64,000 nucleotides of DNA from Thozetella sp. PMI_491 (taxonomy: Eukaryota > Ascomycota > Sordariomycetes > Chaetosphaeriales > Chaetosphaeriaceae). The notes below the pieces were generated by a model, which saw only the letters and a program-made list of their open reading frames with translations, did no database searches and had not been told where the DNA came from. The stretch is from assembly GCA_021432635.1 (NCBI GenBank), contig MU270023.1:620001-684000 (forward strand). The letters are read 5' to 3'. The translations under genes were made by a program, and so were the position numbers. Within the stretch, counting starts at the first letter, position 1. Every line of letters begins with the position of its first letter. This document shows, in pieces, positions 1 through 64,000 of this stretch.

Positions 1-1883
1 CTGCTAATTGCCTGTATCTTTCTTCGATGAAATTTCAAGTATATACTATCAATCTCGATTTCATGGCACTGTGTTCTTGCGGGAAAGAAGGCCACTAGAC
101 TGGTCAAAGTTCACGTGTACCAGACTCTCGTCATCGTCGCAGAAAATGACGGCTTCTGGTCGGTTCGAGCAGTTTGCCTCTATATCCGATGGATGAAGCC
201 CGTAATCGAATCGCGATAGACTAGAGGCAGATATGGCTATGGAGAAGTCGCGATCGTTGAATTAGAGAGAGCCTCAAAACCGTGTGCCTCGATATATTTC
301 GCTCAAGCTGGCCTCACAGATCTTGTGCCATCGTCATGAGCTAGGTATCTGGTAATAGGGTGATTTGTAGCGATTAGGGATGCACTTTCCCCTCATCGAC
401 GGCGCTACGCAAACTATTGGCAGTACTAGCAGCAGCTAATTGTAAAGCGAACTACAAGCTTTAATCACGATAGAGCATGCGGGATCAACAGCCTAGAAAG
501 GCGCAAATATCAGGGAAAGATAGAAAACAGTAGATGAAATAGCTTCTAGCTGCTAACGAGGCGCCTGACGATGCCCATAGGAAATTCTATCTAACAACAG
601 CTGGGTCGCCTGAGGCCGTGTCTCTGCAAACTGATTAACAACTGGAGAAAATAATAATACTAAACTGGATGTCACTTGAAGAAGCCTGCGGCTTCCGCCA
701 TGACCAAGAATTCGAGATAAGTGACAGATAATATAATGTAACCCTTGCTTGTTGTTAGCCCGAGAATTGAAAGGCAACTGTCTGCCATTTACAATGATGG
801 GCTATATGAAAGATACAGGGAGTAACAGGGCTAACAGAGATCTAAACGGGCCGACTAAGAGCTAAGCGATGTTTACTTTGGCTCTCAAGCCCCCATATCT
901 GGCTGGCCTCTGTGAATCTGTCTCATCCCAAGCCGATAACATACAGGGATATATTGTCCGTAGAAGTTTTAAGGTTATAGTGTGGCTCACGATACAGCCA
1001 GATTCTATCTCTCTTCACTTCGCCTTCTACTGTACGGCCGTCTCCTTTTCTTTTACTAAAGACCATCATTTCTTATCTCTATCGCGCACTGGCCCCACAT
1101 TTGATCGGAATCTCCGGTTAGGGCCACCCCATGACTACAAGAGCGCCCGATCGGAAGCACCCTCCCTGTTCATGACTAAAGTAAGCTACTAACACGATAC
1201 GACGGTGGCAGTACGAGTGATGATACAATATCCCGGTAAAGCAGCGCGGTGCTCGAATTCCTTTCTAAGGAAACACGGGGAACTGGTTTGTAGAAAGCCG
1301 CGCTGGGATGGAGGAGAGGTAGGAATGCACATAACGAGTCTTGCTGTTGCTGCAACTGCAACTAATGTTATTGCCGGAGCCACTAGGCGCTGCCGACCCC
1401 AGGGTATCCTCGGAGAGTTCAGAAAGCATTCGCCCGCTGGCTTCTCTCGGCCCTCTCTATTGGTGGTACGGTATGAAACTCTGATAAACAGTATTTAGAG
1501 AAGTCTCCCTCCAGCTCGTTAGCATATTGACATATACTGTGATTGGATCCCTTTTCACTACGGTGCTTGTCTTGTGCATCGAGGCCAGAGATCTCACGGT
1601 TGGTGGAGACGCCCGCACCATATTTAATGCGCCACTAGTATTATTAGGCACCGCTCTCATTATGGAGTAGTTACAGCGGCCGAGTAAGGTTCCTTGGCTT
1701 GGCTTGCACAGTACAGTGCCCAAGTGGTGGGTCTAGCGATAAGCGGCTAGATAAGAACAATTCCATCGGATCAAGTAAAGGGTTCCCAGATCGACTAGAG
1801 GTAGCTTGAGTGACAGCCGGTGGACAGGAGGCAAGTGTCCGACACCTACCGGACTGCTGTATGTTGCGCCCACAAAGCCAAAC
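1..1883. other. No gene recognised
   Basis: I see no convincing gene in this stretch. The open frames are short, overlap on both strands and match no domain I know. The longest, on the plus strand from about 869 to 1192, has no recognisable motif. The stretch lies upstream of a decayed regulator gene and may be old, degraded sequence. Confidence 0.5.
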
Positions 1884-2839
1884 ATGGCGGACTTCTCGAG
1901 CACCCGCTCACCACGTAGCCACCTGAGCTCTAGGCAGCGCGGCAGGACAGCATGCACGCGGTGCAAAGCCAGGAAGCCGAGGGTAGGTCGAGCCCCTTTA
2001 TGCGTCCGGCTGCGAGCTCTGGTCTGATACTCCCGCGATCTAGTGTGATGGCCAGCTCCCAACATTCTGGAACTGCGCAAAGAGCGGGGCGGAATGTGAC
2101 TTGAACGACATCCGAAGCGAGGACACGGGCTGGGTGAGGTATGTCGGTGCATTGGAGAACAAAGTGGCCAAGCTTGAACTCCAGCTTGCGCAGTCCAAGC
2201 AAGAATCACAGGACCGGACACCTTCGGTGTTGCAGGCTCCAACCCCCGGGCCTGGCATGCCGTCGTCTATCGGTGATGTCCTCAACTTCCTGGCGCTAGG
2301 CTCCTTCGAGCCTCCCCTGGTCGGGTCCTCCTCCGGGTTAGCCTTGGCCCTGAATCTGGGCGACATTGTACAAGCATCAGTCTGGAACAAGGCGCTCTCC
2401 GGTAACGCTGATGGCGGCACTGCAGCATATTTCGGCTGCGCGGGAGTCCCGGTCGCTGGATAGCATAGAAGCCATGACGCTCTTGGTCATCTTCCACTTG
2501 CGCTCTCCGGTTAGCCCTGGGCTCTGGTACATGATCGGTCTGGCCATGCGGACGTGTGTTGACCTGGGTCTCCATTCCAGTCGAAAAGAGGTCGAACATG
2601 ACCCTGCAACGATTCAGCACCGCCGGAAGCTATTCTGGAGTGTCTATGCTCTCGAGAGAAACATAGCGATCTCGCTGGGACACCCGGTCAGCATTCCTGA
2701 TCGCCAGATCGATGTCGATCTACCGACTACAGACTCCTGGTCCCTATCTACGTGTTGGGCATCAATCAGACCGAGTTGCCTATTTTTCTACCAAAGGAGG
2801 CGATCGAGCGTCTCCAAGGAGGAGGCTTTCGGGATCTAG
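1884..2839 (+). pseudogene. Decayed Zn2Cys6 transcription factor (fungal_trans type)
   Basis: The ATG at 1884 opens a short N-terminus that leads into a binuclear zinc cluster, CTRCKARKPR, up to about 1992. A GT-AG intron of about 50 bases ends at the TAG near 2042, after which the cluster continues as CDGQLPTFWNCAKSGAEC. The normal spacing needs six cysteines. The position expected to be the fourth Cys is Phe (TTC), so the cluster is damaged. A coiled-coil linker follows (GALENKVAKLELQLAQ). The frame then breaks near 2400-2460, and a second frame (2366-2839) carries the middle of the fungal_trans domain (LLVIFHLRS, GLWYMIGLAMRTCVDLGLH, RRKLFWSVYALERNIAISLG). The stretch normally found between the two parts is missing and the C-terminal half is gone. 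It is a regulator relic with an internal deletion and frameshift, and its target is unknown. Confidence 0.75.
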
Positions 2840-2911
2840 GCCAACACAGACGCCGGCGAATGTTCTTGGCCCTAGTGGCTGAGAGAGGGTTGATAGCTAC
2901 TCGCCACCCAA

Positions 2912-3451
2912 TCACAAAGATTTAAGCATGACGTTATCCGTATTCGTCCTCGGACCGATAACAAAGTCATGCGTCCCTACAAGGCGATAGCCCCAATTTT
3001 CGTATGCCGTTATAGCTCTGGTATTCTTCTGCCAGACGCCAAGCCACATGTTCGCGAAACCCTGTTCCCTTGCCATACCTTCTACTCTGGTAACAAGAGA
3101 CCGCCCAACCCCTTTGCCTTGGGCAAGTGGGTGGACATAAAGTCGTTGTAATTCTGCTTTACTCGGCACATCGTCGATACAGGGCTCGCTACTCTGCCGT
3201 CTTAAATACGCGAAGCCAATGATCTGTCCGTCCATATCTGTTGCAACCACAATATCCCTTGCGGAGTCCTCGAGGTCCTTGACGACAGCCGTTGTTGTGT
3301 ACGAATTTGCTATAAAATCGTCGAGCTCGTGTTGCTCCAGTGAATCACCGGCGTTGACAGTGAAAACATGAGCGCCCAATTTTGCAATGCTTGAGGCTTC
3401 TGACACTTGCGCTAGGCGCACCGTGAAACGCGGCTGCGGAGGCGTAGACAT
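2912..3451 (-). CDS. GNAT-family N-acetyltransferase
   Basis: This intact single-exon gene encodes 179 residues, a normal size for one GNAT domain. GNAT enzymes transfer an acetyl group from acetyl-CoA to an amine. The acetyl-CoA pyrophosphate-binding loop is visible as LAQGKGVGRSLV (Q/R-x-x-G-x-G/A), preceded by the beta-4 segment KAELQRLYVHP and followed by ARGLGV-type residues (MWLGVWQKNTRAITAYENWGY) typical of fungal GNAT proteins. There is no signal peptide or membrane segment, so a cytosolic enzyme is likely. The substrate cannot be read from the sequence. It lies convergent to the regulator relic at 1.9-2.8 kb, with no sign of co-regulation. The start was chosen as the first ATG that leaves the whole domain intact. 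Confidence 0.85.
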   Translation of the reverse strand: MSTPPQPRFTVRLAQVSEASSIAKLGAHVFTVNAGDSLEQHELDDFIANSYTTTAVVKDLEDSARDIVVATDMDGQIIGFAYLRRQSSEPCIDDVPSKAELQRLYVHPLAQGKGVGRSLVTRVEGMAREQGFANMWLGVWQKNTRAITAYENWGYRLVGTHDFVIGPRTNTDNVMLKSL

Positions 3452-5439
3452 TGGTTAGAAGCGAATAACTCGACATATATGTGGCTTCCAGCCGATTTGT
3501 AATCGAAATAATCGTCGAGTATGATATGAAGAAAGGGGGCGGCAAGGCTACGAGCATATTAATATATCCCTTCGCTTAGGGCATATGTTACCTTGGACCC
3601 CGCACTTCTCCTTTTCAATCGGGGGACAAGGTTCGCTAATCCTCCACCTATGGAAATGCTCCTCCTAGGCTGACCATGCGATGTTTGTTTTTACGGCTGA
3701 CATCTACAACTCCCCAAGATCAATAGTCGCTTTCGAGGCATAGAAACAGCAAACTTGGCCCGGCCCGAATCTCCGCCGGGTCAGCAATGAATCCGCTTCT
3801 GCTCGTAGCTACCCAATGCCCCACCATCACAAAGCTGCATGAGAGCAAGAGATCGTTTGTCCCAATACGCGAGGAAATACCCTAGGCTCTCGACTTCGGC
3901 CCTATCTAGATATTGAGTACCTCAAGTTGATTGGCCATCCATCTTCTTAAATGGGTGTCAGGTTGAACCGTTAAATCGTAGTGACTATCGAGTCGCCATG
4001 TTATCTGCTTCTTTCTTGTTTTGGGGAGCAGCTTTCGCTGCTGGGAAGCCAAGGTAGATATTTTACAGGGGCTGTCTCACGTGCTTTTTAGGGTCCAGTT
4101 CCACTGGATCTGACAACAGGTAACCGGGATTCTGTCAGGGATAGGCTTCCAGCATATGACGCGAACATTATTGGCGTTAAACAACCTGATTCGAGGGTTA
4201 CTAAGTTACGTTCGCTTGGAGACCATTTGTATTTATCGTTTTGTGTCTCTGTTAGATTAACCGCCAGACCGTGCCGCTAAAGTGCAATATCACAGATACC
4301 CATGTGTGACCACTACACATAGTCTAAATTACCAATGATATCGGCAATGAAGTGAAGACCATATTTTAGGGATTCCTCACCCACTCCTAGAATGCAAGTA
4401 AAAAACTCGTGGAATCTATCCGAATGGCCGCATGGCTCTTCCGAATTCGCGTGATATTCTGGGCACAGCAACGTCGTCTCCAAAAGTCGCAGTATGAGAC
4501 TCGCATATTTTCCCGTTGCAGTGATTGTGGCGTATGCCCCCGCCACCTTGGCTCAGTTGTATGTCATTGGCCCCCATCGGTGCTTCATACTGTAGCTTGT
4601 TCTAGCCTTGCTGACACGCGCCACTGCTTCGCTGAATAGTGATGTCCCGCGGTACATGTGTCAGTGCTATAATTCCGACACCGGCGCGCAGAGAGCCAGC
4701 CCTCTCTGTGAGCGCTTGAACGAAGCTGAACTTGTAAAAGTCTACACCTTCGACGTGCCAGGGTTGCCCAAAGGCCTCAAAATTGTCGTATGATTTACCC
4801 CTTAACCCCGGCTGCCTTCATCTACTGTTTCAAAACATACGGCCAAACTAGTGTGATATACTATATTATACGTTGACGGGGAATCCAGGCGAAAAGACTT
4901 TTACAACGGCGAACTGCGCACGAGCGTTCGGCGAAGGATTCTTGGGGAGCTGTGTTAGTTTTGGCTCTGTCAGCTCACTGAAAGCGTGAACGCTGGATGT
5001 TTGCCCGTTGAATGATGGGCCATGGCTGCTCTTGTTAGCTGTTATCATATTTTGGCTAAATCCTTCCGTAGCCCGCTATGCAATCAGGATGAAAGTTGAC
5101 TACCGTACTTTCCCGAGCGAACAGAGAAAAACAGGAGGTTAAGGTCTGTCCAACGGCAATGAGATTCCCTGGCTTCACAGGCGATTTAAAACCACACAGG
5201 TACAACTCTGAATAAAAAGATTTATAGCCAAGATTGCCTAGTATAGGCTACGTATTAATATATTTCATACCATCAGATACAATCGCGTGGCTCAATTCCT
5301 CCAACTAGCCGCCGTGGCTCGTATGCGATCAGCACAGCCAGGGTGGCCAGTATAAATCGGATCGCTTGTGCGGTCATTATTATTCGTAGGGTTAGCATGG
5401 CCATTATTCCTTGTATCCCCTCAACTGGCTAGTGGGGCT
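3452..5439. other. No gene recognised, AT-rich intergenic DNA
   Basis: No gene is supported here. Open frames are short, and stop codons are frequent in all frames. Together with the NLR relic that follows, the stretch looks like decayed DNA between the acetyltransferase and the ankyrin gene. Confidence 0.45.
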
Positions 5440-5720
5440 GGTATACTGTCAGTTAGCCAGGGAAGCCAGCTTGGTGCCGTTCAAAAGTCTAAGAACTTAC
5501 GAACCAGAGGCAACTGAGCGCAGCAAAGCCCACATCAGGCGAAGAGTGATGCAGAAGCTGATTCTAGGAAATGAATCCTGGTCTTCTTTTACTATCGTAA
5601 ATGGCAGACAGCTAGAAATGATGACGATATGGCTGCGATATGAAGCCGTCTTGGCAGGAAATTTCGGGATCTATCTCCGTAAATGGAGTACAGCGACCGT
5701 CTTGCCACATCCTTGGCCAA
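5440..5720 (-). pseudogene. Decayed fragment of an NLR gene
   Basis: The plus-strand DNA here aligns by eye with plus-strand DNA at about 12360-12580, inside the coding region of the NACHT/ankyrin gene that runs on the minus strand. Shared blocks include GTTCAAAAGTC, GTGATGCAGAA, TCCTGG.CTTCTT and GGAAATTTCGGGATC, in the same order and at nearly the same spacing. The fragment covers only the linker region between the NACHT module and the ankyrin repeats and has no intact minus-strand frame. It is a relic of a related NLR, in the same orientation as the intact gene. The similarity was found by eye, so the exact limits are approximate. Confidence 0.6.
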
Positions 5721-6158
5721 CTGCCGGCTTTCTCCCAGCGGAGTTTACCTGGTCCGAGTCGTACAGCATAATCCTGATAGGGTATTTAAAGAAACTTTTG
5801 CGGCTAGCTCAGCTATACTTCGGCAATCCTTTGCATCAACGAATTAGAACAAGCGCCGCGGCTCGTCAAAACGCGGGCCATATGCAATAAAATATTCTGG
5901 TACGACTAAAAAAAGGGGAAATGGTGGGCCGAGTTCTAAATCGAGCTTAGTTACTTTACATGGAATTCTTGGCGCTTTGGCCCTTAAGATTGGAATATTG
6001 TCCATGCCCCCCTCTGCTCATGGAATAGATTTGCCCCCGTTCTCGTGGCCATGTCTGACCCCATATGTTTGAACTCTGCTAACTAAACCTACCTGCTGGA
6101 TTGGCTGTCTAAATTCTAATAACGATACAGAAACTTAGCAATCAGGCGGTTATCAATC

Positions 6159-8698
6159 ATGGATCCTCTGACGATTGCGGTTAATGTTGTCGGGCTCAGT
6201 AAGAGTATATCTCTCACGACACAGGCAATTAGATGGATGAGCTTAGTCCACAAAGCTCCTATGGAACTAGCAGACTTAAACAACGAGGTAAGCCGTGCTT
6301 AACCTATGAATCCGTTTCGGAGAGGACGTCTATGGTTCAACTTGGCGCACCTGTCTTCCGACATTGAGTTAACGCGTAGCGAAGCTAGAGACCGTGAGAG
6401 GATATCTAGACTTACTGGAAACGGTTCTAGAGTCCCTTATAGAAACTAAAAAAGAGTTTCCCTTTGCGGGGCTGCCGTTGCTATCCGACCTTGTCAGGGA
6501 TCTGCAACAAGACATGAGCGCCATCGGAGATGTTATCGACAGCTTTCCAAAGCAATCGGTAGACGGAAAGGGTCACAGTCTCTCACTTCTACACAAGATT
6601 AGATGGCGTCATAAATACGAGTCGATTGTTTCTTTCCGGGACAAGATACGGCAGAGAAGATTGGATCTCGCGAGCACCGTTGCCCTCCTCCAGCCGATCC
6701 ACAGGTTAGTATTGCTACACTAAGAAGCAACAGAGTCGAGCATGTGAATAACGATAATCAAAATGCATAGTCAAGTATCGAACGCACTCTTACTTGATAT
6801 TCAAGATGCCGCCCGCGAGAACTTTATCGCCCTGCATAACACCATCGAGACATCTACCGCAGATCTGCAAACCTCGGTTGACAGCCTAGCCGAGACGAGC
6901 GGCCCGATAAACCACCGTTCAAGATATAAGAAAACATCTGAAACCACGGTACCGGAATACGTCCAAGCTCCTTGTCCAAACAGCAAGCTCCTATATGTCT
7001 CAGGTGTCCTCCAAAGACGTTGCCCCCGTCACTGCCGATGCCAGTGTCACACACCAAACTATGTCCGTGGTGTCAGTCCGCTTCCTCAGGCCATAGTAGG
7101 GCAACTACTGCTCTGCTACAGCGGTATTCCCGTCTTCGAGCGAAGTCAGTGCTCAGATCCCAACTGTGTTAGAGGGGCTTTCTCTGTCACTCTTCGTTAT
7201 ATCTTTCCGACATGGCTGCTTCGCTTAGCCATTCAATTGTCTGCGTCGTGGTCTACACTCACGAGCCAAGGCGCCTCGCTCCATCTTCATGTTTCCCGCA
7301 TTCTTCCTACAAGTCATCATGTCTGGATAGCCATTGAGCAAAGCCAAATCACAACTCTGCAACACTTGTTTTCTTCCGGTCAACTACTACCAACTGATAT
7401 ATGGGAGACAGGCAGCTCTTTGCTTCACGTGGGTTTAGCTTCCATCTTAATTAGAGATCTTCTGGCCTGTTAACCTCCTGTGCTGTTGAAGTACGCTATT
7501 TTGAACAATGCCATCGGTGCTGCAGAATTCCTCCTTCCGATGTCATCTAATATCGAATCTACGAATCTTGACGGAATGTAAGACCGTGTAGATCACCTCC
7601 CCTACTTCTAAATCTTGTTCGATATCGGAAATGAGAGCCATTTTAACAAGATCTTCAATTAGGTCTGCTAGTCTCTCGGCTTGGACCCTCTCCCACCTAC
7701 ATCGAGTCAAGAATTCCAAGCCCAACTGGGTCGAATTGTGCAAGAAGATCTTAGATCGAGTTGATTACGAGCCGACAAGCTCACTAATTATCGATGCGAT
7801 TCTTCAGCTTATCAACATGAGTGTGGTGGAAGCACTGGAACGGACGCCCAAGGAGATCAACGACAAGGACAGAACCGGCACTACACCACTTCACTGGGCT
7901 GTTCGGCTCAAAGATATGAGCCTATTGCGGCTCTTGCTAGCCTGGAAAGCTGACACAAATGTTGGAAACGTTCGAGGACAAACACCTCTGTTTGAAGCAG
8001 CATCACACAATCAGCCGGACTTTGCCCATGAACTCATTGACGCTGGTGCGGACGTAAATGCGTCAAGTAAGAATGGCTCGACACCACTTATGCTTGCAGT
8101 TCAGCAGAAAAGCACGACCATGGTCAAATATCTTTTGTCGGTCGGTGCCGAGCCCGATGCCACGAGATTCGACGGATCAACATCGTTGCATCTACTCACG
8201 CCATCTTGGGAAGATCCGGAGGATGTGGTAGAGATCGTGGAGCAACTAGTGGCGGCGGGAATGAATTTGGACATTCAGTGCAACTTGGGTTGGACGCCTC
8301 TTCAGTGGGCACTTCGTTATGATGACGAGCGGCTGGTGGCTGCTTTGCTGCGGTACGGCGCGGATTTAACGGTAGTGGATGGAGCTGGAAGCACCATCTT
8401 CCACCTTGCAGCTATCTACTGCTCAAAGCTGACGATAAATTTGCTTGGAGATGCTCTTCAATTGCACATGGTAGATCCAGACGCACTTGATAACTCCAGC
8501 ATGACTGCAGTGGATCGCTTCAATGAGAGGCTACTGGGGAGGCATCAGAAGGGCTGGGTCAGGAAAGAAGCAAGCGATGAGGACTTTTTGGCTTTTCAAC
8601 TGCTGCTTGGTAAGATACGGTTAGGGTACAATGCTTCAGGAGATGCCTCTGATTCTGAAGAGGAAGAATTTCACGATACGGTCGAAAGGCTCGAGTAA
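6159..8698 (+). CDS. Ankyrin-repeat protein with fungal N-terminal (HeLo-like/STAND-type) domain
   Basis: Five exons (6159-6287, 6385-6704, 6771-7428, 7492-7577, 7663-8698) give 742 residues. Residues 1-150 start MDPLTIAVNVVGLSKSI and continue with a long helical region. This is the N-terminal domain common to fungal NLRs and related ankyrin proteins, thought to act in signalling or cell death. A Cys-rich patch, CPRHCRCQCH, sits near 234-242. Ankyrin repeats begin as LLHYAILNNAIGAAEFLL across the exon 3/4 junction and run from about 470 to 670 (TPLHWAVRLKDMSLLRLLL, GADVNASSKNGSTPLMLAV). The tail is acidic. No nucleotide-binding domain is present. The TAA at 7471 and the frame change near 7580 lie inside introns, so the gene is intact. 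The acceptor of the fourth intron could instead be at 7650, which would add four residues. A role in self/non-self recognition is inferred. Confidence 0.75.
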
Positions 8699-9604
8699 AG
8701 GAATGCCTTAACAAGTGCCTAGCTTATAGTTAGTATACTATATTTACTGTCAATGTATTCAAAATGATAGTTAACATACTTTATATTGTAGAGTAGTAGA
8801 GTTGGCCTCGAGTTGGGGTGTTGAGCGATGTGCACGGCGGGTGTAGTCGGGCAGCTAGGGAATAGTCGCTGTGCCACCAACTGGGAGCTTTGTACGCATC
8901 AACTCGTCGAATTATTTCCAGCCAGAGATTCAGCCCTACTGGCCTAAAAAAAACATGGCACTGAGCCCAATGAGTTGCTCAGCCCCTTTTCGCTTGGCCG
9001 TATACGGACCCGTTCGGGGTTTTAACGAGTTAAGAACTCGACATATCCCGGAGTGCCAAGAAGGAGGGATGAGACGAATCTTACTATTAAAGTGCACCCC
9101 TGGTTTAACCCTCGGCAGGCATCTCCGTAAAAACACTTCCAAGTTATAGATTTCCACGCCGAAGTATCGCAAAAAGAGGATTAAAAAAAGGGGAAAAAAT
9201 AACAAATTTGAGGTGCAATGGATTTTCCGATTGTCCATACTTCCGTAAACATTTGGTATTGTCCTCTTTTACTACGAAGTGTATGGCAGCCCCGCCACAA
9301 AAGTCTCGCGCTAACAATTAAACCAGGGGTGTATTGTGGTACGTCTAGCCCAACTGGTATGCATTGCGGCTGATGAGCTCCGCTGGAGCCTCCTGGCCCA
9401 CCTGTTTATCTCCTTTGGGGGTGCCAAGGTAGGCTCCCACTATAAGGCAATCTCAGCGCTTCAATACCTGGTAACTGCAAGCCGCAAGACAGCTCTATAA
9501 AATTGAGGTCCTCGCTTCTACTGTGAACTCCTTTGTCCTCTCTGTCCATCCAGAAGGGAACACACCGGCGCCGGATATCATACACAGGAAGCCAACCAGC
9601 AATC
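8699..9604. other. Intergenic, no gene seen
   Basis: This stretch holds the 3' flank of the ankyrin gene and the promoter of the small GPI-protein gene that starts at 9605. No coding frame is supported. Confidence 0.5.
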
Positions 9605-10335
9605 ATGAGAGCTACGACTTTGACCGCCCTCGGCCTCTTCGGCCTTGTTAATGCCGCTACCACAGTTGATCTCTTCCTTCCCAGCGTCCCGACCAACGAC
9701 CCAGCTCTTCCAGAGCTGAAGGCGTCTGTCATGAGCGTAGCTGCGACAATTGCAGGCAAGACCAAAACCACATACGTACTCGGCTGCACTACTGCTTCCG
9801 CCACTACCGCCATGAACACCTCGCCACCGAATCCATGCAGGCTTGTCAATTTCCTCACAGTGGTTGTGGGCGCAGATGGCGTAGAATATAATGTTGGGGA
9901 CGAGACCTTCCGCCAAACAGTGGTCAGCAAGACACGTACAGTCGACTCTCATCTAGTAACGTAAGTGCAAGCTTTCTCGTATTTGGAGAATGAAAATGCT
10001 CCTCTACCTAGTCTCATAAGTGCAGTACCAGCTGACTTCCTCATAGCAAAGTTTCAATGTCATGTGGCATCGAATCAAACGTTGCGGATTGCACAGGTGC
10101 CATGACTTCGTACGTCACGGTGGATAAATCGGAAACGAGCGGAACCGACTCAATTGGGACTATCGTCCCCTCTGTCACGGAAAAATTGACTCCTGTGAGG
10201 ATTACCGCTGGAGCCGAGAAACTGGTCCAAACCACGGCAACGACATCATCGTCAACTGGTAGCGTGCCAAAGATGACACAGCACGCCCTGCTGGCCGGGG
10301 TCGCAGCCGTCGTGGGCGGTGCTGTGATGCTTTAG
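9605..10335 (+). CDS. Small secreted, predicted GPI-anchored protein (paralogue of the one at 39.9 kb)
   Basis: Two exons (9605-9960, 10047-10335) encode 214 residues. The N-terminus MRATTLTALGLFGLVNA is a clear signal peptide. Cysteines occur in pairs on both sides of the exon junction (YVLGCTTAS and SMSCGIESNVADC). A conserved-looking ITAGAEKL motif follows, then a Thr/Ser-rich stalk (TTATTSSSTG) and a C-terminal hydrophobic tail (LLAGVAAVVGGAVML), the pattern of a GPI-anchor signal. No enzyme motif is visible. The gene at 39934-40724 has the same layout, an intron after a Cys-containing exon, and the same ITAG.EKL-plus-stalk end, so the two are paralogues. A cell-wall or surface protein is likely, and its function is unknown. 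Confidence 0.7.
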
Positions 10336-10716
10336 TTCTACGTCAATGGGTATGTTGCCTAGGAATTACGGCAGCCTACTATCGTGCTTTTGGGAATTAA
10401 TCATGGGGGGGGGGGCATTGTGGCGTCTGGGGAAGCCGAAAGCCTCGTGGTTTGGTGAACTGGTAGCGTTGGAGTCGATGTAGGATCAATTACGATAAGC
10501 TCGACAGTATTATGTGCATTACGTTAATTACCCACCAATATTCCCTGTGCTTGGATCGTCTTTGCTTTTTCATACGTTTGGTAGAACTGGCCACCATCTT
10601 GCGTTATATATAGATGACGAGCCCATGTTATACTATCTTTTACCGCGCTACTATGGCTCTAAACGATGGTATCTCACTCTTGGAATCCGCGGGGGAGCAC
10701 CCAAGTCACGCAATAC
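10336..10716. other. Convergent intergenic region with G run
   Basis: This region lies between the ends of two convergent genes. It contains an 11-base poly-G run at about 10405-10415 and no coding frame that I can support. Confidence 0.5.
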
Positions 10717-13700
10717 TTACTCGTCCCTCGCCTTCTCTTCTGGCGAGGTCCCCCCGTGTGTGTTATCCTTCCCAGCCCGGTCTTCCAGCATTTGAAGAAT
10801 CTCTTTGTATGTCTCGCGGTTGTGGCGTCCGCCAAAATAGTGAAACTTGACATACGGCAAGTCCGCGGACTGAGAAAAGTTCTGGCGAACAACATCGGCT
10901 GCCGTAAGGCCATCATTGTCTTTGCGCGTGACGTCAATGTCTGGATGATCTAGCAAATTTCGAACCCACGAGGTTAAGGCCATATCAGCTGCAAATCCGA
11001 GAGGGGTTATTGCAGCTGGGGTAGAGCCCTTGTTAGGGTCTATGCCCTTAGCCTTCAAAAGTGGGCATGTAGTCGCATCGATATGCTGGTTAATGGCTAG
11101 GTAGAGGAGCGTTCCCTTGTCTGTCTCGACATTGACATCTGCATCCTTGTGCCCCAAAAGGAACTCTAGAATGGCAATCGGTTCAGAATTAGGGTAATAC
11201 GCGCTCTCCTCCAATGCGACATGCAGAGGCGAAGGGCCGTCGCTAGTCGTCTTGTTGGGCTTCCAGCCATACTCCTCGAGAAGGAGTTTAACCTGGCGGA
11301 TATTCCCGTACCGAATCACCTCGCATAGTATTTCAGGATCCCGTGAGCTGATCAACAAAGGTTGAGGCATGTAGTCAAACAGCAGCCGCAGGAGGGAGCA
11401 ATCTTCAGGATGCGATACAGATATGATCGCGTTAATGTCTTTGTCGTTGATGTTTGGCAACTCCGACGATCGAATGGAGTTACTCAGACAGAACTCCACA
11501 AACTTCCAGTTGTCGTTTCGGCAAGCCAGTTGGAATGGTGTCACGCCAACTTCGGGCTCTCTGCTGAGAAGGCCCGTCTGATGAGAGAGAAGCAGCTCAG
11601 CCATTTGGATGTCGCCGCTGTTAGCTGCGTCGTACATTGGAGTCCACCCATCAATGGTCGCTGCATCTACCTTGGCTCCATTATCAAGAAGAATTGCCAT
11701 AACATCCAGGTGGCCATTTTCTGCCGCCCAGAGAAGTGGTGTTGCGGCCCATGCGTTGACGCAATCTACTGGAACACCAGACTGCAGCAAATACTTTACA
11801 ACCTCTATGTTTCCAGAGGCAGCTGCTCTGTGCAACGGCGTAGCATCGCGCCAATCTCTCCCTGTCGGTAGAATTCTATTGGCGGCTGCGGCCAACAGTT
11901 GCTGAAGGACCGCCGGGTTCGACATCTTTGCGGCTTGGTGTTGCAAGAAACCAACGGTTTCGAAGAATTTCAACATTGGAGGAGTGGCGCGAGCGAAGAG
12001 CTCTTCAAAGAAAGAAATAAGACTGAAGACCTCCTCTGTTTCGAGTATTCCGGCAGCATGCATTGGCCAACTATCCAGGCCGTACTGAAATGTGTTGTAG
12101 TAATCTCGGAGCCTCAGAGCTGCCAGGCCTAAGCAGCAGCTCACCATCCCATCGAGCACTGCTGGTGGAGGCAGCTCGGTGAGAGGTGGAGGACGGGGCT
12201 GGTCGCTTCCGAGAAGGAACCTCCCCACTGTGACTCTTGACTGCTTCCAGAGTTCTTTCCGCAATTCTTTGCGCCCTCTCTCAGGGTATTCCTGGTAGGT
12301 GGAATCTACCATCTCGAATTTCGGCCCCCCTGCAGGTGAATGCGACATGCTTGCGGCCTGGAACAGTATTCGTTTGGCGTGCTGTTCAAAAGTCCGGGAG
12401 TTTACGAAATACAGGCACTTGAGCGCGGCATAGCCCCTATCGGGCGAATAGTGATGCAGAAACTGGTCCCAGGAATCCTGGGCTTCCTTCACCGTCATGA
12501 ATCGCAGGCAGCTGGTGAGGATGAGGGTATGGCCACGATAAGAGGCCATCTTGGGGCTGGAAATTTCGGGATCCAGCACGGCGAATCCTCTCTTTAAGAA
12601 GTAGTCCTTGACAGTTTGATGGATAAAGTATATATAAACTTGCCCGTCGCTCTGGGGTGGCATGCTCAGTTGTATGGGATTAGAGGTGGCCATCATGGGG
12701 GAGCTCTCAGCTAGGTCACCTTCGCTGTCTGACGAGCTCAAGTCGCTGTAGTAGTCACTGGCGGAGTCACTGGGATAGGAACCATCGTCGTCAACTTCCT
12801 CGCCTTTCGATCTCAGTTCGACCAACCCTCCAGTTAGACCCAGCAGCATTCGCTTCATATGGGCGTCGGTGGGAACTGCCGTTGGTAGAGACTCGATGTC
12901 CCGAATAGAGGAGAAGGTACCCGTGGTCGAGATGTTCAAGGCCTGTCGAAGGCTCGCGATGGAGAGAGGCTGCTGCGTAAAGCAGATCCACTGCATAATC
13001 TTTAACGATAGCTCTCGCTCTTCGTCCGGAACAGACAGAAGAATCGTGTCGTAGAGCTTGGAGAGTTCATGAGGAAGAGATCGGATCTCTGCGAGAATTT
13101 GGGCGTTGTTCTTGCCCAGCTCGTACAACCTGGCCGCTCTAGTCGCCACAAGCTTTACCCACTGAAAGCTGCCGTTCGCGAGATCTCCGATGACGTCCCG
13201 AAGGTCGTCAAGAAGGGCGTGGTCGTCTCCTTCTATGCGCCAAGAGAGCTCCTGCTGGAGGTAGGATCGAATATCTGTCTCATTTTCTCTCTCCGCAACG
13301 ATATGACTGTCATGATCGACCCGGGAGAGGTTGGGATAATGCCTGCAGGAGAAGCACACACTGAAGCGATAACTCTCCTCACGGAACTTGGATGCGAGTA
13401 GGTGAAAGTAGCGTATCACGTATTGGACGTCCTCACCCACTGTGTCTCCGTCTGCGCCAACTCTGCACTCGTCGAGAGCATCCACAAACAAACGGACATT
13501 ACAGGTCTTGAGGACGCTTCCTATACCTTCTTCTAAGAAAGCCAGAAGTTCCTCGGGGTGGAACTTCCAGCCATCGACGACGGATTCGTGTCTTTGTCCG
13601 TAGGCCTGCACCAGCTTGTCTACTGCGGCAGGGAACTTCAGCAGGAGCTGGTTGAGCAGTGAGCGTAAGAGGCCTTCTGGTGTCCGCTCGAGAGCATTCC

Positions 13701-15117
13701 CGAGGCCGTAGAAGAAGAAGTACAAGGTGAAAGTCTCATCGCGTGCTTGTCTCTCTGGCGAAATGGACTCTTGGATGGCGTATTTCATCAGCGTGCTCTT
13801 CCCAGTCCCCGGGTGTCCTAGCAGCCACAAGACACCCCTGCCGTCTTCAAACCAGGACCGGTAGTTTTCGTGCTCCAAGATCCACTTGCAAGTAGTCTCC
13901 GCCGGATTCCGAATGCTGTCAATGCGGGCGTACATCTCCGCGAACGACAACGCCTTGAGGCAGTCCTGACGCAGCTTCAGGAGTTCCTGAGTCTTTTGGG
14001 CTTTCATGTCAGGTTCCCTGGGATTCACCTCTTTATCTTGCTTGGATTTGTCCGACTCTACCCAGGATCGAATTTCGGAGATAATCCGGCGGTACCCCAT
14101 GTCGTCGAGAGAGGAAAACTTGGGCATATCCCTATGGTTGTTGGCGATTGGAAAGCTGGTGTAGCCATCCAGGACGGCGGACAGCCGAGGGACTATCATA
14201 CCGAGACCCGGAGACTCGTATTCCTCGAAAAAGCAGGCGAGAGAAAAGCGACTGTCGTTTCTCCGAAGCCACTGGGTGAATGAGCTGCTGAGGTCATCCA
14301 GTACTAACAATGGCTCGGTAAGTAAGTATCGACACAACTAGGGAAATGGTGAGTGCAAGCTATACGCACCCTCCGAGTCTGGCTGTAAAACCGTCACGAT
14401 GCGTGTATTCACGCGCATGCCTCCTGCTTTGAGCAGGCGGACGACGATACTCCCAAGATCGGCCTTCTCTGAGCCCCTGTGGGGAGTGCCGAGAAAGCAG
14501 ATGCCTACCGCGCAAGCATCTAATTGCTGATGTGAGCGATCCGCAGACTCCCACGAGATACAAAGGGCCTTCTTAGCCACGAGGCCGCCTAGGCTATGCA
14601 CCACGAGCACGATTTTGCGGTTCCAGCTCGACGGATCGTCTCGTCGCAGAGCGGCAATGTCTCCCACAAGAGTAGCTGCATGGCTACGCAACGCGCCCTG
14701 CCCGACGCTTGCAAACAGCTTGGCTACGTCAGCGTCGTAGCCGTATGTTAAGACGCGAGCGCTGGGAATGTCGTGCGGCAACAGCTGCTTGGGCCAGTAT
14801 ATCTGGGAGTCCGGGTGGTTCCATGTGTGGAATGAGTCGCCCGTGAGGCCGTGGATGAAGATGACATCGAGATTGGGTTCCGTGCCCGGGGCAGGGGTGT
14901 GAACGACGTGTAAGCCGCGTCGCTGGCTTGCTGGAAAACTGCCCCCCGGGGTCTCGCCAAGACTGGCCACAGTCTCGGGGACGGTTGCTGCACCGGGGCT
15001 GGGCTGCCGAGGCGGGGCTGCTGCGGGCTCACCAGACGGGTCCGACGCTGTTGGTGGACTGGGCGAACTTGATCGCCAAGGCCTGGCAACTAGACGCTGG
15101 AACTTTTTCATTTTCAC
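10717..15117 (-). CDS. NLR-type protein: alpha/beta-hydrolase - NACHT - ankyrin repeats
   Basis: Two exons (15117-14370 and 14303-10717) join in phase to 1,444 residues. The junction restores VLQPDSEVLDDL, as in related proteins. Residues about 80-240 are a lipase-like alpha/beta-hydrolase domain of the SesB type, with an oxyanion-side FIHGLTGD, nucleophile motif VVHSLGG (Ser175) and GTPHRGS. The motif NNHRDMPKF marks its usual C-terminal boundary. A NACHT NTPase follows, with Walker A GHPGTGKST (about 412-420) and Walker B VRLFVDALDEC (about 519-529). After a long helical and acidic linker, ankyrin repeats fill about 1070-1400 (ATPLHRAAASGNIEVVKYLL, TPLLWAAENGHLDVMAILL). This tripartite layout is typical of fungal NLRs that trigger cell death or defence on ligand sensing. 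It lies upstream of a HET gene on the same strand. The gene appears intact. Confidence 0.88.
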
Positions 15118-15929
15118 GCCCTACAAGTTAACAGTCGCGTTGGAACTGGGCACGAAGTCGATTCCCGCCAGGCGGTGCAGCCCGGGAGAGACGGAGAGCT
15201 GAGGGCTGACACAGCCATGCGGGGTCGGTTGTCAAAGCTGCGAGATTCGGGCGCTGTGGCGTAGTGTATGCTACTAGGCTGCCCACACCCCCACCGTGCT
15301 CGGCTTCCAAGGGGCAGCCGAAACGCATAGCTTGGCTTGCCTGGCCCCCGAACGCTGGCGTCTAGAGGAAGGTCTCCCGAGGATTATGCTGCAGTCAGCG
15401 TGGCCCCGAGCGCCCACTTCCCTCCTACAAACTACAGAGATAGGACCCACTGTTAGGGCCTATCATAGTTCTCACACAAACTATATTAACAAGCCTACAC
15501 GCCCACAAGGTTAGGCCACCCCAACCTCCAGCCATCATGGCTGAAGCGGCTATATAGCCGCTACAAAACACTCCAAGGCAAGCCTTCAAAGCCTGCCTCA
15601 TAGGCTCTCCTTACAAAGTGAAATTGCCAGTGGCCAGAGGGCAGGGCGGATTTTACTCCCTAGGAATCAGTCTCCGTTACAGTGGGATACACCTTTGTGT
15701 GTATGCGGCGGTGCCTTCGTTACCCTTCCCGACTACTTGTGTGCGTATGTGTAGTGCCTGCAGGTAAGTCAAGAGGTTGACTTGATGCACCACAACTCCA
15801 GCTGACTAGGATGTACCAATCAAAGCTGGAGATTATTTGCCTTGCGCCAGTTGTTCCCAAGATTCTCGGGGTCTGGCACTCAGTCTGCTTTTATTTGACA
15901 AATTGTTTTCTAGATTTGTAAGGCCCTCT
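15118..15929. other. Intergenic between NLR and HET genes, with palindromes
   Basis: This is the promoter side of the NLR gene and the 3' flank of the HET gene. No coding frame is convincing. It holds two close palindromes (15529-15543 and 15545-15562), listed separately. Confidence 0.5.
15529..15562. repeat. Two adjacent perfect palindromes
   Basis: CAGCCAT-C-ATGGCTG (15529-15543) is a 7-base inverted repeat around one base. AGCGGCTATATAGCCGCT (15545-15562) is a perfect 18-base palindrome. They could be a small foldback element, a regulator site or part of a hairpin transcript. Nothing in the sequence decides between these. Confidence 0.5.
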
Positions 15930-18900
15930 TCAAACAAGTACAATCGTCTCACTCTCAAACTCCCGGATTTCCAGGAGTGTAGAAATCAGTTTTGGATGGC
16001 GCCACTGGTTGACCAGGCCGATGGTCCCCATCACTTTTGAGAAGCGCGATTCTTGGCAGAGTTTGTACGCGACGCTGGAAATCGGTTCGCGCAGATCCCA
16101 AGAGTATAAGCCCACCCTCTCGAACACATCCACGCCACGTCCCTTCCCGGGTGCTGCTTTGAGGACCAACCCTTTCTTGCTTATATGGTCGCTCTGACCA
16201 TGTTCTGATATCTCTAGCAGGCCAAAATCTAAGCCAGTGTGATCGTAACCCAGCTCATCTCCGCTGGCTAGATCTTGCAGCACTTGCACGAGGTCTTTAC
16301 CGACGTCGGGGAAAATGATGGGGGCGTCGTCGCCCCTTGGGTGGGCAAACCAGGACGCAGAGACCCTCCGAAGGGGTGCCCGAACAGTAAGTGACCCCCG
16401 GGATACCGCACCGTATGGGTTCTCTTCGGACACCAGTGTCATATCTGCGTCGACTAGCTCGGCTTGAGCCGACTGATACGCGTCGTAGATTACGCCGGTG
16501 TGCGACGAAGCCCATGACCAAGAAGGGGCCGCCTGGAAGGGCTGCTCGGAGATCTCCAACGGCGAAGTGTCCCGAGCCGGGGAGTTCTCAACCAGCCTGC
16601 CGTCCTTGTTCGTCCACGATACACCATTACGCCAAAGAAGCTCGGACATTGCTCGCCTCTCCCATATGCCGGCCAGATACTTAGAATCCTCAATCCCGGC
16701 TATTTGAGCGGCGATGCCGGACAGGGCTGGAAGCCTGTCGCTGGCGTCGGCGAAGCGCCTGGAAGAGTACTGCTGGATGATTGTGGTCCATCTCCCAGCG
16801 ATGTGCTCTTCTGGTATGGACATGCTTTTATTCCAAAAGTCTTCTTCGTCGGCTGAGCGGACTTCATTTATGCGGCAACGAATCCATTGCAGGGTCGACT
16901 CAATGTTTTCATCCTCCATGAAGTACTCCAAAACAGCCTTGAACGATCCGAGGAGAGGGCGTATCTTCCTTGGATCTTCAATCAAGCCAGCAAGAATCGG
17001 GGGGAGAGGGAAGAAGCTGGGAGGTAAGACTGACTCGAGCTCTTTGTGGATATACTGGCTCGTAGCATTCCACATCATATCGGACATGTCCCACCCATCC
17101 TCCCCTTTCTTCAGGCCCCCGAGTTCAGGGTCGCCTAGCTGATGCAGGAGTTCCGTCAGGCTGCCAAGTGTTTCGACATCAGAGCATTTCCCTATCTCGA
17201 TCACGGAAGCACTGTCTGCTTCAGCATCTGGGCCAATCCCTGCCTTGATCTCTGAGGTACTCTCTACGTCGATCTCCAGGGTGCTCTTCGCCTCGATCTC
17301 GGAGGCACTCCCTGTTTCGACCTCTGGGGTCGGTGATTGTGGTCGTGTTGTTGGTGGTGTGTGCTCTGAGGTCGGTAACTGGAGTTCCGTTGTAGCTGGT
17401 GGCTCTATCTGCTGCCATGAGCTTGGTAGCTGCTGCTGCTTCAACTGTGACTTGATCGCGTCTTCTGTTTCCGTTTCATCATCACTCCCAAATAGATCGA
17501 AGTCGCCTAACGCAAAAGCCAGACCGAGTATCAAGACGTCGCCCCAATCAAGCTCGTCAAATGAGGTATCTATCACATCTCGGAGGCTGAAGGGCATTTC
17601 TCTAAGCAGACTGCCTGCTTGTAGTGCAATGAGGGTGCCGCCGAAAGACACATCGATCCCGCTCTCGCACCTCCACATCATCTGTGTGCCAAAGGATAGC
17701 AACCTCCGAGCCAGGAAAAATTCCTGGTATGTCCACCCTCGGCTCTCGATCGGCTGTGGTTCATGGCTTGACGAGCCCAGGCGTCGCAGCCAGATGGACT
17801 CTTGGCGGCCCCTAGCTATGCGGTAGGCGATCGGTTCGGATGCCGTTCTCAGGACGTTCTCAGCGTCAAACACCCGGCCCAGGAAGCCATGGTGGCAGTC
17901 GGCTGCTCTGTCGGCGGATATAGTGACCGCCGCATTGTTATAGATGTCGGCCATGCGGGAGATCTCCTTGGCCTTTTCGTCTTGGCTGGCGTCCTGGACG
18001 ATGCACAGTGCATCCACCCAAAGGTACGTGAGCCCTAGTCCCCGGGTCACATGCAAGGCATCCTGGATCGATTTGGGCAGTTTCGCCAGAGGAATCGAGT
18101 CTGTCATGCTCTTCAAGTTGGACGTGTTGGTGATGAATTTCTGCTGGCTGCCCCAGCAGTAGCTGAGCGCCGCGAAGAGACCGCGCTCTCCGGGTTGAGA
18201 AACGTGAAGATGGATGGTGTCTTCCATTAACCCGTCCGAGCCGCGCGTATTTATCGTTAGCACACGCGGAGGTAGCTCTGGGGGGCTTTCTAGCCTGGCT
18301 GGGGGACACTTTGGGTGTTCTCCTCTGAGGCATCTGCCTAGCCATTCGCTTGCCCGTCTCAATGTCGCTGGCGAGCCAAGATCGCGGTCGACTGGGCGCC
18401 CAAATATAGAAAGAACGCATTCGTTGTCTTAGGCCAAGACATAAGGTTTAGAATTATACAGCGAGAAGGGCAGCTTGCTGGTTTCCCTCACCTTGGCTCG
18501 TGACGACTTCGCAATCCACATCACCGATTACTATCATGGTCTGGCCATCTGATTCGAATTTATCCTTCATGATGCCAAGGAACATGTCGAAAAGATCCGA
18601 CTTGTCGTCCGGAAGATTCGGCCGAGAGATATCCTCTGTTCCAGTGCCATCCGCATCACCATCAGTATCATCTTTTGGGCTATTATCTTCCGTGTCGATA
18701 TCTTCCCAGTCGCCTTCAGAGCCGTCTCCGTTAGAGTTGTTATCTTCATCATCATCCTCTTGGGAAATCTCCGCTCCAGTCAGTCTGCTCGCGTTGACCC
18801 GGATCTTAACCGCGTGCAGATCGCCACGGAGAACGCTTGACTGCTCTTCAATGGCGTGCAGAGAAACCAGGAGTCTGCTTTCATGAATAATCTACAGCAG

Positions 18901-19267
18901 ATGAGAAGAAAATTCTCGCGGTCAGCAAATCAAGCTGGCGAGCATACAGTGGTCCGAGCAGTGGGTACATAGGACTCTACAAGGACCCAACGGACTTTCG
19001 CAACTTATTACCTTTCCTTCGACCAACGAATATAACACTCACCGTTCCTCGCACAATTTCGTCCATCACATATACCGCCAAGGGACAGCCATCTTGGGTC
19101 CACTGCAGCAGCTCTCTGCCGCTCGTCTGCTGCACCACGGGCGGACAGTCCCGCATGCCATCGTATCCCGGCGGCAGGAGCGCCACCATAGCCTGGGTGT
19201 TGGCGCGAGTCACTGCTAGGCGCCTGAAAAGGCCGCACAAGCAGTCGTGACAGTGGTCGCAGGGCAT
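15930..19267 (-). CDS. HET-domain (heterokaryon incompatibility) protein
   Basis: Three exons (19267-19043, 18891-18492, 18427-15930) join in phase to 1,040 residues. The last junction gives TSQDNECVLSIFGRPVDRD, continuous with the domain that follows. Exon 1 carries a Cys-rich start (MPCDHCHDCLCGLFRRL) like the N-termini of many HET proteins. Exon 2 has a long acidic tract. The HET domain lies at about 293-444 and shows all core motifs: ALSYCWG, YLWVDALCIVQD, IYNNAAVTI and RGWTYQE. At about 577-630 is a tract of imperfect 8-residue repeats. The C-terminal part has the usual HET-protein ending (APSWSWASSHTGVIY). HET proteins induce cell death when unlike alleles meet. An in-frame ATG at 19381 is also possible, but it lies in the 17-base tandem repeat next to the transposon relic, so I prefer 19267. 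Confidence 0.85.
17163..17324 (-). repeat. 24-base tandem repeat coding 8-residue units in the HET gene
   Basis: On the plus strand, units such as GAGGTACTCTCTACGTCGAT, followed by CTCC, recur every 24 bases. They encode imperfect 8-residue units on the minus strand: EAKSTLEI, DVESTSEI, KAGIGPDA, EADSASVI and EIGKCSDV. About six units are visible, all in frame. The outer units are more diverged than the inner ones. Confidence 0.75.
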
Positions 19268-19359
19268 TCTGATGGGGTTTGAGTCCTCCGGCTCACGAAC
19301 AGGCTCAGTTTCTGCGTGTATCGCGCTACAAGTGCGGCTGAAGAGGGGTAACGTAACCC

Positions 19360-19393
19360 ACCACATAATGCGACAGACCACATAATGCGACAG
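19360..19393. repeat. Perfect 17-base tandem duplication
   Basis: ACCACATAATGCGACAG occurs twice head to tail (19360-19376 and 19377-19393), just left of the transposase relic. It may be the terminal or subterminal repeat of that element. I did not find its inverted copy on the right side. Confidence 0.6.
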
Positions 19394-19452
19394 CCCTCAG
19401 ATCCACCACAACAGCCACCATAACAGCCACCACAATCCACCCTGTACGCTAA

Positions 19453-20560
19453 ATGGCCGACCAATCGCTACTAGCCGACGAGGAACGGCTTCAACTGGCT
19501 ATATCAGACTACCAAGGAGCCATTTTTACCAGCATTCGGCAAGCTGCACTTGCCCACGATATAAACCATGCTACGCTGACCAGACGGCTAAAGGGCCAGC
19601 TACTGTGTAGTCTGGCCAAGTCGGCTAGCTGGAAACTCTTTCGGGCCGAGGAAAAAGCCCCGGTGGAATGGATCTTATCAATGGATCAGCGTGGAATGGT
19701 CCCCTCATTACCTTATACGCGCCGTATAGCCTACCTACTGCTTAAGCAACGTGGTGGCCAGGAAATTGGCCTTAACCGGGTCAGGCGTTTTATAGCTCGC
19801 CAACCTACCCTCCAGACTCGTTACTTACAGCGTTACGAGTACCAGCGAGCTTTATACGAAGACTCTTTACTTATTATTGAGTGGTTTAAACGTATAAAGA
19901 AGGCCATCCTTACCTATGGTATTACATACAAGGATATTCATAGCTTTTGACGAGACTAGCTTCCTCCTCGGTGTAGCTCGTACAGCAAAGGTCTTTAAAC
20001 GCCGTAAGGGCAAGCCAATGGTGGCCCAGCTTGGGAACTGAGATTGGGCTATAGTTATTAAGTGTATTAGCTGTGCTAGCTGTGCTACACCCTAAGATTA
20101 TCCTCTCTAAGAAGCTTCACCAGGAGGCGTGGTATCAATATAGTGCCCCAAGGGAGTAGGCTGTTGGGGTTAGTAAGAAAAGCTAGACCACTGACAACCA
20201 TACCTTCCACTGGGTACATATGGTCTTTAATCCTCATACAAAGCGCTGTACGGTTGGTCAGTATCGGCTTTTAATACTAGATGGCCACAAACGCCACCAT
20301 ACGCCAGTATCTTACTAGTACTGCCGCGACCACCATGCCATCCCATTCCTCACGTCTCCTCCAGCCACTTAATGTGGCCTGCTTTGGCCCTCTTAAATCG
20401 ATATACGGGGAGCTCGTTCAAGAGCGGGTCATCGCTGGGGCTCGCACCATCGATAAGATGGATTTCCATACCCTATATCCTGGCTCGGCAGCGAGCTCTT
20501 ACGGCCTCAAATATGAAGGGTGGCTTCGCTGGGGCTGGCTTGGGGTCCCATAAATCAACG
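19453..20560 (+). pseudogene. Fot1/pogo-type (Tc1-mariner superfamily) transposase, broken
   Basis: The frame from 19453 encodes the N-terminal DNA-binding part: a psq-type helix-turn-helix (IRQAALAHDINHATLTRRLKG) and a CENP-B/Tc5-type domain (EWILSMDQRGMVPSLPYTRR, NRVRRFIARQPTLQTRY). At about 19945 one extra T shifts the frame, so the first catalytic Asp (FDETSF) is read in a new frame. Stops follow. Further on, VYRLLILDGHK-like residues near 20262-20300 mark the second catalytic Asp, and PSHSSRLLQPLNVACFGPLK (20334-20400) is the typical end of the DDE_1 domain. The order is correct, but several frame changes and stops make it inactive. It separates the HET gene from the metabolic genes on the right. 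Confidence 0.85.
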
Positions 20561-21197
20561 AGACCCGTCGATTTAAGATTTCACAGGGCCCGTCGATATT
20601 ACGTAAGCCATGACCCTAACCCTAGGATCCACCATATGGGGGGGGGATGGTCTACAACCACTATAGTTATCTAAGATCGTATACCCTTATACTTTAAAAA
20701 ATAAAGCGGCCTGCTGGCACAGTAGATAGATGATTGTAAATACTGTAAATATCAAGCGCCAAATGCCCCATATGGGGCGCTGAGCGACATGTCTAGCCCT
20801 GATTGCTGACACGGCGTTAAAGAGATCAATCAATCAATCAATACAGTCGGCGTGGGAAGCCGGGGCCTCTGTCGGCTTGGACCCACTTTATTGAGGACTA
20901 GCGCCCGAATATTGCGCGAGGGCGAGTGTTGCGCGAGAAGCAGACGATACATCTGGCAGTTGTGAAATTCCCGGTATCCACAGGCGAGATTCGCGCGAAG
21001 GGTCGCAGACGGCTGCGAGAATCTTGGGGAGCTGAGATGTATGTATTCGTACCAAGCTAAATAGTATAAAGGGCCCCCATCTTCTAACAATATCTGGTCG
21101 GAATCCAATCAGTCTAAACCATCATCGACTAATTAACTTTGAACTCAGCACTTACATCGCCGCCCTTCTTCTCGCACCTTACTTCTCCAGCACCACC
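20561..21197. other. Transposon flank and promoter region
   Basis: This stretch follows the dead transposase. It holds a poly-G run near 20638 and an (ATCA)n repeat near 20826-20842, but no gene. The rightmost part contains the promoter of the NTF2-like gene at 21198. Confidence 0.45.
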
Positions 21198-21768
21198 ATG
21201 GCGGCACCCACCAGCAAGTTGCAGCTCACTACTGAGGATTTCGATAAAGCCATCCACACCTATCTCCACATTTGGAATGGTGATCTCACTCTCGTCGATT
21301 CTCTCTTCTCGCCGAACCTTAAGCTCGAAGTCGACCTATTTCCAACGCAAACGGGCCAAGGCACCAATGACATCTCTCCGCTCGTCAACACATCTGCTGC
21401 CTTTGGGGGTTGGGTTCAGCAGGCGCGCAGCCAATTTGAGACTTACACATTCACCCTCAACAAATGGGCCGGCAGCGGCAACTGCGTGGCTGCACGGTGG
21501 ACATTGCACGCGACTATTGGGCAAAATTTTGCCGTGCTCCCTACGTGAGTAGCCTAGAAAACGAGAAACTACAAGTGTCCAACTAACAGGCTGTGGGTTT
21601 AGAAATTTGAAAGCAGGTGATCCGGTGACATATAACGGAACCGACTTCTTGACGCTTGATCCCAGTACTGGACTAGTAGTCGAGGTTGCCGTGGCACAGG
21701 ATCTGCTGACTTTCTTGGACAATCTTGGGAACGAAGTTACATTCTCCCCTAAGGCTACACGTGAATGA
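21198..21768 (+). CDS. NTF2-like (SnoaL-type) protein
   Basis: Two exons (21198-21544, 21603-21768) encode 170 residues. The phase is kept across the 58-base intron (VLPTNLKAGDPVTYNGTDF). The size and pattern, an N-terminal helix with AIHTYLHIWNGDLTLVDSLF followed by alternating strands (NCVAARWTLHATI, VTYNGTDFLTLDPSTGLVVEVAVAQD), fit the cone-shaped NTF2/SnoaL fold. Members are small enzymes (ketosteroid isomerase, polyketide cyclase) or ligand-binding proteins. I see no conserved catalytic residues that would choose among these. It has no signal peptide and lies convergent to the OPT transporter. Confidence 0.7.
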
Positions 21769-22087
21769 AGGTGTCCTGAGCTTGGGCAAAGGACCAAGGG
21801 AGCAAGGGAGGAGGATTTGACAATGAGAATGGGGCTTCTGGATGGGGCCTCTGGCGTCAAGACAGGCGGGTTGTGACTCTGATTGGGCATTGAAACTCGA
21901 AAAGACTTTATCTGCCACGTATCAACTTGAATCAATTAAAGAGATGTTAGGATTATAGCCTTCTGGCCACCGTAATTTAAGCTAGAATTATCCCTTCATT
22001 AGGAGACGTTGCAAACTTGGCTCAACGCCCCGCAGGTCCAATGATCCCAACAAGGTATACAAAAAAGCTAACTACGATAATACCGCT
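21769..22087. other. Convergent intergenic region
   Basis: 3' flanks of two convergent genes. No gene is seen. Confidence 0.5.
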
Positions 22088-24669
22088 CTAATCCCAGGTC
22101 TTGGGCCCAAAGAATTCGCCATCCGGAAGCTGCCATGACATGGTCTGGCCCTGTTGGTCGAGAGAGCTCGTGAAGCCATCATTGCCCCACCACTTGGGAA
22201 AACTCGCGCCCGAAAGACCGATGCCCAAAGCGAACAGGGTTAGACAGATGGCGGTACCAATGTCCATGGCTCCGGACAGCACGAACGTGTAGCGGCCCCA
22301 CCAGCCAACGTACCGGCGCTTGACGATGACGTTGAAAGCCAGGCCGATGGTGAGCCAGCACAACAGCTGGAAGATAGTGGCCGGCGGGATCATGCCCGAG
22401 ACGCCAAAGATGGCCGGCCAGAAGATATAGCGGGCCATGCTCCGGGGGTAGCGCCGAGCAACGTAGTACTGGATAATCGGCAGTACGGCACCAATCAGGA
22501 AGAACCAGTTGCACCAAGCGTAGGTCGCGCCAGGACCAAACATGCGGCGGGGCCCGATCAGACCCCAGATAACACTGGCGTTGAAGAAGGTGCGAGCACC
22601 GGCACATGTGAAGCCTTGAGCCTGATCCGCCGTGCAGATCGCAGGGAGGCTGCCGAGCATCCAGTTGAACGTAGCGACCTGCACAAGAGAAAGCCAGATG
22701 ACAGCGAACAGCTGTGCACGGAACATAGACCGTGGTGGGATCTTCATCTGCAGCCCGGAAGGTTAGTTCCCGCACCATTACGGGCCAGAAGAGTTGAAAA
22801 TAGTGGCAAGGGCACGCACATAATGTCCAACCTTCATGTCTGATACATACTGAAGACCGTTGGAGGCGAACATGTAGCCGAAGCTCTTGAACAGCATCAT
22901 GGCGACGGGCCGGCCGGGGAGCATGTATCCCACGATCAGTTCGGTGATGACGTTCAACCCGGTCTGCGAGTTAGTGACAGCCTGGATCATGCCTAGGAAG
23001 AATTAGACAAGTTTTGAAGCAAGATAAGAGGTAGACGTACCGACGGGAAGAATGAAGAACAATCCGATCAATATGGTGATGATGTATGCCCACCAGGTCA
23101 GGTGCGTCGCCCAGCACAGAGCAGCCACGATGCCGAAGATGAAGCTAATGACAAACACGATGGAAAACCACCATTCTGGAGCTTCCTTGTAGTTTCGGAT
23201 CAGCTTCAGGTGGATATCGGGCTCCTCGTACTTGGAGTCCTTCACGCGGCGCCAGATATCCTTGCCGTAGAAGAAGAAGACGTGGGTCAAGTTGGAGATC
23301 AGTCCGGCGAAGCTCATGGCGTAGGCGAGCGCGAATGCGGGGCCGACAAAGAGCGGCGAGTAGTCTTTGTAGGCCTGGACATCCAGCTGCAGGTCATCGG
23401 TGACGACGCGGGTGGTATTGTATGTTTTACCGAAGTGGTCATAGTTTTTGTTGGCCACCAGGGGCAGATACTTGTAGAAGTCGGCGGCGGCAAAACCCAG
23501 TCCCACCGTACCGAGGAGGAAGAGCAGTCCGCCGAAGCCTAGGTTCAGCAGCGCGAAAGACGGATACTGGAGCGGGCTCAAGAACCAGCCAGTTGGGATG
23601 GTCCAGTCGAGAGACAGGGGGATGATACCGAGGCCGGCCAATCCGCCAAAGACCTGGTTGACAGCGATATTGTCCGGGGCCGCCCAGGTGGGGAAGTTGC
23701 CTAGATAGGAGAGGAAGGGGGCGATCACGAAGGGGATCCAGTGCCAGAGGAATGCGGAGCCGGCGACGATGAGGAAGAACCTGTAGCGACCAATCCTCCA
23801 CCCGTTCGTCTTTGACGGGTCTGATACGGAATGGTCGTGCAGACTGTCCATAACCGTGCAGGTGATGAGGGTCTGGGGCCATACCATCGCAGCGGGCCAG
23901 ACGAGGAAGCGCCGCATCAGGCCGGCGACGCCGAAGCCCATGGCTTGCGTCGAGAGGGTGAGCAGGATCTGGAAGCCCCAGCCCCACTCCTGGCCGTAGA
24001 ATTGCTGCTGAGCAAGCAGGATGTCGAAGGCGTAGCTCATGGAAGCGCCAGCGGCCGTCATCATGGTGATGAGGGTGTGCTCCTTCTTGTTGAATGGTCC
24101 GGGATTCAGCGGTACGCCGAAGATGTCGATGTTAGGCAGCAACAGCTCCAAGCCCCTGCCCATGGGGTACGACACCAGCTGCACGACGGAGCTCGTGATG
24201 ATGAGACCGGTGTAGTGCTGTCCCATAAGCAAGTTCATGGCGGCCACCACGGTGCACGTGATGAAGCCGATGCACCACGCGCGGACGGTGTCGACGGGCA
24301 TGTCAACATCATCAGTGTTGGACACCTGGAAGAACGGCAATTAGCTCCGGTCCACAAATACGGCAACGAGGGAAGGGGGATCCAGGTACATACCGAGTTG
24401 CGAACTTCTGCGTAGGGAGAGTTCTCGCCGATGAGCGAGGACTCGACCACGGCCTCCTTCTCCGCGTCGCCAAAGTTGATGGCATTGTCCACAGCGTCCA
24501 GCTTCTCATCGTCCATGAACGGATCGAACCTGTGCTGATCACGCAGTCGCCTGATGTGCTCGTCGGCATTGCCGACGGGGGCATCCTCATCCTCAAAACC
24601 AGTGGAAGTGGCTTGAGCCATGTGGTCCGCGGGTACTTCCTCCCGCTTGCGCCGCGACATGATACCCAT
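22088..24669 (-). CDS. OPT-family oligopeptide transporter
   Basis: Four exons (24669-24394, 24325-23041, 22992-22820, 22747-22088) join in phase to 797 residues, the usual length for fungal OPT proteins. After an acidic cytosolic N-terminus come many membrane segments. Family marks include NLLMGQHYTGLIITSSVVQL, PNIDIFGVPLNPGPFNKKEH, the glycine-rich loop SYLGNFPTWAAPDNI, KVGHYMKIPPRSMFRAQ across the exon 3/4 junction (the family's typical GHYMKIPPR) and NASVIWGLIGPRRMFG. OPT proteins import tetra- to pentapeptides or glutathione-like compounds with protons at the plasma membrane. The ATG at 24660 is a possible alternative start three codons downstream. The gene is intact. Confidence 0.93.
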
Positions 24670-27600
24670 CGTGACAGAGCAGAGACAAGACGAGCGCGGA
24701 GTTCTCTCGGACCACAACCTCGAATGCAGCAGGCAGCGGTCCTGTGCAGAGGGTGAAGGTTGGAGGCGATGTGAGAGGACTATGGGGCAGACCGACAAAG
24801 AGTGACGCTCTCCACTCGATATTATATTCCCGGGTTCTTCTTCCCTCCTCCACAGCCCCTCCCCCCCTCCCCGGTATAGTTCAATGAACCCGAGACCCCG
24901 TCACCGTCCCAACAGTGGGTACCATGCGAGCGTGGCCCAGCGGCAGGAGGCGGGAGGTGTGCAGTTGGTGTGCCCCTATTTAGCCGCATTCCACATCGAC
25001 TGCCCATCAGAGGAGCTGATAAGAACTCTTTGCTCGACTAGGAAGCTGACAATGCAAACTTGTTCCGGCGTCGATTTGGTACACCGCGCGGACAAGACCT
25101 CGCACCTCGCCTCCCTAACCGAGAGATTGGGGCCCACCACCCTGTCGCCCGGCCCCGCCAACCAGACACTGCACCTCGCCGTTTTACCCAGCGGGGACCC
25201 GAAGGGCGGAATCTGGCCAGCGCGCATCCCATCCGTGCTTGCCGTGCTATCAGATAGGCGGGCCTCCTATCATCAATCCTGCCGAGTACTTGCTCGAGCC
25301 GGGCGGGAAGCTTACTCTTATGAAAGTGGTTGGGGAACGCCCGCTCCCTCGGCGCCGCTGCCAGGGTGGGGGGGTGCACACTGACGAGGTCCAGAAAAGC
25401 TTTTGCCAAGGAAACTCGCCTATTTTGGCCCCACGGCTGCTGAAAAACTGCCGGACCAGCCCATTCGGCGGCGCCTGGTATCATTGGCCACAGCGGTCTG
25501 GGGTTTGGATGGATAGCACCAGTCGTTCATCTTGGCGACGCAGCCCTTGCATATCTCACCCAGGGGCTCATTGTTCGATAACCTGTCTAGAGTGAGAAAC
25601 TTGCTAGGTTTTTACACCTCCGAGTGCATATTACAATGCAGTACCAGCGCTGTTAGCTGCAGTGTGTGCCCGCACCCCGTGTGGGTGCTCCTCCACCACC
25701 TCGCCTCATTCTGTCTACCAGGGCTTACCCGGCACCAACCGCGGTCCACATTACCAACGAATGTTGGTAGCTCTGTCAACTTGGCCTGCCAGGCTTTCTA
25801 CTGGCCGAACGCCATTTGACGTGCTCGGTCGCAAGACCAGCATCGGTCCAAGCGGCACACTCTAAATCGCCTATCGCCTCTATCTGTGGAACATGGCCTG
25901 ACGGCTAAAACCAGTCGCATGCAGCACTGGCATAACCCCACACCCGGGAAGAAAAAAAAACGCATGGAAAGCTCGACGAGATCTGCGGTCCTTCCTATCA
26001 CCCCCGAGTCCCCCTAATTTCGGACCTCCCAGTTGGGCCCACCGACGGTGATCCCCCAAAAAGGAGCGGTGCGGTTGGTTCCCTCCCAGTCCCACGAGAG
26101 GCCGCATGAGAATGGGGTAAGACGCGCCATCGATGGCATAGACGTAGTTGGAAGGAGAAATTGACGCCTAGATTGGTTGGCACATGTCATGGGGTTCCCG
26201 GCTTGCTAATGCCATCCTCTTACCTTCCGCATACAGTAGAAGCGCCCGCCACCTCCCCTGAATAGCATCGCTCCCCCAACCAACTGCGGTTGCGGGCCCG
26301 CCAGGGTATGTGCGCCAATATGTCTTGGAGCTTACGAACAAGTCTGCAGTGCATGACTCGAACTCTGGGTTTCTCCGGGTTCTTTGACGAGCTGGCCATT
26401 TCTAGCCGGTGTACTTGACGAGAGATAGAAAATGAGACCTTCGTCGGGATTTGCCTAAGCCCGTCCTGTACGGCGCTTCAGACGACATCTTTTTGTCCTC
26501 GCTTTTCTCTCGTGTGTATAAGTGTAAGCAGCTTTCGCCATGCCAGGGGCGAAAAGGGGGGAAAGACGTGCGGGGTCTCCGAAAAGTAGGCAAGATACCT
26601 TTAATGCAGGTAGGTCGTGCCAAATAGCAGGGTGGGTCATAGGAGGTATTGTAAAGGAGGAACCGAGGCGATCACGGACAAACGTATGTGCCACTCTGCA
26701 TGGTGACCGTCTAGCCTAGATAACTGTTCGACTGTCTAGTAAAGGGAATGGGACTTTTCGAATTTCGCTCGATTCGGTAGTAGACAAGTCAGGGTTAATA
26801 GGACTGTGCAGCTGGCGATGATATAGGGCTTAGGTCCACTCGTCGTTTCACGCCATCGGTGGAAAGCGGGGTGAAATACGCGGACGAGAATCCCTTTACC
26901 ACCTCGTTAGCTGCTCTTGGTATTTTTGGTCCCACTCTTCGTAATGAGGTGTACGTATGTGATGTTTTATAAAACGACAGCCCGGGCGCTCGCAGAATGA
27001 GGGCAAGAGACATGGGGGCCTAGCTGGGACAGAACGCCGTGACAGAAAGTGCGGGAAAACAGGGGAAACTGGCAGTGGCTTAGTTCAGTTGGCTTGTAGG
27101 TGTGTGTATAGTTCTGATATATTCAAGAATACTCAAGATAGTTGATCAATGCAGAACACTCTTCGACGTCGATTCTAAGAAGGACGAGGAACGAGTACAC
27201 ATACCATGCTTGCTAGGATATTAATTGGAAAATAAAGGTGCCCCTAAAAATCAAAACTCTTCTGCAACTACAAACCAAAGGTAGCCTTGAGACTATTGTC
27301 ATTGTCCAGAGTTTTTTTCCCTAATAATCTTAGAATCAAGACGCGTCCAGATGCGCAACCTATGGAGACCGTTGTGTCACCAAACACAGTCCAGTAGGTT
27401 GGCCGATATTCAAGAGGTATCCAAAAGATAATTGCGCCCTTGGTTAGTTATCTAGTCATTATTCCGACCCACGCAATATCTACTACTACTATTTAGATGT
27501 AAAAAAAAGGAGATGAGACGAACTATTAGCAGGTGTCAGCCCTGCATCGATTTGTTCATCAATTTGTTTGTCTTGGATCCAAAGGACCTATGCAACGTGC

Positions 27601-27695
27601 ACATCAGGATCCACGCTAACCTCTTCATGGTATCCTGATTTCCGTTCACGATACCGCGATAATTGGTCGTAAGTTAGCCCTTTGGATTATATTCT
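24670..27695. other. About 3 kb without a recognised gene
   Basis: The left part is the promoter region of the OPT gene. Several open frames of 60-150 codons overlap on both strands, but none shows a domain, a signal peptide or a sensible splice pattern. I see no transposon or RNA gene. Confidence 0.5.
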
Positions 27696-28861
27696 CTATG
27701 GAAGAGGGTTCCCTAATTCGAGGTCCTCATGCCGTGAGACCTCGGTTTTACCGAACCGTGTTGCAATATACCAGACTGCCAGGGTCACAATCGTGAGCAC
27801 TGCAGCCACCACCACAAACACCCATATGTGACTCGACACAACTGATCCGTCTTGTGGTGACCAATTAAACATCGTCATAGAGAAAATAGACTATTTTGCT
27901 CATTAATGGCTGCATCATGTTGATGGCCTATTCATATCTCCACTTACAGCTACCGCCGAGACGGGGAGATAGACCATAGTAAGAAAAGCAATCGACTTCA
28001 TCTGCCCATTGTCTTGTTTAGCGTCCAGCGCTATCGAGGTGTTCGCTCGAGCAATCTTCGTGTTGACAACTGCGTCTCGTCTTGCAATGTGGCTCCACAC
28101 CTGCAAAGAAGGATCCTGTTAGCTAAAGGCGGTGCAACAGGAGGCTTACCCGCATTACTCACTGTTTGCATTGTGATAGACATGTTTTCGACAACCATAA
28201 CGCACTCATCTATCCTGGCATCATACTCATCCATAATCTCAAGGATTCGCCGCCGGATCATGTCGTTTATCCCCGCCATCTCATCTCCGTGATCATTAGT
28301 CAGAGTTGCTTGAGGATCCTTAGCGAGGAGCAGCGAGCTGTGACCTGTAGCGCCAAAACTGTCGCAGAATTGCACCATTTTTGAGAGCTGCCTCTTGACA
28401 GCCTTAAACTCTTTTGCGAGACTTTGGCTGCGATAGCATAGCTGCAGATATTCCGCCATCTGCTCCTCGCTCATGTCCAGGGTTCCCAATTTCTCATCCG
28501 AAGTGACAGAAGCGGAGCTGGTTCTAAGCGTGAATCGGTCAAGAATATCTTCTACTTGTTCTGATAACCGTTTTCTCTCTAGCTCGGCGAATATGCCGGG
28601 CAGCAGAAGGGGGTGAGTCAAGGCCGCACTAGAAGCTACCCTCAGTCGGCCCTCGATTTGTTTGCGTTGGGTAGCGTTGCACCCAAATACAACGGCTAGC
28701 GTTAGACTAGACTCGAGGAAGTAAGTAACAGATAAAGCGAGATCATCCGGCCATAAAGACGACATGCGACAGGTCAGAACTGTTATCAATGTTAACGACA
28801 TAGCACATTTGAGGAGCAAGCTGCGATAACGGTTCTGTACCGATTCTGGGGCTTCCTCCAC
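27696..28861 (-). CDS. CorA-like membrane protein, N-terminus unresolved
   Basis: Three C-terminal exons are clear: up to 28163, then 28100-27948 and 27890-27696. They join in phase through introns of 62 and 57 bases. The large exon includes SSLTLAVVFGCNATQRKQ and HPLLLPGIFAELERKRL, then a helical region (IRRRILEIMDEYDARIDECV). The last two exons give QMKSIAFLTMVYLPVSAVA joined to SIFSMTMFNW, and a second membrane helix (IWVFVVVAAVLTIVTLAVWY). This two-helix C-terminus is the CorA Mg2+ channel fold as found in many fungal CorA-like proteins, which lack the classic GMN motif. The start is uncertain: the frame is open to about 28861, and its first ATG is 28801. A different frame upstream (about 28934-28745) also looks partly coding, so either an exon or a frameshift is missing from this model. 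Confidence 0.6.
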
Positions 28862-29991
28862 TTGGATCGGAGACGACGGCGGAGGAGAAGTAGGCGGTCT
28901 CCCTGGCTATGGTTCGTGAGATCGCTCGGTGCACATGAAATTTCCCCGTGATTTTTGCGAATGTCTGCCGGGAACACGGTAGGAAGGTCGCTGGGGATGG
29001 CTCGTAGTTCGAAAAGCTCTTTCCCCTGTTGCAAAGACTGACTCTAAGATTAAACCGTATTCCACGACGTCAGTAACGGGTCGGAACTAAAACCTACAGG
29101 ACGCCGACACCTGGGTGATGAGGAGAGCGCGCGGCCAAGGCATTCTGACAATTGTTATTAGAACGCCCGTTTGCGATCTGGTATCTTTCCAGGAATGATC
29201 AAATTACTTTCTTCAACCAGATGTCCCATTCCTCGCCGGTGATAATTTTGTCGATTTCACACGCCTTGGACCCAGTTAATTCCTCTTTAGTCGCCCATGC
29301 CCTGTAGAGCGGCCCACATTTTCTGTTGCATACCGCTGGATTACAACGGATTCTCTTTCTTCGTACTGGAATATATTGAAATCATTTCTAATGAACTCGA
29401 ATTGGTCGCCCGTCCAGTCCATATTCAATCGCAAGGTTTACGAGTTCGATGTCTCAGGATACTGACACCAGGTGGGCTTGCGCTTCCGCACGTCCTAGCC
29501 AGCAGCGTACGTGGGAAACCGGAGCCTGTACTGCAGGCTTTATGGCGCCCAAAATGCACCTATTACTCGCTTAAGCGTGCACTGCCACCCTACGAACGTG
29601 CGGGACGACCCTCTGCCTTCTCTGTCGTTCCGCTCAATGGTGTCTGCCCGGACTGCATACCGCCAATCATTCTTGCCGATGCTGCCCAACCTGCAGGTAA
29701 GGCTCGGGCATCCATGTCATAGTGGCAGCACAAGCTCTGACGTGGCTCACTTTGATTGCTCCCAGTGTCAGTCTATTCAGCAAGTATGGAACTTGGCATG
29801 TCTGCAAGTTAGGCTGTCGACGGATACGGACGGCTCACTGCAGGCGCTGACGATCCACGTAAATAACCTACGAGAATGATAGAGGCTTCGGGGCATAAAG
29901 GAAGGCAGAATGCAAAGTCGCCTCGTTCTAACCCTTTCTATTTAGCTTTCCGTGAACGGTTGCCCATTGCTGAGCAGTCTTATTGGCCGAC
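28862..29991. other. Region without a resolved gene
   Basis: The left edge may hold the missing N-terminal exon of the CorA-like gene. From about 29040 to 29990, plus-strand frames at 29297-29722 and 29511-29879 are open but show no domain. They may be remnants. Confidence 0.35.
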
Positions 29992-30312
29992 ATGATGGGT
30001 TGCCACGAGCCACCAAGCCGATCTAGCACCATTCGCAGTGACAGCAGCAGCACTTATGAGACGACGGCGCAGGTGTTGCGAAAGAAGTACAAAGATCCAG
30101 TGAAGCTCCGAGAAGGCCTAGACAGGATGTTAGGGGAGGGGAATTATAGCCTCAAGGTGTGTGTTCCGCACCTCTAATGAGCATACGATATTCCTGCTAA
30201 AACACTATTCTTGCAGCTACGAAACAATCGGTACATTTTGTCTAGCTACAAACTCCTCAGCCAGGTGCCTTCGTCCATTCCCGTATACCCACACGCCAGA
30301 TCGTACCGTTAA
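29992..30312 (+). CDS. Small two-exon gene of unknown function, possibly a remnant
   Basis: Exons 29992-30156 and 30217-30312 join in phase to 86 residues. The 60-base intron has a GTGTGT donor, a GCTAA branch-like site and a TTGCAG acceptor. The protein has a Ser-rich start and a charged helical part (AQVLRKKYKDPVKLREGLDR), ending in LRNNRYILSSYKLLSQ. I do not recognise the family. It could be the N-terminal piece of a longer gene lost by decay, since the DNA downstream up to the kinase gene has no open continuation. There is no signal peptide. Confidence 0.4.
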
Positions 30313-30946
30313 CAAGCTATATACAGGAGGAGCTAGCGGAATTGGAAGAGTGTGCCTACCAACACTACGACCCGTTCTGAACACTCTCGAAGCCGCTCTG
30401 ACAGAGATTGTCAGTCCACACCGTCCTAGGGACTGGGCCTTGATCTCAACAGAAATACAAGGGCACAAATGATCATCCGGTTTCTTATACGGACTGATCG
30501 CTCTCCATGGTACCAAGACGCCTCCGAATCCTATGGGGTTATGCCCACGGTACTTCCTCATGCTAGCTTCCTCAACACCGAGCCCGCGTCAACACCGCTG
30601 CCCTATCAGCCCACTGTTAATTCGGCTGCTCAACGTAGAATCTTCGCCGCTAGCTAGCGGACCGCTAAGACCTGTCGATCGACGGGCAAGTGTATGCCAT
30701 TGGTTGCTGAGTGTCCTACCCGCATGCACATTCAGACGCATGAAGCTCCGGCACATATCTGTACCAACGATGATAACTTAGCGAAGTCTTTCGGGGGGTT
30801 ATTAGTGTGGTATGATTCGCCTCACCTCTAGTTGCAACCCACCACTTCCATGTAGTCTCTCGAAGCGCTCTTCCTTGGGCAAATATCTTGCTTTCCCGCG
30901 CCATTCGGCGCTTCGCATTTCCCACCATTGTTATCCCAGACAATAG
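30313..30946. other. Intergenic, no gene seen
   Basis: This stretch lies between the small gene and the 3' end of the kinase gene. Open frames are short and unrecognised. Confidence 0.45.
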
Positions 30947-32792
30947 TCATGCCGAACGACTTGAAATCGGACATCTCTGCATGTAATACCCCCGGTCGCT
31001 TTTGCAGCGTTCGTACATGGTCTCGAGCCTGTCCCGAAGCATCCAAGCTTCGATGCGGTTGTCTCTCTCGGCGACTAACATATTTTCCATGATTAGCCGT
31101 AGAAGATCGTGAAGGTATTGGGTGCATTCTGGATGTCCATGTAGTGCCTCCGCCCAAGCCACAACCTGGCTTTTCACAACAGGCTTTCGTTCATCGCCAA
31201 TGGTATTAAGCCTGAAAAAGATGTCGGACTCGACGTTGAGAATATCCTTCTCTTCCCTGGCATTTGGAAAGTCGTCTTCGACTGCTTTCCATCCTTCCAA
31301 ATGCCAAGTAACAAACTCGAGAAAGAAGGCCCCGAGGCTCCAGATGTCGGACTTTCTGCTCAAGGTGCCAATGTCAAACTCGGGCGGCCGGTATGAAGGA
31401 GAAGTTGCCTTCCCGTGGACCTTGGAGCGAGAGTCTTGGCGGTGCCACCTCGCGAGACCGAAGTCCGCCATGTATATCTGCCCGTCGCGATAAGATTCGA
31501 GGGGGTCGTAGTAAACTAGGAAGTTGGCAGCTTTTATATCACCATGTCTCCCGAACCTTAATTTTTCTCTCTCTTTCGGGTTAAGTCCTTCGGCATATTC
31601 CACATGAAGAAAGGACAAGGCATCCCCAATAGCCGACATCTCACGTGCCATCCATAGGATATGCTTCGGATCACGGCAATCCACAGTTGGGTTTTGCTTC
31701 CAGAGAGTGCGTACACTCCCTTGAGCCTGAGGAAATACAAGATGGTATGTGACTTTTGGGCCTCGCCGCAGTTCGAACGTAGTGAGCAGCTTTACTAGCT
31801 GTTTGTCGTTGCGATGCGCAAAGCGGAGCAGGGCGATTACCTCTTCCTCGAAATCTATCTCTGCCTTTGTAGCAAGCTTTTTAATCGCGAATGCATCGCT
31901 GGCCATGAAAGCCTTCGGAATGTCAGTAAGGAGGACGGTCAGTTCAGTTTTAGGGAAGTAGCTAGAGTCTTACACCGTAGTCGCCGAAATGAAAGTGGCT
32001 GGGGTGGAGGTTCACACACAGTATCTCGCTGTACCCCCCAGTGTCCTCTCGGCCGTCTTCATCGTGGTCGGCGTTTCGAGTTACAGTTTCTTCAACTTGA
32101 TTGAAGTTTTGGGGACTGTCCGTGTATGGAAGAATTGTCGACGTATCCAGAATGTAGTGATAGATTGTCCCCCCTTCGCGAAGAAAGAACGGAGCGTTGT
32201 ATTTTTCGCTGGCCTTCCTGAACTCTTGCCGCTCTTTCGTATTCCATTTCTCCATCGCACTGCATCTTTTGCTTGTGATATTGTGCCGAAGAGTGTAAGG
32301 ATCTTTTCCGCTTTTATTATGATGAACCGCTTTCTTGAGCGGGAGGGAGTCGTCTCGGAAACATTCCCTGACGAAGACCCCGATATCTTCGGCTCGTCCA
32401 ATACAGATCAAGCTGGCTAGAACTTTACGAAACGAATATTCCGGAGTCGTGTATCCCATGCCGCAGACTTTTCGAGCCAAAAGGTCTTTTTGGTCGTTTG
32501 ACAAGGTGCTGCGGAAGGAGAGTTCGTCCAGAAGCTGTCGTGTGTTTCGCTCATTGATGATTTTGCCGAGCTCATCCATTGGGACGTAGCTAATGCAGCC
32601 GATAGACCCTTCAATCTCAACTTCGGCCCATTGTAACATCTTCTGGAGCTGTTCGGCCACTTTGCCGCCTGAACCCCGGCGTGCCAATCGATAGCTTTGT
32701 GGCTCATTGATAGGCCAAACGAGGCGCTCGACATCCTTATCGCCACGATCTCGCCGTTTAATATGGCTGAGGGACTGCGAGAAATTCTCCAT
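30947..32792 (-). CDS. Fungal protein kinase-like protein
   Basis: Two exons (32792-31974, 31912-30947) join in phase through a 61-base intron to give 594 residues. The N-terminal 230 residues are helical and not assigned. The kinase domain begins with a glycine-loop-like TGGYSEILCV, and the beta-3 lysine follows in AFAIKKL. The catalytic loop reads HGDIKAANFLV, so Gly replaces the Arg of HRD while the catalytic Asp and Asn stay. The metal-binding DFG is present (YMADFGLARW), followed by the activation-segment end SYRPPEF and the structural DIWSLGAFFLEF. The HGD form is common in a large fungal kinase family often found near NLR and HET genes. Catalysis is plausible. Substrate and pathway are unknown. 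Confidence 0.8.
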
Positions 32793-34309
32793 CCTTTTTC
32801 ATGCTAGTCAGCGCTGGTGGGAACACGAGCGCATGGGAGTGAGGGAGTGTCCAGTCAGCTCGCACCTAGGGTACCGCAGTGAGCCGCTAAAGTCGCCACG
32901 AGGCTCTGGTCACCAAGACGCGAACGAATGAGGAGATTTACTACAGTGACGAAGCGGTATTTCGGAAGACTGGGAACACAGAAAGATGCACAGAAAGACT
33001 CGCCTAGATGCCCGAGATTCTGCAGAACTGCCGAGAGACATTGCTCGGGTATATGACGAGGCTTAGGAATGGCAAAATAAGGCGTTGTGGCTCTACAGAA
33101 GTACAACGGCATCAGAGATGAAATATGCCTAGGTGACCACTGAACATTCAAAAATGAACGCCAGGCTAGCGGGACAGGCAGACATGGTAGGCAGACAGCC
33201 CGTTTTGGTGTGGTCAGATAAGGCGACCGAGTATGTTCTTAGGTAGCTACCATGACCTCCGCGCTGTTGCAAAGGTCGGATTTGCATTTGCTTGTGGAAA
33301 TCGCTCACCATACTGTCCCGTCTACTGCGAAACCTTACCCTTAGAAGACGCCTTGCTGGCGATGTTTTGCCAGCGGGTGTGATGTAGCCTCTACGGGTTT
33401 ACAGTAACAAGTGGAAGTGCATCTCACCGAAGAAGAGGGGTGCTAGAAGGATTAAAAGATCCTAGAAATCAATTGTCAGGCGTCGAGGCCTTTTCGTCTG
33501 CGATTTCGGAGCAGACTTTTGGGGTGAAGAATGCCTTTTGGTGCGCCGTATTGCATGCGCCAGCACAAGACCTTCCAGTCTGACATTCGGAACATCGGAA
33601 CAAGGTTGGTCGCCTCCCCTCGCCCCCCATCCGGCGCAAAAATTCCCGCATCAGGCCTCTCTGCATGAGGCTTTTGGTAAGGCTATAAGCCTTCCTGCAA
33701 GGCGGGGCGCTAAACGGCCCGAAGATACGGGGGCGTACACTCTTGCCAATGAAGCGGTGTGTGCTAGACATGGAATGGGCCGCGCACTGAACTGAGCCCC
33801 AGATCTCTTACCGAAATTCTTCTCAACGTCCAATTAAAGACAAGACCAGCTATCCGCCATGCGGACTGCTGGCCAACTAGCGAGTACGACATATTCTGCC
33901 CTGTTGCCCCTCTGAGCTCTAGTTTCCAATCCAAGAATCACATAGTGTGGACCCTAGAGGTGATGAACTTGAGCGTGAGAAGCTCATTAGCGAGGCTTAC
34001 TAGAAGTGCATGCAATGTTTCGAGCTGACCAGCCATGTGGGCCCAAACGACGTGGACTGGTCGGGAAGGCTGCCCCTCTGTCGGGCGGCATCGTGGGATA
34101 ACTAACATGTCAGAATTTGCCAAGCAGCACAGGATCCGCCAATATGTGGCCACCATGGCCTCGTAAAGTGGCCAAAACACCTACTTAGTTAGTCCTAGAT
34201 CCCACGATGGCCAAGGAGCTCGGCCTTCTATAACTACCCGGAGGCATCTCGAGTGAGAAATGCATAATTCATAGTTTCTGACAGCCTCACAGCATAGAGT
34301 AAGCGTGCG
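32793..34309. other. About 1.5 kb without a recognised gene
   Basis: A minus-strand open frame at about 33469-33771 contains a short Cys-rich stretch (FRCSECQTGRSCAGAC) that I cannot assign. The rest shows nothing I can support. Confidence 0.4.
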
Positions 34310-34740
34310 ATGGACTTCAACTTCCCGCGTCAAAGCCTCCGCGTACGGGGATTAAAATGGAAAGACCTAGAAAGGGGAGCACTTATCACTGTCCCTGCCT
34401 CCTCAGCCTCGGCTCAAGAAATTAGAGACATTATGGGGAATCGTCAGTGGCTGGTGGAAAAGTATTCGATCCAGGTATATTAGTTAAATGGTTCCACAAG
34501 TCATGGTCTCCTGCTAACCAAATGTCCAAGCTCCGAGCAGACGTTTACAAGGTTAAATTCGAAGCCCAAAATATGGCACAGCTTAGGGTAAGTTGTCAAA
34601 CGCACTGTCCTGACATAAGCAAACTTTTATTAAAATAGTCGGTAGGACTTTTTGAGAATCCCCCAATAGCAGCTTGCACAGAGCTATATCTAGTCTCAAG
34701 CAGTTTTGAAACGAGATTACTTCCCAGCATAGAGCGATAG
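34310..34740 (+). CDS. Small three-exon gene of unknown function
   Basis: Exons 34310-34474, 34531-34587 and 34639-34740 join in phase 0 at both junctions to give 107 residues. Donors are GTATAT and GTAAGT, acceptors are CCAAG and AATAG, and the first intron has a GCTAAC branch-like site. The protein begins MDFNFPRQSLRVRGLKWKDL and includes EIRDIMGNRQWLVEKYSIQ. There is no signal peptide or membrane segment, and I do not recognise the family. The set of consistent splice signals supports a real or recently lost gene, but low complexity and lack of a known domain keep confidence low. Confidence 0.4.
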
Positions 34741-35207
34741 TAGTTGTGTTAATTCCACCCTGTCAACAGATGTTCGCCGAGGAAGACAGCACTCGAAAAA
34801 GAACACCTTCATATGGAGCATTCACTAGATATATAATCAAATCAATATCATATGCATTCACTAAGCTCTAGTTGTGGTTTACTGCATTTTACCTCCACTT
34901 ACTCTCTACAATCCTATGTCCGTGGGTTGTTCTTGAACCTTGTGATCGAGCTGTGCCGTGTGGTGGCATAGGATGGCGCAGATTATTTAGCACACATCTT
35001 GGGGAATTGCTTTGCGTCTAGCCGATGTCATCACGAGGAGATTATAGATGCGGGGGAAACAAGATAGCATAAGGAATAAATGGTTGTTGAGAGGAAGTTT
35101 TATGACTTCTAGGCAACCTCACTAAGCCATTTCCCTAGGATGTCAATATACTGGATTGTTTTGATGTGAGCATCCCTGGCAGTTATATTGTACCCATCTG
35201 ATGCGTG
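34741..35207. other. Intergenic, no gene seen
   Basis: AT-rich flank between the small gene and the hydrolase pseudogene. No feature is seen. Confidence 0.5.
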
Positions 35208-36128
35208 CTAATCAAAGCTGTGGGTCACATCGGGTACTAGTAGCCAAGTCACGCTCGAGACTATTCTCTCGTCTTGGGGTGCCTGATGATCCTCAAATGC
35301 AAACGTCTCGTCCTTCAATTCAAGTGCCCCTTCTGCCCCTTCTACGCCTACCTCTGGTCTTCCCACCCTTTCCGTTATATCTGGAACTCTGCGGCCGGCC
35401 TGCAGACACGCCATACGCCACGATTCATTTGTGCAAGGAAGTCGAGCTCCGCTGCAACGAAGCAAAGATGCGCCCGGAAGTTGGTCTCGCTGAGCGTGGT
35501 ATGGAGAGTACAGCGGGTCTTTCTGCGATGTGCCATGTGACGTGTAGCTCCATTGGACTTGTGCCAATAGATCTCGCAGAAAGTCTTTGGTTGCTCCCCG
35601 CAGCCCATCCAGATTCGTCTTGTAGTGCCGGGTGGTAGCTTTCAGCTCGGCAGGCACCTCTAGCTGAAGAAGTCCGCCGCTGCTGAAAGCCGCCTTGCGA
35701 TCCAGCTTGGCACGAACGCTCTCGAGCTGCGACACGGCAAACGCTAGGTTTGCTCTGGATGACGATTTGCTAATAGCCATTCGCCGACGGTTAATCGGGA
35801 TCGTCGAATCTGCAGCAACGGAAAGGAGGATAGCTTCTATGTCGTGGAGTAAGGTTGGATAGGGGTAGAAAGGTGCCAGTGAATGGTTCAGGCCGATGAC
35901 GATGGTGTCCTGGGTGTCGGCAAAATGACGGTTCCATCGGTCGTCATCTCTCACGTTGAAGAGCGAGAAGCCGCCACCGTGTATGGTGAGTAGCACTGGA
36001 AGCAGGGATCCAGTATCTACCTTGTACGAAGCTGGATAGAATATCCTGCAAGAAGCAACGTTAACAAGGCCACGGTAAATGCAATGGGAACTAGGTGGCC
36101 AACCGGACGGGCAGATGCCGCCGCACAC
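35208..36128 (-). pseudogene. Decayed alpha/beta-hydrolase (HSL/esterase type)
   Basis: The N-terminal half keeps the oxyanion motif (VLLTIHGGGFSLFN) and DTIVIGLNHSLAPFYPYP, typical of hormone-sensitive-lipase-like esterases. The nucleophile elbow, normally G-x-S-A-G, has become ISKSSSRANLAF, so the catalytic motif is destroyed. Near 35420-35480 the expected strand AHLCFVAAELDFLA appears in a different frame, with a frame change on either side. The end of the domain returns in the first frame (LLVPDVTHSFD, with the His region). The gene is frameshifted and has lost its catalytic motif, so it is a pseudogene. Confidence 0.75.
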
Positions 36129-37775
36129 CGTAGCTTTTTATAATGTCAGGGCAAATGTCCGACCGCCGAAAAGACTGGTACATCTCACGGCCCCAGAGCA
36201 ACGGTTGCATTATCGCACGAACAGTTCCCATATCAAGCCATAGAGCATTCGTGTGCTCAACGCCGGTGGTTTGTATACATCAAAAGTCGTGTCGCCCATG
36301 CTCGGCATTTTAGGGTCGAATCTGGCTCATTTGTTTCCCTTGGTATCTGAAGCAGCCTGCGCTACTTATTAGGTACAATGTGAGCCATAGTACCTGGCTA
36401 CTACGTGCCTTGCCTCCTCAGGCTAGGAAATGCCTTGTCAGCGGTTTTGTATCTCATTCGCCTTTTCGGCGGCTGCGCTTATGTACCTAAACGCGTAAAG
36501 CTGCTCCACTCTACGCCAGTGCGATGCATAATACAAGTGTCTCCCTTAACTTGGGTGTGACCCTAAACCGAATGGCTACTCACTGGATAATGATTTTTTG
36601 GGACATGAGCTTCCTGAAAATGATACTGAAGATCTTGTGATCGATGGATGCGGGAAGTCTCATAGTCCCCAGAACATCCTAAAAGCTACGAGGCAAGGCA
36701 CCACGGGACTATGGTAACAATCCCACTGGGTTAGCCCCAGACCCTTTCTACGAGCCCAAGAACCCATATACCTAAGATGGATACTTAAGATTGATAGCCC
36801 GTGTTTTCATTATAAAATGACACTATATCGCAGGATGTCGACCAAAGAACGCCTCTATGGAAAGGCTACGGGCAAACAATGAATCTTAGACGACATCATA
36901 TGGCCTCTCCAACACCCCTCAACGATCCAGCTGGCACGCATAACTTGCAGTAGATAACGGTAGAGTTATTAGGTCTGCCTTGATCTCGCAAGTGACCTTC
37001 GGCCTGGTAGAGCAAGTAGCGGGCGTAGCGTTGAGCTTGAGTTATAGTTAGGGCTGTAACAGGAGAATGATACCTTGACTACCCCTGCACGCGCTCCCTC
37101 AGCCCCACCAAACACAGGAATTGGAAATAGAACTACAATGCCCCATTGCAGCAAGACAAATGCCAGGAACTAACACTACTGAGACTTGTACACTCAGGGT
37201 AATGCCATTCCACACTAGTTGATTGTTTGCAACCGAGAACAGAAGGTCATCTCTCCCATGACTGTCGCATTAGTCCCAGGATTCAGCTAGCCTCGCATGT
37301 AACCCCGCAATCTGAAGTCCAGCCCAAGAACCACCAGATCATGTCGCCCTGTTCAAAGACTGATGGGTACTACGACCACTCACGATGAATTGGCGAAGTG
37401 AGTCGATAGATCAGCAACATAGCTATTAACTCTGAAATAAGGGAACTCAGAGAAACAATCCGCTTTTTCACAAATGCATTGTTGTTCCGGCAAGACCAAC
37501 TCAGACATAGTGTTACCGTCCCAGCAAGTCGCGTAATGGCAGGATGCAATCCTACCGTCCCGTTTAGGTTTAAAATCGAGGTTTCGGCCTGATAAAATCC
37601 TTCTCCCATCTCGTCAACGCTACGCCCAGACAATTAAATGACTAATATCGGGCCTTTTAGTGGTCGTAGCGGAAATCACAATGCAAAGCCTAGGGAGTAG
37701 GTAACGATTTATGCTATATAGCACCGTCAGTTCACAATGGATAGCACCCAACCTGAGCGGTAGGTGCAGCACATC
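36129..37775. other. About 1.6 kb without a recognised gene
   Basis: Stops are frequent in all frames and no domain is visible. The right end is the promoter of the peroxidase gene. Confidence 0.5.
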
Positions 37776-39635
37776 ATGGCTCCGTCAATTTTCACCGCCG
37801 CCAGCTTTGGGCTGGCCATTTCGGCAGCCCGCGCAGCATACACATGGCCGGAAGGATACACTTGGCCCAATGAGCAGACGGACTTTCTGGAGGGTATGGT
37901 GTACGAGCACGTAGGCGTGAACTCCCTCTCGCCCGCCATTGCGGTCTTGCCGTGTCCCGGCACGGCGATTGGAGCGGGCAGGAACACGGCAGCCGAGTGG
38001 TTGAGGACAGCATATCACGACATGGCAACCGCTGATGTCGAGGCCGGGACCGGTGGTATTGACGCCTCTATCGGCTTTGAGCTGGACCGAGATGAGAACC
38101 CAGGATCAGCCTTTAACGAAGCACTGACTTTCTTCGGCTCTATGTTTTCACCGAGATCTTCCATGTCCGATTTGATCGCCCTCGGTGCTATCCAGGTAGT
38201 TGGCGGCTGCTCTGGCGGAGTTATCGACATCCAGTTCCGTTCCGGCCGTGTTGATGCCACCGGTCCCGGGCCCAACGGGGTGCCGACTCCGGAGCAAGAC
38301 ATAGATTCGCACACAAGTGCCTTCGCTCGTCAGGGATTCAATGAGTCCGAGATGATTGGCCTGGTGGCGTGCGGACACACTATTGGAGGTGTACACGGCG
38401 TCGATTTCCCTGACATTGTTGATGTCGTGAACGACACGGTAAGTCTGCCATGAGCTCGCACGCACGCCTGTACGGTAGCTTACAAGGCAGACTCTTGACG
38501 ACAACACCCAAAACTTTGATGGGACTACCGGGTCTTTTGACAACTCTGTGTATGTCAGCTACCGGAAAGCTTTCGTACTGAGCTGACAGACAAAGGGCTG
38601 CTCAATTCGTGGCAGGGGACCCGCAGAACCCTCTAGCTTTCGGCCACAACGTCGAGAAGCAGTCTGATGCCCGCATCTTTAACTCGGATGGCGGTGCTCT
38701 CATCGGCCAGATGGCGTCTAACAACAGCTTCTTTCTCGCCACATGTGGTCCCCTCCTGGAGCGAATGGTTAACACCGTTCCTAAGGAGGTAAACCTTTCC
38801 CAGCCTCTCCAGTTCATCCCAGTCAAACCAGATAGGCTTGCTGTCTCGGTTGGCTCTGATGGCAATATGACCGTTAGCGGCAGGCTACGAGTACGTGCTC
38901 CTGGACACTTGACCCTTATTATCACTAACATGAAAGATTCCCGGTTCCTTCTCGGTCGACCCTGACCGCACTGTGCGCGTGCACTTTAAGCCGCGTTCCG
39001 GTGCGTGCTCAGACGACTGCGTTGCGGTTGATGTTACGAGTAGCCTGTCCGATTGGGGCGCAACATTCTACGGCGGGAAACTCATACGCTACCACTACTT
39101 CTCGGCCACTATTCCCGCATCACAAGGAGTATCGTCGTTCAACGTCGAAATCATCGACAGCGGAGATAGTGCCTTGTATGACAATGGCGGGAATGGGTTT
39201 CCGTTTGATGACACCGTTCTGGTCCAAGAGGACTTGTCGTGCATAGGAGACGAAGTCACCGGGGGCAGTCCGATAACAATTATCACCGCGGTAAGTATCC
39301 TGGGCTCCAATGTTGCGAAGAATACTGACACGTCGCAGGTTCGCGACGACGGGCAATTCGACACCGTCAAGGCTACATTTTTTGAGCCCATACCCGCCAC
39401 CTCGTTGGTACCCCAGCTCACGCCCCAGACCGTGGAGCTCACCAAATCAGAGGCAATTCCGGGGACCAACTACACCCTCTGGAAGGGCGAGTACCTCACA
39501 TCCACGGTGGGAACCGGGCTATTGCTGGCATATGACGTTGTGGCGAGCAACAGCGAGAATACGGTTGCCAGCAAATTCCACTTCGCGGTGGGCCCGAAAC
39601 TCCTAGGTAGCTTGGATGGTTGCTCCGCCGCCTGA
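37776..39635 (+). CDS. Secreted heme peroxidase (plant/fungal peroxidase superfamily)
   Basis: Five exons (37776-38438, 38491-38549, 38596-38890, 38937-39290, 39339-39635) join in phase to 555 residues. The signal peptide is MAPSIFTAASFGLAISAARA. The distal heme pocket is AEWLRTAYHDMAT, with the Arg and His of the superfamily. The proximal His lies in IGLVACGHTIGGVH. Between them are the usual GGIDASIGFELDRDEN and VDATGPGPNGVPTPEQD. The heme domain ends within about 330 residues. The remaining 220 or so residues (for example SDWGATFYGGKLIRYHYF) form beta-rich C-terminal modules seen in long ascomycete peroxidases, not in lignin peroxidase. It probably oxidises phenolic or wall material outside the cell. 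The last intron is 48 bases, so its retention would keep the frame. Confidence 0.85.
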
Positions 39636-39933
39636 TTGCAGCAGACGTAGCGCAATGAATTGAACAGCCGGTCTTCCCTCACGTAATTTATGCCGTTGTG
39701 AGCTGCGGATGTAAATGTGCCGCACAAGAAATTGTAAGCTGTTTAGTGCCAAGGCGGCGCTAACTGCATCTGCTAGCCCGAGTGCCAGATGCGGATAAAC
39801 CCAATTAAAACAATTGCATGATCCCTGGACATTCTTTTTTCTCTTGATTCTCCAAAACTGGTGTCTAGGGGAGAAATCTCCCCGTCCGTTCTTTACCTTG
39901 GTCAAAAGCGTGTGTCTAGAGAGGCCCGGAACC

Positions 39934-40724
39934 ATGCGGTATGTCGCATCTGCTAGCAAGCTTGTCGGGCATGCCGGCCTTCTACTTGCTCTGCTAGGGA
40001 TACCGGGGCGTGCCACTGCGGAGTCATCATCGGTTGTCGAGATCTTCAACCCCCAGTTCTTTCCTGGGAGAGTCTATGCTTCGGTCATCGCCGCAGACAC
40101 AACCGCAACGCAATATGCCATCGAATGCGGCCCGGCGGCAGATGAGCCCTACTACTCTACTGTGCCGCCAGCTTCAATCCCGTCCCCTGGGCCCTACTGC
40201 GACCAATATAAATCGGTGACGATCACTGCCGGCCCATCAACGCTCGCGGTATGGATGGGCTATCCTGGATACTTGTGAGTCTAAGATTCCGGTGGAGTGG
40301 CTGAATATGAATTATTGACCTAGAGACGCGCAGCACACGCTCGTTCGACTGCCAACGATTGGAGGCATCTGTGATGACGTGCGATTTCTTTCTCGATGGG
40401 CAGAACGCCCTCGAGACGGGGCACTTCCCATGGAATGTCAACGGAACCGAGTATAGCGAAGATATCCAACCCTTAACGATCACAGCAGGTTTGGAAAAGT
40501 TGCTTCTGGCATCCGCAACAACTACGAGTGGTGCGGTTGGCACCAGTGCCAGTGCGACCCCAGCTTCCATAATCGCCAACTCATCAGGTGCTTCGCCAAC
40601 CTACTCGGCTCCTGCGACGACCTTAGTTGCTCCCAACTCTGCTCCCGTAACGTTGGGAGGGGGAATTGCTGCAAAGCTTATGCTCGCCAACATTGGGTTG
40701 GTCGCGGTGTTATATTTTGGATAA
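39934..40724 (+). CDS. Secreted, predicted GPI-anchored protein (paralogue of the one at 9.6 kb)
   Basis: Two exons (39934-40274, 40334-40724) encode 243 residues. The N-terminus is a signal peptide (HAGLLLALLGIPGRATA). Cysteines appear as YAIECGPAADE and GPYCDQY in exon 1, and FDCQRLEASVMTC in exon 2. TITAGLEKLLLASATTTSG precedes a long Ser/Thr/Ala/Pro-rich stalk, and the protein ends in a hydrophobic tail (LMLANIGLVAVLYFG), the pattern of a GPI-anchor signal. Layout, intron position and the ITAG.EKL motif match the protein at 9605-10335. It follows the peroxidase by about 300 bases on the same strand. A surface protein is likely, and its function is unknown. Confidence 0.7.
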
Positions 40725-41823
40725 AGACTAATTGACTCTTGTCGGCATATACTCTCCGTCCATTTAGTGATTACTATCTCCATTTAGCTGAGTATGCTAC
40801 TCAGCCCTAAGGCTCTGGTAGCAGGGTCGTAGAAAAAAATGCGAGTACAATGCATGCTGTACCTCAGTATAGATCTGGATCTCGTGGAGCTGGATGTCCA
40901 CTCGACGCTAGAGTGACAAAATTCTAGCGACACAAGCGCTTAAAGGCGTCTTCATCTTCTATGCGCGTCATCTCCGACTTGACAACCATCAACCTATCAA
41001 TGCAAAACGACCCTCATACACCTGGCATGCCAGTTAGCCGCATGAGGGAGCCCGGATCGTTTGAGCAGGTAAAATGTGCAAGATCCAGTGCCCTCTATCC
41101 AAGTTCATTACACAGGATAGCATCTAAAATTTGGGATTCTCGCCTAAGATATTGAACAGCTACATGCCTTCTCCCTACATAGTATGCGATATATCAGTAT
41201 TGGGTCAATTTAATTCCCTTAAATATTTCTCTAAACTGGAACCAGGCATCTTTGCTGAGGCTCCCAAAACATATCAGCATACTCATAAAACTGTAGTAGT
41301 ACGTGTGGTGACAGGAGGGTTGGAAATAGCTCGAAGGGGGGACTTTTGCCACGGGATTGTCTGTCACGAACCTTTCCTAATCGGGTAGCTCGTGTAATAA
41401 GATCCGGACGTCGGCGTCCGTCCGGAAGACGGGGAAGCGTGTCCGGTTCCATGGAACACCAGTGCGATGTATATATTTTGCTAGAAGTGAGATGCGGTTC
41501 TGCTGGAACTATGCACAGTGAGCTGGCACTGAGGATTTGTAAGGTCCTTTTACTCAAACTGGGCTGTATACTCGAATTGGAGTGTGGCCCCTTTGCAGCT
41601 ACATAAGCTAGCACTGCACATTTGTAAGGTACCCCAACTCGAACTAGAATGTGGTCCCCTTAGGATTACATGACGCTGAATAAGCTTTGGTGCCACCAAA
41701 GGTCCGTGATTATAGACCTTGACATATAAGTATTTATCCTTCCATGGGCATAGGGACGCCGGATTTGGTAGCGAAATATACAGATCAGTAACTACCAGAG
41801 AACCAACTCCTTACCGAGCAACA
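40725..41823. other. Intergenic, no gene seen
   Basis: Two similar short segments (near 41500-41600 and 41590-41650, sharing GAGCTGGCACTG/TAGCACTGCA and TTTGTAAGGT followed by AATTGGAGTGTGGCCCCTT-like DNA) form an imperfect local duplication. No gene is seen. Confidence 0.45.
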
Positions 41824-42362
41824 ATGCCCAGCGCTACTTCAGCCGAGTCCCACCTCGATGGCCTCTACGCTCTCCTTGAGACTCTGAGAGAGGACTCCTC
41901 GCAAGAGGAGTTCGACAAGTTTGGTGCCTTCTTTGCCGAGGATGCTACAGCGTACCTCCGCAGTATGCGCGAACACAGAGAGCCGAGCATTGGGCGCCAG
42001 GCTATCATCGATGACATGAAAGCTATTCTAAAGGACCAGTTTCTCGCTACCCGCCGCATTGTGTCCAGTTCGTTCAACGAAAGGGACATGAAGCTCTTCA
42101 CCGAAATGGAAAACACTATACACGTTCACTCTGATGTGCTCGATCCGTTTCACGAGACAGCAATCGTGGCCTTCAACAACGACGGCCTCATCAATAACTT
42201 CAAGGTCTACAGCTGCAGGAGTCACATTGTTATGCTTATTCAGAAGCACACGGGTCTCGGGCCTTACAATGAAGAGGAAATGAAGAGGTAAGTCGCGTCT
42301 CAGTTGGATTGATCCGAGACTGTTGCTGACCTGAGGAAAGTGCTGCTCATCAGCACTGCTAG
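41824..42362 (+). CDS. NTF2-like small protein
   Basis: The ATG at 41824 opens 155 residues if read without splicing to the TAA at 42289. A GTAAGT donor at 42288 and an AAAG acceptor at 42340 would replace the last codon by a short tail ending at 42362 (161 residues). The start HLDGLYALLETLREDSSQEEFDKFGAFFAEDATAYL, then an alternating strand pattern (ETAIVAFNNDGLINNFKVYSC, given here only in outline), fit an NTF2/SnoaL-like fold. No catalytic residue can be assigned. It is not closely similar to the NTF2-like protein at 21.2 kb. Two ATGs upstream are less likely, since they add a segment without fold character. Confidence 0.55.
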
Positions 42363-43044
42363 ACCCGTCCAGCGCACAAATCACTCTGGCATCGAGGAAA
42401 CGGAGGGCTGACTAACCTGTAAAATATTTAACTCAGTATTTATATAAAGTTAGGTAATACTTCCAAAAGAAATAGAAAATTTAACTGGAAATTGGTCGAA
42501 GAGGAGAGCTAGGCCACCTATCCCGCCTCCAGTAACGCACATGCACGTGACGGCACGGGGCTGGCCAGCTCCCAATGCGCGAACTAAAGTTTTTGTGAAC
42601 CGATAACTATCTAGCTCTCAGTACAGTAGCCCTGAGCATTACCTAGGTGGTCTGTCTCTGAGGTACCTGGGAGGTGAGTCTGGGGTTGGGCTCATAACCT
42701 CTGTTTATAAGCCGAACTGTGTCGACTTACCTCATCATCTTGGGCCGCATCACAGGACTATGCAAAGCAATGCCTATGCTTTGTATCACGGGGAAGTTAA
42801 ATCGCAGGTCGTTGGCGAAAAGATATCCAGATTCATACCCTAGCTAAAACCCCCATAAATCGCTGCGCACATCATCTTGGCGCCGGGATGAGTACCGGAA
42901 GCACCTACAGACATGCCTCATTCTGATTCGTCTCGTTATCTAGACCTCTTTATGTGAGATCGAAGTGTTGTCGGGGAAATCGATAGATATATACGGGCGG
43001 TTAAGCTGGGGTGTGAAACTGGCTGGTCATCGTAGATGCTAGGA
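42363..43044. other. Intergenic, no gene seen
   Basis: Convergent 3' flanks of the NTF2-like and MAPEG genes. No feature is supported. Confidence 0.5.
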
Positions 43045-43491
43045 CTAGTTTGACGCAATCGCTGCCAATATGTACAAGCTCAGACACAGCCCTATACTGC
43101 ACAGCCATACCACAGTTCGCACTAGACTCCACTTTTTCGACGTAATGCTCATGTAGCACATATCGTACACCAAGCGCAGCCCGACGTATGTCCATGCGAT
43201 CGCCTCGGTCGTCTGTTTCCGTACGCCCATGACTTCCGCCGCCAGCACAGCCGCAGCAAAGAGCGGCATATTCTCGAAGCCGTTTCGGTGAGCGGACTGG
43301 CAGCGTTCGTACGTGGCAAGCACGTCAGCCGGCACGTTATTCTTCAGCTCCTCGGCAAACGCGTGCCCCTTAGCGTTGGCATTGTCGAACCGCCCTTTGT
43401 TGGCGCGCTTGACCAGCAGGACGGCGTAGAAATGGGGCAGGATGATGGTCAGCCACATGGCCGGGATAGCGAGGATCGCGGAGCGAGTCAT
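43045..43491 (-). CDS. MAPEG-family membrane protein
   Basis: A single exon of 148 residues when started at 43491 (MTRSAILAIPAMWLTIILPH). An in-frame ATG at 43584 would add 31 residues without membrane character. Four membrane helices are visible: the N-terminal one, one near NMPLFAAAVLAAEVMG, one near AWTYVGLRLVYDMCYM and the C-terminal IGLCLSLYILAAIA. The sequence CQSAHRNGFENMPLFAAAVL is the family signature (R..N..E..P.F). MAPEG proteins are membrane glutathione transferases or eicosanoid-type enzymes. In fungi their substrates are mostly unknown. No neighbour explains its role. Confidence 0.8.
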   Translation of the reverse strand: MTRSAILAIPAMWLTIILPHFYAVLLVKRANKGRFDNANAKGHAFAEELKNNVPADVLATYERCQSAHRNGFENMPLFAAAVLAAEVMGVRKQTTEAIAWTYVGLRLVYDMCYMSITSKKWSLVRTVVWLCSIGLCLSLYILAAIASN

Positions 43492-44596
43492 ATTGGAAGG
43501 AGCACCGGGCTGTCGGGTCGTCGCTCTGGTGGTTGCACAAACTGTCGCAGGGTCAATAGAAGCGCAATAGTCGGGCTGGCGCATGCACCATCTGGATGAA
43601 GCGTGGGGGCTGGCGATAAGCCTGACGCTATACTTTCTACGACGAGGTGCATAGGTTTATGCGACAGCGACGTACCTTGGACCCGATTCGTGGGTAATAG
43701 TGAGATATGCTTACGGTAAAGCCTGGAGTGGTGCGTTGAGTTGAACCGGGCGATTGGGGACAGGTCCAGCGCGATTTTCTTTTCCCTCTTCCCATTCGCA
43801 GTGAAAAAGACTGGAGGGCCTCGCTTGTGCTGTGCCGCAGGTGTGGCGTGGACCGGGTTCGGTTGGGCCCCCGAGGTGGCAGCCAAGGGAGCAGCCGTGC
43901 TATTCTCGCGTGCCAGTTGGTGTGCCTATCGGGGGCATGACCAATGGAGGCGCGCAAGTGATGCGGTGCAGGTGCAGCCAAGAGCAAAGGCATGCAAATA
44001 GGCGGCTGACTCGGTCACTAGTGAGTGCTCTGCGTGCCTTAAAGAGAGGGAGCTCGCAGCCGGCTGCCACCCAACTATCTACGAAGGATTCGCGAAGCCG
44101 TGCTCAAGCAGATCGTTTGGACCCCATCGTACGGGATTCATCTTGCACTGCTCTGGTTAGCCATTTACACGGCGAGGGATTACCGGGCTAGTCGCTCACA
44201 TAGCCAAAGCTTTCCTGACTAGACGTCAGCTCGAGCTGCAGGGGGCCAAAACTCCCAAAAAAGACTAATACTAAGCCGCTGCGAACTCTGGGCCATGCAG
44301 CAGCATCCTGACCGCGTTCTCTGACTGGGTCGTCTTCTGCCCGCACGTGTGTCTCGTTTGTTCCTACGGCGGCGGGAGACTGTTTGGGTATTCCGCGCCT
44401 GGCTGAGTCGGGGCGACGGGGCAGCCCGGGCTGAAGTCACATTACGCCAGGGTCATATGGGGGCTCTCGTTATGTGTAGATAATAAAACGGGCGCCCCGT
44501 CCACGCCTTCCAAGATAGCCTCCGATCCCCTCTCCCCTCGCGTGTGTCTTGACCAGAGTTCACCGAAAGAAGCGATCCATATTTTTGTCTTCCATC
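43492..44596. other. Divergent promoter region
   Basis: This stretch separates the divergent MAPEG and Ppo-type genes. Open frames inside it overlap and show no domain. Confidence 0.45.
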
Positions 44597-47500
44597 ATGT
44601 CCCACCGCCGCTCCGACCCGGCGTGGTTAAACCTAATGAAACTGGGGCGGTCCGCGTCGGAGGACCTCCGTAGTCAGAGTGGACGGGTCGCCGAGGATAT
44701 CAGCCTTGCCCGGGATTTCGGGAACATTGTCGCGTCCAACGGGGTGATCGATGATCGCAAGTACATTGTGAGTGATACACACTGTGCCGTATGCGCTCTC
44801 TTCGGCTGACATGCGGCCAGATCGAGAGAATCATCCAGCTCGCTGCATCGCTCCCCAACGAATCGACCCTCCGTCATGATCTAAGTGGTGGGTTTATCAA
44901 GACGCTATGGAATAACCTCCAGCATCCGCCACCTTCTATGCTTGGTGACACGTTCCGGTACCGAACCGCAGATGGAAGTAACAATGTGGGGGCCAACTCG
45001 ATGACCCTAGGAATGTTGCCGAAACTAATCCGACAACCTTGTAGAACCTCATGTACCCGCAGCTTGGCGCTTCCGGAAGCCACTACGCTCGAACGGTGGT
45101 GGGAACTGGGATGCGTCCTGTCGCTCTGCCAGACCCTGGGATGATATTTGATGGTTCTGCATCTCCCTCGCCACTCGGCCGAGGATGTCCTTGCTAACCT
45201 CTGCATAGTTCTCTTGAGACGCGAGGGCCCTGCTAAGGAACACCCAACGAAGATATCCAGTTTTCTTTTCTACTTCGCTATCCTTATTACTCACGACATC
45301 TTTCGCACCGACGAGGTAGACAACACGAAGATCAAGAGCTCCTCTTATCTTGACCTTGGACCGCTCTACGGCCACGACCAAGCCCAGCAGAATTCGGTGA
45401 GAGCCTTTCAGGATGGCCTCCTGAAGCCCGATACCTTTGCAGAATATAGGCTGCTTGCTCAGCCTCCGGGTGTTGGCGCGCTCTTAGTCGCCTTCAACCG
45501 CTTTCACAACTACATCGTCAGGGAGCTGGCTATCATCAACGAGCATGGCCGCTTTAGCTTGCCAGCCAATCTCACGACGGATTCGCCCAAATACAAGGAG
45601 GCCCAGCTCAAGCGCGATAACGATTTGTTCCAGACTGGCAGGCTGTGAGAGCGACCACCAAAAGGGATTCATAGCTACACCGGCGCCCATGCTAACCATG
45701 CTGCCATAGGATCACTTGCGGTCTATATGTCAATATCATTCTTGGGGACTATGTTCGAACCATCCTGAACCTGAATGATAATCCGACAGACTCCGACTGG
45801 ACATTGGACCCGCGCGAGGCCTTCAGCAGTGTTCTTGATCATGAAGGCACGCCGAGAGGTCTCGGAAACCAAGTCAGCGCTGAGTTTAATTTTGTTTACA
45901 GGTGGCATTCCACAGTCTCGAATCGCGATGAGGAATGGCTAAATAAGCTCATGGGCGATGTGTTCGGGCGGGATGTGGATTACGGTGAGCCAGCACGCTG
46001 TCAACCCGCCAAGTCGCTAATATGTAGCTCACCTGGCACTAGACAACCTATCCACCAAAGAGTTCCTCGACACGCTCAAGACCTGGTTCCATACTAAAGT
46101 GCCCAGGGATCCCAGCCAGTGGGTATTTGGCGGGCTGAAAAGGCAGCAGAGTGGAAGCTTCTCCGAGGCGGATCTTGTCGGACTGCTTACTGCAGCCACG
46201 GACACATCTGCAGGTCCGTGTTCTAGCCTTGAACGACTCGGAATTGACAATTGACTGTGTTTCTAGGAGCATTTGGCGCGAGAAACACCCCAGTTGCATT
46301 GCGAGCTATCGAGATCCTTGGAATCCAACAAGGGCGTCAATGGGGGCTCGCGAGCCTGAACGAGTTCCGGGCCTTCTTCAAGTACAAGCCGTTCACGACA
46401 TTTGCAGAAATTAACAGCGATCCCGAAGTCGCCCAGGCCTGTCAGTATATCTATCCCATGTGGGGTATTGAGAGGTCGGTACACTGACACTCACCTCAGT
46501 GGAGGCTTTGTATGGACACCCAGACAACGTCGAGCTCTATCCCGGATTGATGGCAGAAGAAACAAAGCAGCCGGCCGCTCCCGGATCGGGCTTGTGCCCC
46601 GGATTCACCATCTCCGAGGCCATTCTTGCAGATGCAGTAGCGCTGGTTCGCGGCGATCGCTTTTACGCTGTGGAGTTTGGCCCTCGAAGTCTGACTAACT
46701 TTGGGTATGTTTTCTATCCCTAGTTCCATGTCGAGACTGAGCGTATCCTCGGTAGCTAAATAGTTTTAGGTTTAAGGAGGTCTCGACTGACTACGACGTG
46801 GCGGGTGGCGGCGTGATGTACAAGTTGCTTATGCGCGCATTCCCGAACTGGTACCACCCCAACAGCGTGTATGCACTCTACCCATTCACGACGCCCGAGC
46901 GAACCAAAGAGATCTTCACCAAGAAAGGTCGAACTCCTCACGATATCAAATTGAACTATGACTGGCCATCTTCAACCCCCGATCCTACGCCGGTGGTGTC
47001 CTGGCAGGGCGTTAAAGATGTCCTCGGCGACGAGGACCGCTTCAAAGTTCCATGTAAGGGTTTTCTAGGGCTGGCTGAGTTGGCTAAGGTTCTCACATAC
47101 GTACAGGGGATACGGCGATCTCTCAGCTCATGGGACACGGCTACATGGTCACCGAGGATAATGTCTTCAACAAGAGACAGAGAGCCGCGGTCCGAGAGGC
47201 ATTATACCGACCCGCAGGGGCGCTTGACGAAATACGGAGCTTTTTTGAAGCAACCACTGAGAGCCTGATCAGTAATAACAAGAGAAAACTCCGAAACATT
47301 TACCAGATCGACATCATCCGAGAGTATGTAACCCCATCTCGATGCAGGATGGCGTCCTGACACTGACATTTTACAGTATTGGAGGTCCTGCCAGCGCCAT
47401 GTTCGCTGCGGAACTATTTGGTATACCTCTCCGGGAGTCGGGCGATGGCGGCCCGGACGCATTCACCGTGAGGAAGCTACAAAGTATACTCTCGCATGTG

Positions 47501-48549
47501 TCTGAGTATGTGTTTCTAGACACGGACCCCGCCAAGTCCTATAAGCTTCGTGTCGTCGCGAGTCGCGACATGCAGCAGCTTGCGGCAGCGATGCGGAGAG
47601 TGGTCGAGAATGTCCGCGGTGGATATCGTCTATTGAACCTCTTTCGCAAGCAAAAGGGATCGTCCATGCCCGGATTTGGCAAGGCACTTATTGCTAGGCT
47701 TCTTGAGAAAAGCAAGTCGGTGGACGAGGTTGTAGCGGCACTTGTCCCTACGCAGCTCTTTGGAGCCGTGACACTAGGCCAAGCGGTAATTACATGCACC
47801 GTCGACATGCGCGAAATATGCGTAAGCTAACTTCGGAATGCCAGTGGGCGCAGGTCATAGATGTCTACATGTTAGACGAATATCAGCACCATTGGGCCGA
47901 CATCGAGAAGCTTGCGCGTTCTGACGGCACTGAGAACTTTGAGAAGCTTCAGAAGTACATCCTTGAAGGGTAATACCGCCAAAGAAGATCTTACTTCACA
48001 AAACTAACCTATCTGTAGTTTCCGCCTCTTCCCTGCGGCCTCCGGGTTGGTACGAGCCACGTCGGCGCTGGGGGCCATATCTAGTGGCCCGCGGGACCTT
48101 CTAGTCTCTGCTAAGACATCCGTTTGCGTCGATCTTTTTACCGCAGGCCTAGACCCGGCCAGGTTTCCCGACCCTACGGCAGTTCGTCTAGACCGGCCTG
48201 CGGCGGACTACATCCAGTGTGGCAGTGCCTCTCACAGCTGTTTGGGTGGTCCGATCGCAACTATTGCCGTTACCGCGATGGTCCGCGCCTTTGCGCGCCA
48301 CTGCGAGGGCGCCAGGAGGGCGCCCGGAGAAGCGGGAGAGATGAGGCGAAAGATGAAGAACGGCACCTTCCCACTGTTCTTGGCTGAAGACGGAGCAAGC
48401 TGGGAGTCATTCCCGGTCGGTACGTGTACTATTTCTTGACGCCTTGATGGGACATGGGCGCTTGATGACGCTGCTTCGTACTGACACGATTTCCCTCTCC
48501 AGCCAAAAAGGTCCTCTTTGACGTCCCGGCGACAGGTGTCCCCAAATAA
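44597..48549 (+). CDS. Psi-producing oxygenase / linoleate diol synthase-type dioxygenase-P450 fusion
   Basis: Fourteen exons (44597-44767, 44821-44985, 45045-45153, 45209-45644, 45710-45984, 46043-46213, 46267-46440, 46500-46704, 46770-47053, 47107-47323, 47377-47785, 47845-47969, 48019-48419, 48503-48549) join in phase to 1,062 residues, the normal family length. The N-terminal heme dioxygenase has the distal-His region ITHDIFRTD (His177) and VYRWHS with catalytic Tyr357 and proximal His360. The C-terminal P450-like domain keeps ExxR (EGFR, 913-916) and a heme-thiolate Cys988 in QCGSASHSCLGG, although the usual Phe of that motif is missing. Ppo enzymes oxidise linoleic or oleic acid to hydroxy fatty acids (psi factors) that balance sexual and asexual sporulation. 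Apparent stops all lie in introns. Confidence 0.92.
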
Positions 48550-49845
48550 AGTAGGCTGCGGCCTAGACTAGAGGATGCCTAAGGTTTGTACACACGGGCA
48601 GCTGAAGACCCACATCGCAGGCTTCAGTGTGTGCTGGAGAAGGGGGGGTAGACGACGGATGGCGTTTGGGGTTTCGCCGCGGGAGTCATACGGAGACCGG
48701 AGCTCAATGGATAGGCACTTACGTTTTCCTTGTTTCTTTTGTAAGGACAATTCACAAGTGCACTTTTTAAACCGGGGTGGATGGCCTTACGAGTGGCATG
48801 ATCGGCAGCTCGCTCCTCCCTCCGCCAGCTGGTGTCTAATCCATGATATCCGGCATGCCTTGCCATCCAACTTCTCGTATGAGCTACCAACTTGGTCTGT
48901 CCTGCATTGGCTGCATGTCCTGCCAGATGCCGAGCCTAAGCACGGACACTGCAGCCTGTAGATGAGCAGCTGCGGGGATCGACTTGCGATTGCTGGATTC
49001 TCCCCGGCAGGCGCCGTGGCGCAACCGGCTTGAGCGCAAGGTTTACAGCACTTGTCTCGACCTCCTCGTATCGGCCTGGTCTGAAGGTAGGACGAGCGTC
49101 GACACTATACAACCCCTGGTGCCCGAGCCGGGGCGACGGCGGGGGGCAATGCTCGCGCACTATTGCCATTGGCCGCGACGCTCTGTAGGCCCATCACTGT
49201 TCCCCAGGCCCCCAGCCCATACCCTGGCCTGTGCCACCGACCGGCGTGCCTGGCTCGCGGTATTTAGTTGCCTGTGGGCTGTGGGAGGCTAAAGCCAGAT
49301 CCGGTCGGGCGTGTGGGGTCAAAGGCAGCCGTCTAGAGATTCGGCAGACGCTTGTGAGTGGTCCGCGGTAGCGAAGTCCTAGGCGTTTTGCCAAGAACGC
49401 CACGACTGTCGGCGAGGCAGTCTCCGAAGTATAGCGACTACAAAAAAACACCCAGTGGTCAGCCCGCAACCTAGGACTCGGATTCGCGCTGTCCTATTGT
49501 TTGTGGCTTTCGTATGTGCGCACGCGACAAGCGAATCGGCTCCCAATCCGCCGTGTGACTGGTGCTGCAGGAGTATCTTGGAGCCAAGCTTGGGGATCCC
49601 AGCTCCAGGTTGGTAGTCGCGGGGTCGGGGAGGGAGAGAACTGGGGGAAACATGTATAAGTAAGGTACTTTACCGGCCTGCCTGGGCTCCAACACACCGC
49701 TTGTAGCATGAGATCCAATTCCTCATCGATACCCAGGCATATTCATAGACCTCAGGAATTCTTCTCCTAGGCCAACCCATTGGCCCTCCATTGACTGTGT
49801 TATTCTCCTACACAACAGGCAGCTCCACTTTAACATACAAACACG
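48550..49845. other. Intergenic, no gene seen
   Basis: This stretch separates the Ppo-type gene from the AAA ATPase. It contains no recognised gene. A TATA-like GTATAAGTAAG lies near 49650, upstream of the ATPase gene. Confidence 0.45.
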
Positions 49846-52326
49846 ATGGGCGTATTGGGCAACATCTCGGAGACCTCATGGAAATTGCGGTACAAGATCT
49901 CGAACGGGTTCAAGAGCACCGACAGAACGTTGGATGACTTCTCGGAACAGTCAGCGTCGCTGGAGGAAGCTTCCAGCGATAGCTCTCAAAGCTTGAAGGG
50001 CAAAAAGCCTGCAGCCAAGAAGGTGGTTGCCTCCAAGGCCAAGGACCCAGCTCCTGGGTTCACCCCGTGTGTGAAGACGCTCTATGAAGGACCCAGGAGC
50101 AGCCATGGCAACTACAACTGGGTTGACTACCCACCGAGGCAGCTCAGCAAGGGCCAGATCAAAGCGCAGAGCAGCGTCGCCATCCGGGCTTACAAGATCA
50201 AGGATCTGAACAAGCCCAAGATCAGTGGCCGCTCTCCTTTGGCCTACCATATGCTCGAGATCCAGAACCCGCTCCTCATTGCTGCCCTCAATGAGGCTAT
50301 GAAGCCCCAGAAGATCAGCTTTGACGTCAACGAGATTGCTTCCTTCCACGCTCCTTTCCAGTCTCTCTTTTTCAGCTACGACGGCATCGTGGAGAAATCC
50401 CGCAGCATAGATGCTGAGGATCCACTCCAGCCTTACCTCCAGCTCCTTATCCGCCTCCTCGACGAGATCTTTGCCGAGACGCGGGCCAAGCTCAGGCATC
50501 TGCGATCAAGGGGGCTCGTGTCCTTCAGTCTCGCCTGGGCTTACTTCCCGGTAGACACGATCGCTGTTAGCTTCGCCAATGGCGATGCTTTGTGCAAAGT
50601 GTCTAGCACGGCATACTCTTCAACGACCGAAGGCGAAATCATGATTCTCCATACCGAGATAGTCGAGTTCAATGGCTCCACCTTCGTTTGGGAGAAGGCC
50701 GACCTGATGATCCCTAAGTTCCGTGGAACCATGCCTATCAAGGAGATGAAGGGCTACCCTCTGGAGTTCCATGACGACCCTCGTGGCCTGATGGAGAAGC
50801 TCACGGCTCGGGGGAAGAGAGTCTTGGACTTCCAGGGTCTGCTTTACTGCAACTACACAGGTATCTCAGTGTCCGGCGCCAAGCGACATAATGTGAGTCG
50901 GAAACAGCAGAACGCAGAACCTCCTGGCCATTAGCTTACCACAGATAAATAGGTGGACGGCCGAATCCTGGTAGATGTTGCAGGATACCGAAAGCATCAG
51001 CTGGCCCAAGGCAGCCGCGAGAAATCCGCCAAGAAGGTGATTCCGGACCCGCTCGACGAAGAAGAACCAGGTACAATCTCTTGCACGCAATGCGGGCGCC
51101 CATATTACTAACAATGCGGAATACTAGAGGAGAAACCTGCATCTGACCAACCTCCGGCCGAAACGACCGAGATCAAGTCTACCAAGCTGCGACTCACCGA
51201 AGAAGAGCAGGCCAGGAACAAGGCCGCCATGCTCGGCAAGGAAGATCTTCTGAAGTTTATCTCGCCCATCATTCAGGGTTACGCTATGAAGAATAAGCTA
51301 TGGAGTAAGTCGACATTCCTTCCATCCAACTCGTACGATCCTACCTGCTAACCACTCGCAGTGAATTTCTTTGTGGAGGACATCCGCCCGATTACCTGGA
51401 ATGACGAAGCGTACGACCATCTAGTTTACGACGAGCAGCAAAAAGACCTGGTCCTCTCATTTGTCGAGAGCCACGGCGAGAAGAGGCCCACCATCGACGA
51501 TGTCATTGTCGGGAAGGGTATGCATATGACGTGACCCCTCTCATAGCTTTCACACAAACTAACCTTGCATCTAGGGGAGGGCCTCATTGTCCTTCTCAGT
51601 GGCCCTCCTGGCACCGGAAAGACGCTTATGGCTGAAGCGGGTGAGTTCTACCCACATCCCTGAGATAATGTTCTTCGATATTCTAACCAAGTGCTAGTGG
51701 CCGACCGGTCTCACCTTCCTTTGTTCTATCTCCAGGCTGAGGATCTTGGTATCACCGCCGATGTTCTAGGCGCCAACATCAAGAAGGTGTTCGAGATGGC
51801 CACGGAATGGAACGCAATTGTCCTGCTGGATGAGGCGGACGTGTTCATGGCGGAGCGTGACCCCCACAACATCGCCCGCAATGAACTCGTATCCATCTTC
51901 CTCCGCGAGCTCGAGTACTTCCGCGGCATCATTTTCTTGACCACGAACCTGTACGCCACCATCGACCATGCATTCAGAAGCCGTGTGAGCCTACACTTGC
52001 AGTTCCCGCCCTTGACAGTCGAGGCGCGGAAGACGGTGTGGAAGAAGTTCCTAGGCCGTGTCTCGTCCCCCCCACTCCAGTTGGAAGATGGGACCATGAC
52101 AGCGGGAGGCCCCGTGGAGCTGGATGATGAAGACCTTGGTGAACTCGCGGCCTGGCAGCTGAATGGTCGTGAAATCAAGAACGCTGTCAAGATGGTGACT
52201 TCCTGGTGCAGCTACAAGAAGTACGAGATGAACTTGGCCCGGCTGGAGAATGGCATCAAGGTCACCTCTCCTCATGCTACCAAATCGTCCAACAAGGAAA
52301 ATGATCACTCTCTTTACGACGAATGA
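49846..52326 (+). CDS. Fungal AAA-type ATPase with N-terminal DUF7025-like region
   Basis: Six exons (49846-50892, 50953-51070, 51128-51304, 51362-51517, 51575-51640, 51698-52326) join in phase to 730 residues. The N-terminal 350 residues (YHMLEIQNPLLIAALNEAM, ALCKVSSTAYSSTTEGEIMI) match the region that precedes the ATPase in a large fungal family. The AAA core shows Walker A SGPPGTGKTLMAEA and Walker B IVLLDEADVFM. The sensor-1 region is FLTTNLYATIDHAFRSRVSL, containing the arginine-finger position, and LNGREIKNAVKM matches the C-terminal lid. Such proteins are AAA remodelers of unknown targets. It is convergent to the ATP-grasp gene, with only 190 bases between their ends. Confidence 0.9.
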
Positions 52327-52516
52327 GTGGTAGCATGAATTGGTCTTTCCTTTGACTTATTTTTTAGGAGTTTCTTTTTTACTTTCACAATACCAGTCAG
52401 AAGAACAGGATTGACGCTTGTGGAATTGGCATCGATCTATACCAAAAAAGAGTTCAAATATAGTACTGTCTAACAGAAATCGCGCTATAATATGAACTTT
52501 TTCTATCCGCATGGCC

Positions 52517-54070
52517 TTAGCAAGCAAACATCTTTGTTGTGCTAACATTGACTCTACTCCATCGCCTCCTACTCCACCATGCGCCGATGATAGTCCAAGG
52601 CCAGTACAAGTGGTATAGTGCAAGGGCCGGCAAAGGGTCAAGTATTTCAAAAGTTCCTTCTTTCCAGAAAAGGATATGGGAGACACATGAGAGACATCCT
52701 CGAATCCAATCATGTAGACTAGAATGGCGGAGGGATAGGGATATGCCTGGACCGAGGATCATTGATACAATGTCGTGCCCGATCCAATACCGAGGCCGTG
52801 TATTTGCAGGTGGGTATATGGGCTCACTAGCGATGCCGCTCTGGTAGCGATTAGTGGCGAGCCCCTTTGATCCCTTGCTAAGATTTGATTTGATCGCAGA
52901 TAAGTAGGCTTGCACCATTTCTTCCATTTCTGGACCATTCTGGCCGAAGAGCACGACCGCAGTATGCGCCCGAGGATTACACTCGATGGCATATATACGC
53001 TTCTCCGTTCCATATATGGTCCCGGGTCGGTCTTCAGCCATAAAGTCGAAACTGAGATGACCAGTCATGGATTCTGGGTTCTCGCTGCATGTGATGAACT
53101 GTTTCGTAAAGCTGAGCATGGCACGAGACAGACCTGAAGATGGCGGTAATGCTTTGTAGTGCATGAGAAGCTCAGAGCTCGGGCATGACACGAAGCATTT
53201 CACTTCGCCGCGAACGACAAGAGCATGACTGCAATACTCTTCTCCACCTGCAATAAACTGCTGCAAGATCCATGGGGTAGCCGGAGATATTTCTAGGCGT
53301 GATATATGGTGCTCGGTCTCTAGTTGTGATTCAAAAGGGAGGAGCGTCATGTTGCCCCGGTTGACATCGTCCACGCCGACTGGTTTGAGGATGAACTTCC
53401 GGGAAGGATTGGTGGCGCGCAGCCGGCAGAGTATGGTCGCCAGGTTCTCCCTCGATGTTATGTCATGCGTTTCCGGCACTGGAAGCCCAAATTTCTTGGC
53501 TTCTCTCATAAAAGAGCTCTTGTCGTGCAGGATAGAAGTGATCTTTGGATCCAGCTGTATGCAAGCGCACCGAGTGACTAGCTCGAGAACAGCTTTCGCG
53601 CAAGCATCCTCTACCGCGCTGCCGACTCCAGAGCAAGACACCCAGAGATCAATGCCCTCGCTCTTGACAATCTCAACGAGTCGGCCAACATATCGGTCGC
53701 CGCCAGTCTCTGAATCGGGTGTCGGAAGATGGTAGAAACGCGAAAGAGCCCTGGAGTAGCGGCCCGAGCAGAAAATTCCCGATGACTCCACGTCGGCACC
53801 GATTACGCGATGTCCCGCGATGTGAAAGGCTCGAGCAAGGGTGAGGCCCTTGGCCATACCCACGCCTGTAACTAGAACTGTCCGCCTTGGAGAATCCGGC
53901 CGGGCGTATCGACGCTGGGGCAACATCAAAGACCCTAGTAAATAGGCAAAACATGTTATAGAAAGAGATATGGGTAAGAAAATGACACTAACCATCACAA
54001 GGCTCAACGCCTTCGCGGTATCGTGGAATCGTGCTGTCGCCATGGCAATCCAGCGACATATGTCCTGCAT
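52517..54070 (-). CDS. ATP-grasp carboxylate-amine ligase (MysC-like), mycosporine cluster
   Basis: A single exon of 517 residues. Residues about 22-50 form one strong membrane segment (SLVMVSVIFLPISLSITCFA), suggesting a membrane-anchored enzyme. The ATP-grasp fold follows: KSSFMREAKKFGLPVPETH (small-lobe start), FILKPVGVDDVNRGNM (nucleotide-binding Lys), WILQQFIAGGEEYCSHALVV, and metal-binding GHLSFDFM plus IYAIECNPRAHTAVV (Glu and Asn). In cyanobacterial mycosporine-like amino acid synthesis, MysC is an ATP-grasp enzyme that joins glycine to 4-deoxygadusol. Here the cyclase and methyltransferase of that pathway lie next door, which is the main reason for the assignment. In fungi the amine is probably glutamine- or serine-derived. 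The gene runs the same way as the cyclase gene, 570 bases downstream of it. Confidence 0.8.
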   Translation of the reverse strand: MQDICRWIAMATARFHDTAKALSLVMVSVIFLPISLSITCFAYLLGSLMLPQRRYARPDSPRRTVLVTGVGMAKGLTLARAFHIAGHRVIGADVESSGIFCSGRYSRALSRFYHLPTPDSETGGDRYVGRLVEIVKSEGIDLWVSCSGVGSAVEDACAKAVLELVTRCACIQLDPKITSILHDKSSFMREAKKFGLPVPETHDITSRENLATILCRLRATNPSRKFILKPVGVDDVNRGNMTLLPFESQLETEHHISRLEISPATPWILQQFIAGGEEYCSHALVVRGEVKCFVSCPSSELLMHYKALPPSSGLSRAMLSFTKQFITCSENPESMTGHLSFDFMAEDRPGTIYGTEKRIYAIECNPRAHTAVVLFGQNGPEMEEMVQAYLSAIKSNLSKGSKGLATNRYQSGIASEPIYPPANTRPRYWIGHDIVSMILGPGISLSLRHSSLHDWIRGCLSCVSHILFWKEGTFEILDPLPALALYHLYWPWTIIGAWWSRRRWSRVNVSTTKMFAC

Positions 54071-54640
54071 CCAGGAGCTTTGAAGGAGGGTTAGTCGACA
54101 ATCTTCAACGTCAAGTATATGTCAAAGACGAAACAAAGCGTAAGCTAAAGTCATGACGGCGTTGAATACCTACCAGAGTCAGGTCGCGGACATCAGTATG
54201 GCTTAGCTCCTAGTCCAAGTTTGAGTCAGAATGCATGCAGACGGTACAATGAACCCGTCATCACTCGAGTTTCCACACGCAATACGTCATCACCAAGAAC
54301 CTCACCGATCTCGCTCGGGCCCGGAGCTAAGGGTAAAACAACTATCTGGCGCTGGTTGGAAATCTTCGGACCTTTGCCACGGCCGCTACAGCTTTGCCTC
54401 TGGAAATTTTCGCTGATGATGAGTGGAAGGTGAATTGATAATATCTTTCTAGGGAGCTTTCAAGACTAAAGCCTCGGAAGTTTCAAAGCGTCAATTGCAC
54501 TATTTTCTCTTTTTAAATTATATTTTAACTTTTGAGTTTATTAGACCCGAAGCATAGTGCCATATCCGTTTGTTGTAGAACACTGACTATCAAGCTAGGC
54601 AAAAGCCGCAGCTACTAATTAAAGCATCGTTCCTAATTGA
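54071..54640. other. Promoter region of the ATP-grasp gene
   Basis: This region lies between the ATP-grasp and cyclase genes and holds the ATP-grasp promoter. No coding frame is supported. Confidence 0.5.
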
Positions 54641-56285
54641 CTAGGCAGGAACTTGCAATCCCTTGCAAGTATCTGCCAGATCCTTTGCTAATCCCTTGGA
54701 CAGCTCCTTCGCATTCACAATAACGCCCTCTGCTTTGTCGAACAAGGAGCCGGTGCTACTGGTAGTGTAATTATTTCCGTAGTCCTCTCCGAGGTCGCGG
54801 TTTCCATCCCTGCTCAACCCAAGCTCCAGACCTTGAGGCCGAGAGAAGGCACCAGCCTTAGCAGCGATATTGACGCTCGTAGCCGTGTCATATTCCGTAT
54901 ATCCAGTGTCACTGCTGTCTACATAGGCTTCAACGCCTGCACCCTCGCGGGGATATGTCTTGGCAATGGCCTTGTGAATGCGCAACGCATCCATCAGCTC
55001 CTGAGCTGGCACGTCGTTGAGAAATGTGCAATTCCCAAGGGGGCTTGGCACGGCTAAGCGCAGCAATCCATCTCGCGTCTTCAGGATCGCTTCGGTCCCT
55101 TTGTCGAGTACGCTGTCATCAAAAAGAGGATGGTCGATGGAAAGACCGGCCCGAGAGAAAAGATTAAGAAGGCGGCGGTGGTCGCCATCAGATAGAAGCC
55201 CACGCTGGTGCGCCAGCGTGGCACTAAAGGCCATATCGATAGAGATGGCGTGTCCGTGCCGAAGCGGCGTCTCGGGGATCAGTTCGTGCAGGGGAGACCA
55301 GCTAGGGCCCGTTAGTAAGGCCAACAGTCATTATGCGGCGAGTCTCGACCTACGTGTGGCCATATGCAATCACCCGGTCTAGGCCGATCTCGTGTAGATT
55401 CGGCGACTCCAGCTTCAGCATTTCGTAGATTCCCTCACGATTGATCTTGATCATGTTAGCATTGAAACGATCATATGCGAGATACTAGCACTTAGGCATA
55501 GCACGTACAAAATCCGCAGCATTCCGCACCTCGGCGGGGGCGTTGTCCGCCCTGCCAAACTTCGTTTCGATCAGCTGCTCACAGAACTTGTCTAGTAGGT
55601 CGAACACCTGGAGATGGGCGCACGACGAAATCTTGATCAGTTCTGCGAAGCCGTTGCGAACCTGGGCTGTGGGCAAAGTTCGGAGGAAAGTAAAGTCGAG
55701 GAACGTATGCATAGGCGCGTGATAAGCGCCGAGCCGATTCTTGTAGCGGCCGTAGTTGACAGCAACCTTGATACTGACGCTGGCATCGATCAAGCCAATG
55801 ACGGTAGTAGGAACCCGGATATAGTTGGTGTTGCGGCGGTATGCAGCGCAAGCGAACCCCGCAACATCTGTCACCAAACCACCGCCGACTACCAGGACGG
55901 GCTCCTACAAGCACATGTCAGTATTGTGATGTGCTTTGCCTCTGATCGGACATACCTTGCGGACGATTCCGAAGTCGGTCATGGAATCCGCGATGCTGAG
56001 AAAGGTGTCGATTGACTTTGCCTTTTCTCCAATGGAGGTTTGGTGGACTTTGAGCTCCAGCCCGAAATGGCGGAAGTACTTGTCCATTTTCGCGCCGTAC
56101 AAGCTGTACACATTCTTGTCCATGATAGCTAGCACGCGGCCCCATTTTTTGTAGCAGTCCGCGAGTTGAGTGTGCGAGATGTCGAACACGCCATCCACAA
56201 AGGTGAAGTCGTATTCGATCTTCTCATAGCCCTCCACGTGGAAGCCTTGGGGGGTTGGCTGGACAGTTGCCTTGAGGTCAGACAT
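54641..56285 (-). CDS. Sugar-phosphate cyclase, demethyl-4-deoxygadusol synthase type (MysA-like)
   Basis: Four exons (56285-55956, 55904-55509, 55445-55354, 55301-54641) join in phase to 492 residues. The dehydroquinate-synthase fold is clear: [20 protein letters not shown] (NAD site, about 114-132), [33 protein letters not shown], the metal-binding Glu in [11 protein letters not shown] (Glu198), AYGHTWSPLHEL (His272) and [14 protein letters not shown] (His288/290). The motifs GHTWSP and RHGHA place it with 2-epi-5-epi-valiolone and demethyl-4-deoxygadusol synthases rather than dehydroquinate synthase. The methyltransferase next to it favours the demethyl-4-deoxygadusol type, which cyclises sedoheptulose-7-phosphate. 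About 80 residues of Gly/Asn-rich tail follow the usual end. It shares a promoter region with the methyltransferase gene. Confidence 0.88.
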
Positions 56286-57166
56286 ATTGATTATGGTAGA
56301 ATGTGATTACAGGGTGGACTTGTAACTGGCAAGACTCTGGTATCCAGAGTGCCAGCCGCATCTTATAGCTTGCGGTCTCTGGTTATCGTCGCAACTGTTC
56401 TCTGCCATTTCTGCTAAAAGTCTCGCTCGTCATCACTTCTCGGCTAACTGTACAATGGTGACAAAATGACTAAATGAGTCACCGCACAAGTAGTGACAAG
56501 ATGCTCGATGCACGACTCCCTCACTTCCGTCAAAGTCCATAAAATACGGAGCTAAGCCGGAGGCTTCGGGCCTTCTCGCTTGTCAGCAAGCTCTGAACGG
56601 GCCCAACTCAGCCCGAAGTACACTCCTACAGCTATTGCAGAGATCGAACTGGGGCTGTGTTGGGATCGCATACCCTGGAGAAAGGGCAGGGCAATTCATT
56701 CGCGACAGGATCGAAAATGGCATTCATGGATCGGGAAATGTGAAAATGCATCAGAAAGGCCGAGACCTTTCAAAGCCGGATGTGGCTGCGCTTAGGCTTT
56801 TCGGTTAGCGGCGATGGCGGCGGTAGTTTGCCCGAGGGCCAGATCGGGGCCTAATTGTACCGAACACTCAATCCAGCCTCCTGGGTCGAGAGCTTAAGAT
56901 CATGAGGGATAATGGAGCCAGGGAGTCTATGACCGCTCTGATCGAATGGTGACACATGACTTTTACAAGACGGCTGCGTCAAGCTCTTTTACGCCGGCTG
57001 CCATGGGGCGCCGGCGCAACTCAAAATTTGGGCCCCATCAGCCTATGTGCTCCAACATGTGCTTCTGGCGGATTACAATACAGTATGCTTGACCAGCTTC
57101 CAAGCACACGAAGCAAGCCTTCCCAGCGTTGCCTGTACTCACTGTCTCGAAACTGTGTAGCCTAGT
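56286..57166. promoter_or_regulatory. Bidirectional promoter region of the cyclase and methyltransferase genes
   Basis: The two start codons are 881 bases apart and point away from each other, so this region must hold both promoters. TATA-like or AT-rich elements are not strong. I see no gene inside it. Confidence 0.55.
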
Positions 57167-58168
57167 ATGGCAGAACTAGCCCATCACGCTTTTGAAGGCG
57201 ACGCGTACCAGCCACAGGGGCAAACATATGTCAGTCAACGGGAGAAGCTGATAACATGGATAGATCCATACTAACCAATAGAACATAGTTCGACGATGGA
57301 CGCGAGATTGAGTTGCTGCATTTCATCTTCGGCCATCCTCACCTGGAGCAGATGCGAGGGAATCCAGACAAGGTGCTGGAGGCAATTGACGAGTACGGAG
57401 TCACGGAAAAGTACCTGATGAATATCGGGAAATACAAGTCCAAGACCGTGGTCGACCTGATTCTCAAGGAGAAGCCTGCTGTAATGGTGGAGCTAGGCGG
57501 TTACGTTGGGTACTCGGCCATTGCATTCGGTGCTGCCTTCAGGAAAGCTGGCGGAAAGCAATACTTTAGCCTGGAGATGAACCCTGAGTTTGGAGCAGTG
57601 ATCTCTATGCTTGTTGAATTGGCAGGCCTGAGCAACACCGTCAAAGTCGTGGTTGGTGAGAGCTCGCACTCATTGATGAGGCTACACCAGGAGGGCACGC
57701 TCTCACACATTGACCTACTCTTCCTGGACCACTACAAGCCGGCCTACACGCCTGATCTAAAGCTCTGCGAGGAGCTTGGCCTAGTTGGACCGGGGTCCGT
57801 ATACGCGGCAGACAATGGTCGGTAACTCTCCGCGTCGCTATCCCCTCCAGTAAGCTGATCAGATCACGAGCAGTCATTAAGCCCGGGAACCCTCCTTATC
57901 TCGAATACGTCAGGAGCAGCGTCGCTTCTAAGTGGAGCGTCATTGCCAAATCTAAGGAGGATAAGCCGAGAGGCAGGCCGGACCTCGTATACCAGAGTAA
58001 GCTTGTTGAGGGGTGGGAGCCAAGCGGTGTACCTGTAAGCAACCCTGACATTGAATATCTGGAGAAATATTTGCTAATCATGAGAAGGATGCCCTGGAGA
58101 TTACAAAATGCGTGGGTGTGGACAGTGCTTGTGCCTCGAGAAGCTACAGGTCGGAACTGGTGACGTGA
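57167..58168 (+). CDS. Catechol-type O-methyltransferase (mycosporine 4-deoxygadusol-forming, MysB role)
   Basis: Four exons (57167-57229, 57289-57817, 57874-58034, 58088-58168) join in phase to 277 residues. The sequence FDDGREIELLHFIF leads to KYLMNIGKYKSKTVVDLI. SAM motif I is VMVELGGYVGYSAIAFG, the acidic ribose-binding residue is in YFSLEMNPEF, and the metal-binding motif is LLFLDHYKPAYTPDL. ADNVIKPGNPPYLEYVR crosses the exon 2/3 junction, so this is a class I catechol-O-methyltransferase-like enzyme. In the mycosporine pathway an O-methyltransferase turns demethyl-4-deoxygadusol into 4-deoxygadusol. Its place beside the cyclase supports that role. The first coding exon is only 63 bases, and its start is set by the ATG before the first intron. 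Confidence 0.85.
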
Positions 58169-58712
58169 AACCAACGTATTGGCCAAGGGGGGTTGTACTC
58201 ATGAGTGAAGACGTTCCAGGCCTAGTGTATACCTGGTTTGCGTATTATGTGCATCTCTTTAAGTTCAGAGACACGTTTCTATGCCCAGCTCAGCCCTACT
58301 ACCCCAATTTTTCTAATAGGTCGCACGAGTATACCAACAAGGCTAGTGGTGCGAGCTGAGCATTTCGCTGTTTATCAAATATCTAACCAGGCTGCGAATG
58401 AGTTCCACTTGACGGTAATGGGAGGATCTGTTCAGTACCACGCTGATCACAGGGCGAAAACTGATTCGCCAGTACGTCTTATTCGCAGAGCCCCAGATCC
58501 GCTTGGATAATCCTGAAAAGGAACCTTGCCAACACACGTAGGAACTAGCAGCCAAAATTGATCCTATCGGACCATCGGTACGAGCTCGCTTCTGCGTATG
58601 TGAGACAAATTTTGGGTGTATTTTATAGAAAAGTCTTGCCATATTCTATGGTTCACCTTGTCTTCCATGAATGGCACCCTTGTCCATTTAATTCGCAAAT
58701 CAAATCGCTAGT
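58169..58712. other. Intergenic, no gene seen
   Basis: 3' flank of the methyltransferase gene and promoter of the esterase gene. No feature is supported. Confidence 0.5.
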
Positions 58713-59734
58713 ATGATTGTGCCAATTCAGTACTGTACCGCTGCCCTGGCACTTGTGGGCTTCGCCAATGCCAATCCCATAATTTCGAAACGAGCCGGCT
58801 CGGCAGGTTGCGGTGTATCGCATGGAGGCGGCTACTTTAACAATAGCGGTAACGGATTCCCCCTCGGCAGTCGCACCTACACCGTACGCATACCTCCCAA
58901 GTACGACTCGGCTCGGGCATACCCCTTGGTAAGAGACAAAGTTACTAAGAACGATGCTCGATGCATACCTCTAATATCCTAGTGCAGATCGTGGCATTCC
59001 ACGGCCATGGCGGATCGTCGGACCAGATACATGCGATAAGCAAGTGGGAAACGTTTGACACCAACGGCGAATATATCGTGGTATATCCGCAGGGCGTCAA
59101 TAATGCCTGGGAAGGCCCATCATATGCCGATCCCACAGTTGATGACTTGGCCTTCGTCGACGATCTATTGACCCGCTTCAGGAACAACTACTGCATCGAC
59201 AATACTCGTATTTATGCGTCTGGCATGAGCAACGGAGGCGGGTTCGTCGACCTCTTGGCCTGCTCCTCGCAGGGTTCGAATTTCGCCGCCTTCGCCATGA
59301 GCTCTGCTGCCCTCTATGCGGACAATTTAGGAGCGGGCCCTGGTGACCGGGCATGCACGCCTTCACGCAAACAGATTCCTATCATGGAGATTCATGGTTC
59401 CGCAGACCCGGTTATCCCGTACAACGGAGGTGCTGTAACCGGCGGGACCACGCCGCCCATTCTGCAGTGGCTAAATGCTTGGTCCACTCGAACTGGTGCA
59501 ACGAGCAAGACTGTTAACTTCCCAAGTCCCGCATTTGGTGCTCGTGTGAATGTGACGCAGTGGCATGTTCCTGGAGACTCCCATGTTCTAGTTCACGGCA
59601 TCTGGATCGAGGGTTCGGGTCACTGCTGGGCGATGAAGGATGCTGCAGCTGTGGTCTGCCAGGTGCCTCTGTATACAACGAACATGTTCCTGCAGTTCTT
59701 TGAGAAGTGGTCTCTTAACGGGTTCAGGGGTTGA
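58713..59734 (+). CDS. Secreted CE1-type esterase (feruloyl esterase/PHB depolymerase-like)
   Basis: Two exons (58713-58928, 58988-59734) encode 320 residues. The signal peptide (MIVPIQYCTAALALVGFANA) is followed by a Lys-Arg site (ISKRAG) that could be a Kex2 cleavage point. The alpha/beta-hydrolase core shows IVAFHGHGGSSDQ, the nucleophile motif YASGMSNGGGF (Ser in G-M-S-N-G), IMEIHGSADPVIPY with the acidic residue, and GSGHCWA with the catalytic His. This pattern belongs to the CE1/LpqC-type esterases, which release ferulic acid or similar groups from plant wall material. It is not part of the mycosporine pathway by any motif, only a neighbour. Confidence 0.88.
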
Positions 59735-60235
59735 GGCAGCATGTAATGTAGCTGTGCATATGCCGATATTCAGACCGGGACGGGACGCATATGACTTTGC
59801 ATTAGTGCATCTTTGAGGGTACCTAGGATTCTTCATATCTTGTCACGTACCCGCCTCCGTAATTATATGATAGCAAAACACTCGATGTCGGTTTTTAAGC
59901 CAATGTTCCAGGACAGGCAACTTAGATTGTTTAAAGGGAAGGTTTTGGCTGAGAGGATGTGGTGCGAGCATGGCTAATAGGGAGCGAAAATCGATGTCAC
60001 GTTTCAGCTTCTGTTGATAAGAGTGTAGAACGGTTTTCTCTACCACTATGGAATGCGGGCGCGATGCAATCATTTGTGTCCTTTCAACCCCCCGTTTCCA
60101 TATTCGTGGGACTTTGTGCTCCGCTCTTAGCTTAACGCAATTATCATAATATCAAATACGACTTCCATAAGCCTATAGCCACTACAGTCAGCGCCATGTT
60201 AAAGCCTAGCGCAAAGAAGAGGTTTACCACAAGAA
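59735..60235. other. Convergent intergenic region
   Basis: 3' flanks of the esterase gene and of the small secreted peptide gene. No further gene is seen. Confidence 0.5.
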
Positions 60236-60415
60236 TCACTCCTTGTCCTGGGTCGAGTCACGGGGGTTCTGGAAGCCGATAAACCGGGAGAACAGTTGCT
60301 TGTAGCTCTCGCGAGCCTGTATTTCCCCATCGCTGTTTACAACACCAATGCGGGCGCCGGCCTGGACACCGCCAATGCCGAGAAGAAAGAGAGTGACAAG
60401 AGAGAAAGCCTTCAT
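60236..60415 (-). CDS. 59-residue secreted peptide of unknown function
   Basis: A short uninterrupted gene on the minus strand, from ATG at 60415 to TGA at 60236. The first 19 residues, MKAFSLVTLFLLGIGGVQA, form a textbook signal peptide: a basic residue, a hydrophobic core and an Ala-x-Ala-like cleavage site. The mature part of about 40 residues (GARIGVVNSDGEIQ onward) is polar, has no Cys, and contains RESYKQLFSRFIGFQNPRDS. It is too small to carry a known enzyme fold. Possible roles are a small effector, an antimicrobial or signalling peptide, or an N-terminal exon of something longer. It is divergent from the acyltransferase gene, with which it shares the upstream region. Confidence 0.6.
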   Translation of the reverse strand: MKAFSLVTLFLLGIGGVQAGARIGVVNSDGEIQARESYKQLFSRFIGFQNPRDSTQDKE

Positions 60416-60829
60416 GGTTTCAGCTGATACCCGATAATTTAACTAGTTTCGAGAGCGCGTCGCTTGTGGTTGTGTTGCTTAGAAGAAAGGAAGAGCGGCG
60501 AGATAGTGAGAAGTCGGACCCTTTTGTATCCACTTCATGATGGTCGAAAACTCGCCCTTTCTGTTTTTCCCTTATTCGGCATACTCACATAGAAACTCGG
60601 CATTTGAATGTAACATCGGCGCAAGATTCTACACATCAGCATTGATCGTCGCTACCTCTTCCAAAGCCTTTAAACCGAAGCTGGCTACTTTTTTTAGACC
60701 CTAGGTCTTCGGACACCGGTATTGCCCTACGAACGCACTCACATCCCGGCGTAGCTCTCTTCACTTTCATTCTCTTGAAATCCGACTGTGATTATCAAAC
60801 TCCCATCTGCAGTCTCGAACAAAGCAACC
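60416..60829. promoter_or_regulatory. Divergent promoter between the peptide and acyltransferase genes
   Basis: The peptide gene (minus) and the acyltransferase gene (plus) start 414 bases apart in opposite directions. No coding frame is convincing inside. Confidence 0.5.
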
Positions 60830-62034
60830 ATGAGGTCAGTGTTCTGGCACCCATGGAGTCTCTTGTTCTCAAACCTTGCCCTATGCGCCGTGTCAATTGC
60901 ATTCACCCCGCCTCGTATTCCCCTTCGTCTTACAGTACTATTATCCATCGTAACTTTTACCTACGTCTCCTTTCTCCACGCCGATTTAGACCAGATTGCT
61001 GACCCATACTTCTTCGCTGGGGGCATGCAAGCCGTCGTACTCTTCTCTAACTACTTCCTCTTGCTTGACCTCATGACCCCGCCTCATAATTGCAAGAATT
61101 CGTTCGCAAGACTGCGCTGGGCTTGGGTCGTCGTGCTCAACCCCCGGGGCATTGGCCAACCTTGGCAATCACGCAGCCTGCCGGCCTTTTCACGGTCTGA
61201 CAGGAGATATGTCCCCTCGAGATGGGCGTTCTGTGCGCAAAGACTAGCTATGGCTCTGCTCTTTTTCTATTTTACCGACTGGTATGCTCCTCGCGTTATT
61301 CATTTCTTGCGTCTCCAATCGGCAGACCTTGTTGCCGAAAAACGAGATATTCTATTTAGAATCGGGTCTGGAGATGTCACCGTACGCGAAGTTCTCATCC
61401 GATTCTGGCTGCCCTGGAACGATGGCATGCTCGCCTACATGAACCACACGACCGTTCATTGCGTGATCTCAGCTTTCGCCGTCGGGGTTCTTGGGCAGGC
61501 ACCTGCAGTGTGGCCACCAGCGTACGGGGATATTCGGGACGCGTATACATTGAGGCGTTATTGGGGGCAAGTATATACCATGGAGATTGCCGAACAAGCA
61601 TTTCGCAAGCTAACTCTACGTCCTGCAGCTACTTCTGGCAAGGATTTATCTACCGCGCCTTTGTCTCCAACGCCTTTTTCCTTCTCAAAATTTTGTCGGT
61701 AGTATTTCATTTCGAGATTCCCTCACCACGAAATCCGCGCATAAAGCTTGTCCTAAGAGGCACTATCACGTTCTTAGTGTTTGTTATCTCAGCCATCTTC
61801 CATGGCATCGAGTCCTGGGTAGCCGGAGTTTGCCATGTTCCGGCGTGGCGGATATTTTACTTTATTCTTACCGGCTTCGTCATCGTGGTGGAAGACCATG
61901 TCTTATTCGTCATCAAGAACTGGTTCGCATTGGAGATGGCTGGTCGCTGGAGGTACTTAGGTTACGTATGGGTTTGGTGCTTCCTCGCATGGGCATACCC
62001 CAAGTTTCATTTACGAGACTCGACCGAATGCTAA
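60830..62034 (+). CDS. MBOAT/wax-synthase-like membrane O-acyltransferase
   Basis: Two exons (60830-61566, 61629-62034) encode 380 residues. The intron uses a GC donor (GG|GCAAGT) and a CTGCAG acceptor, with a GCTAAC branch site about 16 bases before the acceptor. Splicing restores YTLRRYWGYFWQGFIYRAF. Multiple membrane segments are visible (LLFSNLALCAVSIAF, LTVLLSIVTFTYVSFL, ITFLVFVISAIFHGIESWV). The family marks are DAYTLRRYWG and the catalytic-His region SAIFHGIES. This is the fungal wax-synthase/Tri7-like group, which transfers acyl groups to small hydroxyl compounds in membranes, often in secondary metabolism. Its acceptor is unknown. Being 2.7 kb from the mycosporine methyltransferase gene, it could act on that product, but that is inference. 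Confidence 0.78.
61567..61628 (+). other. GC-AG intron in the acyltransferase gene
   Basis: The 62-base intron starts GCAAGT, the consensus form of a GC donor, and ends TGCAG. No GT donor nearby gives an open frame into the second half of the protein. The GC form does, and it joins the two family motifs without a gap. Confidence 0.7.
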
Positions 62035-62716
62035 AGCTGCGGCTGGGCATGGAGGGAGAGTCGAGCGTTTGCAGCCATTTTTGTGTCTACTATATACATA
62101 AAATGCAATGCAAGCTTTCGACCTGTTCGATGAGGATGTCACTTTATACACCTTTAAGCATGTAAGGAAGCAACGCGGCGACCGATATAAAGACCAATTT
62201 AGACCCTCAGCTACCCTAAAAATACTTTCGCCAGAGCCAAACTGCTTTAAAGCCCGTTACTCCGCGTACCGGTAAGATGCAACTGAAAATGAGTGCCTTT
62301 GTTAAAGTCGGTGAAGCTGGTGGCCGGCAGTGGCGCCGGAGGTGGGGTCCCTAGGCCAGTCTCCGGGCCAAGCCGGTCTGTGGACAGTCGGAACAGTAGC
62401 CGCCAAGAATTTAGACGGCTCCGGCCGCAGCACAGGGCCGCTCCTCTCTTCCATTTTAACGCTCAATACGCCAATCAGCCCAGCTGTGGGTTTCAGCTGC
62501 AGGGGTCGGCGAAAACTACCCGCGCGAAGATAAGCGACACAGGGGTTAATGGGAGCGCTTGACACGATATTAATAGTTACACTGCAAGTTTCTAAACATC
62601 TAGTTAGAACTTTGAGCAGATATATCCGGGCCAGCGCCTACGCGCGCTACCCACGCCGACCTCTTACTGTCATGTAGTTTCCAAGCCTATGCCCTCAGTT
62701 CAACGGCGCCGACTCA
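62035..62716. other. Intergenic, no gene seen
   Basis: 3' flank of the acyltransferase gene and promoter of the last gene. Nothing else is supported. Confidence 0.5.
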
Positions 62717-64000
62717 ATGGATGCTTGGTCAACAACTGGAGCCAGCGCCGAGCACAAGGTATATACTGGGTTCTGGACCAACTGGTCACAGGGACGGATA
62801 CTGGGCGCCACTCTTACCATCACCCAGAGCGACGGAAACTTGCTTATTGCATTTTCCGCACTATTTATCACACTAGTGACCAGTCAACTCTGGAGAATAG
62901 TCTGTGTTGTTGTGCATAGATCCTATTCTAGGGCCGAGGACAAGGATGACCTCTATCACCAGCGCCAAGTTATTATCCGAAACTCCGCCTCGCCTTTGAA
63001 TGCCGCGTGGGAGTTTGCTCGGCTCTCCTACTGCCACAGATCCATACCAGATCACAGCTTTAGGCGACTCCTGCCGATAACGGTCCTTGCGCTCAGCTGC
63101 GCTGGCGGTTTCATGACAGCGGCGGGCTTTTCCTCCAACCTATCCTCTTCAGTTAGCAACGAAGTCCTCCTTTTACCAGGCAGCTGTGGCTGGGTTAATT
63201 TCACTGCTGTTTTGTCTGCGAACTTCAGTGAGGCCCAAACTGTTGTCAGCCCGGCCTTCGGTACGTCGGTCGTCAACAACGCGAACTACGCGCGGCAGTG
63301 CTATGTTGGAGATGGCGAAGGCAGTGTCGATTGTACCGGATACGTCCAGCCCCGAGTGCCGGCCACCGTAAACAGGCAGGCGCCTTGCCCATTTGTGGCC
63401 AACATGTGTCGATCAAATTCTTCCAACATTATCATCGACAGTGGCTACATTGAGAGCAACGACGTCCTCGGCTTGAACACCCCTCCCGATCAGCGTATGC
63501 TATTTAGGCAGGTTCTTCACTGCGCACCGATAATTGCGGACGGATACACATCCAATTTTTCCAGCTCCAGCCGAAACTACACCAGATACCATTACGGTAA
63601 TTCGACACTTCTCGGCCAAGATGGAAATTTCACCACTTTCGATTTCATGTTCCAGATGACAGATCTTGACTTTCAATACGATCTTCGGCAATCACTTTAT
63701 CAATGGCCTAATTACCTTCTAACGTGAGCAAGGTTGCACTTCCAGCAGTAGGCTGCAAAACTCATGACTAACCAGCTACTTTACGTAGGACCAAGACTTA
63801 TATCATCGCAAATGGGAAGGTGGACCGGGGGGCATCACAATTCGTCCCAATAGACAGTATCCTGCGCAACGATTCCGATGTCAGCCTGTTCTTCCTTTCT
63901 GGAAACGGGGTCTGGTTTACACAACCATCAGACGACCCATGGTATCGCGCTCGTAACAAGGTCTTTGAGCAGTACTCGACGACCGGAAGCACGTCCATAC
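62717..64000 (+). CDS. Fungal membrane protein of unknown function, cut by the window edge
   Basis: Exon 1 runs 62717-63723, a 65-base intron follows, and exon 2 opens at 63789 and continues past 64000. At least 406 residues are visible. Two membrane segments occur near residues 36-60 (LLIAFSALFITLVTSQLWR) and 124-145 (LPITVLALSCAGGFMTAAG). Between and after them is a segment rich in Cys and N-glycosylation sites (NFTAVLSANFSE, NYTRYHYGNSTLLG), probably on the outer side. The layout resembles a group of large uncharacterised fungal membrane proteins. I do not know a function for them. The 3' end is missing. Confidence 0.65.

What the first reader, a model, noticed from the sequence alone, without database searches (positions are those of the whole stretch)
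52517..58168. Three-gene mycosporine (UV-sunscreen) biosynthetic cluster in an ascomycete
A demethyl-4-deoxygadusol-synthase-type cyclase, a catechol-type O-methyltransferase and an ATP-grasp ligase sit side by side. These are the three enzyme types (MysA, MysB, MysC) that make 4-deoxygadusol and conjugate it to an amine in cyanobacteria. All three genes are intact after splicing. No MysD/MysE-like second ligase or NRPS is seen, so the product should be a mono-substituted oxo-mycosporine, such as the glutaminol or serinol types known from fungi.
Basis: partly seen in the sequence, partly recalled or inferred. Interest (0 to 1): 0.88.

Follow-up and report, generated by a model that had tools for sequence, protein, structure and literature searches.

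The report
Fungal mycosporine sunscreen gene cluster
Three neighbouring, intact fungal genes should build a small UV-absorbing "sunscreen" molecule from a sugar phosphate, by a pathway already shown to work in a yeast; the one twist is that the middle enzyme looks like a catechol methyltransferase and not like the enzyme used at that step in bacteria.

Summary
The ligase is a MysC homologue (best E 8.5e-58), although Pfam finds nothing in it. One correction: the methyltransferase is not MysB. It belongs with catechol O-methyltransferases (100/99; grouping with MysB rejected), motifs kept; MysB is CCoAOMT-like. One MysD query found nothing in the genome and no NRPS condensation domain was found within about 360 kb, so a mono-substituted oxo-mycosporine is likely; the amine is unknown. 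The same three-gene set, of similar protein sizes and with divergent DDGS and OMT, was deleted and expressed from the yeast Phaffia rhodozyma and makes mycosporine-glutaminol (PMC10057719). Mycosporine-like clusters are also mentioned for ascomycetes. This is a new member of a known kind; chemistry is untested here.

The parts
52517..54070 (-). MysC-type ATP-grasp ligase, 517 aa, single exon, hydrophobic N-terminus
   Evidence: phmmer finds a MysC ORF in 72 of 72 bacterial mys loci, best E 8.5e-58; 31-35% identity to the 13 MysC aligned; NCBIfam NF005315 187.9 bits, below its cut-off of 406; best 19-residue hydropathy 2.35 at residue 24
54641..56285 (-). 2-desmethyl-4-deoxygadusol synthase (DDGS, MysA-type cyclase), 4 exons, 492 aa
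   Evidence: 5TPR 504.8 bits, ValA EEVS 231.6, DHQS chains at most 112.2; in the DDGS clade at 100/98; E198, H272, H288 kept
56286..57166 (.). 881-bp intergenic region between the divergent DDGS and OMT genes, presumably a two-way promoter
   Evidence: from gene models; promoter role inferred, by analogy with IGR1 of Phaffia
57167..58168 (+). COMT-type O-methyltransferase, 4 exons, 277 aa
   Evidence: PDB 5ZY5 152.4 bits (named probable catechol O-methyltransferase 1), other COMT chains 121-130 bits; COMT clade 100/99 and 100/100 in a rerun without two long rows; grouping with MysB rejected in both

Best explanation
This is a fungal mycosporine core cluster. DDGS (NAD and a metal ion) cyclises sedoheptulose 7-phosphate to 2-desmethyl-4-deoxygadusol. 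The COMT-type methyltransferase (SAM, Mg) methylates its enediol oxygen, as COMT does for a catechol, to give 4-deoxygadusol. The probably membrane-anchored ATP-grasp ligase then activates the ring with ATP and couples one amine, giving an oxo-mycosporine absorbing near 310 nm; by analogy with Phaffia, glutaminol is the first guess. With no second ligase seen, synthesis should stop at the mono-substituted stage. Shown here: family membership, open frames, conserved ligands and linkage. Inferred: cofactors, substrates, membrane anchoring, product, UV role.
For: Cyclase. Of 76 columns that are at least 97% one residue in 72 bacterial DDGS and differ in ValA, the window has the DDGS residue in 60, the ValA residue in 2 and neither in 14. 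Leaving out the 8 columns covered by the patterns that selected the loci gives 53, 2 and 13 of 68. The stretch that Sepulveda et al. use to name the Phaffia enzyme DDGS matches the window at 23 of 30 positions. Ligase. Methyltransferase. Clustering: 72 of 72 bacterial loci hold the three functions side by side. In Phaffia, deletion and S. cerevisiae expression of the three genes prove the pathway to mycosporine-glutaminol (abstract; sections).
Against: No chemistry, expression or RNA data. No other fungal DDGS, OMT or ligase could be fetched for direct comparison. Only one EEVS (ValA) and four DHQS sequences served as outgroups, and the window row has a long branch of 1.53. The methyltransferase does not group with MysB, so its substrate is inferred from the neighbourhood. 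The ligase is only 31-35% identical to MysC, with insertions, has no Pfam match and scores below the NCBIfam cut-off.
Confidence: 0.9

Rival explanations
1. The cluster makes an imino-type MAA (two substituents), with the second ligase encoded elsewhere in the genome, for example by the D-Ala-D-Ala-ligase-like gene on contig C22.
For: A protein of unknown function with a Dala_Dala_lig_C match (46.9 bits) is in the genome; a D-Ala-D-Ala-ligase-like, presumably MysD, ORF sits in the flanks of 58 of 72 bacterial mys loci (flanks cut by contig ends in some).
Against: One bacterial MysD query (from L049) finds no match in the genome (no positive-control genome); the C22 protein scores only 14.9 bits against that MysD and is not linked; Sepulveda et al. 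state that fungal three-gene clusters yield aminocyclohexenones, not MAAs.
Confidence: 0.07
2. The cyclase is an EEVS or DHQS-like enzyme and the cluster makes another C7-cyclitol compound (gadusol-like or valiolone-derived).
For: Same superfamily; NCBIfam models of 3-dehydroquinate synthase match, all below their cut-offs.
Against: In the DDGS clade at 100/98; 60 of 76 discriminating columns are DDGS, 2 are EEVS; a separate AROM gene covers DHQS.
Confidence: 0.03
3. The genes are a silent remnant that no longer makes a product.
For: No expression data; the cluster is dispensable in Phaffia, being absent from the non-producing strain CBS 6938.
Against: Three open frames with spliceable introns and conserved metal and ATP-grasp motifs.
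Confidence: 0.08

Closest known systems
Phaffia rhodozyma MYC cluster (DDGS-OMT-ATPG), PMC10057719 (abstract, introduction, sections 2.1 and 2.3 read)
   Same: Same three functions; protein sizes 477/284/500 aa against 492/277/517 here; DDGS divergent from OMT; no other genes for peptide-binding enzymes in the cluster
   Different: Gene order is ATPG-DDGS-OMT here, with ATPG on the DDGS strand; in Phaffia it is DDGS-OMT-ATPG with ATPG on the OMT strand. Exons 4/4/1 here against 14/7/6. Whether Phaffia OMT is also COMT-type could not be checked
Cyanobacterial and actinobacterial mysA-mysB-mysC(-mysD)
   Same: Homologous cyclase (56% identity to the 5TPR segment) and ligase (31-35%); hydrophobic N-terminus on the ligase in both
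   Different: MysB is CCoAOMT-like, the window enzyme COMT-type. MysD-like ORF in 58 of 72 bacterial loci, not found here
Mycosporine-like clusters reported in Hypoxylaceae, PMC8403587 (passages read)
   Same: Ascomycete clusters assigned to yet unidentified mycosporine-like products
   Different: Described there among NRPS-like clusters; no condensation domain listed within about 360 kb here
Green-algal mosaic MAA neighbourhood, PMC7826186 (passages read)
   Same: Mosaic pathway with a MysC-related ATP-grasp
   Different: Uses EEVS and MT-Ox where this cluster uses DDGS and a COMT-type enzyme

Membership tests
DDGS (MysA) | groups with DDGS rather than EEVS or DHQS | tested here: met
   one clade with 29 DDGS rows at 100/98; these are 28 of the 72 fetched bacterial sequences plus 5TPR
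DDGS (MysA) | sugar phosphate cyclase metal ligands and DDGS-specific active-site residues | tested here: met
   E198, H272, H288, A269 and T348 as in 72 of 72 bacterial DDGS; ValA has D and H at the last two. That these are the metal ligands and the published fingerprint sites is recalled; eLife 2015 (passages) says that such sites exist without naming the residues
DDGS (MysA) | converts sedoheptulose 7-phosphate to desmethyl-4-deoxygadusol | not testable with these tools
   needs an enzyme assay
MysC ATP-grasp ligase | homology over most of the length and the ECNPR stretch | tested here: met
   ECNPR in the window and in 71 of 72 bacterial rows. Pfam gives no match at 0.001
MysC ATP-grasp ligase | ATP-grasp fold | not tested
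   structure prediction failed and was then switched off
MysB O-methyltransferase | belongs with MysB | tested here: not met
   AU test rejects window OMT + 14 of 72 MysB as one clade: p 5.4e-105, 2.1e-6 with four rows fewer; 15-47 bits against the 72 MysB and 152 against 5ZY5. MysB is itself not a firm clade in these trees (54/97, broken)
COMT family | COMT clade with the D-H-x-K and D-N motifs | tested here: met
   DHYK and ADN align with DHWK and ADN of COMT 6I3C; that these residues bind metal and catalyse is recalled
Fungal three-gene mycosporine cluster | DDGS, OMT and ATP-grasp adjacent, without NRPS or MysD | tested here: met
Fungal three-gene mycosporine cluster | produces an oxo-mycosporine | not testable with these tools
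   needs expression and LC-MS

The most novel reading that the evidence does not exclude
The fungal pathway is a chimera: the cyclase and ligase descend from the bacterial mysA and mysC, while the middle step was taken over by a resident fungal catechol O-methyltransferase (the closest relative in this genome, on contig C41, is 49% identical), which replaced MysB because the pathway intermediate is a catechol-like enediol.
Probability: 0.55. Interest if true: 0.4.

Novelty: new member of a known kind. Interest (0 to 1): 0.3.

Why it matters
It gives a compact, intact, intron-poor version of a natural sunscreen pathway in a fungus, and suggests that the methylation step was recruited from a different enzyme family than in bacteria. 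If general, that could make searches with MysB miss fungal clusters, and it is easy to test.

Tried and rejected
The first scan of bacterial genomes, with the window cyclase alone, found no relative; a two-row alignment with the 5TPR segment worked. A viral-contig scan with that alignment found none. EEVS and DHQS identities were rejected, and a MysB identity. A second ligase: the Dala_Dala_lig_C search gave 9 matches; I read two of them further. L084 looks to me like a biotin-dependent carboxylase (by eye, not scanned); L083 is a D-Ala-D-Ala-ligase-like protein with little similarity to one MysD. A glucosyltransferase for a glucoside: none among 16 flank ORFs scanned (13 from the window, 3 from L087), of which 5 had no Pfam match; other flank ORFs were not scanned, and L088 was fetched but not read. 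Papers: Balskus and Walsh 2010 is not held. Eleven papers were opened, all but PMC10057719 as passages only. In the passages shown, PMC12468165 and PMC11433233 name mycosporines only in reference lists, and PMC9629503, PMC10820743 and PMC4227064 name no mycosporine genes. Searches (two returned no paper; listings only) showed me no paper on a COMT-type replacement of MysB in fungi; the Naganishia paper PMC12204325 lists 'Catechol o-methyltransferase' (IPR002935) under mycosporine synthesis, so the COMT type of fungal OMTs may be known in all but name. A term search for 'catechol' or 'methyltransferase' in PMC10057719 found nothing.

Corrected on checking: the count without pattern columns is 53, 2 and 13 of 68 (my first hand count was wrong), and the methyltransferase tree was rerun without two long rows.

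Full report
Observation. Reading the region and splicing at GT...AG sites gives three intact proteins: an ATP-grasp protein of 517 aa (54070-52517, minus, no intron), a cyclase of 492 aa (four exons, 56285-54641, minus) and a methyltransferase of 277 aa (four exons, 57167-58168, plus). The order is ATP-grasp, cyclase, methyltransferase, with the last two divergent across 881 bp. The splice sites are predictions.

Cyclase. Against the PDB it scores 504.8 bits to 5TPR (labelled 3-dehydroquinate synthase there; that it is the Anabaena DDGS is recalled), 231.6 to ValA (4P53; named the ValA EEVS structure in PMC4426668) and at most 112.2 to DHQS chains. It is 56% identical to the 5TPR segment. With that pair as a query, 72 bacterial loci were fetched, 28 cyanobacterial and 44 actinobacterial. 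In a tree with 28 of these 72, 5TPR, ValA, three DHQS chains and the host's own AROM, the window lies in the DDGS clade at 100/98; its own branch is long (1.53), and its place among the DDGS, next to cyanobacteria at 86/81, is unsure. Of 76 columns nearly fixed in the 72 bacterial DDGS and different in ValA, the window agrees with DDGS in 60, with ValA in 2 and with neither in 14; without the 8 columns of the patterns that picked the loci, 53, 2 and 13 of 68. E198, H272 and H288, the metal ligands as I recall them, are kept. About 90 residues at its C-terminus go beyond the end of the 5TPR match; Phaffia DDGS, at 477 aa, is also long.

Ligase. Pfam gives nothing at 0.001 and the PDB nothing convincing. 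Yet the protein finds the third ORF of the mys operon in 72 of 72 bacterial loci, best E 8.5e-58, shares 31-35% identity with the 13 MysC aligned, out of 72, including the ECNPR stretch, and matches the NCBIfam model NF005315, below its cut-off, which the MysC of L017 exceeds. Both kinds have a strongly hydrophobic N-terminus: best 19-residue mean 2.35 in the window, and 1.6 or more in 70 of the 70 bacterial ORFs that hold the KMTK anchor, two of 72 lacking it. The genome search shows no second copy.

Methyltransferase. The window protein scores 152.4 bits to 5ZY5 (deposited as probable catechol O-methyltransferase 1; that it is the S. pombe enzyme is recalled) and 121-130 to 26 other COMT chains, but 22-47 bits to the ten other O-methyltransferase chains listed and 15-47 bits to the 72 MysB. 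A cyanobacterial MysB shows the reverse: 130 bits to 3CBG and under 40 to the COMT chains listed (60 of 72 rows shown). In a tree of 25 rows (14 of 72 MysB) the window groups with COMT, including two own-genome paralogues, at 100/99, and the AU test rejects joining it with MysB (p 5.4e-105). The program flagged four long rows and two doubtful long-branch joins. Rerun with 21 rows (own C27 and C3 and two PDB rows left out): COMT clade 100/100, MysB grouping rejected at p 2.1e-6, with one long-branch join still flagged. In one search the window pairs with 5ZY5 at 88/74 rather than with the C41 paralogue, so a recent copy of C41 is not indicated; and MysB is itself not a firm clade (54/97, broken). 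DHYK and ADN of the window align with DHWK and ADN of COMT 6I3C. Since desmethyl-4-deoxygadusol carries a catechol-like enediol, a Mg-dependent COMT-type enzyme is a plausible substitute; this is inference.

Surroundings. Left: an ORF with DUF7025 and one with an AAA ATPase domain, which I take for one gene. Right: an alpha/beta hydrolase, an MBOAT-like gene and, beyond the window, a SET-domain ORF and an alpha-L-rhamnosidase. The nearest NRPS condensation domains listed on the contig end at 311 kb, some 360 kb from the cluster at 672-678 kb (77 matches, a lower bound by the tool's own account). One bacterial MysD query finds nothing in the genome, while a MysD-like ORF lies in the flanks of 58 of 72 bacterial loci. 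So the product most likely stops at one substituent.

Known work. In Phaffia rhodozyma the same trio was deleted and expressed in S. cerevisiae: DDGS+OMT gives 4-deoxygadusol and all three give mycosporine-glutaminol (PMC10057719; abstract, introduction, sections 2.1 and 2.3 read). Mycosporine-like clusters are mentioned for ascomycete Hypoxylaceae (PMC8403587, passages), and a catechol O-methyltransferase entry is listed under mycosporine synthesis in the yeast Naganishia friedmannii (PMC12204325, passages). The cluster described here is therefore a further member of a known kind. What it adds is the finding, in one genome, that the methylation enzyme is COMT-type. Whether that is general in fungi could not be tested, because no fungal collection was on hand.

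Verdict. The mycosporine reading is well supported by sequence (0.9); the product's amine is open; interest is modest (0.3).

Noticed in passing
L083:1456-2670 (G000 C22:181138-181725 match): A 404-aa open frame with a D-Ala-D-Ala ligase C-terminal domain (46.9 bits) in a fungal genome, with little similarity to one bacterial MysD. Function unknown.
   Followed up: partly
L078 (G000 C3:232140-232733): Another COMT-type methyltransferase lies about 11 kb from an NRPS condensation domain at C3:220428-221582; it may belong to another biosynthetic cluster.
   Followed up: no
window 54641-54920: The cyclase ends in a C-terminal stretch of about 90 residues beyond the end of the 5TPR match.
   Followed up: no
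L021 and L022: One cyanobacterial MAG contig (CAIVAU010000128.1) carries two mysA-mysB-mysC sets about 60 kb apart in opposite orientation, with the same scores for the methyltransferase and the ligase; a real duplication or an assembly artefact.
   Followed up: no
L010:8131-9509: The MysC homologue in Nostoc sp. CMAA1605 is split over two overlapping frames, suggesting a frameshift or sequencing error.
   Followed up: no
G000 whole genome: 72.3 Mb is large for a filamentous ascomycete (general knowledge), and the condensation-domain search lists 77 matches.
   Followed up: no
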